Positions 1-47,751 of a stretch of 47,751 nucleotides of DNA are shown one piece after another (position 1 is the stretch's first letter; each line of letters opens with the position of its first letter). This stretch comes from a virus: positions 1-47,751 of the IMG/VR virus record IMGVR_UViG_3300030099_006321, one strand, 5' to 3'. The translations under genes and the position numbers were made by a program. The notes below the pieces were generated by a model, which was not told where the DNA came from, ran no database searches, and saw only the letters and a list, made by a program, of their open reading frames with translations.

Positions 1-938
1 GTTGTGTGTTCTTGAGAGAACTTAAAACCATTTTCTTGTGCTCTGGCAAAGAGAGTGCCAGCAGTAATTCCTGCCCCTTTGGTGAACGATCTCCATTTGC
101 GTTGGCATTCACCAGGCCTGTAATTACTGCCTATTTGTGACCACTTATCCCATTCTTCGAGGAGCGAATCGTCGATCGAGTGCAGTGCTTGGCCAGCCGT
201 TAACCATTTTTCGTAGTCTTCTGCGTCTTCTGGTTTTAAAGTCCAGAGTGCTCTGATTGCTTCTTTGATTTGTCTGTCGTGACCAATTTGCGTATTGATC
301 GCAAAGGTCTCACCAAAGATACGTGAGTTACTTAAAGCTATCTTGCCTTGTGCTTTATTTTTCTTTGCGATGGCATTTAATATCCAGTCAGGAATAACCG
401 GTAAGTTGTGGACAAATGAATAGTCCTCACCATCCTTAGTGTAGTAACCATCCGTATCTGGATGGAACCCCATGAGGACACCTTGGTGCCGCTTCCAAAG
501 TACTTCAAGTTTTTCGCCATCGCCTTCGCCGTGCCAATTGTATTTATTACGGGCGAACTGGGGCCAGGATTTTTGAGGGACCAGATAAAGTTTGCGTTCA
601 CGACCTTCACGTCCGCTGCAGATCGTCAAGGTCCTGGGGAGAGCTTGATCAACCGTCAGTCCCGATTCTTGACGAATGACTTCATAGACGGTAGGGCCAT
701 CAATATCGACCCAAACTAAACCGTAAGGCTTGTTATAGACAGGACCAGAGATTAAACCTACACCACCAGCTTTACCTGAATCGAGTTCTTTTTTTACCTG
801 GTCAATAGTGAAAGGTTTGGCTTGCCATCCACCAATGTAAGGGTTTTTATTCATCCCAACTGGTGTCAAGGGCCAATCGAAAGGGATGAGATCTAAATTA
901 ACTTCTCCCGGTTTAATCCTTTTTGTCATTTGATTCAC
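1..938 (-). CDS. Bifunctional primase-polymerase (prim-pol, AEP) with PriCT domain, partial
   Basis: The gene runs off the left edge, so only about 312 N-terminal residues are visible; a helicase part may follow outside the window. The N-terminal part matches the archaeo-eukaryotic prim-pol domain: a GVGLISGP segment, the catalytic VDIDGP acid pair near residues 78-80, and an LPRTLTICSGREGR strand. A PriCT-2-like domain follows near residues 225-290 (IKEAIRAL..., YEKWLTAGQALHSID, EWDKWSQ, CQRKWRSF). By family it should synthesise primers for phage replication. I prefer the GTG start at 938: it overlaps the upstream stop as GTGA and has GAGGG seven bases before it. An ATG at 929 in the same frame is the alternative. 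Domain assignment is by motif reading only. Confidence 0.85.
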   Translation of the reverse strand, partial: MNQMTKRIKPGEVNLDLIPFDWPLTPVGMNKNPYIGGWQAKPFTIDQVKKELDSGKAGGVGLISGPVYNKPYGLVWVDIDGPTVYEVIRQESGLTVDQALPRTLTICSGREGRERKLYLVPQKSWPQFARNKYNWHGEGDGEKLEVLWKRHQGVLMGFHPDTDGYYTKDGEDYSFVHNLPVIPDWILNAIAKKNKAQGKIALSNSRIFGETFAINTQIGHDRQIKEAIRALWTLKPEDAEDYEKWLTAGQALHSIDDSLLEEWDKWSQIGSNYRPGECQRKWRSFTKGAGITAGTLFARAQENGFKFSQEHT

Positions 939-1108
939 GGTTGAACCCTCACTTTAAAGTGTTTCCAGGTTTCTGTGTCTTTCTGTGCTATTTCAAACGC
1001 ATGAACGTGAGCAATTGAAGGCAGAACAAAGGTATCGCCATCCTGTGCAGACACAATTGTCTGACAAAGCGCGGCGATCCAATGCCCCGTTGGGATCCTG
1101 ATCTCCAT
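935..1108 (-). CDS. Small protein of unknown function, coupled to prim-pol
   Basis: A 57-residue reading frame that starts MEIRIPTGHWIAALC and stops in a TGA that overlaps the GTG start of the prim-pol gene by four bases. The tight overlap and ordinary amino-acid composition support it as a real gene translated with prim-pol. A weak GAGAAG lies before the ATG. I recognise no family. A replication-related role is only a guess from position. Confidence 0.6.
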   Translation of the reverse strand: MEIRIPTGHWIAALCQTIVSAQDGDTFVLPSIAHVHAFEIAQKDTETWKHFKVRVQP

Positions 1109-1209
1109 GGGGCTTCTCGTTTTTTGATTTCTTTATCTTAGAGGTGCTATATCCCAAAAAAGTTTTAGTATTTCTACTCTTAGAATGATAGATAATAGGC
1201 TAAAAACTA

Positions 1210-2244
1210 ATGGCTACGGGCAAAAATGCAGGACAAGACATTCGCCGTATGCTGGGTATTCCAGATTACAAAGACAGGTTAAATACTTTTGATCTTAGAA
1301 ACGATGTCTATACGGAGAACCCAGCTGATGCAGAGATTGAAAGCATTAAATATAACCGTGGGAACGATATTATGACTGGTTCCACTCTTGCCAGAGACAA
1401 TAGGGAAGCAGGTTATGCAGCTGCTTTAGGGATGGCAGCTGGAGCAGATGAGGGTGGTGCAGCAACGACTAACACTCAATCGTTATTGATCAGGAAAGAC
1501 AACCAGAATTTAAAGGATGCGAACGCCAAAGCTGAATTTTCAAATATTTTGAATGGCGGTACACCGAATGAGGATATTTATTATGACAATATGGTTAGTG
1601 CTTTAGCTAGCAAAAACAATACTAATAATTCTCAGGTCGCTCCTGCAGATCCTGCTGGTAGCTTTACATACACTCCAGATAGCTATGCACCAAGTGCCAA
1701 CTTTAATCCGTTGGCTGACATCATGTCTGAGTTCGGGCCTTACCGTCAGGGTGTAATGGACGATATGAGGACTAATAGTCAGGCGATCATTGATGATTCG
1801 AGGACAAGGATTGATGACATCATGGATCCTGAAAGGCAGAGAGAGTTGCAAACAACTCTGCTTGATCCTTATATGCCAGAACGAGTAACAATGGATGATA
1901 TTAAAAACTTTAGTAAGGATGCAGCAGATTTAGCTACTAATACTGTGAACGATATCTCTGTTGGTGGTAATAATTACGGCGGACCAGGTGGTTTAGATGC
2001 AATTGCAGCACGGTTTGGCCAGTCAGAAATGTTTGGTCATGCAGATGCTGAGCAAGCAAAGTTAGCTGGTTTCTCTGATGCTGACATTATTAAGTACATC
2101 GAGGATACAGGGAATGCCAGCCAGAAAAATAAAACACCAGGTGCGGGTGGCCTGTTAGATCAGTTGAAAGGAATAGTCCCGTACACAACTGAAGGCATGG
2201 TGAATATTGATCGAGGACCTAATTATTTCCAGACAGGTTTCTAA
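1210..2244 (+). CDS. Hypothetical protein, probable virion-associated
   Basis: 344 residues, soluble and rich in Asp, Asn, Ala and Gly, with no signal peptide or membrane segment and no motif I recognise. The composition (many NN, GG and AA runs, low Cys) resembles the probable virion proteins of the rightward module after 33.4 kb, so a structural or packaged role is plausible but inferred. It diverges from the prim-pol unit across about 100 bp of AT-rich DNA that should carry promoters for both directions. It meets the nuclease gene tail to tail with overlapping stop codons. No strong Shine-Dalgarno precedes the ATG. Confidence 0.8.
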   Translation: MATGKNAGQDIRRMLGIPDYKDRLNTFDLRNDVYTENPADAEIESIKYNRGNDIMTGSTLARDNREAGYAAALGMAAGADEGGAATTNTQSLLIRKDNQNLKDANAKAEFSNILNGGTPNEDIYYDNMVSALASKNNTNNSQVAPADPAGSFTYTPDSYAPSANFNPLADIMSEFGPYRQGVMDDMRTNSQAIIDDSRTRIDDIMDPERQRELQTTLLDPYMPERVTMDDIKNFSKDAADLATNTVNDISVGGNNYGGPGGLDAIAARFGQSEMFGHADAEQAKLAGFSDADIIKYIEDTGNASQKNKTPGAGGLLDQLKGIVPYTTEGMVNIDRGPNYFQTGF

Positions 2245-3095
2245 TCCATCATTAACGGGACGATGTGATCAAGGTCGCTGTAATATTCATCGACGACCTT
2301 GAGCCACTTGTCCTGGAACTTGTTGAGATGATTCCTGGTGATTTTGAAGAGTTGTGTGGTGCCAGGAGTTGAGACGATGATGGCTGCCTGCTGCACTTTC
2401 ATGTTGAGTGTCTGTTCGATGCCGAGAGCGTAGGCACCAAGCTGCAACATGCACTTATTAAATTTCATGTAACCACCAAGCCTATCTCTCCATTCCTGAC
2501 TGCCTTTTGGTAGGTCTTTCGGCCACCAGCGACAATAAGGTTTGACGCTTGTCTTGAGATCAGCAAGTGTTAACTTACCACCAGCAATACCGATGATGTC
2601 AGGTGATCCAACCCACGGCCTTTCCTCCTCGTCTCGGCCCCAGACACGTCCGATTCCGTCGTCAGAGAGTGCGAATCGATGGTCGTCTCGGAGCGGAGTT
2701 TCTGCCCAGAGGACTTCCTGGAATTGCGAAAGAATCTCGGGCATACCTGTCCAAAAATCCTGATACTCCTTCGGAACGACTACGTCTTCTTTCTTCAGGA
2801 AATGCTCCATGCATGCGTGTATGGCAGTACCTCGTTCCGCTGCAGCTTCTTTGACCCCTGGGTTGTTCTTGGACCACATCTCTAATTTCTTTTTATTGGC
2901 TTCTGAGGCCGTCTCCGAAATGATTGTTGTAACAGACGCTGCCGGACCCGTGAGGAATGGCGTCTCATAATGCCTTTTGCCGTTGATGACGACCCTTGCA
3001 GGTTTTTTGTTGATCTCATTGAAAGCTTCAGGATCACGGTGGTAAATGTCGTAAACCGTTTCAGTAAGCTCTCTATTAGTCACGACAGTTTCCAC
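2241..3095 (-). CDS. PD-(D/E)XK exonuclease, RecB/Cas4-like
   Basis: 284 residues with the ordered motifs of the RecB-type PD-(D/E)XK nuclease fold: RGTAIH with His93, GSPDIIG with Asp166, LADLKTS with Asp179 and Lys181, and the QLGAYA helix near 218-223. This fold binds two metal ions and cuts DNA, and phage members act in DNA processing, recombination or host DNA breakdown. Length fits a single-domain phage enzyme. It lies near prim-pol and endonuclease VII, which fits a DNA metabolism block. The stop codon overlaps that of the convergent upstream gene. Confidence 0.85.
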   Translation of the reverse strand: METVVTNRELTETVYDIYHRDPEAFNEINKKPARVVINGKRHYETPFLTGPAASVTTIISETASEANKKKLEMWSKNNPGVKEAAAERGTAIHACMEHFLKKEDVVVPKEYQDFWTGMPEILSQFQEVLWAETPLRDDHRFALSDDGIGRVWGRDEEERPWVGSPDIIGIAGGKLTLADLKTSVKPYCRWWPKDLPKGSQEWRDRLGGYMKFNKCMLQLGAYALGIEQTLNMKVQQAAIIVSTPGTTQLFKITRNHLNKFQDKWLKVVDEYYSDLDHIVPLMMD

Positions 3096-3122
3096 TGATT
3101 TGTTTTCAGTTTACCTTACTAA

Positions 3123-3380
3123 ATGATGTTGATGGACCGTCGAATTATTGTGAGGACACGTGTGTCATTCCTGAAAAAACAAAACAAATGGCATGCTTAC
3201 ATAAAGTACTGCGATGGTGGAATAAAAGATCTAGGATATTTTGACAGCCAAAAAGAAGCGCAGGATGCACGTAACGCAGATCTATCTGAGCACGATGGAT
3301 ATCGAACAAAGGCCAGAACTACCGGACTCAATAGTGGATGCTATGGATTCAGTAGTGGAAGCATTCGCGAGTGTCCATGA
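3123..3380 (+). CDS. AP2-like DNA-binding domain protein
   Basis: 85 residues. Residues about 14-50 read like the AP2 fold found in phage HNH proteins: KKQNKWHAYIKYCDGG followed by LGYFDSQKEAQDARN (pattern: Lys-Trp-x-Ala-Tyr-Ile, Leu-Gly-Tyr-Phe-Asp, acidic helix). No HNH nuclease is attached. The last 25 or so residues look unlike a domain and overlap the start of the glycosyltransferase in another frame. It may be an independent DNA-binding protein or the remnant of a homing endonuclease. Start at the first ATG of the frame, without a clear ribosome binding site. Confidence 0.55.
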   Translation: MMLMDRRIIVRTRVSFLKKQNKWHAYIKYCDGGIKDLGYFDSQKEAQDARNADLSEHDGYRTKARTTGLNSGCYGFSSGSIRECP

Positions 3381-4026
3381 AGAGGTTGATTATTACTTTT
3401 ATGACAATGAAAGAGCCGAAAAATTTCTCAAGGACCATTACGACGAGAAAGTTTTTAACGCCTATCGATCTCTTAAATCTCTTGCTTATCGTGCTGATCT
3501 CCTTCGCTATTGTATTTTGTTTAAAACTGGTGGTTGGTATGTTGACGCTGCTATTTCTTGGGTAACACCAGTCGAGATCCCAGATCATGTTGACCTGGTG
3601 GCCTTTAGAAGTATTGGTCGCTATTCAATGAACAGCTGGAGTTGTGACAACGGGGTAATTTTTGCAAGGGCTGGACACCCTGCATTGGAAGTTGCCATCT
3701 TCAATATCATCAACAACGTCGACAATAAGTATTACGGCATGACGCCACTCTGTCCAACTGGTCCATCTTTATGGGGACGAAGTATCGCTGAGTGCGCGAC
3801 AGAAACTTACGAAGGCTTAGTTTTCGGGGATTGTATGGAGCTGACCCCCAACCATCCCAATAAAAATAAGAGTTTTGTCCTTCCTGGTGGGACGATCATT
3901 GCTGAGTGCAAGCCTGCGAATGGCGGAGATTTAAAAGCACTAGGCGCAAAAGATACTAATAATTACAATGAGCTGTGGCATTCCAAACAGGTGTATCAAT
4001 CCCCACTTACAGAGTCACTGATTTAA
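3265..4026 (+). CDS. Glycosyltransferase, GT32-like (DXD sugar-binding region)
   Basis: The segment ERAEKFLKDHYDEKVFNAY followed by SLAYRADLLRYCILFKTGGW and YVDAAIS matches the core of the OCH1/GT32 DXD-containing sugar-binding family, in which R-A-D-L-L-R-Y and G-G-x-Y-x-D are hallmark stretches. Family members transfer hexoses from nucleotide sugars; here the acceptor is unknown (host surface polysaccharide, phage DNA or virion). I place the start at the ATG at 3265 because MHVTQIYLS aligns with the usual first strand; an in-frame TTG at 3241 adds eight basic residues. It overlaps the AP2 gene by 116 bases and the next glycosyltransferase by 20. Confidence 0.75.
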   Translation: MHVTQIYLSTMDIEQRPELPDSIVDAMDSVVEAFASVHEEVDYYFYDNERAEKFLKDHYDEKVFNAYRSLKSLAYRADLLRYCILFKTGGWYVDAAISWVTPVEIPDHVDLVAFRSIGRYSMNSWSCDNGVIFARAGHPALEVAIFNIINNVDNKYYGMTPLCPTGPSLWGRSIAECATETYEGLVFGDCMELTPNHPNKNKSFVLPGGTIIAECKPANGGDLKALGAKDTNNYNELWHSKQVYQSPLTESLI

Positions 4027-4768
4027 CGGTGGACCAGCCACGCTTGAGGGCATAACGCACAATTTTGTCACGTTGAGAGAAGAACTTGGCGTGACTTAAC
4101 CAGGTGTTGTTCGAGGTGGCGACGTTGTCGGTTCCTAATTCACGGGCATAGAGTGAACCCCAGAGTTGTGATTGACAAGGTGGGTGTGGTGGACAGAAGC
4201 TTTGAACCCCGGCAACAATTTGTGCGTTCGCAGCGAACTGAATGTCCTCTCCGTTCTCAAAGCTGAAAGGCTTGAAGGCCCAGAAGTATGCAAGGTTTTG
4301 CCGATCAAAGAACCAGGCATGTCCGACCAGATCGACGCGCTCAGTCTTTGGATTCATTGTTGGCCAGCCGCAGCGGTAATGGTTTTCATATCGGAATGAA
4401 TTCAGGGTGACCCCAGCAGTACCAAGGATGGGTGCTTTGTACCCTTCTTCAATCAATTTACATTCAGTCTGTATACAATTCTCGAACCACTTGGATCCTG
4501 GGATGGTGTCGTCATCAAAGATGGCGACGTACTTTGTGTCAGCAAGGAGTGCAGCCGCAAAACGCCCGTGGAATTTGACATTATCGCTGCATTCAAACAC
4601 GCGATCGACATTAATATAATCCAAGTCCAGATCTGCATTGTCCTCATGGTAATTCACCCAGAGCCAGATGTGCTTTGGCGGGAACGATTGTGCCCTGATG
4701 GCTTCTACTTGTCTAGCTAGATTGTGTGGCCTCCGGTACAAAGTGAGGATTACGGTAACATCGAGCAT
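4007..4768 (-). CDS. Glycosyltransferase, GT-A fold (GT2-like)
   Basis: 253 residues. The start MLDVTVILTLYRRPHNL and the metal-binding AIFDDDTIPG near residues 82-91 are typical of GT-A family 2 enzymes, which use nucleotide-diphosphate sugars. A later FENGEDIQFAANAQ stretch fits the acceptor-side acidic motif. It is tail to tail with the GT32-like gene, with 20 bases of overlap, so the two sugar enzymes are neighbours on opposite strands. Substrate and target are unknown. No Shine-Dalgarno is seen before the ATG. Confidence 0.75.
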   Translation of the reverse strand: MLDVTVILTLYRRPHNLARQVEAIRAQSFPPKHIWLWVNYHEDNADLDLDYINVDRVFECSDNVKFHGRFAAALLADTKYVAIFDDDTIPGSKWFENCIQTECKLIEEGYKAPILGTAGVTLNSFRYENHYRCGWPTMNPKTERVDLVGHAWFFDRQNLAYFWAFKPFSFENGEDIQFAANAQIVAGVQSFCPPHPPCQSQLWGSLYARELGTDNVATSNNTWLSHAKFFSQRDKIVRYALKRGWSTVKSVTL

Positions 4769-4774
4769 CAGAAC

Positions 4775-4900
4775 TTAACGATATGCGTTAATATTAACTT
4801 GCATCGTAACCGATGCTGGGTACAAGTCGAGTACCCAATACCTTATTGACGAATACGTCTCTGAGGTAGACGGTTGGGAAGCACCAGTTAACCCCCGCAT
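4775..4900 (-). CDS. Possible 41-residue protein upstream of glycosyltransferase
   Basis: An open frame of 41 residues (start MRGLTGASQPSTSETYSS) that ends six bases before the glycosyltransferase start. AGAAGAGGT lies six bases before the ATG, a good ribosome binding site. Against it, the start and the ribosome site fall inside the hairpin at 4890-4924, and the opposite strand is also open across this stretch. No family recognised. Confidence 0.35.
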   Translation of the reverse strand: MRGLTGASQPSTSETYSSIRYWVLDLYPASVTMQVNINAYR

Positions 4901-4964
4901 TTTTTTACCTCTTCTGCGGGGGTTTCCTAGAGATAGTCAACCCTCGCAATTTGTGGGGGTTTTC
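4890..4964 (+). terminator. Two tandem GC-rich hairpins, possible terminators
   Basis: First hairpin: AACCCCCGCA at 4890-4899 pairs perfectly with TGCGGGGGTT at 4915-4924. Second: AACCCTCGCA at 4939-4948 pairs with TGTGGGGGTT at 4952-4961 (two G-U pairs), followed by TTTC. Both have short T tracts on the + strand, so they could end rightward transcripts before the zinc-finger/endonuclease VII pair. The two stems are near copies of each other. Confidence 0.55.
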
Positions 4965-4979
4965 TATTAGTATCTAACA

Positions 4980-5060
4980 ATGGGACATGTATTTGTTATT
5001 TCAATAGCCATCCTCTGGTTTGTGATGACTATCTATGTTCTCTGGAACGACCTGGTTTAA
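4980..5060 (+). CDS. Possible 26-residue membrane peptide
   Basis: Short frame that starts MGHVFVISIAILWFVMTIYV and would form a single transmembrane helix. It lies between the tandem hairpins and the zinc-ribbon gene. No ribosome binding site is clear, so this is a tentative call based on the hydrophobic composition only. Confidence 0.3.
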   Translation: MGHVFVISIAILWFVMTIYVLWNDLV

Positions 5061-5070
5061 AGGTGGTGTA

Positions 5071-5238
5071 ATGGATGTCAGCAAGATCTGCCGCCATTGC
5101 GAATTAGCCGTGCCGATTGAATGTTATAAGGTCAATCCTGTAGAGCTAGATCAACATGATCCGGTCTGTTTTTATTGCTTAAGAAAGATCCACCTTAGAA
5201 AATTACAGGGAAGGTATGACAACCAGGAAGTGCACTAA
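5071..5238 (+). CDS. Small zinc-ribbon-like protein
   Basis: 55 residues with two Cys pairs, CRHC and CFYC, about 27 residues apart, typical of a small zinc ribbon. I start it at the ATG at 5071, which has AGGTGG nearby; an upstream in-frame ATG at 5035 adds 12 residues. It overlaps the endonuclease VII gene by 23 bases and is likely co-translated with it. The N-terminal part of endonuclease VII has a similar Cys pattern, so the two may be related by duplication. Role unknown; DNA binding is a guess. Confidence 0.6.
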   Translation: MDVSKICRHCELAVPIECYKVNPVELDQHDPVCFYCLRKIHLRKLQGRYDNQEVH

Positions 5239-5611
5239 GTGTGGTGAGGTTAAGCCACTCGATGGATTCCATAAAGATTGTAGGCGTGAAGGTACGTTTC
5301 GCAGGTGGTGCAAATCCTGTGTCGCTAGAGCGGGAAGAGTTACCAAATTAAAGAAGTATGGAATAACTATTGATCAGTATGAAATGATGTTGGAACGCCA
5401 ACATTACGGTTGTAAAATCTGTGGTCAACAATGTGCAACAGGCAGGTCACTTGCAGTTGACCACTGCCATCAGACTGGACGAGTCCGTGGTTTGTTATGT
5501 ATTAAGTGCAATAAAGCACTTGGTTTATTAGATGATGATGTGAATAGAATGAACTTGGCCGCACAGTATCTCACATGCTCAGGCGAGTGGTTGCCTGGAT
5601 GTTCATGTTAA
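5216..5611 (+). CDS. Recombination endonuclease VII
   Basis: 131 residues. A leading zinc ribbon (Cys6, Cys9, Cys32, Cys35) precedes the endonuclease VII domain: YGITIDQYEMML, zinc Cys66/Cys69 in CKIC, catalytic DHCH at 82-85, then CIKC with Cys95/Cys98 and NKALGLLDDD. T4 gp49 of this family cuts Holliday junctions and branched DNA before packaging. A strong AGGGAAGG precedes the ATG. The gene meets the Dps gene tail to tail. Confidence 0.92.
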   Translation: MTTRKCTKCGEVKPLDGFHKDCRREGTFRRWCKSCVARAGRVTKLKKYGITIDQYEMMLERQHYGCKICGQQCATGRSLAVDHCHQTGRVRGLLCIKCNKALGLLDDDVNRMNLAAQYLTCSGEWLPGCSC

Positions 5612-6199
5612 CGACATTGATCCAGCCTCAACTAAGGGTTGCCATTGCCCGCAATGGCTTCCTTTATTTCTCAGCGTTGCCTTGATCTTCCAGCTGGCAG
5701 TGAAGGCATCCTCGATGAGTTCGGCCAGGTAGTGCTCGACATCAGGAGCATCTTCTCTGGCTGCTGTCTTGATCACTTTCTTACATAGTATTCCAAAGAA
5801 CTCCAGGTTGTCTTTGTAGGTGATGAGCATATCGTTTGGATCGTAAGACTCGATATGGTTGAATTCTTTACATTCTTTGAGCAATCCCTTGGCACACATG
5901 GGAAGCAAAAAATTGAGAGATCGGACCAGCTCACCGACTCGATCAAGTTGTTTTGTGTGCTTCTTGTATTGTTTCTTGGTGAATTCGTGCACCGATATGA
6001 AATTCGATGCCTCGAAGTTCAAATGAACCAGATGACTCTGGATCTGCAGGTTGACGAGATAACTAGCGCACTTGATCAGCTCGTTGGCGAGTCGAGCTGG
6101 GCCTTCTTTTTTATTCTTGGGCTGGGGCTTATCGTCTACTACTTCATTCATCTTTTCCGCAGTGCTCATGACTGGTTGGATAGGCATCCCACTAAACAT
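5603..6199 (-). CDS. dps: Dps-like ferritin superfamily protein
   Basis: 198 residues. A lysine-rich N-terminal tail (residues 1-45) precedes a four-helix ferritin-like domain. The residues His59, His71, Asp86 and Glu90 have exactly the H-x11-H-x14-D-x3-E spacing of the Dps ferroxidase centre, and the later ITYKDNLEFFGILCKKVI and LAELIEDAF segments fit Dps helices C and D. Dps proteins form dodecamers that oxidise and store iron and may coat DNA; the basic tail could bind DNA. In a phage this could protect DNA from peroxide or manage host iron. The ferroxidase match is directly visible; function in infection is inferred. Confidence 0.82.
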   Translation of the reverse strand: MFSGMPIQPVMSTAEKMNEVVDDKPQPKNKKEGPARLANELIKCASYLVNLQIQSHLVHLNFEASNFISVHEFTKKQYKKHTKQLDRVGELVRSLNFLLPMCAKGLLKECKEFNHIESYDPNDMLITYKDNLEFFGILCKKVIKTAAREDAPDVEHYLAELIEDAFTASWKIKATLRNKGSHCGQWQPLVEAGSMSLT

Positions 6200-6279
6200 G
6201 ATTTACTTCTCTACTTTGCACTTTTTATTTTAGGATAGAGTTATTAGATCTAAGTGTGATGGTTTGCGTTAGCTAACTG

Positions 6280-6501
6280 GTGAATCTTTCAGCCAAGGAG
6301 AAGGTTCTATTATTTTTTCTGGGTACAATCTTCTCAGTACAACTTATATTTTTGGGATGGTCTCTCTCCTACTGCATGAGTAGGGAAGGGTTATCCTCTT
6401 GTCCAGAGATTGGCAAGAGAGCAGAGCTGACATTTGGCGGGATGACCGCTACTGTGCTAGCCTTGATTACCAATATTGGAACGGGGAAATCACCAAAATG
6501 A
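6280..6501 (+). CDS. Small two-helix membrane protein (holin candidate)
   Basis: 73 residues with hydrophobic segments at about 8-31 and 48-64 and a charged tail. It is read from a GTG start. Size and topology would fit a class II holin, but no lysis gene is recognised next to it and such proteins are common in cyanophages without known function. The following gene overlaps its stop as ATGA, suggesting coupled translation. Confidence 0.65.
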   Translation: MNLSAKEKVLLFFLGTIFSVQLIFLGWSLSYCMSREGLSSCPEIGKRAELTFGGMTATVLALITNIGTGKSPK

Positions 6502-6698
6502 ATCCCTTAAAACAATATCGAAAGCTTCAAGGCCTTAGTGTTAAGGCAGAAGCATGTTTAACTAGGGAGGAGGCACAAAAAATTATTCGTAAGGCAAATA
6601 AAGCTCAGTACAAATTACAATTTAAAAAAGATGGATCGCTACGAAATAGAGAATTGGCAGAAAGTAAAGGAAGGACTGGAGAAAGCAGGAATGACTGA
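6498..6698 (+). CDS. Small basic protein of unknown function
   Basis: 66 residues, Lys/Arg-rich (starts MNPLKQYRKLQGLSVK), probably helical. Its ATG overlaps the stop of the membrane-protein gene by four bases. Its last 22 codons overlap the next gene in another frame. No family recognised. Confidence 0.5.
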   Translation: MNPLKQYRKLQGLSVKAEACLTREEAQKIIRKANKAQYKLQFKKDGSLRNRELAESKGRTGESRND

Positions 6699-6792
6699 TT
6701 CGTATTTATATAAACGAGCGTTACTTATTTGTGCTGGGCAACACAACATCCCTGGTTTGTTTGATGATTTACCTAATCATGAAACGTCGTAA
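6631..6792 (+). CDS. Small protein of unknown function
   Basis: 53 residues starting MDRYEIENWQKVKEGLEKAG, with a predicted helical, acidic-basic pattern and no membrane segment. It overlaps the previous gene by 68 bases in another frame and the convergent gene at its 3' end by 20 bases. The protein-like composition makes it more convincing than its position suggests. Confidence 0.5.
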   Translation: MDRYEIENWQKVKEGLEKAGMTDSYLYKRALLICAGQHNIPGLFDDLPNHETS

Positions 6793-7168
6793 TAAATTCT
6801 TCCTTACATTGATCTTGCTGACAATCTAATTCTGGTATGTTTACATCAAAGGACTCTACCATTTCATATCGACTCTGCTTGCAATCTGCAGCTACACCAG
6901 ACAGTGTTTTTTGGTGTGCAATAAAATCTGAGATTGCTTTTTCACGTTCAAAGTGTAGCGCCCTGCAGTAAGGACCAGCTTCATTGAGACAGAATTCTTC
7001 CCATAATCCTGTGTAGAGCCCATGGTATGGATGGTCAGGGTTCTCTCTACCTGAACACTTATACATATGGTTCATAAATAGAGCACGTTGACCCTGCTCT
7101 TCTACCCTGGCGCGTACCATTTCTTCGTAGGTTTGATTCCAGTAATTACTATCAGGATTCCACATCAT
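6773..7168 (-). CDS. Conserved-looking protein of unknown function
   Basis: 131 residues with four Cys and many aromatic residues (segments MVRARVEEQGQRALFMNHMY, HGLYTGLWEEFC). It looks like a compact globular protein of the type shared among cyanophages, but I cannot name a family. It is the last gene of a leftward series and is preceded by a twelve-codon remnant at 7165-7203 whose stop overlaps its start. Confidence 0.75.
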   Translation of the reverse strand: MMWNPDSNYWNQTYEEMVRARVEEQGQRALFMNHMYKCSGRENPDHPYHGLYTGLWEEFCLNEAGPYCRALHFEREKAISDFIAHQKTLSGVAADCKQSRYEMVESFDVNIPELDCQQDQCKEEFITTFHD

Positions 7169-7203
7169 GTGATGTCATCTTTTAATTTATATTGTTCTAG
7201 CAT
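7165..7203 (-). pseudogene. Twelve-codon remnant resembling a glycosyltransferase tail
   Basis: Encodes MLEQYKLKDDIT, close to the C-terminal end (MLERYQLKGDI) of the glycosyltransferase at 9293-10081 and to residues 6-12 (MLKQYKL) of the DUF3310 gene at 7878-8216. The repeated DNA word (ATGCTARAACAATATAAATTAAA) suggests that this block grew by local duplication and decay. Confidence 0.4.
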
Positions 7204-7211
7204 ATTTTTCT

Positions 7212-7367
7212 TTATATGTCTCCAAGTAGATCATATACCATGTAGATGATAAACACGAACGCAATACACAAACCAATTAAACCTGTAGTGACAGGCGCAT
7301 AAAACACACAAGCATAACATGCTGAAACCAATGTTATTGCCACTAGGAACCTAGTTGGTTTATTCAT
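7212..7367 (-). CDS. MNKP-family membrane micro-protein (copy 1)
   Basis: 51 residues with start MNKPTRFLVAITLVSACYAC and two hydrophobic stretches. The first five to seven residues are shared with three other tiny genes at 8424-8922, defining a local family. The start ATG lies inside the end of the upstream gene (eight-base overlap), which implies coupled translation. Membrane location is predicted; role unknown. Confidence 0.6.
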   Translation of the reverse strand: MNKPTRFLVAITLVSACYACVFYAPVTTGLIGLCIAFVFIIYMVYDLLGDI

Positions 7368-7536
7368 TGAGTGTCCATTTTGAGTTGAAGAAAACTTTTG
7401 TCCAGAACCTGACCCAACGATTGGGAATAGGCATATAGCTGTAGTAATCAATCGTTACCGACTGATTTCCAAACAGGTCAAGTGTGGCTTTGACCGGACG
7501 TACCAAAGGTTTGGTAAAAATGGGTGGTTGTGACAT
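7360..7536 (-). CDS. Small protein of unknown function
   Basis: 58 residues (start MSQPPIFTKPLVRPVKATLD), rich in aromatics near the C-terminus (YYSYMPIPNRWVRFWTKVF), no membrane segment. It overlaps the following MNKP gene by eight bases and sits between it and the 110-residue gene, consistent with one leftward transcript. No family recognised. Confidence 0.6.
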   Translation of the reverse strand: MSQPPIFTKPLVRPVKATLDLFGNQSVTIDYYSYMPIPNRWVRFWTKVFFNSKWTLNE

Positions 7537-7545
7537 CAGTAGCGA

Positions 7546-7878
7546 TCAGCCTCGGTCTTGAACGCTGGACTCATGTTCTGTTCGCTCGCAAGGTCCAATA
7601 CGCTTGAGGTTAAATGCTGCGAGGTATTGATCCTCGATAGCACGTAAGTCTTTGGTCGTAATCGGATCATTCGATGATTTTTCACTACGTTTGTCAATCC
7701 ATTGTTGAAACAAGACGTTCCATTCATTATCAATAGTGTGATAATCGTTAGACAGATCATCCACTTCTTTGAAGAGACAAATAATCTCATCATGATCTAA
7801 CTGATAGATCTGCTCAGCTAAATCCTTAATTGTAAAGCTGGAGGTGATGGTGACCTTAGTCTTTCGTTTTTTTGCCAT
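7546..7878 (-). CDS. Unknown protein, paralogue of 8988-9293
   Basis: 110 residues with a conserved N-terminal half (IKDLAEQIYQLDHDEIICLF and KEVDDL, then WNxxxQQWIDKR) that is clearly shared with the protein at 8988-9293. Probably helical and acidic. The C-terminal halves differ. Its ATG overlaps the stop of the DUF3310 gene by one base. Function unknown; the duplication is directly visible. Confidence 0.7.
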   Translation of the reverse strand: MAKKRKTKVTITSSFTIKDLAEQIYQLDHDEIICLFKEVDDLSNDYHTIDNEWNVLFQQWIDKRSEKSSNDPITTKDLRAIEDQYLAAFNLKRIGPCERTEHESSVQDRG

Positions 7879-8216
7879 TAGTATGTGATGTTACCTTTTA
7901 AAGGTGTGTTTGAAGCTTCCAGCTTGGCAATCAAACGCGATAGATACCACTGCGCCTTCTTGGCGTCCTGCAAAGCGTTCTCTTTTAGCCATAACCTGAG
8001 GATATACCTCACGATTTGACCATGTAGCACTGCCATCTTGGGGGTTGGAGCCCGATCAACAGCATCTTCAATAGTCTCAATCGTTTCAACTTTGCCTTTT
8101 TTGTAGTACGAAGGATTGATTGGGTCATCGCAACGAATGTACGGCTTCAGGTCGATTTTGTCATCCATGTCAAAATTGTTTAATTTATATTGTTTTAGCA
8201 TATTTTTTCTTTTCAT
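7878..8216 (-). CDS. DUF3310-family protein (phage nucleotide-kinase-like)
   Basis: 112 residues. The core NPSYYKKGKVETIETIED, then GQIVRYILRLWLKEN and DAKKAQWYLSRLI follows the DUF3310 pattern (HYxxG..E.I..I, GNxxKYxxR, DLxKAxWYL). Members include T7 gp1.7-type proteins linked to nucleotide metabolism. The N-terminal residues MLKQYKLNN resemble the glycosyltransferase tail repeat. The start at 8216 is preceded by ATTGACCC, the same junction used in the 26-28 kb array; a second ATG at 8201 is possible. Confidence 0.75.
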   Translation of the reverse strand: MKRKNMLKQYKLNNFDMDDKIDLKPYIRCDDPINPSYYKKGKVETIETIEDAVDRAPTPKMAVLHGQIVRYILRLWLKENALQDAKKAQWYLSRLIAKLEASNTPLKGNITY

Positions 8217-8224
8217 GGGTCAAT

Positions 8225-8419
8225 TCAGTTAGCGTTGTACCATTTTTTGTTTTTGTATTCTTCTTCAATATCAGAGTCAGACCAAGATTTTAGTTCATCA
8301 AAGTATGCTTCAGCCAGCACGACTTTGATACGTGTCTTTACGCGAAATCCACTCTTGATGTCAATATCATCAAGCCATCTTTCAGCTATGTGGTCAATCA
8401 TTTCTTTTCTTGATTTCAT
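8225..8419 (-). CDS. Small acidic protein of unknown function
   Basis: 64 residues from the ATG five bases after the upstream stop (MKSRKEMIDHIAERWLDDID). A GTG at 8494 in the same frame would give 89 residues but would overlap the MNKP gene by 71 bases, so I prefer the shorter form. Predicted helical, charged, cytoplasmic. No family named. Confidence 0.6.
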   Translation of the reverse strand: MKSRKEMIDHIAERWLDDIDIKSGFRVKTRIKVVLAEAYFDELKSWSDSDIEEEYKNKKWYNAN

Positions 8420-8423
8420 CTGA

Positions 8424-8567
8424 TTATTTCCCAAAGCATATGATGCGAGCTGGAATGTTGTCATGAACCTTCGCGCAAGCATTCCATTTTTCACCCCACC
8501 ACCAAAACTGAAGAAGTAAGAGTGCCAAAACTAAAACAACGATAGCAGTTAAAGATGGTTTATTCAT
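8424..8567 (-). CDS. MNKP-family membrane micro-protein (copy 2)
   Basis: 47 residues, start MNKPSLTAIVVLVLALLLLQ, one strong transmembrane helix then a Trp-rich and Cys-containing tail. ATG overlaps the stop of copy 3 by four bases (ATGA). Belongs to the local family with shared MNKP start. Confidence 0.6.
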   Translation of the reverse strand: MNKPSLTAIVVLVLALLLLQFWWWGEKWNACAKVHDNIPARIICFGK

Positions 8568-8734
8568 TTTGACCAGGTTGGATGAGATAGCACATAATAT
8601 AGAAGGAGCATCGATGATAAGTTCAAGGTGACGATCATAGTAGTGTCAGGTGCATACCGCATCCCGATGCTGATCGCCATGCCGATCGCCGCAGGTACTA
8701 TCACCGAGATTAAGATTCTAGTTGGTTTGTTCAT
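8564..8734 (-). CDS. MNKP-family membrane micro-protein (copy 3)
   Basis: 56 residues, start MNKPTRILISVIVPAAIGMA, two predicted membrane stretches. Overlaps copy 2 and copy 4 by four bases on each side, so copies 4, 3 and 2 form one translationally coupled chain. The first ten residues match copy 4 almost exactly, showing recent duplication at the N-terminus. Confidence 0.6.
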   Translation of the reverse strand: MNKPTRILISVIVPAAIGMAISIGMRYAPDTTMIVTLNLSSMLLLYYVLSHPTWSK

Positions 8735-8922
8735 CTTCTGTCATAATCCCTGAATATACTTTTATTTCTTTCCCAGTCAAAAAGAGTTATCACAAAGTAT
8801 AAAAGAAGCGTTAATAACAGCGCTAGCACAACAACGATTGTAGTGATAGGTGTATTCGCCATGCCGATGAAGAGCACCGTGACCGTTGTCACCGAGATTA
8901 AGATTCGAGTTGGTTTGTTCAT
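8731..8922 (-). CDS. MNKP-family membrane micro-protein (copy 4)
   Basis: 63 residues, start MNKPTRILISVTTVTVLFIG, two membrane stretches and a charged C-terminal tail (FDWERNKSIFRDYDRR). An upstream GTG-type extension exists, but the shared MNKP start and the pattern of the other copies point to the ATG at 8922. At 8984-8998, upstream, the DNA again encodes MNKQI then a stop, probably a decayed fifth copy. Confidence 0.6.
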   Translation of the reverse strand: MNKPTRILISVTTVTVLFIGMANTPITTIVVVLALLLTLLLYFVITLFDWERNKSIFRDYDRR

Positions 8923-8987
8923 TGAAGGATCGGCCCTGCCGGTGTGACAGGGCACCAATTAAATCATACACTAGATCTGTTTGTTCA

Positions 8988-9293
8988 TTAGTTGTTTAGC
9001 AAGCCGAGCTGGGCTTTCTTTTTTATTCTGGGGCTTGACATCCATGGAAATCCGTCGTTTTTATTTGTAGAAGCATCCGAGACTTTTTGTTTTTTTCTAT
9101 TGCGTTTGTCAATCCACTCTTGCAAGCCTTCGTTCCATTCAAATCCATCTTCGTTAACCATAAACAGATCATCCACTTCTTTGAAGAGACAAAGGATTTC
9201 ATCAATATTTAGGTCGTAGATCTGCTCAGCCAAGTCCTTGATTTTTAAGCAGACGGTGATGGCGACCTTATTAGTCTTGCGTGTCGTTGTCAT
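8988..9293 (-). CDS. Unknown protein, paralogue of 7546-7878
   Basis: 101 residues sharing IKDLAEQIYDLNIDEILCLF and KEVDDLF with the 110-residue protein downstream. Its start overlaps the stop of the glycosyltransferase by one base. Duplicated with flanking genes in the 7-10 kb block. Function unknown. Confidence 0.7.
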   Translation of the reverse strand: MTTTRKTNKVAITVCLKIKDLAEQIYDLNIDEILCLFKEVDDLFMVNEDGFEWNEGLQEWIDKRNRKKQKVSDASTNKNDGFPWMSSPRIKKKAQLGLLNN

Positions 9294-10081
9294 TAAAGGA
9301 CCTCGATGTCACCTTTTAATTGATAGCGTTCTAGCATGTCTTGCTCACCATTGAAAGAGAAAGTATGCATACCAGTATGTGTAAGCTTGACATTCTTATG
9401 TGACCAGACTTCAAAGCCACACTCTCTGGCACGATGACAGAATGCATAGTCTTCTGTTAGATAGACACGCTTGTCCTGTTCGTTAGCACCTGATGTGATG
9501 GTGTCAAACAGATCAACGTATTCCACTCTGGTCTGCTCGTAGTAATTACCATCAGGCATCTCGAATGCCAAGGCGTGCCGGTAGTGATCCATCATTTCAC
9601 TGACCACATGACGTTTGATCATCATGAAGCCAGTGCCGGTGTAGAGAACTTTGTACCCCCATTTATTTTCCTCCAGGACATTATTGGTGGCATTGTTTTC
9701 TGCAAGGGGATAGGACTTTACAGGAGCAACACCAGCCACGATGTCCTGGTCGGCAACCACCAGGCGCATGACATCGAGCGGTTCGAAACCCATATCGTTG
9801 TCGACGAACAGAACATGAGTCCAATCATCGAGTTCATCTGCCATTGAGATCAGCTGCGACCTGCAGAGACTGATGATCGTGGCGTATGGATCGATGATCC
9901 AATTGAATGCAATCCCAAGGTTTGTAGCAAACAGGGAGAACTCCAACAGACTTTCCAGCAATGGTGCAGTGACAGTGCTGTTGTGTGCTGGGATTAAAAA
10001 GAGAATAGAAGGTGGATTGTCTGTGCGATGTACTGTGTCCAGCTGTTTATCGATGAAGTCATTTAAGGCAGTTTTCTTCAT
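9293..10081 (-). CDS. Glycosyltransferase, GT-A fold
   Basis: 262 residues. ILFLIPAHNSTV near residue 25 and the metal-binding stretch HVLFVDNDMGFEP near residues 88-100 are GT-A hallmarks; GTGFMMIKRHVV and DYAFCHRARECGFEVW fit the acceptor half of phage GT2-like enzymes. This is the third glycosyltransferase in 10 kb. Target unknown: DNA, virion or host glycans are all possible. The C-terminal MLERYQLKGDI recurs as a remnant at 7165-7203. It overlaps the next gene upstream as ATGA. Confidence 0.75.
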   Translation of the reverse strand: MKKTALNDFIDKQLDTVHRTDNPPSILFLIPAHNSTVTAPLLESLLEFSLFATNLGIAFNWIIDPYATIISLCRSQLISMADELDDWTHVLFVDNDMGFEPLDVMRLVVADQDIVAGVAPVKSYPLAENNATNNVLEENKWGYKVLYTGTGFMMIKRHVVSEMMDHYRHALAFEMPDGNYYEQTRVEYVDLFDTITSGANEQDKRVYLTEDYAFCHRARECGFEVWSHKNVKLTHTGMHTFSFNGEQDMLERYQLKGDIEVL

Positions 10082-10281
10082 TGTGGCATCGGGCAGACAA
10101 GATCTACTGATGTAATTGTAGAGAAGATTCCCTGAACGTCATCCTCTCTGAAGTCATGTAAGGCAGTATGTAGATCATCTTCAAGTGTTTTTGAGAACTG
10201 TTCTGGTGTACGTCCGCTGAAAGAGTTGTATTCAACTTCAAAGTCGACTTTCATCTGGACGATAACGAGTGGTTTGCTCAC
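10078..10281 (-). CDS. Small protein of unknown function
   Basis: 67 residues from a GTG start (MSKPLVIVQMKVDFEVEYNS). It has alternating strand-like and helical segments and no Cys pairs or membrane helix. Its stop overlaps the glycosyltransferase start by four bases and its GTG overlaps the stop of the frame at 10278-10460. No family recognised. Confidence 0.6.
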   Translation of the reverse strand: MSKPLVIVQMKVDFEVEYNSFSGRTPEQFSKTLEDDLHTALHDFREDDVQGIFSTITSVDLVCPMPQ

Positions 10282-10460
10282 CTTTTTATTAGATAGTTGA
10301 CAAGATTATAATAGTAAAAAAGCAAAGGGACAATGATGAATGTAGGGAATATGGGAGGAATGGAAGAAGCACGTGTTGAATCAATGCTCAGAAAAATTAA
10401 TGAAGGTATTAATCCAGCAGTGAGTGCAATCAACCAGACTATTGTCCCCACGTTATACAC
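10278..10460 (-). CDS. Possible 60-residue membrane protein
   Basis: Two hydrophobic segments (start MYNVGTIVWLIALTAGLIPS). The stop overlaps the next GTG as GTGA, which supports coupling, but the opposite strand carries a competing gene with a better ribosome site (10333-10542). Only one of the two may be real. Confidence 0.35.
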   Translation of the reverse strand: MYNVGTIVWLIALTAGLIPSLIFLSIDSTRASSIPPIFPTFIIVPLLFYYYNLVNYLIKR

Positions 10461-10542
10461 CTCAGGGTTACCTTTTGGTGATTCACAGGGAACTACAGAC
10501 TATTTAGTTTTTGATTATGAGAGTGCCAACAGACCTTACTGA
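10333..10542 (+). CDS. Small soluble protein of unknown function
   Basis: 69 residues (start MMNVGNMGGMEEARVESMLR), with an AAAGGGA ribosome site just before the ATG and a TATAAT-like box at 10307-10312. It is the only rightward gene in a leftward block. Composition is like the late virion-associated proteins. It conflicts with the membrane frame on the other strand. Confidence 0.5.
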   Translation: MMNVGNMGGMEEARVESMLRKINEGINPAVSAINQTIVPTLYTSGLPFGDSQGTTDYLVFDYESANRPY

Positions 10543-10811
10543 TCGATTAGTTTTTCTAGAGTATGGACCTGTGCGTTTTGATAGTGACCTAAACGTTCTT
10601 GAATGACGTTGGCGTAGTTAATGGAAGCATCAACAAGTTGTTCAGGTTCTAGACGCTCAACAAGATTAGGATTCGATAAAAGGCCAGCCATGATTGTGGT
10701 GACTTGCCATTCTAATTTGCTACCGACTAATGCATTAAGAGGTGTACCATCCTTCGTGAAAGAAGACAACACATAGTAGATGAGTTGTTGGTAATCTTTT
10801 TCAGAAGACAT
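10536..10811 (-). CDS. Unknown protein
   Basis: 91 residues, acidic, predicted mostly helical (MSSEKDYQQLIYYVLSSF; ERLEPEQLVDASINYANVI). AAAAGGTG precedes the ATG by six bases, one of the better ribosome sites in this block. No family recognised. Confidence 0.75.
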   Translation of the reverse strand: MSSEKDYQQLIYYVLSSFTKDGTPLNALVGSKLEWQVTTIMAGLLSNPNLVERLEPEQLVDASINYANVIQERLGHYQNAQVHTLEKLIDQ

Positions 10812-10840
10812 GGCACACCTTTTAGTTTATTTTATCAGCA

Positions 10841-11230
10841 CTATTGGAGGTAATACCAATAGGCGTGGGCTGCATTGGTGTGGAACCTGTGCGTATCAAT
10901 TGTCTTAGCGACTTTTTCTACAGCAAAAGTGACATCAGCTTGTAAACGAGTGTTGTTGAATTCAGTTTCGAAACCTCTGTCCTTAGCCCATTCCAATGCA
11001 TACTCAGCATTCCTGAGCCTGTACTTGGCAGCCTCAACCTGCTTCAACGCATCAGCAGCTTTTTGCTCCTGGCATTTTTGCAGCAGCTCAGCATCCATGT
11101 CATCATCAGGAGCTTTGAGTCCGTCATACAGGGTGTCCTGTAGTGTCGGATGGATACGGTTGTCCCATTCAGCCCTGATCTCATCAGTGACGACAAACTT
11201 GTAGGACCTGGTCTCTTTATTTTGAGCCAT
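10841..11230 (-). CDS. Unknown helical protein downstream of Gp157-like gene
   Basis: 129 residues from ATG at 11230 (MAQNKETRSYKFVVTDEIRA). The middle part is a long charged helix (AADALKQVEAAKYRLRNAEY), likely coiled coil. It overlaps the Gp157-like gene by 14 bases, so the pair is probably co-translated and may act together. A longer upstream extension in the same frame would run through the Gp157 gene and is unlikely. Confidence 0.7.
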   Translation of the reverse strand: MAQNKETRSYKFVVTDEIRAEWDNRIHPTLQDTLYDGLKAPDDDMDAELLQKCQEQKAADALKQVEAAKYRLRNAEYALEWAKDRGFETEFNNTRLQADVTFAVEKVAKTIDTHRFHTNAAHAYWYYLQ

Positions 11231-11882
11231 GGTTGTCACCGGATAACTTACGTTTTGTCTTGATGACAAGCGTCTTCTCGACCTTGAGTCCGCCGGGGAG
11301 TAAGTACGGATCGGATTCATAGCAGGCTTTGATTGCATTGCGATCAAGAATGAATTTGCTTTTGATGCTTGTTGATGGCTCACCTATTGGCTTGCCATTC
11401 TTCTTTAACACGGTTGTTGAACTGATCTCTTCAACCATAGCGAACTTGTCTTGATGTTCTTTCGACCACTCCTCGATTGGTGTGGTGACAGTCATTTTCA
11501 GGCTGTGGTGATAGAGCTTGAAGGTGTAGTTGTGGCCTACCAGTTCTCCATCAGCATTGCAAGCACCTAGCTGATGGATCAGTTTAATCAGGTTGTTGAT
11601 GTCTTCTAACCTGGCGACTTCATGCTTGAGAGCATCCTGCACCTTGGGAAGTTCTTCATTCTTCCACTCCTCGATGCAGCGTTCAGCATCCCGCCTGGCG
11701 TAGTAGAGGTTGTCCACCTTGATACCCCATGATGTTTTGTCATGGTCCTCGAACTCAGCAAGCAGTTCTGCCTTGCCTTCTTCAGTGTGGACTTCCTGGT
11801 AACGTTTGCGTAGATACATCAAGTGCTTGGCAGACTCGATGGTATTCAGAGGCTCACGCTCAGTGGTTGTTGACTTGGTCAT
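11217..11882 (-). CDS. Gp157-like phage protein (coiled coil plus C-terminal domain)
   Basis: 221 residues. A coiled-coil N-terminal half (YARRDAERCIEEWKNEELPK, DALKHEVARLEDINNL) is followed by a strand-rich part, SLKMTVTTPIEEW, then FILDRNAIKACYESDPYLLP and VEKTLVIKTKR. This order (helical spacer analysis, then DKxAIKxxxxxG, then IK-ending strand) is that of the siphovirus Gp157 family, often near recombination or SSB genes. Family assignment is by pattern and moderately sure; molecular role of the family is not settled. Confidence 0.6.
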   Translation of the reverse strand: MTKSTTTEREPLNTIESAKHLMYLRKRYQEVHTEEGKAELLAEFEDHDKTSWGIKVDNLYYARRDAERCIEEWKNEELPKVQDALKHEVARLEDINNLIKLIHQLGACNADGELVGHNYTFKLYHHSLKMTVTTPIEEWSKEHQDKFAMVEEISSTTVLKKNGKPIGEPSTSIKSKFILDRNAIKACYESDPYLLPGGLKVEKTLVIKTKRKLSGDNHGSK

Positions 11883-11918
11883 AGCAATTAGAAATGAATT
11901 TGTTTAAAGATAGTGAGG

Positions 11919-12278
11919 TTAGATGGTGTCCATTTTCGACATCGATTCCATCGCATCAAAGGCCTTTTCCATGAAGTTTTGTGCTGACGCATAAGGTGTT
12001 AATTCTTTTTCTACTTCTTCAGGTTTAATGTCATCTTTACTAAGTACTTTAATCATTGCATTAATATCTTCTTTGTCTTGATATTTGAAGACATCGCCGA
12101 ATAAATAGTCACCATCTGGTGAAAAGATAGCGACTTCATAAGGTTTTTCTTCTGAAATATAAAAAGCTTCGTGACCTGTTACCACTGATATTTGCCATTG
12201 ATTAGCAAAGGTATGCTTTGCGATGGTCGCTCCAGGTAAAGAGCCGTGAGCTTTGAATTTGAGATCGGAAAATTTCAT
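11919..12278 (-). CDS. MKFSDL-family protein (longer copy)
   Basis: 119 residues. N-terminal 85 residues match the protein at 25592-25846 (MKFSDL, AKHxFxNxWxISxxTG, PYEVAxxxPxGxxLxxDV, SKEDI-like). A helical extension follows (ELTPYASAQNFMEKAFDAME). Two copies 13 kb apart in one phage suggest a useful small fold. Function unknown. The ATG is preceded by an unusual run of ATG/ATC triplets (TCATCATTATTATCATCATC on the minus strand). Confidence 0.75.
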   Translation of the reverse strand: MKFSDLKFKAHGSLPGATIAKHTFANQWQISVVTGHEAFYISEEKPYEVAIFSPDGDYLFGDVFKYQDKEDINAMIKVLSKDDIKPEEVEKELTPYASAQNFMEKAFDAMESMSKMDTI

Positions 12279-12305
12279 GATGATGATGATAATAATGATG
12301 AACGA

Positions 12306-12458
12306 TTACTTACGTAGCAAGTCAGTGGTTAAAGATAAGATCCAGAGCATGTAGTAAGTGAAGACATAGCCGAATAGAACAGGTCCGAACGTTGCTGGTG
12401 CAACGATCGTAAGCACAACCAAAATGATAGTTATGGGCACAAGATTTAAATGATTCAT
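12306..12458 (-). CDS. Small membrane protein
   Basis: 50 residues (start MNHLNLVPITIILVVLTIVA), two predicted transmembrane segments, basic end LLRK. The ATG overlaps the stop of the Cys-rich gene upstream by four bases. It closes a chain of overlapping tiny genes from 13868 to 12306. Confidence 0.6.
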   Translation of the reverse strand: MNHLNLVPITIILVVLTIVAPATFGPVLFGYVFTYYMLWILSLTTDLLRK

Positions 12459-12745
12459 GCCACAGTTGAATTCATGTCTAGCAATAACTTGTCATAGAGT
12501 CCAAACCGTTCGGCAACCTGCATCATTTGATTTGGAGCATGACGTTTCTCTAAATAGATCAGCATGCCCGCACAAGCAACAGAGTCTTTTGTGGCCTTGT
12601 ACTTGCCCTCAACAAGTTTTGCTGTTTTGTGGCAGGGAAACACGTACGTGTCTGCAAATTTATTCAATCGATCTGCGCCATAGCTGGGGGCGTTAGTCCT
12701 CAGAAATGGGCAGTCGCCGCAAGGTTTGGTGCGCGTGAATTTCAT
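12455..12745 (-). CDS. Cys-rich protein, DUF6283-like
   Basis: 96 residues. Pattern CGDCPF..., YVFPCHKT and ACAGMLIY matches the DUF6283 type (CxxCPxR, FxCHxT, CxGxL), likely a small metal or iron-sulfur site with four Cys and one His. I start it at the ATG at 12745, whose ATGA overlap with the upstream stop is typical of this chain; the longer open frame to 13003 crosses other genes. Function unknown. Confidence 0.65.
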   Translation of the reverse strand: MKFTRTKPCGDCPFLRTNAPSYGADRLNKFADTYVFPCHKTAKLVEGKYKATKDSVACAGMLIYLEKRHAPNQMMQVAERFGLYDKLLLDMNSTVA

Positions 12746-12873
12746 AGGTCCATGAGAGAGACAATAACAAACGAAAGTGCAAAGCCGAATAGGAACTGGG
12801 CAGCTGATGATGGTTGATAGATCGTCAGCATAAACAAACCAACGGCTATAACAATGAGATACGAATGCCTCAT
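12742..12873 (-). CDS. Small membrane protein
   Basis: 43 residues (start MRHSYLIVIAVGLFMLTIYQ), two hydrophobic segments. ATGA overlaps on both sides. Part of the coupled micro-gene chain. Confidence 0.55.
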   Translation of the reverse strand: MRHSYLIVIAVGLFMLTIYQPSSAAQFLFGFALSFVIVSLMDL

Positions 12874-13037
12874 TCGTTTTTGATTTGTTTGAGGATAGTG
12901 AAGTTGGATTTGGATTTAGGCCGGATCCTTTTAGATCTGACTTCCTCACCGTGACGGCAGCCACTGGTGGCCTTGACCATGAACTCATTGGTGAGATGGT
13001 CATGGTCAGGCTTGCAGTTAATCCATTGAGTTGTCAT
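12870..13037 (-). CDS. Small basic protein with Cys/His
   Basis: 55 residues (start MTTQWINCKPDHDHLTNEFM), rich in Lys and Arg towards the C-terminus (RSKRIRPKSKSN), with CK...DHDH and CRH that could bind a metal. ATGA overlaps on both sides. No family recognised. Confidence 0.55.
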   Translation of the reverse strand: MTTQWINCKPDHDHLTNEFMVKATSGCRHGEEVRSKRIRPKSKSNFTILKQIKNE

Positions 13038-13318
13038 TTGGTTTGGAGGTTATGCTCAAAGATGAAGTTGATGGCAGCGTCCATCGATTCTTGGCCGATG
13101 GCGCGGTAAAGATCTTGAAGATCAACCTGGAGGACCTTGTCTTGATCGGTTTTGTCTGTGCATTTGAAGAGGTTGCTCTTGGCGTTGCTGATCAACATCA
13201 GCACATGAGCAATTGTCAGATCTTCCAGTCCGGTGGACCTCAGAAGATCCGCCAATGTGATCTGATTGCCAACCTCTATCACGTCCATGTTGAAGGTGAA
13301 CTTTGGTTTAGTTGTCAT
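13034..13318 (-). CDS. Unknown protein
   Basis: 94 residues from ATG at 13318 (MTTKPKFTFNMDVIEVGNQI). Mostly helical with acidic C-terminal half (VDLQDLYRAIGQESMDAAIN). The first nine or so residues recall the next-gene starts (MTT) in this chain. It overlaps the following gene as ATGA and the preceding one by 11 bases. Confidence 0.65.
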   Translation of the reverse strand: MTTKPKFTFNMDVIEVGNQITLADLLRSTGLEDLTIAHVLMLISNAKSNLFKCTDKTDQDKVLQVDLQDLYRAIGQESMDAAINFIFEHNLQTK

Positions 13319-13631
13319 TTGATTTGTAATCGGGGTTAGAGATTTCAGGGCCACCACCCTTTCTTTTAATCCAGTTTCCTGGCGGATGTCCTTCGCCATC
13401 CCACAGGACGCATGCTTCGACGGCCTCGCTTTCTGTTGCGTACATATAGCGATATTCGTATGCGTCAAACATGCTGTCCGGGTTGATGTTGTAACACAAA
13501 TCCCAGGTGAAAAGCATTTTCATGACGCCAATTTCTAGCCCACTGTCTAATCGTTTCAGCATGTGAAAGCTAGCCTCCAAGTAAGTGAGCGGTGGATGGT
13601 TATACTTCCAGGTGGACTCTGTCTCACTCAT
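13308..13631 (-). CDS. Conserved-looking protein of unknown function
   Basis: 107 residues from ATG at 13631 with AAGGAGA nine to ten bases upstream, the strongest ribosome site in this chain. It ends with a Gly/Pro-rich loop (DGEGHPPGNWIKRKGGGPEI). The compact aromatic-rich sequence looks like a conserved cyanophage protein. No function can be assigned. Confidence 0.7.
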   Translation of the reverse strand: MSETESTWKYNHPPLTYLEASFHMLKRLDSGLEIGVMKMLFTWDLCYNINPDSMFDAYEYRYMYATESEAVEACVLWDGEGHPPGNWIKRKGGGPEISNPDYKSNDN

Positions 13632-13755
13632 TGATATTATTCTCCTTTTTATATTCTTCGAGTTGCATTCTGATGTACTTGCGTAAAAAGTCATCGCGTG
13701 TTTTTTTCATAGTTGATTCAATGTTGGGATAGTCATGTTTAGGTTTGTTGGTCAT
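13624..13755 (-). CDS. Small basic helical protein
   Basis: 43 residues (start MTNKPKHDYPNIESTMKKTR), charged and helical. Its 3' end contains the ribosome site and start of the next gene, so the two are coupled. No family recognised. Confidence 0.5.
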   Translation of the reverse strand: MTNKPKHDYPNIESTMKKTRDDFLRKYIRMQLEEYKKENNINE

Positions 13756-13868
13756 ACAGAGAATTTAGAAGAGATGTAAGAGATGGCCATGGCAGCAGCC
13801 AGGCTGATTGCAGTGGTGACAACCTCCTGTGCAAACGAAACGAAAGCAGAAGCAATGAAAGAGAACAT
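13752..13868 (-). CDS. Small membrane protein, first gene of unit
   Basis: 38 residues (start MFSFIASAFVSFAQEVVTTA), one or two hydrophobic helices. First gene after the pseudoknot leader at 13894-13923, whose spacer (CAACTCTACTTGTT) ends seven bases before the ATG. ATGA overlap with the next gene. Confidence 0.55.
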   Translation of the reverse strand: MFSFIASAFVSFAQEVVTTAISLAAAMAISYISSKFSV

Positions 13869-13893
13869 GATCAGAACAAGTAGAGTTGGATAT

Positions 13894-13923
13894 TGAGCAG
13901 TTTATAGACTTACTCAGGTCTAT
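13894..13923 (-). promoter_or_regulatory. Pseudoknot leader, copy A
   Basis: On the minus strand: stem 1 ATAGAC pairs with GTCTAT, stem 2 TGAGTA pairs with TGCTCA (one G-U), linker AAAC. Topology is stem1-stem2-stem1'-stem2', a classical H-type pseudoknot. Followed by the SD-less CAACTCTACTTGTT spacer and the first gene of the unit. Confidence 0.65.
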
Positions 13924-13927
13924 TGAT

Positions 13928-14134
13928 TTAGTTTCTTAGATATGAATCAGCGTGGATTTTTATTAGTTTGTTGAGAGTAAGCCAAGCATGCGGTTGAGTA
14001 ACTCCATAGGACTCAGCAATTTGTTGGTAAGTTTCACCACGTGCGTAACGTTCTTGCATGTCACGAACAGCTGCTTTGTTACGCCAAAGGGCCTTGCCGT
14101 AGCACTTTTTAGGCCTGAGGTGCGTGAGCTTCAT
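13928..14134 (-). CDS. Helix-turn-helix DNA-binding protein
   Basis: 68 residues from ATG at 14134. VRDMQERYARGETYQQIAES then YGVTQPHAWLTLNKLI is a typical resolvase/sigma region 4-like HTH (helix, turn at Tyr-Gly-Val, recognition helix). The N-terminal part is basic (LRPKKCYGKALWRNK). It probably binds phage or host DNA as a regulator. It overlaps the upstream SWIM gene by 26 bases. Confidence 0.7.
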   Translation of the reverse strand: MKLTHLRPKKCYGKALWRNKAAVRDMQERYARGETYQQIAESYGVTQPHAWLTLNKLIKIHADSYLRN

Positions 14135-15086
14135 TTGAATTTGATTGGGTTTTCTGTTTGAAGTAACGGGAAACAGTGTCAATTGTTTTGTAATAGAAAG
14201 GCACGTACCCGTTTTTGATCATGTTGTCGAGGACATCCCAGACATCATGTTGTGTCAGCTTAGCTTTCTTTTGTGGCTTGTAAAGTTGCCATTGATCGAT
14301 GGGTGCAAGTTTGCCTTGATCAGTAAATAGGATAATCAGATTGCCTTCTGTTTCATCGAAAGCAGGCGGCTGATAATAGTAAGCAGTGCACTTCTGCGGG
14401 AATGCGGTTGGCTGTTCACCGACCAGGGCAGTGCGTTTGACTTGGTATTCCCTCAGCTTGCGTAGCCACGTGAGGTGCTTGCAGGTTGGTTGATAGAAGG
14501 GGAACTGTTCTTTGAGTTGTTGCTTGATCTGCAGTTGTCGTTGGAATGAACCACAACTGCAATAGGGTTCAGGGCACAGCTTTTGGGGAGCTGGCCCTTC
14601 ACCCATGAGATGCATGGTCCGTTCGTCAGGCTCAATGTCCAGACCATCAGGAGCGACGAGGTAACCAATGTTGTGCTCATTGAGGATAGCCTCAAGGGTT
14701 TGTTGGTCGACGTTGGGACTGTATTGCTGCAGGAAATGTCGCTGGCTGATCGCACCAGGGCTGATGTTGCCGCCTTGCATGTAGTAGCTGTGGCCTTTCA
14801 TGACGATGCGGCCATTGTTTTTCCAGTACTTGGGCGTGGTGTAGTTAGCACCCATGTACTCGAAGTGATGCGGCAGTCTGCCAGTGAAATCCATGAAGGC
14901 ATGGTGCACTGGTTCAGCAGGAATGGTTTGCTCAGTGCCGTCTACTCTGGTAATGACCAGAGAATTGTTATCAACATAGATACCAGCAATGTCAGTATCA
15001 TCAAACTTAGGAAATGCACGTTTGATATTAGCTCGAGAGTAGACAAAAGCTTGGGCCTCACTCATCGGTGGCAGTTGAGTTTTCAT
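14109..15086 (-). CDS. SWIM-type zinc-finger protein
   Basis: 325 residues. CSCGSF near residue 180 and CKHLTWL about 25 residues later form the SWIM pattern CxC-xn-CxH, used to bind zinc and nucleic acid or protein. N- and C-terminal parts are not recognised; the C-terminal part contains a helical LTQHDVWDVLDNMIKNGYVP segment. It is the first gene of a leftward unit with a CAACTCAATT-type leader before the ATG. Position between HTH and SSB/polymerase genes fits DNA transactions. Confidence 0.65.
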   Translation of the reverse strand: MKTQLPPMSEAQAFVYSRANIKRAFPKFDDTDIAGIYVDNNSLVITRVDGTEQTIPAEPVHHAFMDFTGRLPHHFEYMGANYTTPKYWKNNGRIVMKGHSYYMQGGNISPGAISQRHFLQQYSPNVDQQTLEAILNEHNIGYLVAPDGLDIEPDERTMHLMGEGPAPQKLCPEPYCSCGSFQRQLQIKQQLKEQFPFYQPTCKHLTWLRKLREYQVKRTALVGEQPTAFPQKCTAYYYQPPAFDETEGNLIILFTDQGKLAPIDQWQLYKPQKKAKLTQHDVWDVLDNMIKNGYVPFYYKTIDTVSRYFKQKTQSNSNEAHAPQA

Positions 15087-15125
15087 GGGTAGATTAGAAT
15101 TGAGTTAAGTAAAGATAAAAAAATT

Positions 15126-15365
15126 ATGACGTTTAATTTACACTTTCAAGAATCGACAGAAGAAGCCTTCTGGAAAGAGAAATTGCTACGTCTCATTGGA
15201 AACTGTAGCTCAGTGCATGAGCTACGCGAGCTGGCGACATATCTTGTCAAGATTGCCGCCACTCGTCAGTCAGTGATCAATGGATTGATCAAAGAAAATT
15301 TGGATCAGATGCACCGTCAGATGGATGAGCACTTGGCTCATTCAAAGGAGGAATCTGCTCCATAA
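15126..15365 (+). CDS. Small helical protein of unknown function
   Basis: 79 residues (MTFNLHFQESTEEAFWKEKL), predicted helical throughout, with no membrane segment. It is transcribed against its neighbours: it diverges from the SWIM gene and meets the 376-residue gene tail to tail with 28 bases of overlap. No ribosome site is clear. Composition is convincing, function unknown. Confidence 0.6.
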   Translation: MTFNLHFQESTEEAFWKEKLLRLIGNCSSVHELRELATYLVKIAATRQSVINGLIKENLDQMHRQMDEHLAHSKEESAP

Positions 15366-16468
15366 GAATCCTTGGGCACCGACGAACTAGGCAAGGCATG
15401 AACTTCGGAAGCAGCTGTCATGGCAGATACTTCAATAGTTTCTTGTTCAAACTTAGGCTCGATTCCCATAGGAGTGATCTGTACACCTGGAGCAATGTTG
15501 AGGACACTGCTGTACTCATTGCTATAACGGCACATGGTCGAGATAGCAAACTCATCATGACGCTCATCCTGCGTCTGCTTCATCAAATTCTCAGGAATGA
15601 TCAAGTCATTCAGTGAGAGCTGTGCTGCTTCTGGACCCATGTCATAGACGGGTTGAGTTGCAGCGACCGCTGTGGTTGCATCCGAGGTGTCATTGCCTCG
15701 GCCAACTTCAGTGAGTTCCAGCAATGGCTGGAATACAAACTGTGCGTAGGCGTCATAGTTTTGTGGACGCTTGGGTGTGCTGGTTGCAACCGCAATGGTC
15801 TTAGCCATGTTGTCTCTGAACTCTTTGAGCTGTGCACTGAAGGTGCCTCCGGTTGCACCTTTGATGCTCAAGAGCAAGGGCAGATCGTGGCAACGTTGAC
15901 CAGAAGAAGAGAGAACAAAGATTGAATACCAAGTACGCAGGGTGTGGTTGATAGGATCATCTTTGTATGTATCCCAGAGATAGTTGACACGACCGGGGTC
16001 GTCAACATTATCAGCAGGGTTCATTGAACCAATGATCGTGGAGCGCCGTTGCGTACCCTCTTTGGTCTTAATTGTTTCTTTCTTCTCAAGCAAAGGAGCA
16101 GTCTCAAACAAGACCTGAAGTCTTGGCTTGGAAAAGATGATGCCATCCCTCATCTCTCCACCAAGCTTTTGTGCGTGAGGTGCTTTGAACGATCCTGGCT
16201 CTAGGTCAGAGACGGCTGCTTTCCAACCACAAGCGACAAGATAATCTTTCTGGAGAAAGAATCCACCAGTGACTCTGTCAGTTGGGCTGTTGATTGCAAT
16301 CATTTGTCCCAGCTTGGGAGCACGTCCAAGAAACTCTGGTTCAGTCAGATACTTGAACGAATCAAGATCGCGCTTGACAACAGGCAACCGAACGATGGAT
16401 GAAGTCTCCGGTAGGAAACTCACAGCATCAGTTTTGGCTAGTTTGTTGCGTGTTGAAGTCGAGGTCAT
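15338..16468 (-). CDS. Unknown protein in replisome block (DUF5895-like?)
   Basis: 376 residues, mixed fold, no membrane segment. Features: GGFFLQKDYLVACGWKAAV near the N-terminus, a central LRTWYSIFVLSSSGQRCHDL, and an acidic Ser-rich tail. It lies directly downstream of SSB and polymerase in the same direction and shares the type 2 hairpin leader, so a replication-linked role is plausible. The general pattern reminds me of cyanobacterial DUF5895 proteins, but I am not sure of this. Confidence 0.65.
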   Translation of the reverse strand: MTSTSTRNKLAKTDAVSFLPETSSIVRLPVVKRDLDSFKYLTEPEFLGRAPKLGQMIAINSPTDRVTGGFFLQKDYLVACGWKAAVSDLEPGSFKAPHAQKLGGEMRDGIIFSKPRLQVLFETAPLLEKKETIKTKEGTQRRSTIIGSMNPADNVDDPGRVNYLWDTYKDDPINHTLRTWYSIFVLSSSGQRCHDLPLLLSIKGATGGTFSAQLKEFRDNMAKTIAVATSTPKRPQNYDAYAQFVFQPLLELTEVGRGNDTSDATTAVAATQPVYDMGPEAAQLSLNDLIIPENLMKQTQDERHDEFAISTMCRYSNEYSSVLNIAPGVQITPMGIEPKFEQETIEVSAMTAASEVHALPSSSVPKDSYGADSSFE

Positions 16469-16500
16469 AGTTAGTTAGAAACGAGTAGGGAAGGGAAACT

Positions 16501-16530
16501 CTAGGACTTACACCACTTGGGATGCCTAGG
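16501..16530 (-). promoter_or_regulatory. Type 2 leader hairpin, copy 1
   Basis: Minus strand: outer stem CCTAG/CTAGG closes an inner CATCC...GGTG stem with a conserved TGTAAG on the 3' side. Same layout at 20352-20380 and 28452-28484 with changed but still paired outer stems. Lies between the SSB stop and the start of the downstream 376-residue gene. Confidence 0.5.
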
Positions 16531-16540
16531 AATTATAGAT

Positions 16541-17419
16541 TTAAAACGGACGATCGTCATCCTCAATACCAGGTCCCCATGGATTAACGGGGATGCCAGC
16601 AGAGACAGGAGCAGGCAGTGCTGGTGGCTCTACTGGTCCTTGCACTGGAAGATCGATAGTTTCTTCTGGTGTCTGTGGATCTGGAATTGATTCCGGTTCT
16701 GTTGTTGTTTGCCCGCCCCAGAGAGTGACCTCTTTGGGGGAGGCCACTTCTGTCTGGGGCTTGATTGTTTTTTCTGTGGATTGTGAAGTGAGTGTTCTGC
16801 CTTTGGTGATGCGAATCACAGTGCGTGACTTGGGAACACCTGATGCTTTATCAATCCACTGATGGGTGGAAAGATAACCATAGACAGACAGTGGTGTGCC
16901 CTTGCGTGTCCTGTCCATCAGCATGCTGGCCAGGTCAAGAGACGCCCCGACTTCATTGAATGCTTCGATCTGGAAGTAGTCGTAACCTTTGCCACCAACA
17001 TTGACAACTAATGTCTGTGTTGCTTTAACAAACTTTCCTTTGTTGCTGTCAATGAACTTAACTTGTCTGCCATCAGCCAGGTCAATGTCATTTCCACAGT
17101 CACCAGTCATGGTTACTTCATTAACGATAGGAAATTGTTCTGCGTTGACACGGATGACTTGACCACCAGAGACGCTGAGTTCTTTGGCTTTGTAGTCGTA
17201 ACGCAACATGCCAGCAGAGATAAACAAGTGCATATCTTTTTTAATCTGTTGCATGCGATTCATATCACGATCACTGAATGCCTTGAGTGTGATCTGTGTG
17301 GGATCACCTTTACCCATGGCAGGGACTAATGCTTTACAAGTCAGTATTAATTTATTGCGCCAGTCATAGGATTCTTTTGGATCCTCGATAGTTTGTACAG
17401 AGAGGAAGCACTTGTTCAT
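16541..17419 (-). CDS. ssb: Single-stranded DNA-binding protein, two OB folds
   Basis: 292 residues from ATG at 17419. Two OB-like segments are visible, about residues 1-105 and 120-215 (YDYFQIEAFNEVG, TPLSVYGYLSTHQWID), then a Pro-rich linker and the acidic tip GIEDDDRPF. The DDDxPF ending is the SSB signature that docks replication partners. It protects single strands during phage replication. It follows the DNA polymerase by 17 bases in the same direction. A TTG extension to 17455 would overlap the polymerase end and is not needed. Confidence 0.8.
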   Translation of the reverse strand: MNKCFLSVQTIEDPKESYDWRNKLILTCKALVPAMGKGDPTQITLKAFSDRDMNRMQQIKKDMHLFISAGMLRYDYKAKELSVSGGQVIRVNAEQFPIVNEVTMTGDCGNDIDLADGRQVKFIDSNKGKFVKATQTLVVNVGGKGYDYFQIEAFNEVGASLDLASMLMDRTRKGTPLSVYGYLSTHQWIDKASGVPKSRTVIRITKGRTLTSQSTEKTIKPQTEVASPKEVTLWGGQTTTEPESIPDPQTPEETIDLPVQGPVEPPALPAPVSAGIPVNPWGPGIEDDDRPF

Positions 17420-17436
17420 TGGAAATAACTTACGTT

Positions 17437-19293
17437 CTAATGTGTATCTGACCAACGATATCCTACTTTTGCATCACCATCAATGCGGCATTTAAAGTTG
17501 TAGAAATTCCCAGCATCTATAAATGCTTGCAATACCAATGGAATGATCGTATGTTGCAAGGCAGGAAGACAAGATAGTTGGATCTCATCATGAATAAATG
17601 CATGTTGATTCCAATGGATGCCATAGGTCAGTCCAGCATCTGTTAAAGCGTCGTGGATATTGACCACGACTTGTTTCATGATGATTGCACCAGCAGATTG
17701 CAATAGCACATTAAGTGCTTTGAAGTCAGACCGACAATGCAGTGGCCTGCGATCTAAGCCAATAAGATAACCACGTTCAGCAAGATTTAATCTAAGATTT
17801 TCTTTGAGTTTAGCGAGAGCGGGTACACCGGCCATGAAACTTTCGATAGCACCTCGTCCTGAAGCGATGAGTCGCTCTTGATCTTTTTCTTGTGGATTAA
17901 TAATGCTACCTGCCTTAGCGTATCCACAGCCAAAAAGAATGCCATAGAGAAGACGTTTGCTAATGTCCCTGGTCCCGACACCGAACATCTGTTGGTTATA
18001 GGTGTGGATATCTTGATTCTCATCGATAACTACATCGCTATACTTTCCATTATCCCAGAAGGCTAAGTACCCAGCTAAGCATCTAAGTTCTAATGCTTTG
18101 GCATCAAAACCGATTAATACATTACCTTCTGGTGCATGCCATAACGCTCTACATTCTTTGCCATAAGGTGAGTACACAGCAGGTACTTGAGCAATATTGG
18201 GATTCTTATGACTGCAACGTCCAGTGATGCAGCCAGTGGTAATGACATCACCGTGAATCACATCATCTTCTGTGACTAATTTGAGCCAGGCATTACGACC
18301 ACTTTTGATTTGTCCTAGTCGTTTCTTCAGCAGCATGTACTCTGCCAGCGGTTTAGCTTCTGGAAATGAAAGCTGCGCCAGGACTTCGTCATCAAGAACT
18401 GGGTTGCCTTTGTCTGTTAACTTGGTGGGTTGCCAGTTGTATTTAGTTTTAAGTCTGTCAGTAATCTGTTGGCGTGAGCCAGGATTAAATTCTTCTGTAT
18501 GGACTTTACGGAATGGTTGACCTTTGATGTAACCACGCTTGGCATTGTTGACCTTGGGCGTGAACCATTCTTCTGTTTCTGTTGGCGGGAAGATTTGTTT
18601 TAGTTCAGCTTCGAGTAATCTTTTTTTGAAGTCCAAATCATCCACAAGATTAAGACATTGATCCACATCAAATGGAAAGCCAGATCTAATTTGTCTTTCA
18701 ATTGCCAAAGCCAGGTCATGCTCCAGCTTGTAGGCTGATGGTGCAATGTGTTGGCGGCAGATGTGTTCGTAGAGTTTATTGTTGACGTAGACATCTTGGA
18801 TGCAGTAGTCAAGCATCTCTTGTGAGTATTCAGAAAAGTCTTTGAAATTAATTTTCTTTGAGCCAAGACGGTAACCCCAGGCTTTAAGACCAGCTGTCCC
18901 TTTGAATTGAGCTGGCACTTGCGGGTAGTGATTGTCATCAAGGTCATACAAGATCTCTTTCGGCCATACGAATCTGGTGCAGACGAGCGTGTCGATGACA
19001 TGTGCAGTGAGTTTAAAGTCTGTAAGTTTCCTGAGAACAGGTATATCGTAGAAGATTATATTATGACCGATAAGTACATCAGCCCCGTGCAGATGCTCAA
19101 TAGCACTGTCAATAGAGTCAGGCCCATAAGTAACAGTTTGTTTTCTGATGACATCGTATATAACGATGCAGAAGATCTCAGTGACTGAATCATATAGGCC
19201 ATTAGTTTCTATGTCAAAGATAAGCCAGCTTTCAAATGTAGAACTTGGCTTCAGGTTGAACTTCGAGTCCTTGAGTTGAGAGTTTCTTGTCAT
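17437..19293 (-). CDS. DNA polymerase, family A with 3'-5' exonuclease
   Basis: 618 residues. Exonuclease motifs: FDIETNGL (Asp27, Glu29), GHNIIFYD (Asp83), YCIQD (Asp167). Polymerase motifs: A with Asp397 in FDAKALELR, B in RDISKRLLYGILFGCGY (Arg442, Lys446, Tyr450), C with HDE at 568-570. The O-helix residue equal to E. coli Phe762 is Tyr450, as in T7, which favours even use of dideoxy and normal nucleotides and is seen in many lytic marine phages. No 5' nuclease domain. First 62 bases overlap the upstream small gene. Confidence 0.95.
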   Translation of the reverse strand: MTRNSQLKDSKFNLKPSSTFESWLIFDIETNGLYDSVTEIFCIVIYDVIRKQTVTYGPDSIDSAIEHLHGADVLIGHNIIFYDIPVLRKLTDFKLTAHVIDTLVCTRFVWPKEILYDLDDNHYPQVPAQFKGTAGLKAWGYRLGSKKINFKDFSEYSQEMLDYCIQDVYVNNKLYEHICRQHIAPSAYKLEHDLALAIERQIRSGFPFDVDQCLNLVDDLDFKKRLLEAELKQIFPPTETEEWFTPKVNNAKRGYIKGQPFRKVHTEEFNPGSRQQITDRLKTKYNWQPTKLTDKGNPVLDDEVLAQLSFPEAKPLAEYMLLKKRLGQIKSGRNAWLKLVTEDDVIHGDVITTGCITGRCSHKNPNIAQVPAVYSPYGKECRALWHAPEGNVLIGFDAKALELRCLAGYLAFWDNGKYSDVVIDENQDIHTYNQQMFGVGTRDISKRLLYGILFGCGYAKAGSIINPQEKDQERLIASGRGAIESFMAGVPALAKLKENLRLNLAERGYLIGLDRRPLHCRSDFKALNVLLQSAGAIIMKQVVVNIHDALTDAGLTYGIHWNQHAFIHDEIQLSCLPALQHTIIPLVLQAFIDAGNFYNFKCRIDGDAKVGYRWSDTH

Positions 19294-19462
19294 TCATTTC
19301 AATCCATTGGAGGATGCTGACAGCACCAGTTTTGTTGGAGAAAGAAAAAGCTTTGGAAAGTTGTGAATCCTTATCGATTGGGATAAGGATAAATTGACCA
19401 GTTTCTTCTGCAGAGACAGCATAGGGTGTACCGCTGATGGTGGTTGCAATTATGTAGCTCAC
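19232..19462 (-). CDS. Small protein upstream of DNA polymerase
   Basis: 76 residues from a GTG start (MSYIIATTISGTPYAVSAEE). Strand-rich, soluble. It overlaps the polymerase start by 62 bases. The GTG lies only three bases after the T tract of the terminator at 19466-19500, so its transcript must start within or upstream of that hairpin, or be leaderless. No Shine-Dalgarno. No family recognised. Confidence 0.65.
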   Translation of the reverse strand: MSYIIATTISGTPYAVSAEETGQFILIPIDKDSQLSKAFSFSNKTGAVSILQWIEMNDKKLSTQGLEVQPEAKFYI

Positions 19463-19465
19463 ATT

Positions 19466-19500
19466 AGAAAAAAGAACTACGCAAATATTACGTAGTTCTT
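19466..19500 (-). terminator. Rho-independent terminator after GP88-like gene
   Basis: Minus strand: AAGAACTACG (19491-19500) pairs perfectly with CGTAGTTCTT (19472-19481) across a nine-base loop, followed by a T tract. It ends the GP88-like transcript right before the next gene. Confidence 0.8.
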
Positions 19501-19516
19501 CTCATAATGCAAGTGG

Positions 19517-20320
19517 CTATTTGTTGTATCCAGTCCAGGAACCCTGACGCCTACGTGCAGCGAGTGCCTTGGCGGCATCGCTGCCCTTGCGTTGGTTGTT
19601 GTGAACCAGCAATGCAAATGGCTTGTCACCAAAGCAGTGGCTGTCGTCGTGGTCGATTTCTAGATCAAGGCAACCTGCTTCGTCTTCTGTATAAACGACC
19701 TGGGCCACACGCTGGAACACGTCAGGATATCTCTGGATGAGATAATCTTGATCACCACCAAGTGATGCAGTCAGGTAGAAGTTGTCTGGTATGTGACCTG
19801 CTGAGTGTGCATGTAGCCAGTACTCTAGTTGTTTGGTGTAAGCATAGAACTTGATCTCTGGATGTTCACGTGCAACTTGTAACCACGCGCCAAAGTAAAT
19901 AGTGTTAAAGAAATCACCTGACTCATGAACACGGCACAATGTGTACGGATTATTAGTTGATTGCATTTTCCAGATGCCATAAGCAATAGTGTCAGCAACG
20001 GCTTGGACTGGATTCTTACGAAAAATTACTGATGGATCACCTTCAGTATCAAAGCTATCTTTTATGACTTGCTTGATGGTATTGAAGTTGTGCCAACGAG
20101 CAGCACGAACAGCAGGCCTGGTCTCTGCCATGGCAGCAAAACAGCGAAACTCATTACCCATCGCATTGTCAGTGCGTGGCGCGTCTTGGATCTTGCCAGT
20201 GTCTGGGTCTGCCATGGTGCGGCAGACACCAGCATTAGGACAGGTGTAACCTGCTGGCAGATTGAAGATCAATCGCTTGGATAACTTGGCATTACCCTTG
20301 CTGAATTTGAGGTTGTGCAT
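19517..20320 (-). CDS. GP88-like phage protein
   Basis: 267 residues. Start MHNLKFSKGNAKLSKRLIFN, then LPAGYTCPNAGVC, EFRCFAAMAE, CRVHESGDFFNTIYFGAWLQ, FYAYTKQLEYW and LTASLGGDQDYLIQRYP. This ordered set of Cys and Asp motifs is that of the gene product 88 family of phages and some plasmids. The biochemical role is unknown; the Cys residues suggest a metal site. The gene is bounded by a type 2 leader upstream and a strong terminator downstream, so it is probably a single-gene unit. Confidence 0.75.
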   Translation of the reverse strand: MHNLKFSKGNAKLSKRLIFNLPAGYTCPNAGVCRTMADPDTGKIQDAPRTDNAMGNEFRCFAAMAETRPAVRAARWHNFNTIKQVIKDSFDTEGDPSVIFRKNPVQAVADTIAYGIWKMQSTNNPYTLCRVHESGDFFNTIYFGAWLQVAREHPEIKFYAYTKQLEYWLHAHSAGHIPDNFYLTASLGGDQDYLIQRYPDVFQRVAQVVYTEDEAGCLDLEIDHDDSHCFGDKPFALLVHNNQRKGSDAAKALAARRRQGSWTGYNK

Positions 20321-20351
20321 AACAGAACAAGTAGAGTTGAGTTGAGTATCA

Positions 20352-20380
20352 CTGGGTCTTACACCACAAAGGATGCCCAG
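20352..20380 (-). promoter_or_regulatory. Type 2 leader hairpin, copy 2
   Basis: Minus strand: CTGGG/CCCAG outer stem, inner CATCC...GGTG stem, TGTAAG on the 3' side. The outer stem differs from copy 1 (CTAGG/CCTAG) by a paired change. Followed by CAACTCAACTCTACTTGTT and the ATG of the GP88-like gene. Confidence 0.5.
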
Positions 20381-20411
20381 TTTTGATTCTATCTTGGTAG
20401 ACTAATAGGAC

Positions 20412-20440
20412 GTTCACCAGTTATCAACTGGCGCATGAAC
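20412..20440 (+). promoter_or_regulatory. Hairpin that buries a start codon
   Basis: GTTCA-CCAGTT-ATC-AACTGG-CGCA-TGAAC forms a two-part stem that contains the ATG of the next gene in its closing strand. CGTTC can instead pair with GAACG at about 20450. No Shine-Dalgarno is present. This could be a translation switch or chance. Confidence 0.4.
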
Positions 20441-20629
20441 CCAGAGGTGGAACGGACTCTGGACGATGTGGAGAACAGCATGGACCGCACTCGTATCTAT
20501 CGTGGCGTTAAATATCAAGCGAGGACATGGGAAGATTTCTTTCGTCCTCATCCCAGTCGTGATGAACGACTGAAAAAATTACTGGCACAAGAGCAGACAG
20601 AACCAGAACAGATGTCTAACATTGTTTAG
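20435..20629 (+). CDS. Small protein with YRGVKY motif (DUF4278-like?)
   Basis: 64 residues (start MNPEVERTLDDVENSMDRTR), with IYRGVKYQAR, a motif also found in cyanobacterial DUF4278 proteins, and an acidic helical tail. Its ATG lies inside the hairpin at 20412-20440. It may be of host origin. The gene is followed by about 90 bases without a gene and a bidirectional terminator. Confidence 0.55.
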   Translation: MNPEVERTLDDVENSMDRTRIYRGVKYQARTWEDFFRPHPSRDERLKKLLAQEQTEPEQMSNIV

Positions 20630-20714
20630 TAAACACTACTAAGCGGGTCAGTTCCAGTTGTTAGCTGGGTCATCAAGTCGTGCAGATGCGTGAGTCGGCG
20701 ATGTACTAACAATT

Positions 20715-20747
20715 AAAAGGCCAGGGTATCAACAACCCTGGCTTTTT
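20715..20747 (+). terminator. Rho-independent terminator
   Basis: GCCAGGGT at 20720-20727 pairs with ACCCTGGC at 20735-20742, flanked by AAAAG and CTTTTT, so it can work in both directions. It ends the unit of the YRGVKY gene before the Hli gene. A near copy of this stem is used at 21764-21793. Confidence 0.8.
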
Positions 20748-20933
20748 CATGTTAGTTTGTATTAGTAATCAATTGCTCCTTGATTACTCTTCATGTACAC
20801 ACTCTATGGTCATGAAGCTTTACAGTTGCTAACGGACAGCTACAGGGGGTTAGGTGCGAGAGCCACCCCATCCGTACTCTTTCTCATGGACGACATCCAA
20901 TTCGTTTACTTTATCCATCGCTTACTTGAAACA

Positions 20934-21047
20934 ATGAAGAACGTACAACTAGCTGAACTAATTAATGGTCGCTTTGCGATGATTGGGATTGTGGCTGGGC
21001 TCGGTGCCTATGCATTAACTGGTCAAGTAATTCCTGGTCTGTGGTGA
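20934..21047 (+). CDS. hli: High-light-inducible protein (Hli)
   Basis: 37 residues with the chlorophyll-binding helix AELINGRFAMIGIVAGLGAY (ExxNGRxAMIG) and the tail TGQVIPGLW typical of short cyanophage Hli proteins. Hli proteins bind chlorophyll and carotenoids in thylakoids and protect photosystems during infection. The frame stays open upstream to ATGs at 20886 and 20793, giving 53 or 84 residues; I chose the start that gives the usual size. The 3' 86 bases overlap the end of thyX on the other strand. Confidence 0.85.
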   Translation: MKNVQLAELINGRFAMIGIVAGLGAYALTGQVIPGLW

Positions 21048-21750
21048 CCTCAACCTCATCACTGTTGATAATTTCATTGACAACAAGATCAGGTGTATAC
21101 CATCCCATTGCTTTAGCAGTAAGGGGAAATTTTTCACAGAAGATATCTTGAGCAGCAGAAGCTAGTGCTCTGTGTTCTAACTGTGTCGATTCATGCGTAC
21201 GTGTACGGATATAAATAATCCAGGAACGCATGGTTCCTTTCATATACAACCGCGTGGGTGCAGCCAATGGCAAGATGAAACGTGCTGATTCTTTAGCAAC
21301 TCCATTAATGATCAGCTCTTTGTAAAGTCTTTCTGCTGCTTCAATATGGGCTGCAACTTTATGGTTGAGATCATTCATCTTTGGTTTACCAATCTTCTGG
21401 GCAAGATCCTGGGTTGAATTCTGTCTGTTCTTAGGATCTTGTGCCCTGAGCTGTGGTGATTCAATGCGTCCGAGTTTGTCGACGTTGGAGTAACGTTGGG
21501 AGAATTCTTGGAAATAAAATCCTTTACCATGACGGAGAATCTGTGGAGCAATAGCTCTGGTGGTGTAGATCTCTAATGTCATATCAACCATGTCAAAGGG
21601 AGACCAATGCTCATGGTCCCACATGTATCTGATTAACTGTGGGTAAGTTGCTTTGTTGTCTTCATTCTGTTTATTGGAAACCCTGGCACATTTACATAGC
21701 CATTCTTCTGCCAAGTTAGTGTGGTTGACATAAAAGACATTAGAAGTCAT
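20962..21750 (-). CDS. thyX: Flavin-dependent thymidylate synthase ThyX
   Basis: 262 residues. FSQRY at 83-87 and the preceding RH (73-74) form the ThyX signature; later ESARFILPLAAPTRLYMKG and THESTQLEHRALA are family segments. It makes dTMP from dUMP with FAD and methylene-tetrahydrofolate, supplying thymidine for phage DNA. The usual RHRxxS is read here as RHGKGFYFQEFS, with Gly in place of the second Arg and one extra residue. The last 30 residues are Gln/Ser/His-rich and share DNA with the hli gene. Confidence 0.92.
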   Translation of the reverse strand: MTSNVFYVNHTNLAEEWLCKCARVSNKQNEDNKATYPQLIRYMWDHEHWSPFDMVDMTLEIYTTRAIAPQILRHGKGFYFQEFSQRYSNVDKLGRIESPQLRAQDPKNRQNSTQDLAQKIGKPKMNDLNHKVAAHIEAAERLYKELIINGVAKESARFILPLAAPTRLYMKGTMRSWIIYIRTRTHESTQLEHRALASAAQDIFCEKFPLTAKAMGWYTPDLVVNEIINSDEVEVTTDQELLDQLMHRHRAQPQSQSSQSDH

Positions 21751-21763
21751 CAGTTAAGCGCAT

Positions 21764-21793
21764 TAAAAAGACCAGGGTAGTAGATACCCTGGC
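21764..21793 (-). terminator. Terminator between the 21817 gene and thyX
   Basis: Minus strand: CCAGGGTA pairs with TACCCTGG (21772-21792) with a five-base loop, then CTTTTT. It separates the tRNA-linked unit from thyX. Confidence 0.8.
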
Positions 21794-21816
21794 CAGGCCA
21801 CGTACCCAGGCAGATG

Positions 21817-22203
21817 TTATCCAGCAGTAGCAGTTACGTCAACCACACCAGAATTAGATGTGGTCTGTTGGTGTGCTCTAGCACGTGCATGTTTGATATT
21901 CTCAGCACGAACACGTGCATCTTCTGCAGCACGTTCGTGTGCTTGAACACGTTCAGCACTGATGGTGTGCACCATACCATTGAGAGGGTTGATGTACATC
22001 ATGCTGCCATCAGGCATCAGTTCACCCTTCATGAGTGCTAGCTCTTCATCATTGTAGAAGTACTGCACTCTGACACGATGTGTCTTGTGAAATCCTTGTG
22101 GACTGGTGAACCGTGCACTGAAGTCAGTGGCACCGTCTTGTGTTTTGTTGATCCCAACTTGTGGGATGAGAGCCTTTGTGGCATCCATGATTGCGGCTAG
22201 CAT
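21817..22203 (-). CDS. Unknown protein downstream of tRNA-Leu
   Basis: 128 residues from ATG at 22203 (MLAAIMDATKALIPQVGINK). Middle part strand-rich (TDFSARFTSPQGFHKTHRVR), C-terminal part a charged helix (ERVQAHERAAEDARVRAENI). A leader of the AACTCTACTTGTT type precedes it, immediately 3' of the tRNA, so tRNA and mRNA are probably made as one transcript and separated by tRNA processing. No family recognised. Confidence 0.7.
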   Translation of the reverse strand: MLAAIMDATKALIPQVGINKTQDGATDFSARFTSPQGFHKTHRVRVQYFYNDEELALMKGELMPDGSMMYINPLNGMVHTISAERVQAHERAAEDARVRAENIKHARARAHQQTTSNSGVVDVTATAG

Positions 22204-22228
22204 AATCAAAACAAGTAGAGTTTGAGGT

Positions 22229-22315
22229 TGGTAGGAGCAGTGGGACTTGAACCCACACGACCGTGAGGCCAAAAGATTTTAAGTCTTTTGTGTCTACCAA
22301 TTCCACCATGCTCCC
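22229..22315 (-). tRNA. tRNA-Leu (anticodon UAA), CCA encoded
   Basis: Minus strand: acceptor GGGAGCA/TGCTCCT, D-arm GGTGGAATTGGTAGACAC, anticodon arm AAAGA-CTTAAAA-TCTTT with UAA, a long variable arm (GGCCTCACGGTC), and T-arm GTGGGTTCAAGTCCCAC. Discriminator A followed by CCA. All class II Leu tRNA elements are present. It lies directly after a terminator T tract and before a protein gene. Confidence 0.95.
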
Positions 22316-22373
22316 AAAAAAAAGTGAGAGCTGCCTGGACGCGACAAACCGTATGTCACTCGGCAGCACTCAC
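22316..22373 (-). terminator. Terminator before tRNA-Leu
   Basis: Minus strand: 12-bp stem (one mismatch) between 22362-22373 and 22324-22335 closes a 26-base loop and is followed by eight T directly before the first base of the tRNA. It ends the unit of the 22374 gene, or attenuates tRNA synthesis. Confidence 0.7.
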
Positions 22374-22664
22374 TTAGTTGCCTTCAGTATCGAGGATAAA
22401 GTCTAGATTGAGTTTGTCAAGATACTGGACCTGGTCGTAATGACTACCCATGATGGGTGGGTGTGGCTCACCGTCTTCTATATAAAAGCTGGCAGTGCAC
22501 AACCCAGGGCCAAGCTCAGCAGGTTCTGCGAGATCTGCTGGATGGTAGATAGCAGGACGCAGCTCACGCATGTCAGCGATGACTGCAGTAACTGTGTAAT
22601 GAATAGTTCCATCGGGATCAGTAGTTAGCCATTCGATTGCTTGGACATCAATGATTTCATTCAT
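22374..22664 (-). CDS. Unknown protein
   Basis: 96 residues from ATG at 22664 (MNEIIDVQAIEWLTTDPDGT). Strand-rich, ends with an acidic stretch. It overlaps the upstream gene by eight bases and ends directly at the tRNA-side terminator. No family recognised. Confidence 0.7.
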   Translation of the reverse strand: MNEIIDVQAIEWLTTDPDGTIHYTVTAVIADMRELRPAIYHPADLAEPAELGPGLCTASFYIEDGEPHPPIMGSHYDQVQYLDKLNLDFILDTEGN

Positions 22665-22905
22665 GCGTTTCTCCAGTGTCGTCAAGTGAAATGGATTCAA
22701 CAGATGCTTTGATGGTCTGCACCGTTGTTACCATGTCTTGGAGTCTGGTGCTGACTTCATCGCACCACTCAGGGGTGATACCACTGGGGACAGGTGTGTC
22801 ACCTACCCAGGTTTGAGCGATGAGACGTTGCAATGCAATTTCAAAAACGTGTGCATTACCATCAACAACATTCTGTTGATGAATAGTTTCTTTAGTTGGT
22901 TTCAT
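22657..22905 (-). CDS. Unknown protein, first gene after pseudoknot leader B
   Basis: 82 residues (MKPTKETIHQQNVVDGNAHV), helical with a TRLQDMVTTVQTIKASVESI coiled-coil-like segment. Its ATG follows CAACTCAACTTGTC. Overlaps the next gene by eight bases. No family recognised. Confidence 0.65.
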   Translation of the reverse strand: MKPTKETIHQQNVVDGNAHVFEIALQRLIAQTWVGDTPVPSGITPEWCDEVSTRLQDMVTTVQTIKASVESISLDDTGETHE

Positions 22906-22929
22906 GACAAGTTGAGTTGAGTTGAGTTG

Positions 22930-22960
22930 TGAGCAGTTTATGGGGACTTACTCAGGTCCC
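22930..22960 (-). promoter_or_regulatory. Pseudoknot leader, copy B
   Basis: Minus strand: stem 1 GGGAC/GTCCC, stem 2 TGAGTA/TGCTCA, linker CATAAAC. Compared with copy A, stem 1 has changed on both sides and still pairs. Confidence 0.65.
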
Positions 22961-23018
22961 GGCTGCAGCGCCGAGCTGACCCATCATAGGTCAAGCTGGC
23001 GCTGGTGCAGCCGCGCTG

Positions 23019-23303
23019 TCACTCATCGTCGTCCCACATGGGCTCTTTGTGACCGAAGTCAGGTTCAGGTGCAAACCAGTCTTGAATCTTGGGGAACTTG
23101 TATTTGAAAGCTTTGCGCCTGTAAATACCAGTTCCTTTGATACTCCAGCCAACATCTAGCTCACCATCTTTGATGTTAGGTGTGAATGCAACAGGTCCTA
23201 GGTGGACTGTGCCACCCCAGCTGTGTACATAAGGGAACTCACCAGTGATATTGAAGCCAGCAACTTCTTTGCGGAAGTTGAAGTCATTAGGATCTTTAGC
23301 CAT
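23019..23303 (-). CDS. Unknown protein
   Basis: 94 residues (MAKDPNDFNFRKEVAGFNIT), strand-rich with acidic end (MWDDDE); resembles a small beta-sandwich. Overlaps the upstream gene by eight bases, so co-translated. Function unknown. Upstream strand carries a short dyad (GCGCCGAGC) between this gene and the pseudoknot leader B, possibly a terminator. Confidence 0.65.
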   Translation of the reverse strand: MAKDPNDFNFRKEVAGFNITGEFPYVHSWGGTVHLGPVAFTPNIKDGELDVGWSIKGTGIYRRKAFKYKFPKIQDWFAPEPDFGHKEPMWDDDE

Positions 23304-23616
23304 TGAGTTTCTCCGTGCAAGCGATAAGTTTGAGAGCAGTTAAACTGATAGGCTTGCCATTAAGTGTCATGGTGCATTTGAGTCTGTGATATGGCCTACC
23401 AGACTCACCATCCATTGGTGTATAGCTGAGTCTCATGACAAACTTTGTATACTTGTCATCGAGAAACAATTCAAACAACAGAGTCTTGTCATCAGCATGT
23501 AAAGGATATCCAACATTGCCAAGTAGTTTTCGGTATGCTTCTTTCTCTTGTTCAATAAGAAGAAGCAGCATGTCATAGGTCGTAATTGATGAAGTCATGT
23601 CAATTGATGAAGTCAT
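23296..23616 (-). CDS. Unknown protein
   Basis: 106 residues. The first twelve residues repeat (MTSSID MTSSIT), so either ATG could start it. Helical N-terminal half (LLLLIEQEKEAYRKLLGNVG), strand-rich C-terminal half (SYTPMDGESGRPYHRLKCTM). Behind pseudoknot leader C. No family recognised. Confidence 0.65.
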   Translation of the reverse strand: MTSSIDMTSSITTYDMLLLLIEQEKEAYRKLLGNVGYPLHADDKTLLFELFLDDKYTKFVMRLSYTPMDGESGRPYHRLKCTMTLNGKPISLTALKLIACTEKLNG

Positions 23617-23636
23617 AACAAGTTGAGTTGAGTATG

Positions 23637-23664
23637 TAGACAGTTTAACGTCATGTCCAGGACG
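23637..23664 (-). promoter_or_regulatory. Pseudoknot leader, copy C
   Basis: Minus strand: stem 1 CGTC/GACG, stem 2 TGGACA/TGTCTA (one G-U), linker TTAAAC. The stem 2 sequence differs at two paired positions from other copies, the best single case of compensatory change. Confidence 0.65.
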
Positions 23665-23670
23665 ATGTCA

Positions 23671-24408
23671 TCAGTAACCTTTCAGCTGACGTGAGCTGCC
23701 TTTGGCCATTTGGCGGTTGAGTCCAACACGTGAGCCAGCAGCTCTGCCGCTGCTGCCACCATTGCCATGGGAATTAGTCCACCCACTACTCTTTTTGAGT
23801 CTGGGATGGGTGCGTTTGAGCAAGTCTAGATTACGAGTAAACTCTTGCTTGCCACGGCTGAGAGCAACGAGTGCTTCCTGGTGGTTGTTGTCTTCCGCTT
23901 CGATCTGTTCTTCTTTACGCATGTCAATTAACCTGCGTTGAACTTTCTCGGCAAAGCCTTTGCGGAAGTTACGTTTGAAGGTAGGGTCTTCGTGGTAGGG
24001 ATCTCTTTCCTCTCTGGTTTCATCAGCCTGTTTGGTCATGGTCTCAATGAGATACTCAAAGTAAATCTCGATTTCAATGCGTCTGCCTTCACTGGCAAAT
24101 ACTTCACAACATTTTTGACCCTCATGATCATTGAGAATTATTTTGCCATTGAAGTATTTAACAATGCCATCTAGCAGCATTGTTTGCTCAGCGTTGCAAC
24201 GTTTACCCATGAAATTCATGAACCAATGGGTGGGTTGGTGTGCTGTTGAGTCTGCGTTGGGATCGATGTGATCAGGTGAGAGGCCATACTCTTGACAGAG
24301 TTGGTGCACCTTGGCAGCAGCATTGGCAGCCTCGTTGGCATTACCTGAGGTCTGCATACGCAACAGTTTGGCAATCTTGGATTTGATTGCATCGATGTTG
24401 TTGATCAT
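23671..24408 (-). CDS. DUF2786-family protein
   Basis: 245 residues. The N-terminal KIAKLLRMQTSGNANEAANA then AAKVHQLCQEYGLS is the DUF2786 domain. A helical middle section and a basic, Gly/Ser/Arg-rich tail (GRAAGSRVGLNRQMAKGSSR) follow, which may bind nucleic acid. Single-gene unit between pseudoknot leaders C and D. Family function is unknown. Confidence 0.75.
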   Translation of the reverse strand: MINNIDAIKSKIAKLLRMQTSGNANEAANAAAKVHQLCQEYGLSPDHIDPNADSTAHQPTHWFMNFMGKRCNAEQTMLLDGIVKYFNGKIILNDHEGQKCCEVFASEGRRIEIEIYFEYLIETMTKQADETREERDPYHEDPTFKRNFRKGFAEKVQRRLIDMRKEEQIEAEDNNHQEALVALSRGKQEFTRNLDLLKRTHPRLKKSSGWTNSHGNGGSSGRAAGSRVGLNRQMAKGSSRQLKGY

Positions 24409-24430
24409 AACAAGTAGAGTTGAGTTGACA

Positions 24431-24458
24431 TGAGCAGTTTATAGTCATGCTCAGGACG
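24431..24458 (-). promoter_or_regulatory. Pseudoknot leader, copy D
   Basis: Minus strand: stem 1 GTC/GAC (three pairs), stem 2 TGAGCA/TGCTCA perfect, linker TATAAAC. Followed by CAACTCAACTCTACTTGTT and directly the ATG of the DUF2786 gene. Confidence 0.6.
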
Positions 24459-24467
24459 TGAGATTAA

Positions 24468-24992
24468 TTACGATGCATAAGTAAATGCATGAGTCACATT
24501 GGTAATGATGCTGTACATGTACAGCCTGCCTTTGAGTTCTAGTTTGACTCCAGTGCTGCCAATGTATGGCAGGACATTGGGCCAGGTGTCACGCCATCTC
24601 TGCATGTAATTGAATTGACTATCATCTTCTTTCATGTAGCTAGAGACAACAGGGACAAGACAATTGTCATACCAGCGAACAGCAGTGAGTCTGTAGAAAG
24701 GACCTGTCTCACGCATTTCTTCTGGTGCTGGTTGGAAGAATCGAAGTTTGCCATTAATTCTGTCACCAACAAGAGCGCATTCTCTGTAGCCACCTTGTGC
24801 TTGTCCATCGCAGTAGTCACCAGGCAAGTACTGGTCTTCATCAGGCCAAGGTAGACGGAAGCGTGAGCCAAACGATGAACCTTCTTCTGGTTCTACATCA
24901 GCCATGTCTTCAAATCTGAGGTAGTACATGTCAGCGCATGTACCCATCTTGACTGACTGTCTGTCAGCCAGTCGGTAGCAGTATTCACCCAT
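24468..24992 (-). CDS. Unknown protein
   Basis: 174 residues from ATG at 24992 (MGEYCYRLADRQSVKMGTCA), aromatic-rich, single Cys residues, predicted mixed fold. Single-gene unit behind leader E. An in-frame upstream extension of four codons lies in the leader and is unlikely. Confidence 0.65.
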   Translation of the reverse strand: MGEYCYRLADRQSVKMGTCADMYYLRFEDMADVEPEEGSSFGSRFRLPWPDEDQYLPGDYCDGQAQGGYRECALVGDRINGKLRFFQPAPEEMRETGPFYRLTAVRWYDNCLVPVVSSYMKEDDSQFNYMQRWRDTWPNVLPYIGSTGVKLELKGRLYMYSIITNVTHAFTYAS

Positions 24993-25018
24993 GGTTAGAA
25001 ACAAGTTGAGTTGAGTAG

Positions 25019-25045
25019 TGAGCAGTTTAAAGTCATGCTCAGGAC
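25019..25045 (-). promoter_or_regulatory. Pseudoknot leader, copy E
   Basis: Minus strand: stem 1 GTC/GAC, stem 2 TGAGCA/TGCTCA, linker TTTAAAC, then CTCAACTCAACTTGTTTCTAACC and the ATG at 24992. Confidence 0.6.
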
Positions 25046-25055
25046 GTGAGAGGTA

Positions 25056-25532
25056 TTACCAGGAAGACTGATAGATGAAGCTTTCAAACTTATCAGCTTT
25101 CAATAGTTTTTCTAGAGCTGAACGTGTGTTGTTCAAGTCTTCCCAATAGTAATCATCAATGTCAGTGCTGCCAAAGAAAAATCCAGATTGGGTTGGCAGC
25201 ACTGATGGATCTTTGTGCTCGAGCACAAAGGTGACATCATCAAGCAATTGTTGAAGCTGTTCTTTGCTGACAGGAGTTGGCTCACAATTCTTGTCTTCAC
25301 CACCTTGAGTGTTGTCAACAAACCATTTGTGAATTTGGTTGGCCTTGCGCCAGTACATGACTGGCATGTGGATTTCACCAACGCCTAACTCATCGTCGCA
25401 TTCGATGTCAAAATGTTCAGCGATTGACTGGTAGAGTGGGTTGATCTTACTGACGAAGCCAACACCAGCTTCGTGTTCATGGGTGCAAGTAGTAAAGTAC
25501 TTGACACCTTTGAGGTACATGTCGAGGCCCAT
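25056..25532 (-). CDS. MGLDMYL-type conserved phage protein
   Basis: 158 residues from ATG at 25532. Starts MGLDMYLKGVKYF, contains MYWRKANQIHKWFVDNTQGG and LPTQSGFFFGSTDIDDYYW. This layout is shared by a common phage and bacterial family of unknown function. Likely globular with a metal or nucleotide site, but that is inference. Single-gene unit behind leader F. Confidence 0.75.
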   Translation of the reverse strand: MGLDMYLKGVKYFTTCTHEHEAGVGFVSKINPLYQSIAEHFDIECDDELGVGEIHMPVMYWRKANQIHKWFVDNTQGGEDKNCEPTPVSKEQLQQLLDDVTFVLEHKDPSVLPTQSGFFFGSTDIDDYYWEDLNNTRSALEKLLKADKFESFIYQSSW

Positions 25533-25558
25533 AGCTAGAAACAAGTTGAGTTGAGTAG

Positions 25559-25586
25559 TGAGCAGTTTAAAGTCATGCTCAGGACT
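25559..25586 (-). promoter_or_regulatory. Pseudoknot leader, copy F
   Basis: Minus strand: stem 1 AGTC/GACT, stem 2 TGAGCA/TGCTCA, linker TTAAAC. Almost identical to copy E except for the stem 1 flank. Confidence 0.6.
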
Positions 25587-25591
25587 ATTGA

Positions 25592-25846
25592 TTAAGTAGG
25601 GATATTACCTACCTTTTTCAAAAGAGCATCAATGTCTTCTTTGCTTTGATGACTAAGAACATCATCGTTTAAGAATTCACCTGTTGGTTTAATAACTGCA
25701 ACTTCATAAGGACTGTTAGGTGACGTATACATCCAGCCACACCCAGTAATGATTGAGATCGACCAACCATTACTGAATCTATGCTTGGCTTGTTGGCCTG
25801 CTCGCGTATGTTTCATTGGTTTGAAGTGAAGATCAGAAAATTTCAT
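25592..25846 (-). CDS. MKFSDL-family protein (shorter copy)
   Basis: 84 residues, paralogue of 11919-12278 over nearly its whole length (MKFSDLHFKP, AKHRFSNGWSISIITGCGW, PYEVAVIKPTGEFLNDDV, SKEDIDALLKKV). No membrane segment. Function unknown. Lies four bases after the stop of the 25851 gene. Confidence 0.7.
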   Translation of the reverse strand: MKFSDLHFKPMKHTRAGQQAKHRFSNGWSISIITGCGWMYTSPNSPYEVAVIKPTGEFLNDDVLSHQSKEDIDALLKKVGNIPT

Positions 25847-25850
25847 TAGA

Positions 25851-26054
25851 TTAATCGTGAGGAACGAAGTTAGATTCAGAAGATAGCAATTGTTCCAGTG
25901 TCAGGATGTCACTGAAATCACCAGCACAATCATCAGTAATGTCACTGACAATTTCTAGGCCTGCATCTTCTATTGCGTCGGTGCCATTGTCTGATTGAAG
26001 TTCAATTGATTGATGAGCAGCATCGACGCAAACGTAAACTCTGGTAGTTGGCAT
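25851..26054 (-). CDS. Small acidic protein
   Basis: 67 residues (MPTTRVYVCVDAAHQSIELQ), acidic, strand then helix. Between the MDYTLT pair and the MKFSDL gene in one leftward unit. No family recognised. Confidence 0.6.
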   Translation of the reverse strand: MPTTRVYVCVDAAHQSIELQSDNGTDAIEDAGLEIVSDITDDCAGDFSDILTLEQLLSSESNFVPHD

Positions 26055-26062
26055 GGTTGTTG

Positions 26063-26233
26063 TTAGTTAAGTGTGGCGAATTTAATGCCGTGGTAGTGAG
26101 CATGAACTTCGTCATCAAGAAGCTCAATGATTGTTTCGACTTCTTGTATGTATGAACGTGGACAGTTGTCGACATAAATGTTTAATGCGTTGATGATCAT
26201 TCCGCATTGTCTTTCTGTGAGTGTGTAGTCCAT
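26063..26233 (-). CDS. MDYTLT micro-protein, copy 1
   Basis: 56 residues, start MDYTLTERQCGMIINALNIY, paralogue of the next gene upstream. Its start follows the junction TGATTGACCT. Acidic, helical. Function unknown. Confidence 0.6.
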   Translation of the reverse strand: MDYTLTERQCGMIINALNIYVDNCPRSYIQEVETIIELLDDEVHAHYHGIKFATLN

Positions 26234-26236
26234 AGG

Positions 26237-26428
26237 TCAATCAGGTGTGGGTCGTGAATCTGATAGCGTGATGTATTGGTTTAGATCAATAAGATCAATG
26301 AGCCAAAGGATTTCATCTTGGTTTTTCTCGTACAAGGCTTGCTCCGCTCTTATACCAAGCCACGCATGGTATTTTTTCAATGCGTTGACGATAAGGATGC
26401 GTTGTTTGTCTGTGAGTGTGTAGTCCAT
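26237..26428 (-). CDS. MDYTLT micro-protein, copy 2
   Basis: 63 residues, start MDYTLTDKQRILIVNALKKY, same first six residues as copy 1 and a related helical body; ends RPTPD. The end CACCTGA and the next junction recur in the array. Tandem duplication is directly visible. Confidence 0.65.
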   Translation of the reverse strand: MDYTLTDKQRILIVNALKKYHAWLGIRAEQALYEKNQDEILWLIDLIDLNQYITLSDSRPTPD

Positions 26429-26431
26429 AAG

Positions 26432-26611
26432 TCAATCAAAGGGATCAGAGAGTTGAACACGGCAAAGGATTATGTCGAGTTCTTCGAGTAGGTAACCGAG
26501 AACCTCCTCGTCGCCGTCCTTGCGTTGATCGTCGGGGACACCGCAGACAGCGTTATGCACAAACTCGGCTTGCTCCTCATTGAGCATCAAGGGGAATTGT
26601 CGTTTGGTCAT
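26432..26611 (-). CDS. Small acidic protein, distant MDYTLT relative
   Basis: 59 residues (MTKRQFPLMLNEEQAEFVHN), with LNEEQAEFVHNAV matching TLTDKQRILIVNAL in spacing, so it may be a third, diverged copy. First gene after leader G. Codon use looks higher in GC than neighbours. Confidence 0.55.
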   Translation of the reverse strand: MTKRQFPLMLNEEQAEFVHNAVCGVPDDQRKDGDEEVLGYLLEELDIILCRVQLSDPFD

Positions 26612-26645
26612 GGGTCAATAGTTAGAACCAAGTTGAGTTGAGTAG

Positions 26646-26675
26646 TGAGCAGTTTATAGTCATGCTCAGGACTAT
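26646..26675 (-). promoter_or_regulatory. Pseudoknot leader, copy G
   Basis: Minus strand: stem 1 ATAGTC/GACTAT, stem 2 TGAGCA/TGCTCA, linker AAAC. Stem 1 differs from copy A (ATAGAC/GTCTAT) by a full pair swap. Confidence 0.65.
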
Positions 26676-26678
26676 TGA

Positions 26679-26852
26679 TTAGGGTTGTTCGATGATAAAC
26701 ATCAGTGATTGGTTGTCAAGCTGCATGACTGACCATTTACCTAGGGCGTGGTCCATGTCTTTGGCGTAAATGTCTTGAAAACGCCTGCTGGTTGAGTAGC
26801 CATGGCCATCAACCCATAGGTGCTGTTCGTAAACGACTTTGAAATGTTTCAT
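26679..26852 (-). CDS. Small protein of unknown function
   Basis: 57 residues (MKHFKVVYEQHLWVDGHGYS), strand-rich with an acidic helix (FQDIYAKDMDHALGKW), similar in look to small phage proteins with a ferredoxin-like fold. Single-gene unit between leaders G and H. Confidence 0.6.
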   Translation of the reverse strand: MKHFKVVYEQHLWVDGHGYSTSRRFQDIYAKDMDHALGKWSVMQLDNQSLMFIIEQP

Positions 26853-26879
26853 GAGTTAGAAACAAGTTGAGTTGAGTAG

Positions 26880-26908
26880 TAAGCAGTTTAAAGTCATGCT
26901 CAGGACTT
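26880..26908 (-). promoter_or_regulatory. Pseudoknot leader, copy H
   Basis: Minus strand: stem 1 AAGTC/GACTT, stem 2 TGAGCA/TGCTTA (G-U instead of G-C), linker TAAAC. Confidence 0.6.
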
Positions 26909-26961
26909 GATTGGATTAATCGTGAGGCTCGATTGCTCCTAAACTGGAGTAACGGGCAAAA

Positions 26962-27026
26962 CTTTAATAAGAAGTTTTCTTATTAAAGGGAATCACCTAA
27001 ACCTTTAATAAGACCTACGGTAGGTC
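26962..27026 (-). terminator. Two hairpins between micro-gene units
   Basis: 26962-26988 is a perfect 12-bp inverted repeat (CTTTAATAAGAA / TTCTTATTAAAG, three-base loop) followed on the minus strand by TTTT, a good terminator. 27012-27026 (GACCTAC-G-GTAGGTC) is a second short palindrome that covers the truncated reading frame MTYRRSY after a TTGACCCATG junction, perhaps a decayed cassette. Confidence 0.65.
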
Positions 27027-27031
27027 ATGGG

Positions 27032-27214
27032 TCAATCCTCAAGTAAGTGTGGATAGTGGTCCTTGATTTCAGTGATGACTTCTTCATCGCTGTAGCTTTC
27101 CATGTTTTTCTCAATTGTCTCGACTGCAAAAACGCAGAGATCTTTGAAGTCCATGTCATCAACAACCTGCGTTGCGTAGTTGTAGATGAGGGTGTCACGG
27201 TTTTCGTGGTTCAT
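27032..27214 (-). CDS. Micro-gene array protein 1 (acidic)
   Basis: 60 residues (MNHENRDTLIYNYATQVVDD), acidic and helical. ATG follows TGATTGACCT; its own stop is followed by TTGACCCATG. No family recognised. Confidence 0.6.
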   Translation of the reverse strand: MNHENRDTLIYNYATQVVDDMDFKDLCVFAVETIEKNMESYSDEEVITEIKDHYPHLLED

Positions 27215-27217
27215 AGG

Positions 27218-27445
27218 TCAATCAGGTGTGGAGATGTCTCTTTGAATGAGCTTTGCTGCTTGGAACAGCGCATGGGGGTCAAGATCGGCCATATTTGCCA
27301 TAAGAACAAATGCATTAAACAAAGTATCAAGATCATCTCTTTGATTTTGGAGACACTTGATGACCTCAGATCTAAAGTCTTCCTCTGTCATGCCCTCGTC
27401 AAATGTGAAGGGTTCATCAGTGCAAAAGCCGTTGAGTTCAATCAT
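27218..27445 (-). CDS. Micro-gene array protein 2
   Basis: 75 residues (MIELNGFCTDEPFTFDEGMT), acidic, ends ISTPD. The TPD end and the junctions on both sides are shared with neighbours. Helical core with LDTLFNAFVLMANMADL. Confidence 0.6.
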   Translation of the reverse strand: MIELNGFCTDEPFTFDEGMTEEDFRSEVIKCLQNQRDDLDTLFNAFVLMANMADLDPHALFQAAKLIQRDISTPD

Positions 27446-27448
27446 GGG

Positions 27449-27637
27449 TCAATCAGGTGTTGGGGTGGGATAGTTTTTGTAAACGGCATCGCAAAGCTTG
27501 CGGGTCAAGTCATTTCTATCTTCTAGAAATTGACCTTCAGGCCAGGTCGCATACCAAAAGTTTTCAATGATGGATTCAATGTCTTCCATTAGTTGCTCGC
27601 ATGCTCTCAGGTTGTCGAAGTGAGGTTTGTTTTCCAT
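27449..27637 (-). CDS. Micro-gene array protein 3
   Basis: 62 residues (MENKPHFDNLRACEQLMEDI), ends PTPTPD. Clear paralogue of array protein 4: KPHFDxLxAxEQLxxD at the start and LTRKLCDAVYK near the end. Function unknown. Confidence 0.65.
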   Translation of the reverse strand: MENKPHFDNLRACEQLMEDIESIIENFWYATWPEGQFLEDRNDLTRKLCDAVYKNYPTPTPD

Positions 27638-27640
27638 GGG

Positions 27641-27862
27641 TCAATTAGGTAAGTCAACAAAACGCCAATAAATTATTTCAGTGCCACATGGCACTGTTGG
27701 TGTAGGTAAGTGTTTGTACACCGCATCACAAAGTTTGCGAGTTAAAGTATTCATTTCGCTTGGACTGAGTGCGCCATACGTAATGTCTTCAACGATGAAG
27801 TTCATGTCTACGATTAATTGCTCACGTGCTGTAAGCATGTCGAAATGGGGTTTGTATTTCAT
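27641..27862 (-). CDS. Micro-gene array protein 4
   Basis: 73 residues (MKYKPHFDMLTAREQLIVDM), paralogue of array protein 3 with a different C-terminal tail after PTPT. Shares four bases with the next gene upstream (ATGA). Confidence 0.65.
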   Translation of the reverse strand: MKYKPHFDMLTAREQLIVDMNFIVEDITYGALSPSEMNTLTRKLCDAVYKHLPTPTVPCGTEIIYWRFVDLPN

Positions 27863-28035
27863 GAGTCAACCCAACTCCATAGTCCAATCTTGTTGCCATT
27901 GATATCGTGGATAACACCACTGTTGTTATGGCTAATTGTGGTCTTGAGTTCTTCCATGATGCGTTCAAACTCTGCGTAATCATCTGGTCGATCGAACGCA
28001 GCGTTATCTGTGGAGAAATTAATGAAGACTTTCAT
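27859..28035 (-). CDS. Small protein of unknown function
   Basis: 58 residues (MKVFINFSTDNAAFDRPDDY), acidic. ATGA overlaps on both sides, so coupled to 28032-28397 and to array protein 4. No family recognised. Confidence 0.6.
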   Translation of the reverse strand: MKVFINFSTDNAAFDRPDDYAEFERIMEELKTTISHNNSGVIHDINGNKIGLWSWVDS

Positions 28036-28397
28036 GATTGTTTGGTGAGTTGTTGTGATTGTGGTGCTGCAGGTTCAAAGTGGTAATACTTACGCTCATC
28101 GATCCAGTCGTATAACCAGGAGTCGTAGTCAGGGCATGATGCCCAGTCGTCGTAGACCTGGGGTGAGGGATCGAAGTCGTCCTGGAATTGTTTGTACTCA
28201 GCTTTGAAGTCAGCTTCATGCCATGCCTGAACCCCAGAGGTGTGGTATCTGTGGTTCTTGTTCCAACGTTTGGCAGCTGATTGAGCTTCTTTGTCGGTTT
28301 GATACCACTCGATTGTGTGATATCTGGTGACATGGTCATGTGGAGGATCAAGCTTCTCGGTATAGAGAAGTCGATACAATGGAAACTGAATTGACAT
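28032..28397 (-). CDS. Unknown aromatic-rich protein
   Basis: 121 residues (MSIQFPLYRLLYTEKLDPPH), many Tyr, Trp and His, ending with a Gln/Ser-rich tail. First gene of the unit behind the type 2 leader at 28452-28484. No family recognised. Confidence 0.65.
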   Translation of the reverse strand: MSIQFPLYRLLYTEKLDPPHDHVTRYHTIEWYQTDKEAQSAAKRWNKNHRYHTSGVQAWHEADFKAEYKQFQDDFDPSPQVYDDWASCPDYDSWLYDWIDERKYYHFEPAAPQSQQLTKQS

Positions 28398-28451
28398 AGC
28401 TAAAACAAGTAGCGGGACATAAGAAATACTTATATAAATAACTACAACAAA

Positions 28452-28484
28452 GCCTGGGACTTACGCACGATGTGCTGCCCAGGC
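28452..28484 (-). promoter_or_regulatory. Type 2 leader hairpin, copy 3
   Basis: Minus strand: GCCTGGG/CCCAGGC seven-bp outer stem, inner GCAC/GTGC stem, conserved GTAAG on the 3' side. Its outer stem is longer than in copies 1 and 2. Distance to the ATG is about 55 bases, longer than for the other copies. Confidence 0.5.
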
Positions 28485-28502
28485 ATAGCTGTGTTAGTTA
28501 AT

Positions 28503-28736
28503 CTATTCTTTGGCACCTATTAATTCAAGGTGTCTTAATATATACGCCGTCTTTCTAGTGTGTATATCTTTAAACATTTTGTAGCCATTATGGAAGTCAA
28601 TCTCATCATTAGGATCCTGGGATTCAAGATACCTTACAAGAGTAAAGTACAAAGCTTTGAATTCATCACGATCAAGTCTGAGATCGTAAATCATTGAATC
28701 AGGTTTAAGACCTGTTGTTTGGACAGTAATGTTCAT
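28503..28736 (-). CDS. Unknown protein
   Basis: 77 residues (MNITVQTTGLKPDSMIYDLR), helical C-terminal half (EFKALYFTLVRYLESQDPND). Follows the 154-residue gene by six bases. No family recognised. Confidence 0.65.
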   Translation of the reverse strand: MNITVQTTGLKPDSMIYDLRLDRDEFKALYFTLVRYLESQDPNDEIDFHNGYKMFKDIHTRKTAYILRHLELIGAKE

Positions 28737-28742
28737 GGTGAA

Positions 28743-29207
28743 TTAACAATAAGGAGAAGGGTACTTGGCTTGACAGTAGCCATGGTCAAGCGTTACGTCG
28801 ACGGCGACGTTGTCTGCTGTGGTGTCGATTCTTGGTTGATAAGCAAGGTCATGGTGTTGGGTGAGGGCAAGGCATTCTCTGATGCATTGTTTCTTGTTGT
28901 AGACACAGATGGTTGAGACCTCTTTGATCTGGTCGTCTTTGTGGTCGTGGTGGTTGTAGATGGGCTCACGCCGTTCGTCCCAACAGCCACCTTCTGCAGG
29001 TGAGACGTAGACTTGCCAGACAAGGTGGATGTGAATTGCTGTTGGTTCTTTGCCGTTGAACTCTGTGAGATAGTTGTATTGTTCGAGCCAGTAACGAGCT
29101 GCGCCTGTTCTGGGATAACGTTCGATGAAATTAAAGAGTCCCTTGTTGTAAACTTCGTATTCACTGGGGACTCTGAACTCGAAGATTGTTTCTGTGATGG
29201 TGGCCAT
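28743..29207 (-). CDS. Unknown protein, 154 residues
   Basis: N-terminal MATITETIFEFRVPSEYEVY, then WLEQYNYLTEFNG, HIHLVWQVYVSPAEGG and a His-rich NHHDHKDDQ stretch. Globular and mixed, with six Cys in the C-terminal half. The start follows CTTGACTTGTT, as in other leaders. A second frame is open across most of this gene (28793-29332). Confidence 0.7.
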   Translation of the reverse strand: MATITETIFEFRVPSEYEVYNKGLFNFIERYPRTGAARYWLEQYNYLTEFNGKEPTAIHIHLVWQVYVSPAEGGCWDERREPIYNHHDHKDDQIKEVSTICVYNKKQCIRECLALTQHHDLAYQPRIDTTADNVAVDVTLDHGYCQAKYPSPYC

Positions 29208-29332
29208 AACAAGTCAAGAAGAATAGTGATGAAGCAGGAGACCAGGGCAACGACAATGGTGAGGGTGTCTTCCTCCACATATTCAACGTTGTATCTGGTG
29301 TGATCGAGAAGTCGGAGTTTCATGTCACTCAT
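28793..29332 (-). CDS. Overlapping frame: membrane segment plus Ser/Thr-rich region
   Basis: Starts at an ATG that overlaps the upstream stop as ATGA. The first 42 residues contain a transmembrane segment (LTIVVALVSCFITILLDLLW); the rest is Ser/Thr/Asn-rich low complexity and shares 415 bases with the 154-residue gene in another frame. The N-terminal part is likely translated; the tail may be a by-product of frame sharing. Confidence 0.4.
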   Translation of the reverse strand: MSDMKLRLLDHTRYNVEYVEEDTLTIVVALVSCFITILLDLLWPPSQKQSSSSESPVNTKFTTRDSLISSNVIPEQAQLVTGSNNTTISQSSTAKNQQQFTSTLSGKSTSHLQKVAVGTNGVSPSTTTTTTKTTRSKRSQPSVSTTRNNASENALPSPNTMTLLINQESTPQQTTSPST

Positions 29333-29616
29333 ATCACATCCTCCGAACGATAGTCGAGCAGGTCACCATCGTCTTCTGACCAGCGAGATCGATGTGATCC
29401 TGTGTTACTTAGCAATGAAATCCAGTTGCTAAAGCATCGATCACTCACTGAACGTTGAGTCTCACTAGGTTCAGGCATGCCTTCTCGCATAGCCTGTTCT
29501 TGATGGTATGCATGCTCAGCAAGGATCTGCTGGTGGACATACTGCTCGTCTGCGTGTATCATGTTGTCGTCAGCATTGAGCTGACGCATCATGATGCGGT
29601 GTGCATGGTCGGACAT
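29329..29616 (-). CDS. Unknown His/Gln-rich protein
   Basis: 95 residues (MSDHAHRIMMRQLNADDNMI), helical N-terminal half with HADEQYVHQQILAEHAYHQE, Ser/Asp-rich C-terminal half. First gene behind leader I, with a long spacer that also holds a hairpin at 29647-29678. Confidence 0.6.
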   Translation of the reverse strand: MSDHAHRIMMRQLNADDNMIHADEQYVHQQILAEHAYHQEQAMREGMPEPSETQRSVSDRCFSNWISLLSNTGSHRSRWSEDDGDLLDYRSEDVI

Positions 29617-29646
29617 AACAAGTAGAGTTAAGTTGAGTTAACAAGT

Positions 29647-29678
29647 CAGAACGGATACGTTAAGTAAATGCCGTTCTG
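29647..29678 (-). repeat. Extra hairpin inside leader I
   Basis: CAGAACGG at 29647-29654 pairs with CCGTTCTG at 29671-29678. It lies between the pseudoknot and the ATG and looks like an insertion into the usual leader spacer. Confidence 0.55.
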
Positions 29679-29684
29679 TTGACA

Positions 29685-29712
29685 TGAGCAGTTTAAAGTC
29701 ATACTCAGGACT
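29685..29712 (-). promoter_or_regulatory. Pseudoknot leader, copy I
   Basis: Minus strand: stem 1 AGTC/GACT, stem 2 TGAGTA/TGCTCA (one G-U), linker TTAAAC. Confidence 0.6.
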
Positions 29713-29717
29713 ATGAA

Positions 29718-29870
29718 TTAAAGGTGTAGTAACTTCATGAGTGCGCGGCCTAATTTGTTACGTAGGCCTGGTGATTTGTGCGAGTCAACGTTGTAAAAAC
29801 GATTGCCAACACGAAATGTAGTGTTGCCCCATTGATGTGTGGCCTCAGTTCTTAGGGTGTGTTGAGTCAT
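29718..29870 (-). CDS. Small basic protein
   Basis: 50 residues (MTQHTLRTEATHQWGNTTFR), basic C-terminal half (GLRNKLGRALMKLLHL) that may be amphipathic. Overlaps the next upstream gene by 26 bases. No family recognised. Confidence 0.5.
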   Translation of the reverse strand: MTQHTLRTEATHQWGNTTFRVGNRFYNVDSHKSPGLRNKLGRALMKLLHL

Positions 29871-30018
29871 CGGATTGGTTCTTGTTGGATTTGGCGCAGT
29901 AGTATGCAGTCATGCCAAGACCACCAAGGAGTGCTACTGGGCCGACGAACGGTGTTGCGACGGCACACAGTGCGATAAGTGGCAAAGTGGTCTTTTGGGT
30001 TTCGTTGAGCGGGGACAT
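29845..30018 (-). CDS. Small membrane protein
   Basis: 57 residues (MSPLNETQKTTLPLIALCAV), hydrophobic stretch of about 25 residues with Gly-rich turn (GPVALLGGLGMTAYY), then polar tail. Starts after a CTATTTGTT spacer like the leader family. A 139-residue frame across this area is a shadow. Confidence 0.55.
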   Translation of the reverse strand: MSPLNETQKTTLPLIALCAVATPFVGPVALLGGLGMTAYYCAKSNKNQSDDSTHPKN

Positions 30019-30044
30019 AACAAATAGGAAAGATTAAGGAATAA

Positions 30045-30275
30045 TTAAACTGATTTGGTTGGAAAGTTGATGTAACGGACCTCGCCGCTATAGTCACAGG
30101 TGATTTCACGGGTACACTCGTCATTGGGATTGTAATAACGAGTGATGATTTGATCACCTGTGTTTTCCACGACAAACCGATAACCGTTCGGTAGGTATGT
30201 CGTGATGGTTTCATGCATCGGTAGTTCGATGCTGATGTTGTTGTCTGGGTGACGCTCAGTGTAACTTTCTTGCAT
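30045..30275 (-). CDS. Unknown strand-rich protein
   Basis: 76 residues (MQESYTERHPDNNISIELPM), beta-rich with YLPNGYRFVVENTGDQIITR. Eight bases after the stop of the upstream gene. No family recognised. Confidence 0.65.
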   Translation of the reverse strand: MQESYTERHPDNNISIELPMHETITTYLPNGYRFVVENTGDQIITRYYNPNDECTREITCDYSGEVRYINFPTKSV

Positions 30276-30282
30276 AAAGGAT

Positions 30283-30459
30283 TCAATCGTTGGGTTGAAT
30301 GGTCTGAGCTATGTTACGGCGGATTTTCTTGATGCCAAGTACAAAAGATTCTGTATCTGGCATCTGCATGTCAGCAACGGCATCACCGGCTTTCATCAAG
30401 CCGGATGCTGTCAGATGTGTTGCTGTTCTGAACTTGTTGCGAAGGTTGAGTGGTGTCAT
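30283..30459 (-). CDS. Small helical protein
   Basis: 58 residues (MTPLNLRNKFRTATHLTASG). Helical, basic N-terminus. Part of the unit that begins at 30687. No family recognised. Confidence 0.55.
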   Translation of the reverse strand: MTPLNLRNKFRTATHLTASGLMKAGDAVADMQMPDTESFVLGIKKIRRNIAQTIQPND

Positions 30460-30468
30460 GGTGAGGAA

Positions 30469-30687
30469 TTAGTGAGCAGGACCGTAATGAAAAGCACGCT
30501 TGTTCATACAATATTTGGCATCGCCAAGGTATGAGCTGTAAGTAACAAGCTTGTGCGTTGCATTCTTGTTAGCGCATTGCACAGTGTTGTGGTTGTTGAG
30601 TAAGCGTTGACCGCTTACACAACCGATGAGGCCAATGGCAATACCGAATGCAATGGCGCTGATGTAACTCGCTGGGGATTGAGTCAT
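30469..30687 (-). CDS. Probable membrane-anchored or secreted small protein
   Basis: 72 residues. N-terminal hydrophobic segment SYISAIAFGIAIGLIGCVSG, then a polar region with two Cys (QCANKN, YCMNKR). Resembles the protein at 31575-31763 in layout. Could sit in the host envelope. First gene behind leader J. Confidence 0.6.
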   Translation of the reverse strand: MTQSPASYISAIAFGIAIGLIGCVSGQRLLNNHNTVQCANKNATHKLVTYSSYLGDAKYCMNKRAFHYGPAH

Positions 30688-30715
30688 TGGAATGATTAAC
30701 GGTTGAGTTGAGTCG

Positions 30716-30743
30716 TGAGCAGTTTAGAGTCATGCTCAGGACT
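30716..30743 (-). promoter_or_regulatory. Pseudoknot leader, copy J
   Basis: Minus strand: stem 1 AGTC/GACT, stem 2 TGAGCA/TGCTCA, linker CTAAAC. It separates the 30687 unit from the operon that carries the five 70-nt RNA elements. Confidence 0.6.
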
Positions 30744-30767
30744 ATGTGTTAACTATGGAATTGTGGG

Positions 30768-30971
30768 TCAGCGGCAACAGACATGCAAGGTCTTTCCGTT
30801 TGGAAAGCGTTGGACTGGTATGCAGCCACCCCACGTCTTCTGGTAGTAATGCATTTCGTTCCAGCATTGTGCTTGTTGTGCACATGCAGGTTGAGGAATA
30901 GCTGCAGCTATAGCAGTTGCTGCAACAAATACAGCTGTTGGAATAACAACTGGAAGTGAAAAACATTTCAT
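30768..30971 (-). CDS. Small secreted Cys protein
   Basis: 67 residues with a signal peptide (hydrophobic VVIPTAVFVAATAIAAAI, cleavage likely after PACA) and a mature part of about 37 residues with four Cys (QCWNEMHYY, GCIPVQRF, VCCR). Likely exported and disulfide-bonded. Last gene of the element-bearing operon, behind element copy 1. Function unknown; envelope modification or superinfection exclusion are guesses. Confidence 0.65.
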   Translation of the reverse strand: MKCFSLPVVIPTAVFVAATAIAAAIPQPACAQQAQCWNEMHYYQKTWGGCIPVQRFPNGKTLHVCCR

Positions 30972-30992
30972 GGTGCGTGATGCAATGTGCGG

Positions 30993-31063
30993 TGCCTATC
31001 TCCGCTGGAGGCAAAAGCTGACCCCGGCATTGCACCGGGGATGACCGCGTTGACGGATCAGCT
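30993..31063 (-). ncRNA. 70-nt intergenic RNA element, copy 1
   Basis: Minus strand: P1 AGCTGA/TCAGCT encloses a small arm and a strong P3 CCCCGG/CCGGGG, followed by P4 TGCC...GGCA. The UGA of the upstream gene lies in P1. The next ATG is 21 bases after P4. Confidence 0.65.
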
Positions 31064-31240
31064 GAGCAGCCTGATTGCATACTTTGCAATCTCTGCTGCG
31101 TGCTCTCGGGTGAGAGTTTGGGAGTAACCGTCCTCCATCAGATTCTTGATCTGACAGAAGACGATCTCGCCGCACTCTTCACGAGTAGGAACGTGGATGG
31201 CGTCCCAGTCAGAACGTGCGGGGCGAGTGGTAGTGGTCAC
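31058..31240 (-). CDS. Small acidic protein with element-controlled GTG start
   Basis: 60 residues from GTG (MTTTTRPARSDWDAIHVPTR). Helical, with CGEIVFCQIKNLMEDG. Its ribosome site AGGAG lies in a hairpin ACAGGA-GAA-TCCTGT that also holds the first base pair of the start, so initiation may be masked. Behind element copy 2. Confidence 0.6.
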   Translation of the reverse strand: MTTTTRPARSDWDAIHVPTREECGEIVFCQIKNLMEDGYSQTLTREHAAEIAKYAIRLLS

Positions 31241-31262
31241 AGGATTCTCCTGTTGTGTGCGG

Positions 31263-31332
31263 TGCCCATCTCCGCTGTGGGCAAGGACTGGACCAGGGTT
31301 TGCACCTGGTCACTCGCTTGTACGAATCAGTC
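31263..31332 (-). ncRNA. 70-nt intergenic RNA element, copy 2
   Basis: Minus strand: P1 GACTG/CAGTC, P3 GACCAGG/CCTGGTC with TGCAAAC loop, P4 TGCCC/GGGCA. P4 shows a C-G pair where other copies have T-A. Upstream stop UGA is in P1. Confidence 0.65.
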
Positions 31333-31489
31333 AGACGACTGGAAGAACTTCGATTGAACGATGTTCGGGGCAGCAATCACATTCAAAGTGCAGCCAGTAC
31401 CACACGTCTTCCTCTGTCTTGAATGGAGGTCCAAATCGGATCATTTGATAGTCCGAGGTGATTGCTACTGCTTCATAAAGGACTTTCAT
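31331..31489 (-). CDS. Small Cys-containing protein
   Basis: 52 residues (MKVLYEAVAITSDYQMIRFG), with HFECDCCPEH, a CxCC cluster that could bind metal. Behind element copy 3. A longer in-frame extension would run through the element and is unlikely. Confidence 0.6.
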   Translation of the reverse strand: MKVLYEAVAITSDYQMIRFGPPFKTEEDVWYWLHFECDCCPEHRSIEVLPVV

Positions 31490-31510
31490 GAAGTAAATCA
31501 AATTGTGCAG

Positions 31511-31580
31511 TGCCGATCTCTGCTGGAGGCAATAACTGGACCAGGGTTTGCACCTGGTCACTCGCTTGAACGAATCAGTT
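31511..31580 (-). ncRNA. 70-nt intergenic RNA element, copy 3
   Basis: Minus strand: P1 AACTG/CAGTT, P3 GACCAGG/CCTGGTC, P4 TGCC/GGCA. Differs from copy 2 in P1 by a paired change (G-C to A-T). Confidence 0.65.
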
Positions 31581-31763
31581 GGTTGGGTAGTTGTTGTGCT
31601 CGCACCACTCGACATGGATTGCATGCTTCTCAGCAGGCCAGTCATGGGTGCTGCACTGGTGTGCGGTGGCTTTGTCGAGGAGTTGGACGGAGCCATAACC
31701 GCCTATTCCGACGAGTGCGATGCATGTAGCAACGAAGCCGAAATACGTGCGTTGGTTGATCAC
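31575..31763 (-). CDS. Small membrane or secreted protein
   Basis: 62 residues from GTG (MINQRTYFGFVATCIALVGI). One membrane segment, then a polar part with two Cys (HQCSTHDW, EWCEHNN). Layout like 30469-30687. Behind element copy 4. Confidence 0.6.
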   Translation of the reverse strand: MINQRTYFGFVATCIALVGIGGYGSVQLLDKATAHQCSTHDWPAEKHAIHVEWCEHNNYPTN

Positions 31764-31786
31764 GGTTGGTTTCTGGTTTGATGTGG

Positions 31787-31856
31787 TGCCTATCTCCACA
31801 GGAGGCAAGAGCTGACCAGGGCCTTCGAGGCCCCGGCATCACGCTGGTGGTCAGCT
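31787..31856 (-). ncRNA. 70-nt intergenic RNA element, copy 4
   Basis: Minus strand: P1 AGCTGACC/GGTCAGCT (eight pairs), GCG-TGA-TGC small arm, P3 GGGCC-TCGAA-GGCCC, P4 TGCC/GGCA. Upstream UGA lies in P1. Confidence 0.65.
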
Positions 31857-32102
31857 GGATGTACTCACTTCATAAGCGAGTTGAGCGTCGTAGATGCTGT
31901 TTTCGTAGTCAGCATCGCTGGGGTGGTGATAGAAGTCTTCAGGCAGAGGATCTTCAGTGTTGATGTAATAAGACATCACATGACTATCAAGATCCAATAG
32001 AACAAATTTGCCTGCGGCTCCGAACACGTAGTTGCCTTCACTATCGAGAGTGAGTGCAGCGGTCCATAGCTCATCATCGGATAAGCGTTCGACGTATGTC
32101 AC
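31851..32102 (-). CDS. Acidic protein with element-controlled GTG start
   Basis: 83 residues from GTG (MTYVERLSDDELWTAALTLD), acidic, strand-rich first half. The ribosome site AGGAG lies in a hairpin ACAGGA-GAT-TCCTGT, as in the 31240 gene. An ATG-like extension to 32144 would lie in the RNA element. Behind element copy 5. Confidence 0.6.
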   Translation of the reverse strand: MTYVERLSDDELWTAALTLDSEGNYVFGAAGKFVLLDLDSHVMSYYINTEDPLPEDFYHHPSDADYENSIYDAQLAYEVSTSS

Positions 32103-32122
32103 AGGAATCTCCTGTTGTGCAG

Positions 32123-32192
32123 TGCCTATCTCTGCTGGAGGCAATAAGTAACCGGAGCCTTCGAGGCTCCAGCGTCACGCCTGTGGTTACTT
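32123..32192 (-). ncRNA. 70-nt intergenic RNA element, copy 5
   Basis: Minus strand: P1 AAGTAACC/GGTTACTT, GCG-TGA-CGC small arm, P3 GGAGCC-TCGAA-GGCTCC, P4 TGCC/GGCA. P1 and P3 differ from copy 4 at several paired positions, all still pairing. The UAA of the upstream gene lies in P1. Confidence 0.7.
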
Positions 32193-32411
32193 GTTGGAAG
32201 CTTTGAGCTGTTTGATCCACTTACAAGCGGAAGTCAGGTCAGTGCTGGTGGAGACATGAGCGTCTTTGCAACCTGAGCCTTTAAGAATCCACTTGGTGAC
32301 GTAAACAACACCTGCATATGGTGCAGTGTCCTCTTTCGTAAAGACTTTGTCTTCGATGAAAGCGACGTTGAATTCGTAAACAGCTTGCTTGGTGCTGATG
32401 GTGTAAGCCAT
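32187..32411 (-). CDS. Unknown small protein, first gene of element operon
   Basis: 74 residues (MAYTISTKQAVYEFNVAFIE), strand-rich, basic end. Two Cys (SGCKDAH, SACKWI). Its leader (CAAACTCTACTCAACTCATC) and a diverged pseudoknot at 32434-32458 place it in the leader family. Ends in element copy 5. Confidence 0.65.
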   Translation of the reverse strand: MAYTISTKQAVYEFNVAFIEDKVFTKEDTAPYAGVVYVTKWILKGSGCKDAHVSTSTDLTSACKWIKQLKASNK

Positions 32412-32433
32412 GATGAGTTGAGTAGAGTTTGGC

Positions 32434-32458
32434 GCTACGTTTAACGTCCAGCTTGACG
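32434..32458 (-). promoter_or_regulatory. Diverged pseudoknot leader, copy K
   Basis: Minus strand: stem 1 CGTC/GACG, short stem 2 GCTG/TAGC, linker TTAAACG. Same order as the other copies, with different sequences. It starts the leftward operon at the direction switch. Confidence 0.45.
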
Positions 32459-33022
32459 ATTAGATCTATGATTAACGGCGGAAAGTAATACGAATTCGTA
32501 TCAACTTTCTCGCTTAATTATCATTTAGATCGTGTAGATAACAGTCTTACGCGGCGATTATTAGCGCGGAAATCTTTCCCAAATGGGCGCAAAAAGTCTG
32601 AGATCCATTGCGCCGGAAGGGATTTCGGCTGGGTTTCGCAGGGGTTTAACGGGCGCTGGTGGCCGGTTAGGGGATTGTCTGCGGGTTTCGCAGGGGTGTT
32701 GGGGACAGTTCGGCAACTGTCACAGTGTGACACTTAGTGTGCCAGTTAGTGTGCCAGTTGGCCAAATTGTCACAGTCATCGCTCGACTGGCTGCCGTCCC
32801 GCCCAGTAGGTATTAACACCTATCCCACCCTTTCTTTTTTTCTATACGGCATCACAGTCGGATGACGTGTGTGAGATGTCTCGGATAATTTTTAGCCTTT
32901 TTCACATATATGAGTTAATAATTAAAAAAATATAAAATTATAAATAAAAATAAAAATTTTCAGCACAAATTGAGGTAAAAGTTCCCTTCTACCCCAAACA
33001 ATTAACCCAAATTCACTTCATC
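32459..33022. promoter_or_regulatory. Non-coding switch region, possible replication origin
   Basis: About 560 bp without a convincing gene, between leftward and rightward blocks. It holds a near-perfect 29-bp palindrome at 32481-32509 (GAAAGT...ATACGAATTCGTAT...ACTTTC), a 15-bp direct repeat GGGTTTCGCAGGGGT at 32631-32645 and 32683-32697, an operator-like TGTCACA-G-TGTGACA at 32718-32732, a 12-bp direct repeat AGTGTGCCAGTT at 32736-32759, and a strongly AT-rich stretch at about 32900-32965. Two open frames inside (32521-32733 minus, 32583-32816 plus) look non-coding. Origin or main promoter region is an inference. Confidence 0.5.
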
Positions 33023-33319
33023 TTACGGATTGAAGATCGGCTCACCTGGCCCTGCTTTTTCCTTCATAGCCTTATATCGATTCACAACCTGGAACGCTTT
33101 GTTCATTGATCCAGTATCTGGATTTTGTGCAGCTAATTCACGCTTCGCTGCGTTGATATAGGTTTGAACTTCTAAGGGACTGTGGCCCTCTGCTGCAAAT
33201 TTCTCTGCACCATCGGCAATCGCAAACAATTTAATTCCACGCTCTGCGTTATTAAAGTCACGATCACTGAAATTGGCGATCGGTGGACCAACTGGGTCCT
33301 TATCGTCTTCAAATGCCAT
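33023..33319 (-). CDS. Unknown protein next to switch region
   Basis: 98 residues (MAFEDDKDPVGPPIANFSDR), acidic, helical (IADGAEKFAAEGHSPLEVQT). Only leftward gene on this side of the switch region; its leftward promoter would lie at 33320-33416, divergent from the 1110-residue gene. No family recognised. Confidence 0.75.
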   Translation of the reverse strand: MAFEDDKDPVGPPIANFSDRDFNNAERGIKLFAIADGAEKFAAEGHSPLEVQTYINAAKRELAAQNPDTGSMNKAFQVVNRYKAMKEKAGPGEPIFNP

Positions 33320-33416
33320 CGATTTTGGAAATCTAGCTGGTTAATAGTCTAATTTCTTGAAATTTTAACCGGTAAAATAAGATTATCTAAAAATATCTGC
33401 AATAAATAGAGGAATT

Positions 33417-36400
33417 ATGGTAACTGCAGCAGATTATGCGGCCTACAGCAGAGCAACAGGCACTCCATACCCTCAATCAGCGGAAGAACGGGCTGAATTA
33501 TTCCCGATGGTCCAGAATTTTCGCCAGAACCAGCTGAAGGCGGACCAAAATTCAGACTTTGACCCGGTTCAAGCCGTTGGTACGGGCTTATTGGGACTTG
33601 GTGTTCTCAGTGGTGCGGCTCTTCTGGGTCGACGCGGCCTGCAGGGGTTTAAAAACCGAACGAAACCGCAGGCAAGCGGTTCGCCTCCCACCTCGGAAGG
33701 GCCAAGCGGTCCAAGACCAGGGCCTCAAGGACCAAAACCAGGTCGAGGACCCAATGCTGGCAGTGCAGCAGCCAATGCTGGTAGTCAAGTCATTGATATT
33801 GATGCTGTTCGCGTTGACCGCTCTCAAGCTGCAGCAAGTAATGAATTCACAGACTCGATTGTTCAGAATCAAGTTAATAATCCCAGTACGGTCAATCCAA
33901 CCTCTCAGAGTTTTGTTATTAACAATGCAGAGAAAGGAGCAGAGGCAAAAGCCGCTTCTCTGCAAAGTAATCCACGTCCAACCTACGCATTAGGCGAAGC
34001 AGCCGTTGATGTTGCTGAATCAGCGTCTGGTTTCAATTTTGATGCCTTTACTGATTCCACACCAGCGAACCAGGTTGGTAATCAAGCATCGGTGCGTAAA
34101 GCGCAGCGTCTAGCTGACAACACAGTGTCATCCCTGGTCGATCTTCTTAAGAAGTCTGATCCAGTTGTGGAAATTCAAAGCGATTCAGCCATTGACATGG
34201 CCAGGGGTTTGACTCCGCGTCAACAACGGATGATGCAGGACTTTGCTTACACCGGCAGTGATGTCGGACCCAAGAAAGCCACGTTGCAAGACGCTCTGGC
34301 TGATGACATGTCCGGTGGTCTTTCTGAGCGGCAGCTGGCTGATCCGGTGTTGCAACGTTCATTGTCACAAGGCAGCTCTGGCACAAGTTCTGCTTTCATG
34401 CTCACAGGTGATGTCCGCGATCTGCCCACAGCTGATGGCCGCACCGTGCGTGAACTCTCCAAGTCAGAGCAGAAAGCATTACTCGGCGGGCGTCCACGCC
34501 GCAATATGTTCACTGACACCAACCTGGAAACAGCAGAACGAGCCAGGCGTTCACCTGGTGGTATGCGTCCTGATCCTGCAGGCTTTGTTGCTGAGATGAA
34601 GAATGAAGCGATTGATCGCATCAATGCAGCAGCATCACTCGGCGATACAGCTCAAGAAGAAGTTCTGCGCCAACAGCTGCTTGATCCAGCTGTTCCCAAA
34701 GACAAAGTCCAGACATTACTGGGCTCGACATTGCGTGAAGTCCGTGGGCGTGTTGGCACCAACATGCAGCAGGAAATCACTGAAGGTGCAAGAGCCAGCT
34801 TTGGCCGTGGCGACCTGGCCAACAACGACACCGAGATGCTGGCACGTAGAGTTCAAATCGGTGATGACATGTACATCGTCGATGACCGCAATCCTTTTGT
34901 TGCCCGCGCTGCCGGACAAAGTTTTGATCCCTATGGCGCAGAAGGTTTAGCCAGCGCAGAAGGTGTGGGCGGCATCGTCGATACCGAAACATTCAGGGAG
35001 CGAACCAATACCGGCACAACAGAAGTGCCAGGCATGGTGATGGAAGCCACTGGTGGGCCGATCTCCAGAGGCGGCAGAGTCAGTCTGAGTCGTGCTGTTC
35101 CTGAACAAGCTGCTGATACACAGTATGTGCGGATGGAACGCGCAGAAGATCAACAACTTCCAGTGCGTAGGGCCGATGGAGACTATGACCCAGCCCGTGG
35201 TATTTACGTCGATCCTGTTACTGGTGCAACCAGACTTGATCAACAAGCCTACAGGCAGTATGGCAAACTTTATTCTGATGATTTAAATACTCAAGGCTCA
35301 CGTCTGACTGGTGGTTTTGAAATGGACGCACCAGAAGCAAGTGAATATATTACAGAACAACCAGCTCAACGTAGGCGTCGGTTCGATGCGGACGTTGATG
35401 AACGCATTGAAACAATCGATGGTGTTCCTTATGTGATGTCCAGCAAAAATGTTGTTGAAGGCACAGAGCCTTTGCAAGGACGCATGGCTACACGCATGAA
35501 GAATCCTGATGGCAGCACCAGCTTGCAATTCTTAGAGGACAGACCGTTTGTTGATTTCCAATTGAGCCGCAGAAAAGTTCAAAAGATTGTCGATGATGCT
35601 CTCTACGATTACAGCAATAACCCTTCCATGAAGAAAAACTTCTTGGAACAATTCAGACCTGGTGAATTAGCAGAGGGTGTAGCTAGCGGCAAACTACTGA
35701 ATGAAATCGGCAGTGGTGCAACTCGCAATGACTTTGTGATTGGCAGACTGTACGATGAGCTGCTACAGCAAGGCGTAGAGATTCCTGTCCTTGAAACGCA
35801 AAAGAATAAATTTGGTAGTTATCACAGCACAGCTGCACATACATTCCTGAACGACTTGTTAGGAACAACGAAAGAAACAAGAAAGTATGGCGCAAAAGCT
35901 GCGCTTGATGCAGACGGCAACATTATTTATGACTATCAAAAACAAGGAACAGACATGGTGCTCACGCCAAGGACACAGGGTGAAGCACTTGAAATTCCCA
36001 GTGCAGTCAAGACCGGAGGTGTTGGTGGTATCGATCCAATGACGATTGGTGATGACTATGACGATATGCGGAATGTCGCCTTCATGACACCACGTATTAA
36101 CACAGCACCACAGGTTGTGCTGGATGCCAGGCTGGTGCAGGATAAAAAGGTTGTTGATCCAAGCACAGGTAAAGAACGTAATGTCAGATATGGTCGAGTT
36201 CTTAGTACATCCGATAGTGCAGCACCACGTGAAAGGTATACAGGAAATCAACTGCCACCAAGGCTGACAAATAAGTTTGCGGTAATTCCTGATCAAACAA
36301 TCGAACGCACCTATTCACCTATTTCAGAACGAGTCATTGAACAAACAAGAAGTAGACCATCTCAAATTCGATCTTTTGGTTCTTCTATTAACAGGCGAGA

Positions 36401-36749
36401 TGTTGGCACAGCTGGTGCTCAGATGGTGGATTACAGAGCAGCCATGGAGACTCCTCCCAGCGAAAGGCGTGTTGCTTACCTCAGCAATCTTGGTGGCAAT
36501 ATGACTGCTAATGCACAAGCGATTGCGAATACCAAGCGACCTTATAATGATCTAGCTAATGCAGCCTATGGTGCTCGCTTCGATCCTGTTCCAGACAACG
36601 AACCAGCCACGCGCAATCTCTCTTACTTGCAAGGTCAATTCGATGATCCGGTTGATCCAATCAGCTCAATGGGCGAGAATGATATTAATGTAATGATGTC
36701 CAGATCCCTGGCACAAGCTGACCGTCGTCGTGGCTCACGGAGAAACTAA
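33417..36749 (+). CDS. Large probable virion protein (1110 residues)
   Basis: Longest gene of the window and first of the rightward module. A hydrophobic segment lies near residue 50-65 (GTGLLGLGVLSGAALLG), then a Pro/Gly/Ser-rich linker (near 80-115), a long Ala/Asp/Arg-rich helical region, and beta-rich stretches with repeated DGxxxYD-type loops in the second half. No enzymatic motif recognised. Size and position suggest a structural, internal or ejection protein. Preceded by AATAAATAGAGGAATT, with AGAGG as ribosome site and TAAATA as possible late promoter box. Confidence 0.8.
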   Translation: MVTAADYAAYSRATGTPYPQSAEERAELFPMVQNFRQNQLKADQNSDFDPVQAVGTGLLGLGVLSGAALLGRRGLQGFKNRTKPQASGSPPTSEGPSGPRPGPQGPKPGRGPNAGSAAANAGSQVIDIDAVRVDRSQAAASNEFTDSIVQNQVNNPSTVNPTSQSFVINNAEKGAEAKAASLQSNPRPTYALGEAAVDVAESASGFNFDAFTDSTPANQVGNQASVRKAQRLADNTVSSLVDLLKKSDPVVEIQSDSAIDMARGLTPRQQRMMQDFAYTGSDVGPKKATLQDALADDMSGGLSERQLADPVLQRSLSQGSSGTSSAFMLTGDVRDLPTADGRTVRELSKSEQKALLGGRPRRNMFTDTNLETAERARRSPGGMRPDPAGFVAEMKNEAIDRINAAASLGDTAQEEVLRQQLLDPAVPKDKVQTLLGSTLREVRGRVGTNMQQEITEGARASFGRGDLANNDTEMLARRVQIGDDMYIVDDRNPFVARAAGQSFDPYGAEGLASAEGVGGIVDTETFRERTNTGTTEVPGMVMEATGGPISRGGRVSLSRAVPEQAADTQYVRMERAEDQQLPVRRADGDYDPARGIYVDPVTGATRLDQQAYRQYGKLYSDDLNTQGSRLTGGFEMDAPEASEYITEQPAQRRRRFDADVDERIETIDGVPYVMSSKNVVEGTEPLQGRMATRMKNPDGSTSLQFLEDRPFVDFQLSRRKVQKIVDDALYDYSNNPSMKKNFLEQFRPGELAEGVASGKLLNEIGSGATRNDFVIGRLYDELLQQGVEIPVLETQKNKFGSYHSTAAHTFLNDLLGTTKETRKYGAKAALDADGNIIYDYQKQGTDMVLTPRTQGEALEIPSAVKTGGVGGIDPMTIGDDYDDMRNVAFMTPRINTAPQVVLDARLVQDKKVVDPSTGKERNVRYGRVLSTSDSAAPRERYTGNQLPPRLTNKFAVIPDQTIERTYSPISERVIEQTRSRPSQIRSFGSSINRRDVGTAGAQMVDYRAAMETPPSERRVAYLSNLGGNMTANAQAIANTKRPYNDLANAAYGARFDPVPDNEPATRNLSYLQGQFDDPVDPISSMGENDINVMMSRSLAQADRRRGSRRN

Positions 36750-36751
36750 TC

Positions 36752-36973
36752 ATGACTGAAAAAAAGAAATTCATCAAGAAGGCAATTAAAAACCCTGGTG
36801 CCTTCACCGCTAAAGCAAAGAAGAAAGGAATTACACCTGCACAATTGCAAGCGAACGTTGAACGTAATCCCGATAAGTTTGACAAGAAAACACAGAAACA
36901 AGCAAACTTACGCAAAACACTTGTAAAATTAAACAAACGAAAGAAGAGTAATGCCAGCAAAAAAGAAAAGTGA
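36752..36973 (+). CDS. Small Lys-rich basic protein
   Basis: 73 residues, about one third Lys (MTEKKKFIKKAIKNPGAFTA). KNPGAFTAKAKKKGITPAQL resembles a common small phage protein. Could bind DNA in the head. Two bases after the stop of the 1110-residue gene, so co-translated; overlaps the next gene by 23 bases. Confidence 0.7.
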   Translation: MTEKKKFIKKAIKNPGAFTAKAKKKGITPAQLQANVERNPDKFDKKTQKQANLRKTLVKLNKRKKSNASKKEK

Positions 36974-37076
36974 TCCTTGTTGGAAAGGCTACAAGAAGCA
37001 AGGTATGAAGACTTCCAAGAAAACTGGTAAAAAAGTTCCTAATTGTGTTCCTGTTAAAAAGAAGAGTAAGAAGTAA
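36951..37076 (+). CDS. Small basic Cys protein
   Basis: 41 residues (MPAKKKSDPCWKGYKKQGMK), ends PNCVPVKKKSKK. The SDPCWKGYKxxGMK...VPNCVP pattern is one I know from small cyanophage proteins. Basic, two Cys. Stop overlaps the next ATG (TAATG). Confidence 0.65.
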   Translation: MPAKKKSDPCWKGYKKQGMKTSKKTGKKVPNCVPVKKKSKK

Positions 37077-37660
37077 TGCCTCTAGACCGTAAGCGTTTAT
37101 CTAACCCAGCTGATGCTGTTGATGAGGTACAGCTAGCTTTTTATGCAACAAATCCAGCCAATAAAATCAATCGCAATTTTGGTGAATCATTTGCTGGACC
37201 GATTGTTGATCCGCCTTTTAAAATTAACGCACACTTTGATGCTGGTAGTATTCGCAATCGCTTATTAGCTAGAAAGCAAACTCTTAATCCAAGGCTGAAC
37301 TTTATTGGTGCTGATCCACAATCGTATGAAGTCTTTACTGGTGGTAAAGGACGTTTTGATAATCAACGAGAAGAACTCTATGACTTTGAGATTGGCAGAC
37401 CCAATACTCCTATAAGATTTACGATGTATCCAGAATACAAAGAAATCTGGGCTGAGTTGTATTTCAACAGTCCAACCGTAGAAACTGCAATACGCAATCC
37501 AATGCCAAGAAGCACTAACCTCGATCCGATGAATCATATTATGAATAGAGAAGAGAATATAGCTGAGAACGAATACGAAGACAATAAGACGGTGGCTCAG
37601 TTAATGAATCCAAGAAGAGAGAAAGACAAGGAGGAAAAGGAGCAAGTTAAGACCGCTTAA
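37076..37660 (+). CDS. Probable virion protein
   Basis: 194 residues (MPLDRKRLSNPADAVDEVQL), mixed fold with acidic charged tail (NPRREKDKEEKEQVK). No motif recognised. Lies in the tight late operon, overlapping the preceding stop. Structural role inferred from position. Confidence 0.7.
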   Translation: MPLDRKRLSNPADAVDEVQLAFYATNPANKINRNFGESFAGPIVDPPFKINAHFDAGSIRNRLLARKQTLNPRLNFIGADPQSYEVFTGGKGRFDNQREELYDFEIGRPNTPIRFTMYPEYKEIWAELYFNSPTVETAIRNPMPRSTNLDPMNHIMNREENIAENEYEDNKTVAQLMNPRREKDKEEKEQVKTA

Positions 37661-37684
37661 AATACAGTGAATTAGTGTAATGAT

Positions 37685-38338
37685 ATGCCTGCACCTGCTG
37701 CTTTAGGAATACTTGCTGGTTTAGGAAAGCTGGGAACTAAAATTCTTGGCACTAAAGGCGCGGCTGCTGTAGCAGCAAAGTTTGGCGGCAAAGCTGGTTT
37801 TGCTCAGTTACTTAAAGAAGCTGCTGTCAGTGGTGGTATTAACTTTGCTGCTGGTACAGCAATGGACATTGGCTCAGGTCAAGGCCTGAATAATCTGGGT
37901 ATGAACTTAGGTTATGCCGTTACTGATGCGGTGGTTTCTGGTGGCGCTCAAGGATTACGCCGGGGCCTGGGCAAAGGCAAGTTGAAATTTGACGACAAAG
38001 GCAATCCCATCAGACGCAAAGGCGAAGGTGCGATCAACCTTGCAGCATCTCTTGGTGTCACACCAACAGTGTTCAGGGCTTTAGGAGGAACGGATAGGAT
38101 GATTCCTAATCCAACAAATTCAACGACTTCAATTGATGCTCAACAAGTGCAACGTGCACTGGTAAACTTAGATCCTAATTTATTAGCTGGTGCATATCTT
38201 CCTTATACTAATTTCCAAGATTTAGGATTACCTTCTAGACAGTCACAGGCAAAACAATTGATGAACGATGTCATGTCTGTGCCATTACAGAATGATCCGA
38301 ATATGGCTAAAAATGCTGCTGCAATGTTAGGACTCTAA
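37685..38338 (+). CDS. Ala/Gly-rich probable virion protein
   Basis: 217 residues (MPAPAALGILAGLGKLGTKI). Long Ala/Gly-rich hydrophobic stretches between residues 1 and 100 could insert in membranes, as in ejection proteins. No family recognised. Three-base gap to the next gene. Confidence 0.7.
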   Translation: MPAPAALGILAGLGKLGTKILGTKGAAAVAAKFGGKAGFAQLLKEAAVSGGINFAAGTAMDIGSGQGLNNLGMNLGYAVTDAVVSGGAQGLRRGLGKGKLKFDDKGNPIRRKGEGAINLAASLGVTPTVFRALGGTDRMIPNPTNSTTSIDAQQVQRALVNLDPNLLAGAYLPYTNFQDLGLPSRQSQAKQLMNDVMSVPLQNDPNMAKNAAAMLGL

Positions 38339-38340
38339 TC

Positions 38341-39492
38341 ATGCTTGGATATCAGACTTTAAGAAAAGCCTTAGAAGGAACTCCTGAACTTGCGGGTGCA
38401 AGAAAAGCACGTGATGTCATGAGGGAACTCAGTGATTACGGGCAAAGTGTCATCCCTGGTGTCAGTAATAACAGCCGTAAATTTTATGATGAGCTGAATA
38501 AAAAAGGAGTCAATCTAAAAACGCCGCGAGAATTAGCCGGTGCTGTGGGCACACGTCTATTTGTTGATGTGGGTAGTGATGGCACACGTAATGTTTACTG
38601 GCGTTACAACCATCCGATGCAGATTATTACCCGTGCCTATGAGGGAATAACGCCTGGACTAGAAGCTTACAACAATGATCCGGTGCGTAAGAATGCAATT
38701 AATTTGGCAGCAATTGGTCTCCCAGTTGGTGCAACCCTTGGTACATTTGATTTAACTAATATTGGTGAGTTAGGTAGGCCTAAAGGGTTTGCACAGGAAT
38801 ATGCTGAACCAGGCAGTGATGATCGCAGGCAAACCACACAAGTTCTTCCAGAATTAGCAAATCGATTTGCTTTAGGCCGTCAAGGTAGACCGCTTAAATT
38901 TGAAACTGCAAAACAGGATATTCCTGATTTAACTAAACAACGTTATGCGAATTATCAAAACTTCCTCTACAACGACAAAGGCCCCTTGGGTCTCGGTATC
39001 ATTAAAGGCACTACAGAAAACCTCCAAGGAGAACCCGAAATTCGTTTGGCTGGATTTCCCATTGGACTCCAATCATTAGGCGCAGCTATTGGTGGTACGG
39101 CAGGTGTGAGGCTTGCCACAGAACCTAATTTGCAACAGGGCAAAGTAACAAAGCTTTCGCGTGGTTCAAAAGTGGTTCGTCCAGGGCAGCGAGTTCCTGC
39201 CAGCAGGGTTGCAGCGATTGGAGCTGGTAGTGCATTAGCTGGTGCTGTTGTAGGTAAATTATTGAACCGTGCGATTGCAACTGCCGGTAACCCAGAATTA
39301 CCAAGCACCTATGAATATGACGTTGCCACACGTAATCCAAGTCAACCGATCTATGTCAGTGACTTACCAGACAAGGCAGTTGCAATGGCAAACGAGGGTA
39401 AAACACTGATCGATGAAGATGGTAAAAAATACGATGAAGTTGTTCCTCCTAATGAGGAGTTTCCGAAGGGCCTTTATTCTGCAGGATATTAG
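38341..39492 (+). CDS. Probable virion protein with hydrophobic helices
   Basis: 383 residues (MLGYQTLRKALEGTPELAGA). Two Ala/Gly-rich hydrophobic helices lie near residues 100-120 (GLPVGATLGTFDL) and 290-315 (IGAGSALAGAVVGKLLNRA). No enzyme motif. Candidate internal or ejection protein with its neighbours. Confidence 0.7.
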   Translation: MLGYQTLRKALEGTPELAGARKARDVMRELSDYGQSVIPGVSNNSRKFYDELNKKGVNLKTPRELAGAVGTRLFVDVGSDGTRNVYWRYNHPMQIITRAYEGITPGLEAYNNDPVRKNAINLAAIGLPVGATLGTFDLTNIGELGRPKGFAQEYAEPGSDDRRQTTQVLPELANRFALGRQGRPLKFETAKQDIPDLTKQRYANYQNFLYNDKGPLGLGIIKGTTENLQGEPEIRLAGFPIGLQSLGAAIGGTAGVRLATEPNLQQGKVTKLSRGSKVVRPGQRVPASRVAAIGAGSALAGAVVGKLLNRAIATAGNPELPSTYEYDVATRNPSQPIYVSDLPDKAVAMANEGKTLIDEDGKKYDEVVPPNEEFPKGLYSAGY

Positions 39493-39532
39493 CTGCGATA
39501 GAATTTAGATATTATTATTAGGTTGAACTTAT

Positions 39533-40348
39533 ATGGTTTATTACAACCCACTAAGTCCTGAAGCAGTAGCAAACCAAAACGTTCTTAACCGCGACTACTC
39601 ACAAGACTTAAAGAATGCAACAAAGTTTTTACAGGAACAAAGGTTAGCTGCTGAAGGTGCTGTAAGAAATAATGCGTTGTTTCCCCGTGGAGCAATGCTT
39701 TCTGGTGCGTTGCTTCAAGGCCTGGGCGGTGTTCAGCGTATGGGGGAAGGTGAAGTTGGCGAAGGACTTGGCCAAGTTATCGGTGGTGGCACAGGAGCTG
39801 TCGCTGCAGGTGCTATTGCCAACAGAGCTTTGAGGAACGCAAATCCCCTTGTTGGACTTGCAGCCACAACAGCTGCTTCTATCTTTGGTGGTAATGTTGC
39901 AGGCAACCTCAGTGCTGCTGTTGGTGGTTTTGCAGAAGATAAAGTCGGCGCAGTAACAGGACGTGGCGATAGTCGTGGAGCACAACGCAAGCGCATTCTC
40001 CAAGATGCAGAAACGGCTGCACAAGCAAACGGCATCATGGCTAGTGCCAACCTTGCTACTCAAGTTGCAGCAATGACTGACTTGAATAAAAACTATCAGG
40101 ATGCAGAGTATTTACAAACAAAGAGAATGCTTCCTCTTATAAATCAACTACAGAATCAAGCACTGGTTCGTCAGCAGCAACTGAATGCATCGAATGCACA
40201 GAACTATATGAACATGGGCGTTGTCGCTACAGCAGGCAGACTTGCTGAAGGCGCACAAGCACAAATGGGTGAAACTCTACGAACTGCAATTACGAGTAAT
40301 CCATATGCTGACAGCGTTCTTAAAGCTCCGCAAATTAGCTTTGGTTGA
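39533..40348 (+). CDS. Ala/Gly-rich probable virion protein
   Basis: 271 residues (MVYYNPLSPEAVANQNVLNR). Central Gly/Ala-rich hydrophobic part (GTGAVAAGAIANRALRNA, TAASIFGGNVAGNLSAAVGG) flanked by helical Gln-rich ends. Typical of phage internal or tail-associated proteins. Starts after a TATTATTATTAGG stretch that may be a promoter. Confidence 0.7.
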   Translation: MVYYNPLSPEAVANQNVLNRDYSQDLKNATKFLQEQRLAAEGAVRNNALFPRGAMLSGALLQGLGGVQRMGEGEVGEGLGQVIGGGTGAVAAGAIANRALRNANPLVGLAATTAASIFGGNVAGNLSAAVGGFAEDKVGAVTGRGDSRGAQRKRILQDAETAAQANGIMASANLATQVAAMTDLNKNYQDAEYLQTKRMLPLINQLQNQALVRQQQLNASNAQNYMNMGVVATAGRLAEGAQAQMGETLRTAITSNPYADSVLKAPQISFG

Positions 40349-40350
40349 TC

Positions 40351-40938
40351 ATGGCAACTAAATTACAAGTTACTCCTTTTAGAAGTATGTACCCGCGTGA
40401 GTTTGCACCTTACGCAGACTTGCCATTTTATACTGGCTTTCCAGGTGCTATTCCTCAAAGTTATTACACACCCCCAGCGGGAAATCGCTATGGCTTTGGT
40501 GGAGCAGAATCTGCAGTAACTGAGACGAACGCACCAACTACGGAGGATGGTGAGCCATCTCTACCAGAGGAGACAAGAGACGATCCTAACGATTTTAATA
40601 ATCCGCTCAGCTTTTTAAAGCCGATGTCTGCGGATGATCGAATCAAAGTCATCACAGCACAATCAAAACTTGATGAGGATCGTACCGGCAGAGAGTTAAG
40701 TGCAATCAAAGACTATCAACTTGAAGTAGCGGAGAATATGTTTAAGTTTGGAGCGAAGTCTACGCTTCTTGCTTCTCTCCTTAAAGATGTACCAAAAGCT
40801 TTTTCTGGTCCTTCTCAAGCCTATAACGATGTCATGCAGAATATCTTGTTAACTCAACAAGCTGCACAACCATTGTTGTATGCCGGTAATCGAGGAAACA
40901 TTTTAGGTAACTTCTCGAATAGCTTTAGAACAGGCTAA
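40351..40938 (+). CDS. Probable virion protein
   Basis: 195 residues (MATKLQVTPFRSMYPREFAP) from the ATG three bases after the upstream stop; a TTG two codons earlier is possible. Pro- and acidic-rich middle (ETNAPTTEDGEPSLPEETRD), helical C-terminal half. No motif recognised. Confidence 0.7.
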   Translation: MATKLQVTPFRSMYPREFAPYADLPFYTGFPGAIPQSYYTPPAGNRYGFGGAESAVTETNAPTTEDGEPSLPEETRDDPNDFNNPLSFLKPMSADDRIKVITAQSKLDEDRTGRELSAIKDYQLEVAENMFKFGAKSTLLASLLKDVPKAFSGPSQAYNDVMQNILLTQQAAQPLLYAGNRGNILGNFSNSFRTG

Positions 40939-40966
40939 GTAAATGTAAAGTAGAAATAGGTTTATC

Positions 40967-41452
40967 ATGAGTACATTTGGCGGCATAAACACTAGTTTCA
41001 ACATACCCTCTTCATTTCCCAATGTAGGTTTCGAGCAGGGAATGCAACTAGGCAGCCAAGCAAACATACCAGGGACAGGTTCTGATATGATTTTTCCAGC
41101 ATTGGCAGGTGCAGGCGCTGCAGGTTTATTTAAAGCAGCTTTACCTATTGCAGGGATCAATGCAGTAGGTGGAATCCTCCAACAGGGTCAGCGTAGCCGT
41201 GGTATTCAAGATGCATTTGGGATTCAACAACGTGCTCAACAAGATAACTTAGTAGCAGGAGTCGGAGCTGATTTCTTAAGAAACCAAAACCTATTTGAAT
41301 TAAATAAAAAAGCAGAGATGGCCCGTCTTAATCTCCAGCGTAGTGGGCTTTATGAAGACTCAGCTAGGCGACAGTTTGGACGAACAGCTGCACTCCAAGG
41401 GATGGATCCGGCTCGTTCTGCTGTTCTTGCTGGTCTTTACGGAGGGTTCTAA
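40967..41452 (+). CDS. Probable virion protein
   Basis: 161 residues (MSTFGGINTSFNIPSSFPNV). Hydrophobic Ala/Gly stretch around residues 42-65 (IFPALAGAGAAGLFKAALPI), then Gln/Arg-rich helices. Stop overlaps the next ATG (TAATG). Confidence 0.7.
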   Translation: MSTFGGINTSFNIPSSFPNVGFEQGMQLGSQANIPGTGSDMIFPALAGAGAAGLFKAALPIAGINAVGGILQQGQRSRGIQDAFGIQQRAQQDNLVAGVGADFLRNQNLFELNKKAEMARLNLQRSGLYEDSARRQFGRTAALQGMDPARSAVLAGLYGGF

Positions 41453-42117
41453 TGATTTTCGGTCTTTTTGGTAGCAAAACACCACAGTATCAAACAACAG
41501 ATGCATTTGATGACCTCCTAGACATTGGTGTTGGTGGTGGCAATAATTATTTTCAAGGACAAGAGCTAAGAGATTACTCTGTCGATTTATTAGATCAAGT
41601 CAATGCAGGGACTTTAGATCCCTTTTATGCTCGCGAATTATTAGATTCCAGAATTGAACCTGGCAGTGATTTTGTTAATAAGGGCAAATATAAAAGGTTA
41701 GCTAATTACCAAGTACCGGATGACGCTCAAAATGCTATCTTTGATAGTGTCGCTAATACCTATCTAGGTGGTAGTGATGGCTTAGCAACAGAAGAATTGC
41801 GTAATCGCTTGTTTGAACAAGCACGGGCAATGGGTGCTACTGGTTCAAGGAGACAACTCAATGAATATCTTACTTCTGAAGCATTAAAACAACCCGGAGC
41901 AGACCTGTATACGCCTGGAATGAGTGCTATCGAGCAAGAGTATGCTGCTAAATATGGACCGCTTGCGCGTGATGCACAAGGTAAAAGAACAGGTGGTTAT
42001 ATGGTCTTTGGTGACAATGAAGAAAAGTATGCACAGAATGATGCGTTGATGGCCAGCATTCAACAAGGTTTGAGGAATTATACTAGTAAGATGGGCGCTT
42101 ATGGGAGTTTAGGTTAA
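41452..42117 (+). CDS. Probable virion protein
   Basis: 221 residues (MIFGLFGSKTPQYQTTDAFD), soluble, acidic, mostly helical. Overlaps the previous stop by one base and is followed after three bases by the next gene. No family recognised. Confidence 0.7.
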   Translation: MIFGLFGSKTPQYQTTDAFDDLLDIGVGGGNNYFQGQELRDYSVDLLDQVNAGTLDPFYARELLDSRIEPGSDFVNKGKYKRLANYQVPDDAQNAIFDSVANTYLGGSDGLATEELRNRLFEQARAMGATGSRRQLNEYLTSEALKQPGADLYTPGMSAIEQEYAAKYGPLARDAQGKRTGGYMVFGDNEEKYAQNDALMASIQQGLRNYTSKMGAYGSLG

Positions 42118-42120
42118 ACA

Positions 42121-42792
42121 ATGTCAGCATCAAGTACTTACGACTTTTATAAAGATAGTGATGATCCACTATTTGGCGGAGCGTCCAAAGAAGCAATTCA
42201 AAAATATTATGACGACATTTCTGGGTTATCCCAAGATGAAATTGAACAGAAAAACATATCTTTAATCGATAGTGGCGGAGTTGGTGCGTCCTATGGAAGC
42301 GGTGGCAGCTCAGGAGGCGGCTTCATTGGACAAACCCCTGCGTCGTTTGATAGAGATACAGCATTACAACTACAGTCCTTAGTTGGCCAACAGAGTCTTG
42401 CTGTAGAAAAACTCAGACAGGAAGGTGCATTGGCATTAGGCCAGGTTGCAGGTGCTGCTTCTATGTTTGGATCGAGCCAAGATACATTACAACAAAAGAT
42501 TGCCTCAGAGGCTGCAGAACGAGCTAGTAATTACGCCTCGTACATGTCGAGTACTGCACAAACAAACGTTGCTGAAATTAATGCAGCTAGTCAGGCGGCA
42601 TTACAATCACTGGATAACGAAGGCAAAGCAGCTGTTGCACAAATTATGGGCTCTTGGAATACACAAAACAGTGCTGTACAAGGTGCTTACCAAAATGAAA
42701 ACACCAGAATCGCCGGTCAATATCAGAAAGATGTCGCGAAAATGAATCAGAACGCTAGCCTATTTGGAAGTCTCTTCTCTGGTTTCTGGTAA
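42121..42792 (+). CDS. Helical probable virion protein
   Basis: 223 residues (MSASSTYDFYKDSDDPLFGG). Gly/Ser linker near residue 60, then long Ala/Gln/Ser helices (ASEAAERASNYASYMSSTAQ). Resembles tail or ejection proteins in composition only. Ends a run of eight tightly packed late genes. Confidence 0.7.
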   Translation: MSASSTYDFYKDSDDPLFGGASKEAIQKYYDDISGLSQDEIEQKNISLIDSGGVGASYGSGGSSGGGFIGQTPASFDRDTALQLQSLVGQQSLAVEKLRQEGALALGQVAGAASMFGSSQDTLQQKIASEAAERASNYASYMSSTAQTNVAEINAASQAALQSLDNEGKAAVAQIMGSWNTQNSAVQGAYQNENTRIAGQYQKDVAKMNQNASLFGSLFSGFW

Positions 42793-42845
42793 ATCTAGAT
42801 GTTTTCTAAGTAGTATAATTAACGTAGTTATTCTTTAACCTATAA

Positions 42846-43031
42846 ATGGCCAATCAAACTGCTGGAGATAGCACTTCTAACAGGAATGACGCTCAGGTAA
42901 ATATTACTACCTTTGCTGATTTACTTGCGCGGTTGGAAGGATCTAAAAAGCGTCAGCAACGTCAGAAGTCTGTTGAAGGACGCCGCGACATCTACGCTCA
43001 GGGTCTTGCTTCCATGATGAGCAACTTCTAA
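42846..43031 (+). CDS. Small basic helical protein
   Basis: 61 residues (MANQTAGDSTSNRNDAQVNI), basic second half (GSKKRQQRQKSVEGRRD). Preceded by TAGTATAATTAACG, a TATAAT-like box about 25 bases before the ATG. No family recognised. The 95 bases after it hold no gene that I can see. Confidence 0.65.
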   Translation: MANQTAGDSTSNRNDAQVNITTFADLLARLEGSKKRQQRQKSVEGRRDIYAQGLASMMSNF

Positions 43032-43125
43032 GACACGGAAGTTTTCTCAACCATGGTCTGCGAAACAGGCCTTTGCAGCTAGCAAGGGCTAACCTTTTAA
43101 TACTTAGTCTGCAAGCATAAGCATT

Positions 43126-43353
43126 ATGGATGAATTCAAAGAAAAAGAAGATGTTGATAGTACTTATGAAAATGACGATTACTTTGATCTAGATAAGTAT
43201 AAAAAGGCTGCTCAGGTAGCTTACGACTTCTCCATCGGCAAGATGAGGGAAGCTGGTGATCAACAACGTACCACTAATGCCCAAGCACAGCAGTTCAGTG
43301 AAAAAGACGAAGCCAGAGACCGTAGGCAAGCCGACGCAGCGTATCGATTCTGA
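43126..43353 (+). CDS. Small acidic protein
   Basis: 75 residues (MDEFKEKEDVDSTYENDDYF), acidic first half and charged Gln/Arg tail. Overlaps the next gene by 77 bases in another frame (or 98 if that starts at the GTG). No family recognised. Confidence 0.6.
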   Translation: MDEFKEKEDVDSTYENDDYFDLDKYKKAAQVAYDFSIGKMREAGDQQRTTNAQAQQFSEKDEARDRRQADAAYRF

Positions 43354-43855
43354 TATCAACGTCAAAGTCTTTGATCATTGGATTGATAACCTGGACAGTT
43401 CATCCAGAGAATCTTTTCATGCGTTTGCAGAAGATACGTTCTCTTCCATCCAGGTCTATCTGTACGCACGTTTTCTTGGTTATGACAGCAGTATTATCTG
43501 TGTCGATGACTGGTTAAAGGTTAATTACCCTAAGCCAGATCATCATAAAGTTTTGATTTATGAAATCGAACAGATGCAAGAAGATGTACGTAAATTACGT
43601 GTTGATGTAGAAAAAGGATTAGTCAAGCGTGATGCAGGCGTAGCACGGATTGCTTCTATGCAGAAAGAACTCCGTGGCACGATTGCACAAGTTGATGAGT
43701 TTGTATCCTCCAAGGATAGAAGAGGTTTACTCTTAGCTGGTGCGGATCGAGCTTTGCGTGAGCTAGCCACTATCTTTAAAGATGAACCTAATGAAGGAGC
43801 ACTTCAAGACGCAGGAATGGCTGTATGGGCTAAAATTCAATTTGAAGATTGCTAG
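43277..43855 (+). CDS. Candidate terminase small subunit
   Basis: 192 residues from ATG at 43277 (MPKHSSSVKKTKPETVGKPT); a GTG at 43256 adds seven. A basic N-terminal part, a helical body with VDDWLKVNYPKPDHHKVL and a coiled coil (EIEQMQEDVRKLRVDVEKGL) fit a small terminase layout (DNA binding, oligomerisation helices), and it sits just upstream of TerL. No specific HTH is evident, so this is position-based inference. Confidence 0.55.
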   Translation: MPKHSSSVKKTKPETVGKPTQRIDSDINVKVFDHWIDNLDSSSRESFHAFAEDTFSSIQVYLYARFLGYDSSIICVDDWLKVNYPKPDHHKVLIYEIEQMQEDVRKLRVDVEKGLVKRDAGVARIASMQKELRGTIAQVDEFVSSKDRRGLLLAGADRALRELATIFKDEPNEGALQDAGMAVWAKIQFEDC

Positions 43856-43857
43856 TC

Positions 43858-44076
43858 ATGAAATCAAACGTACAAGCAGACGAAAGAGAATTCATGGGTC
43901 GTACATTCGATCAGAATTCTATCCCTAATATCTTGAGTGCAATTGATAAGAACCGTAAGCTTGCCACTGGATTTAATAACTTCAGACCGGTTACTGAAAT
44001 ACCTACGCAAGGTAATCCATATCCAAAACAACCTTTAGCTGGTAAATATATGGATGAAAAAACTGATACTATGTAA
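43858..44076 (+). CDS. Small protein before terminase
   Basis: 72 residues from ATG at 43858 (MKSNVQADEREFMGRTFDQN), polar and Pro/Asn-rich. Directly after the candidate small terminase gene. No family recognised. Confidence 0.6.
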   Translation: MKSNVQADEREFMGRTFDQNSIPNILSAIDKNRKLATGFNNFRPVTEIPTQGNPYPKQPLAGKYMDEKTDTM

Positions 44077-44094
44077 ATAGTAAAAGGCTAGATA

Positions 44095-45630
44095 GTGCCA
44101 GCACCTCCTTCTCATTTACATTTAGCTTACAGACGTAACGCTAAAGCTTCTGCAGCTAAACATCGCTTTCGTAAAAGTGACCAGGAAGAAATCTTTCAGA
44201 GAGCCAGAGAAGACTTTGGTTTCTTTTGTGCATACGTAGCAGATAAACCACCAGCACCACATCATCTTGATTGGCATAGGCAATTAGTTACCAACGAAGA
44301 CACCAACTGTTTAACTAAAATTGCCGGTCCCAATATTGATTTACTCGGCCCCCGTGGTTCAGCCAAATCGACTGTGCTGGGTTTATATACAGCATGGGCC
44401 ATTGGTATTCATACCATGGCAAAGAAGCCACTACAAATTCTTTATCTCAGTTATACCGTTGATATCGCCAGATCCAAGTCAGCCACTATCAAACGAATCA
44501 TCGCATCAAGGAAATATCAAAGAGTTTTTCCCAAAGTTAAGCTGCTCAAGAACGTTACGAGCAATGAATACTGGTCAATCGACCATAAGTTTGCTGGCAT
44601 TGATACAACTGGTGAAGAACAATTCACTCTATGCGCCGCTGGATTAAAAGGTTCAGTGACTTCCAAACGTTCTCATCTGGTCATCATTGATGACCCTGTG
44701 AAATCTGCCGCCGATATTGGCAACCCAGACATTCGCAAGATGATGATGGACAATTGGAATGCTGTGATTGCTCCCACAATGTTTGAGGGAGGGCGGGCGA
44801 TCTGCCTGGGTACACGATTCCGTCATGACGATATCCATGCCACAACGTTTTGCCCACAAAATAATTGGACTCAAATCGTCCTATCAGCGATCTTAAATAA
44901 CCCGGAGACAGGCGATGAAGAGTCATATTGGCCTGAGATGTGGTCCTTAGAGTACCTCAAAGAAAAGAAACGCCAAGCTCCTATTGCTTTTTCGTTTCAG
45001 TACATGAATACAATTGTCAGGCAGAATGAACTGTCACTGGCACCAGAATTACTAGTCAAAGCTGAGATCTCAACAGAATTTGATTGTCTCGGTATTGGTG
45101 TGGATCTATCGGCAGGAGTGAAGGAAAAGAACGACTACACAGTCATGGTACTGGGTGGTCGTATCGGAGACAAAATCCACATCATTGACTACAGGCGGTT
45201 GCGTGTCATGGGCAACCTCGAAAAGCTCGATGCCATGAAAGAGCTATTGCATGACTGGTCAATTATTGGCCAACAAGCTGATGGCCTGTGGTTCCCAACC
45301 TATTCAACCTGTGACATCTGGTCAGAAGCTGTGCAATACCAGGCTTCCTTAGAAGCAGACTTCAAACGAATCTGCCTGCAGAATGAGAACCTTTATAATT
45401 TAATTTGGCATCCAGTCAAAGGATTCCGTTCAGACAAACTGGCACGTTTCCGTGGAATTATGGGAATGTTTGAGGATCGTAAAATAATATTTAACAGGTA
45501 CAGGAACTTCACAAATATGTTTGAAGAGCTAACCAACTTTGGTGTTAGCTCCCATGATGACTGTGTGGATGCACTTGTTTGGCTGGTTACTGGACTGATG
45601 AAACGTGGACAACTTCAATTGGATTATTAA
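44095..45630 (+). CDS. terL: Terminase large subunit
   Basis: 511 residues from GTG. ATPase: Walker A GPRGSAKST at 85-93, Walker B LVIIDDP near 196-202 (Asp199, Asp200). Nuclease: GIGVDLSAG near 337-345 with the acidic Asp and HDDCVDALVW near 485-495. TerL translocates DNA into the prohead and cuts the concatemer. The nearby lack of portal and capsid genes means they lie outside this window. The next gene starts directly after its stop. Confidence 0.95.
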   Translation: MPAPPSHLHLAYRRNAKASAAKHRFRKSDQEEIFQRAREDFGFFCAYVADKPPAPHHLDWHRQLVTNEDTNCLTKIAGPNIDLLGPRGSAKSTVLGLYTAWAIGIHTMAKKPLQILYLSYTVDIARSKSATIKRIIASRKYQRVFPKVKLLKNVTSNEYWSIDHKFAGIDTTGEEQFTLCAAGLKGSVTSKRSHLVIIDDPVKSAADIGNPDIRKMMMDNWNAVIAPTMFEGGRAICLGTRFRHDDIHATTFCPQNNWTQIVLSAILNNPETGDEESYWPEMWSLEYLKEKKRQAPIAFSFQYMNTIVRQNELSLAPELLVKAEISTEFDCLGIGVDLSAGVKEKNDYTVMVLGGRIGDKIHIIDYRRLRVMGNLEKLDAMKELLHDWSIIGQQADGLWFPTYSTCDIWSEAVQYQASLEADFKRICLQNENLYNLIWHPVKGFRSDKLARFRGIMGMFEDRKIIFNRYRNFTNMFEELTNFGVSSHDDCVDALVWLVTGLMKRGQLQLDY

Positions 45631-45855
45631 ATGGAACAAGTCATTGCTGTAGCTATAGCAGTCGTTTCAGGAGGAGGATGGTTCTGTGGGAAAGTTTTTG
45701 GAAGGATGCGAACACTCGAGGATCGCATCGATCGATTGCCACTTGAATACGTTTTGAAGCAGGATTATATACGAGAAATGGAGCGAATGAACAATGAATT
45801 CAGCGAAATAAACACTAAGCTTGATAAACTTGTCGAAAAGCTTTTAACAAAATGA
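45631..45855 (+). CDS. Membrane plus coiled-coil small protein (holin/spanin candidate)
   Basis: 74 residues (MEQVIAVAIAVVSGGGWFCG): an N-terminal membrane segment, basic turn, then a coiled coil (RTLEDRIDRLPLEYVLKQDY). The layout is one I know from cyanophages near terL. It could act in lysis, as an inner-membrane spanin or holin, but that is inference. Confidence 0.65.
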   Translation: MEQVIAVAIAVVSGGGWFCGKVFGRMRTLEDRIDRLPLEYVLKQDYIREMERMNNEFSEINTKLDKLVEKLLTK

Positions 45856-46031
45856 GTTATTACGTAGAAGTTGAAGAAGATCAAGATGGAGAACTTATTA
45901 TTCAAATTCCAGAAGAGATTATAGAAACACTTGGTTGGGAAGAGAACACACTTTTAACCTGGGACATTAAAGGTGATGGTATTATTCTTCAGCGTCTCAA
46001 TGGTGAAGGAGGGTATGAGCCAATCGATTAG
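45852..46031 (+). CDS. AbrB/MazE-like swapped-hairpin protein
   Basis: 59 residues (MSYYVEVEEDQDGELIIQIP). GELIIQIPEEIIETLGWEEN followed by LLTWDIKGDGIILQRL fits the AbrB/MazE swapped-hairpin DNA-binding domain. Such proteins act as transition regulators or antitoxins; no toxin gene is adjacent. ATGA overlap with the previous gene and 17-base overlap with the next one. Confidence 0.65.
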   Translation: MSYYVEVEEDQDGELIIQIPEEIIETLGWEENTLLTWDIKGDGIILQRLNGEGGYEPID

Positions 46032-46566
46032 ACCGACTTTAGTAGTAGGTTGTCAGCGTAGTGGAACCTTAATCACCTCTAAAATACTTGCTGATTATTT
46101 AGATGCAGATCATATTGATGAATTTGAATTTTTACCAGTAGGACGAGGAATCAATTTAATTAATAAACTGCTTGATGTTGGCAGAACGAACCTCGTAATT
46201 CATTGTCCAGCAGCACTGACAGCCTGGAGACCAATCTATGACAAGATTCCAAATATTCGATTTATTGGAGTCAAGCGCAACCCTACGGATATTTTGGAAA
46301 GCATGAAAAGGATTAAATGGTTGCAGGAGGACCACAAAGACAATTGGGAAGAGTTTTTACAAGAGCAAGTCAAGTTTATGAATAATCTATGGCAAAATTT
46401 AAAACAAACGATGCCAACAGGTGACTGGAGAGAAATTGAATATGAGAATTTACAAGATCATCCCTTATTCATTAAGAAGGAAAACCGTAAAGACTTCTTT
46501 GTTAAACAGTGGAATCTTACAGATAAAGAAGGTCCACCTTATTGGACAAAAGATCTCAAAGTGTAG
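46015..46566 (+). CDS. Sulfotransferase-like P-loop protein
   Basis: 183 residues from ATG at 46015. GCQRSGT near residue 12-18 is the 5'-phosphosulfate loop and FIGVKRNPTDILES near 80-93 the 3'-phosphate region of PAPS sulfotransferases. It would transfer sulfate from PAPS to a hydroxyl or amine. In a late module it could modify virion or host glycans. AAGGAGGG precedes the ATG closely. Alternatively a degenerate P-loop enzyme. Confidence 0.7.
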   Translation: MSQSIRPTLVVGCQRSGTLITSKILADYLDADHIDEFEFLPVGRGINLINKLLDVGRTNLVIHCPAALTAWRPIYDKIPNIRFIGVKRNPTDILESMKRIKWLQEDHKDNWEEFLQEQVKFMNNLWQNLKQTMPTGDWREIEYENLQDHPLFIKKENRKDFFVKQWNLTDKEGPPYWTKDLKV

Positions 46567-46589
46567 AATGAAAGAAATGAATATTCAGA

Positions 46590-46940
46590 ATGTATAACTA
46601 CAGCCAGGGTTACACCGTTGGTGGAGGCATGGGAAACATTGGAGCCTATGGCGGACTGATTGGGGGAATCAATAGCATGATGCAGGGTATTTCTCCAAAT
46701 CAAGAAGAAGCCACTCCACAAAACAGCATGTTCGGTGGACCTCAAATGGGACAAGCGGTGCCTGGGATGAACATGTTTGGTATGGCAGGACAAATTGCAC
46801 AAAACCCTTATCAGAACTTAGGCTTGGTAGGCCAGGTTGTCGGTGGTTTCCAGGGCACAGCCGGTGGCAACGTTGGTGGTTTAAATCAAGATCAATACCC
46901 TGCTAAGAATTCTGGATTCTTAAATAAGAGGGTATCGTAA
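46590..46940 (+). CDS. Gly/Met-rich probable virion protein
   Basis: 116 residues (MYNYSQGYTVGGGMGNIGAY), Gly/Met/Gln/Asn-rich throughout, no Cys, likely flexible structural protein. Stop overlaps the next ATG (TAATG). Confidence 0.7.
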   Translation: MYNYSQGYTVGGGMGNIGAYGGLIGGINSMMQGISPNQEEATPQNSMFGGPQMGQAVPGMNMFGMAGQIAQNPYQNLGLVGQVVGGFQGTAGGNVGGLNQDQYPAKNSGFLNKRVS

Positions 46941-47197
46941 TGGACCCGAGATTTGGCGGTAATTTTGGTGCCATGTTGGGTGTCATGCAACCACAAGGTA
47001 ATTATCTACACATGAGCATGGGTGTTCCAGGAATGATGATGGCTGGTAATCCTAGTTTTGATATCAAGCCTAAATCAGGACCAGGCACTCCTGGCTACAG
47101 TATCTACAACGATCCCAAACTACCAGGTGCAAGAAAAGTTAGAAGAGAAATAGAAAGAGTACTTGGCTTACCTCCGATTACATTTCCTCAAGCATAA
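46940..47197 (+). CDS. Small Gly/Pro-rich protein
   Basis: 85 residues (MDPRFGGNFGAMLGVMQPQG), related in composition to the preceding gene (repeated GxMxxG), basic C-terminal helix (GARKVRREIERVLGLPPITF). TAATG overlap on both sides. Structural role inferred. Confidence 0.7.
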   Translation: MDPRFGGNFGAMLGVMQPQGNYLHMSMGVPGMMMAGNPSFDIKPKSGPGTPGYSIYNDPKLPGARKVRREIERVLGLPPITFPQA

Positions 47198-47487
47198 TGG
47201 CTCAAGACGACAGCAAATACACGAAACCAGAACTGCGTGAACGGATTAAAAACCGTGTCATGAAAGGAACCAAAGGTGGTAAAGCTGGTCAGTGGTCTGC
47301 ACGTAAAGCGCAGCTCGTAGCTTCCGAGTATAAGAAAGCTGGTGGCGGGTACAAAGGTGGTAAAGGTGCTAAACAAAAATCATTAAGCAAATGGGGTAAA
47401 GAAGATTGGCAGACTAAAGACGAATACGAAAAGGGTAAAGCCAAAAAAGCCGCAAAGGCTGCAAAAAAAGCCAAGGACAAATCATGA
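47197..47487 (+). CDS. DUF5872-like basic protein
   Basis: 96 residues. YTKPELRERIKNRVMKGTKG, QWSARKAQLVASEYKKAGGG and LSKWGKEDWQTKDEYEKG follow the DUF5872 pattern of phages and algal viruses. Highly basic, Lys-rich end. Role unknown; virion packaging is possible. Overlaps its neighbours. Confidence 0.75.
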   Translation: MAQDDSKYTKPELRERIKNRVMKGTKGGKAGQWSARKAQLVASEYKKAGGGYKGGKGAKQKSLSKWGKEDWQTKDEYEKGKAKKAAKAAKKAKDKS

Positions 47488-47606
47488 GCAAAGCTGACGT
47501 AAAGACCATTAAGACCATTCAGAAACAGCTACAGGCAGCGGTCAAGATGCATGGCGAACAGGCTAAAAAGCTTGGCAAGATTGCTGGTAAATATATGAAT
47601 GCATAA
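47484..47606 (+). CDS. Small basic helical protein
   Basis: 40 residues (MSKADVKTIKTIQKQLQAAV), one amphipathic Lys-rich helix. ATGA overlap with the DUF5872-like gene. No family recognised. Confidence 0.6.
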   Translation: MSKADVKTIKTIQKQLQAAVKMHGEQAKKLGKIAGKYMNA

Positions 47607-47608
47607 CC

Positions 47609-47751
47609 ATGGCAGATAAAGCAATTCAAAAAGACGGCACAACCAAACGTTATTTGCCGAAAAAAGCCTGGGCAAAATTGTCACCAGAAGAACGTGACAA
47701 GACTGATGCTAAAAAACAAGCTGCTTCTAAGAAAGGAAAGCAGTTTGTTCC
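47609..47751 (+). CDS. DUF5872-tail-like basic protein, partial
   Basis: Start MADKAIQKDGTTKRYLPKKA; the frame runs off the right edge after 47 codons. RYLPKKAWAKLSPEERDKTD followed by KKGKQF resembles the C-terminal part of DUF5872 proteins, so the family domain may be split over two genes here. Confidence 0.65.
   Translation, partial: MADKAIQKDGTTKRYLPKKAWAKLSPEERDKTDAKKQAASKKGKQFV

Follow-up and report, generated by a model that had tools for sequence, protein, structure and literature searches.

What does a virus of cyanobacteria do with a gene for a Dps, and is the encoded protein a working mini-ferritin? These questions are raised by a 47,751-nucleotide stretch of viral DNA (IMG/VR record IMGVR_UViG_3300030099_006321, hereafter the window). 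A preliminary description read the minus-strand open reading frame at 5603–6199 as a phage-encoded Dps with a complete ferroxidase centre. Pfam profile, predicted fold, active-site residues and conservation all bear this out: the frame is a genuine gene, hereafter dps, and its 198-residue product is a member of the Dps family of mini-ferritins, which ordinarily sequester iron and limit the harm done by peroxide.

Profile searches and sequence comparisons establish the family. The 198-residue protein matched Pfam Ferritin at 37.2 bits (3.4e-9; cut-off 24.5), and its match to phrog_3636 (1.5e-19), for which PHROG gives the label 'DNA binding protein', covers positions 8–148 of the 149 in that phage profile. 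A tblastn search recovered an orthologue in Synechococcus phage S-EIV1 at 1e-42, and the ATG start codon chosen for dps is backed by orthologues with N-termini of the same M[YF][TS] type. Sequence comparison with solved structures ranked Campylobacter jejuni Dps (3kwo) first, at 9.6e-8 with the single protein and at 1.8e-14 with a 22-sequence profile. Two narrower NCBIfam equivalogs scored below their cut-offs, namely cyanobacterial DpsA (NF052461; 17.7 bits against 300) and E. coli Dps (NF006975; 16.7 bits against 114). An opposite-strand frame at 5855–6238 was judged to be a shadow of dps.

The ferroxidase centre is intact. Dps proteins space its residues as H-x11-H-x14-D-x3-E on helices A and B, and the window protein has this spacing in His59 (codon at 6023–6025), His71 (5987–5989), Asp86 (5942–5944) and Glu90 (5930–5932), all on the minus strand. 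A profile alignment pairs these residues one-to-one with those of the C. jejuni (3kwo) and Helicobacter pylori Dps chains, and they also line up with E. coli Dps, confirming the exact spacing first proposed for them. All four are invariant in 71 of 71 distinct viral orthologues. A second set of 57 dps genes, picked through a neighbouring gene and overlapping the first in part, retains the spacing in 56; the remaining one (L262) has a broken frame in the segment seen. A chance origin of the spacing is excluded, because six-frame open reading frames from 77 related contigs, 971,632 residues in all, contain the pattern 57 times, 56 times in dps itself and once elsewhere. Median dN/dS over 214 pairs of dps is 0.118, and by this measure the gene is under strong purifying selection.

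Structure prediction leads to the same family. We built a single-chain AF2 model from an alignment of 29 sequences from the window and related loci; its mean pLDDT of 79.4 is pulled down by disordered ends, and the four long helices lie mostly at 88–97. DSSP assigns helices to residues 32–61, 67–94, 102–109, 121–148 and 152–180, so that the predicted fold is a ferritin-like four-helix bundle (A–D) with a short BC helix (102–109) and no fifth helix. Among the PDB matches listed, nearly all are Dps proteins or mini-ferritins (Z 19.5–21.8 over ~140–160 residues), including Thermosynechococcus elongatus Dps (Z 21.7) and Nostoc Dps4 (Z 20.9). Because both the model and its structural matches are Dps-like, the non-ferritin fold that the preliminary description named as grounds for abandoning its reading did not materialize. 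Three phage proteins in BFVD that are named prohead protease (A0A6J7WPK9, A0A6J7XDU5 and A0A6J7WIS1) also match the model, and it is possible that Dps-like domains are fused to head-maturation proteins in other phages.

Both ends of the protein extend beyond this core. Residues 1–31 (6107–6199, minus strand) form a predicted disordered tail, with pLDDT below 50 at residues 1–6 and 8–30, that opens with the motif M[YF][TS]..P; the M[YF][TS] start is common to most members of the clade. This tail had been described as basic; a basic tail that binds DNA is a feature of some Dps only. Its length and a basic patch near the core stand, but its overall basicity is marginal: residues 1–36 hold six K/R against five D/E, and the only clearly basic stretch is a core-adjacent lysine patch (KPQPKNKKEGPAR). 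A net charge of just +1, both for the window protein and for the family median (range −6 to +10), hardly justifies calling the tail basic. A search for the N-terminal motif on virion and other proteins of the loci compared found none, and a virion-targeting role for the motif was rejected on the finding that no virion protein among these loci carries it. At the other end, a C-terminal extension (residues 179–198; 5606–5665, minus strand) is absent from the other aligned orthologues, has low pLDDT at residues 181–197, and likely arose through loss of an ancestral stop codon. The extension spans a hairpin followed by a T-rich tract (5641–5658, plus strand), a weak terminator candidate for the convergent endonuclease VII gene from a consensus scan that gave two hits in the region against 0.9 expected.

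Gene neighbourhood places dps with replication. The gene shares its strand and side of the window with the PolA, SSB-like and ThyX genes of a replication and nucleotide module, whereas TerL and the probable virion genes lie on the opposite strand in the right half. Its end overlaps by 9 bases a convergent endonuclease VII/HNH-type gene (5216–5611, plus strand; Pfam Endonuclease_7, 8.2e-22), which is a neighbour and not part of dps function. Three groups of unrelated phages carry dps beside a sliding clamp and GTP cyclohydrolase, beside thymidine kinase, or beside dCTP deaminase and anaerobic RNR. The surroundings in the window also include two glycosyltransferase-like genes (3241–4026, plus strand; 4007–4768, minus strand) and a duplicated stretch (7212–7901 and 8731–9319) with two pairs of small paralogous frames, 7546–7878 with 8988–9293 (~75% DNA identity over ~230 bases) and 7212–7451 with 8731–8958. 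The sole tRNA found in the window is a tRNA-Leu (anticodon taa) at 22229–22315.

Shared genes assign the window to the lineage of Synechococcus phage S-EIV1. Identities to S-EIV1 are 74–83% for TerL (in two pieces), 64% for PolA and 73% for a PD-(D/E)XK protein, with many more matches besides. The virus is thus a cyanophage, as the preliminary description held; its further argument from an ocean setting finds no support, the relative S-EIV1 being derived from a high Arctic lake. Near-identical DNA was sought in phage records and none was found; one contig (L001) matches the window at 99.25% over 8.3 kb and encodes an identical Dps protein. A scan with four sequences located 119 related viral loci, 80 of which were kept. 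When contigs were picked through a neighbouring gene instead of dps, 38 lineage contigs had both flanking genes, and 32 of them carried dps. The other six (L240, L241, L244, L246, L249 and L250) are natural dps-minus relatives with the neighbours kept. The gene is common but dispensable in the lineage; because these six contigs are without it at the same site, it is not essential, and the 'core gene' status suggested by a first sample (4 of 4 contigs) was dropped in favour of the larger one.

A phylogeny that included Dps from other phages and from cells bears on the origin of the gene. The viral clade comes out as a single group (100/100 support) with a long stem, and it joins neither the Dps of Lactobacillus, Campylobacter and Cronobacter phages nor the cyanobacterial Leptolyngbya protein. 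The tree sets the clade next to 3kwo weakly (76/79); its branches are long, and we take from it the unity of the viral clade, not the placement among cellular Dps. Recent capture from a cyanobacterial host is unlikely, judging by the few cyanobacterial Dps compared, because the clade stands apart from the Leptolyngbya protein and the DpsA match falls far below its cut-off. The suggestion of host capture also meets the observation that the closest solved relatives are of epsilonproteobacterial type rather than cyanobacterial DpsA. A first scan of cellular genomes with four sequences found no dps of this clade, and a pattern scan with 22 sequences across 84,980 bacterial and archaeal genomes returned only three MAG contigs (L091, L092 and L093), both scans depending on short conserved patterns that a diverged cellular source could escape. 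The three contigs are binned to Puniceicoccaceae, Gammaproteobacteria and Euryarchaeota MAGs. Two of them were read: L092 plainly comes from a phage of the S-EIV1 lineage, and L093 has phage-like genes. Because of L092, the MAG bins holding this viral dps are probably contaminated.

Combining these observations, we propose that the gene probably supplies a working Dps mini-ferritin inside the infected cyanobacterium, where it would sequester iron and consume peroxide during phage replication. Its subunits would assemble into a 12-mer and bind Fe(II) at centres to which one subunit contributes H59 and H71 and its two-fold neighbour D86 and E90. Hydrogen peroxide, or O2, would then oxidize the Fe(II), and the ferric mineral would be stored in the cavity. 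Both Fenton reagents would in this way be removed during copying of the phage genome, at a time when the host's photosystems leak peroxide and its iron proteins are taken apart. The tail might bind DNA as well, although these steps do not require it; assembly, iron oxidation, timing and benefit are parts that we infer.

Conservation by itself cannot tell iron storage from a role on DNA, and the main competing explanation is that the protein acts chiefly as a DNA-binding protein, its tail binding, condensing or shielding phage or host DNA either intracellularly or as a packaged component of the virion, with iron chemistry secondary. The long conserved disordered tail, the core-adjacent lysine patch, the clade-wide N-terminal motif and the PHROG label would all suit such a protein, and the prohead protease entries in BFVD hint that Dps-like domains can be linked to head proteins elsewhere. 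Yet the net charge of the tail is +1 here and as the family median, the gene sits in the replication module away from the virion genes, the N-terminal motif is found on no virion protein of the loci compared, and DNA binding alone would not demand four invariant ferroxidase residues. We consider this explanation unlikely, and the compaction of DNA in the cell or virion that the preliminary description offered as a second use is not supported, given the weakly basic tail and a gene outside the virion module. The conserved ferroxidase centre would also suit an iron reservoir, in which iron from dismantled host proteins is passed to phage or virion components and peroxide protection of DNA plays no part. 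The Ferrojan Horse hypothesis places iron in phage tails and would fit such a reservoir, as would the position of dps beside RNR and nucleotide genes in an unrelated phage. However, no direct sign of an iron-dependent phage enzyme was seen next to dps in the window, and the ThyX of both S-EIV1 and the window is a flavin enzyme; we regard a reservoir as very unlikely. Control of iron and peroxide is favoured over both DNA condensation or packaging and a reservoir because the ferroxidase centre is invariant and the gene lies in the replication module.

It is also conceivable that dps does nothing for the virus and is a decaying or neutral passenger. Six lineage contigs without the gene, the extra C-terminal tail of the window copy and the broken copy in L262 could be read in this light, but a dN/dS of ~0.12, a centre conserved in 71 of 71 orthologues and the identical protein encoded by the near-identical contig L001 already contradict it, and we give the passenger reading almost no weight.

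Several residues set the clade apart and raise a further scenario. Position 60, directly after the first ferroxidase His, is Leu in 54 of 71 orthologues and Phe in 17 of 71, and Trp in none. A Trp beside this His is common in Dps but not universal, and is hence not a defining feature; Leptolyngbya Dps has Phe at the same position, and the protein of phage CP21 has Tyr. Because Leu or Phe replaces Trp across the whole clade, the reaction may differ from that of the usual Dps. H56, E63, Y78, H81 and C102 are invariant in 71 of 71 viral orthologues, and Y119 and E133 in all 70 that cover those positions; H56, E63 and Y78 are present in some cellular Dps too. The S-EIV1-type proteins might be a virus-only Dps subfamily, long apart from cellular Dps, in which the loss of Trp, clade-specific residues such as H81, C102, Y119 and E133, and the M[YF][TS]..P tail suit a viral task, for example covering phage DNA as it replicates or putting iron into the virus particle. 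We think this scenario improbable.

Control of iron and peroxide during cyanobacterial infection is a plausible function for a viral Dps, and the lineage offers ways to examine it. Because S-EIV1 carries the gene and is in culture, the role of dps is directly testable, and the presence of the gene in most but not all members of the lineage allows phages that have Dps to be compared with natural relatives that lack it. A search of the literature on cyanophage Dps and ferritin, outside which the S-EIV1 genome paper fell, found no study of the role of this gene.

The nearest known counterpart is the S-EIV1 protein itself (AHV82153, in KJ410740), which is annotated 'DNA-binding ferritin-like protein' and is an orthologue with 41–44% identity over 90% of the length. 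The two share their ferroxidase residues, a related N-terminus and a genome lineage, but the S-EIV1 protein has 184 residues and lacks the C-terminal extension of the window protein. Its gene is followed by one on the same strand, where the window has the convergent endonuclease VII gene instead. That following gene (AHV82152; L003:15555–17021) is annotated as a sulfate adenylyltransferase; neither it nor its positional counterpart in L005 (2900–3769) has a Pfam match at 0.01, and the annotation seems doubtful.

Beyond this lineage, Dps proteins with the H, H, D, E centre occur in Lactobacillus phages (Lb338-1, LpeD, 3-521 and Semele), Campylobacter phages (CP21 and CP220) and Cronobacter phage A24, where dps often adjoins replication or nucleotide genes; these belong to a different clade from the S-EIV1 type. 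Published work has described Dps in Lactobacillus phages (PMC6669764), Dps in gut 'Gratiaviridae' and other gut phages, with a proposed role in controlling oxidative stress during infection (PMC8008677), and ferritin among the ROS-defence genes of freshwater phages (PMC6802176). The comparison with the Gratiaviridae Dps and freshwater phage ferritins covers their proposed role, which is the one proposed for the window Dps. On the cellular side, C. jejuni Dps (3kwo) retains a Trp next to its first ferroxidase His and is a 152-residue chain without the long N-terminal tail, whereas cyanobacterial DpsA and Dps4 share the fold of the window protein with a weak sequence match, and a Dps4-type Leptolyngbya protein has His where the window protein has D86. 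Phage-borne Dps is thus already known, and the window adds a further case in a distinct and widespread viral clade.
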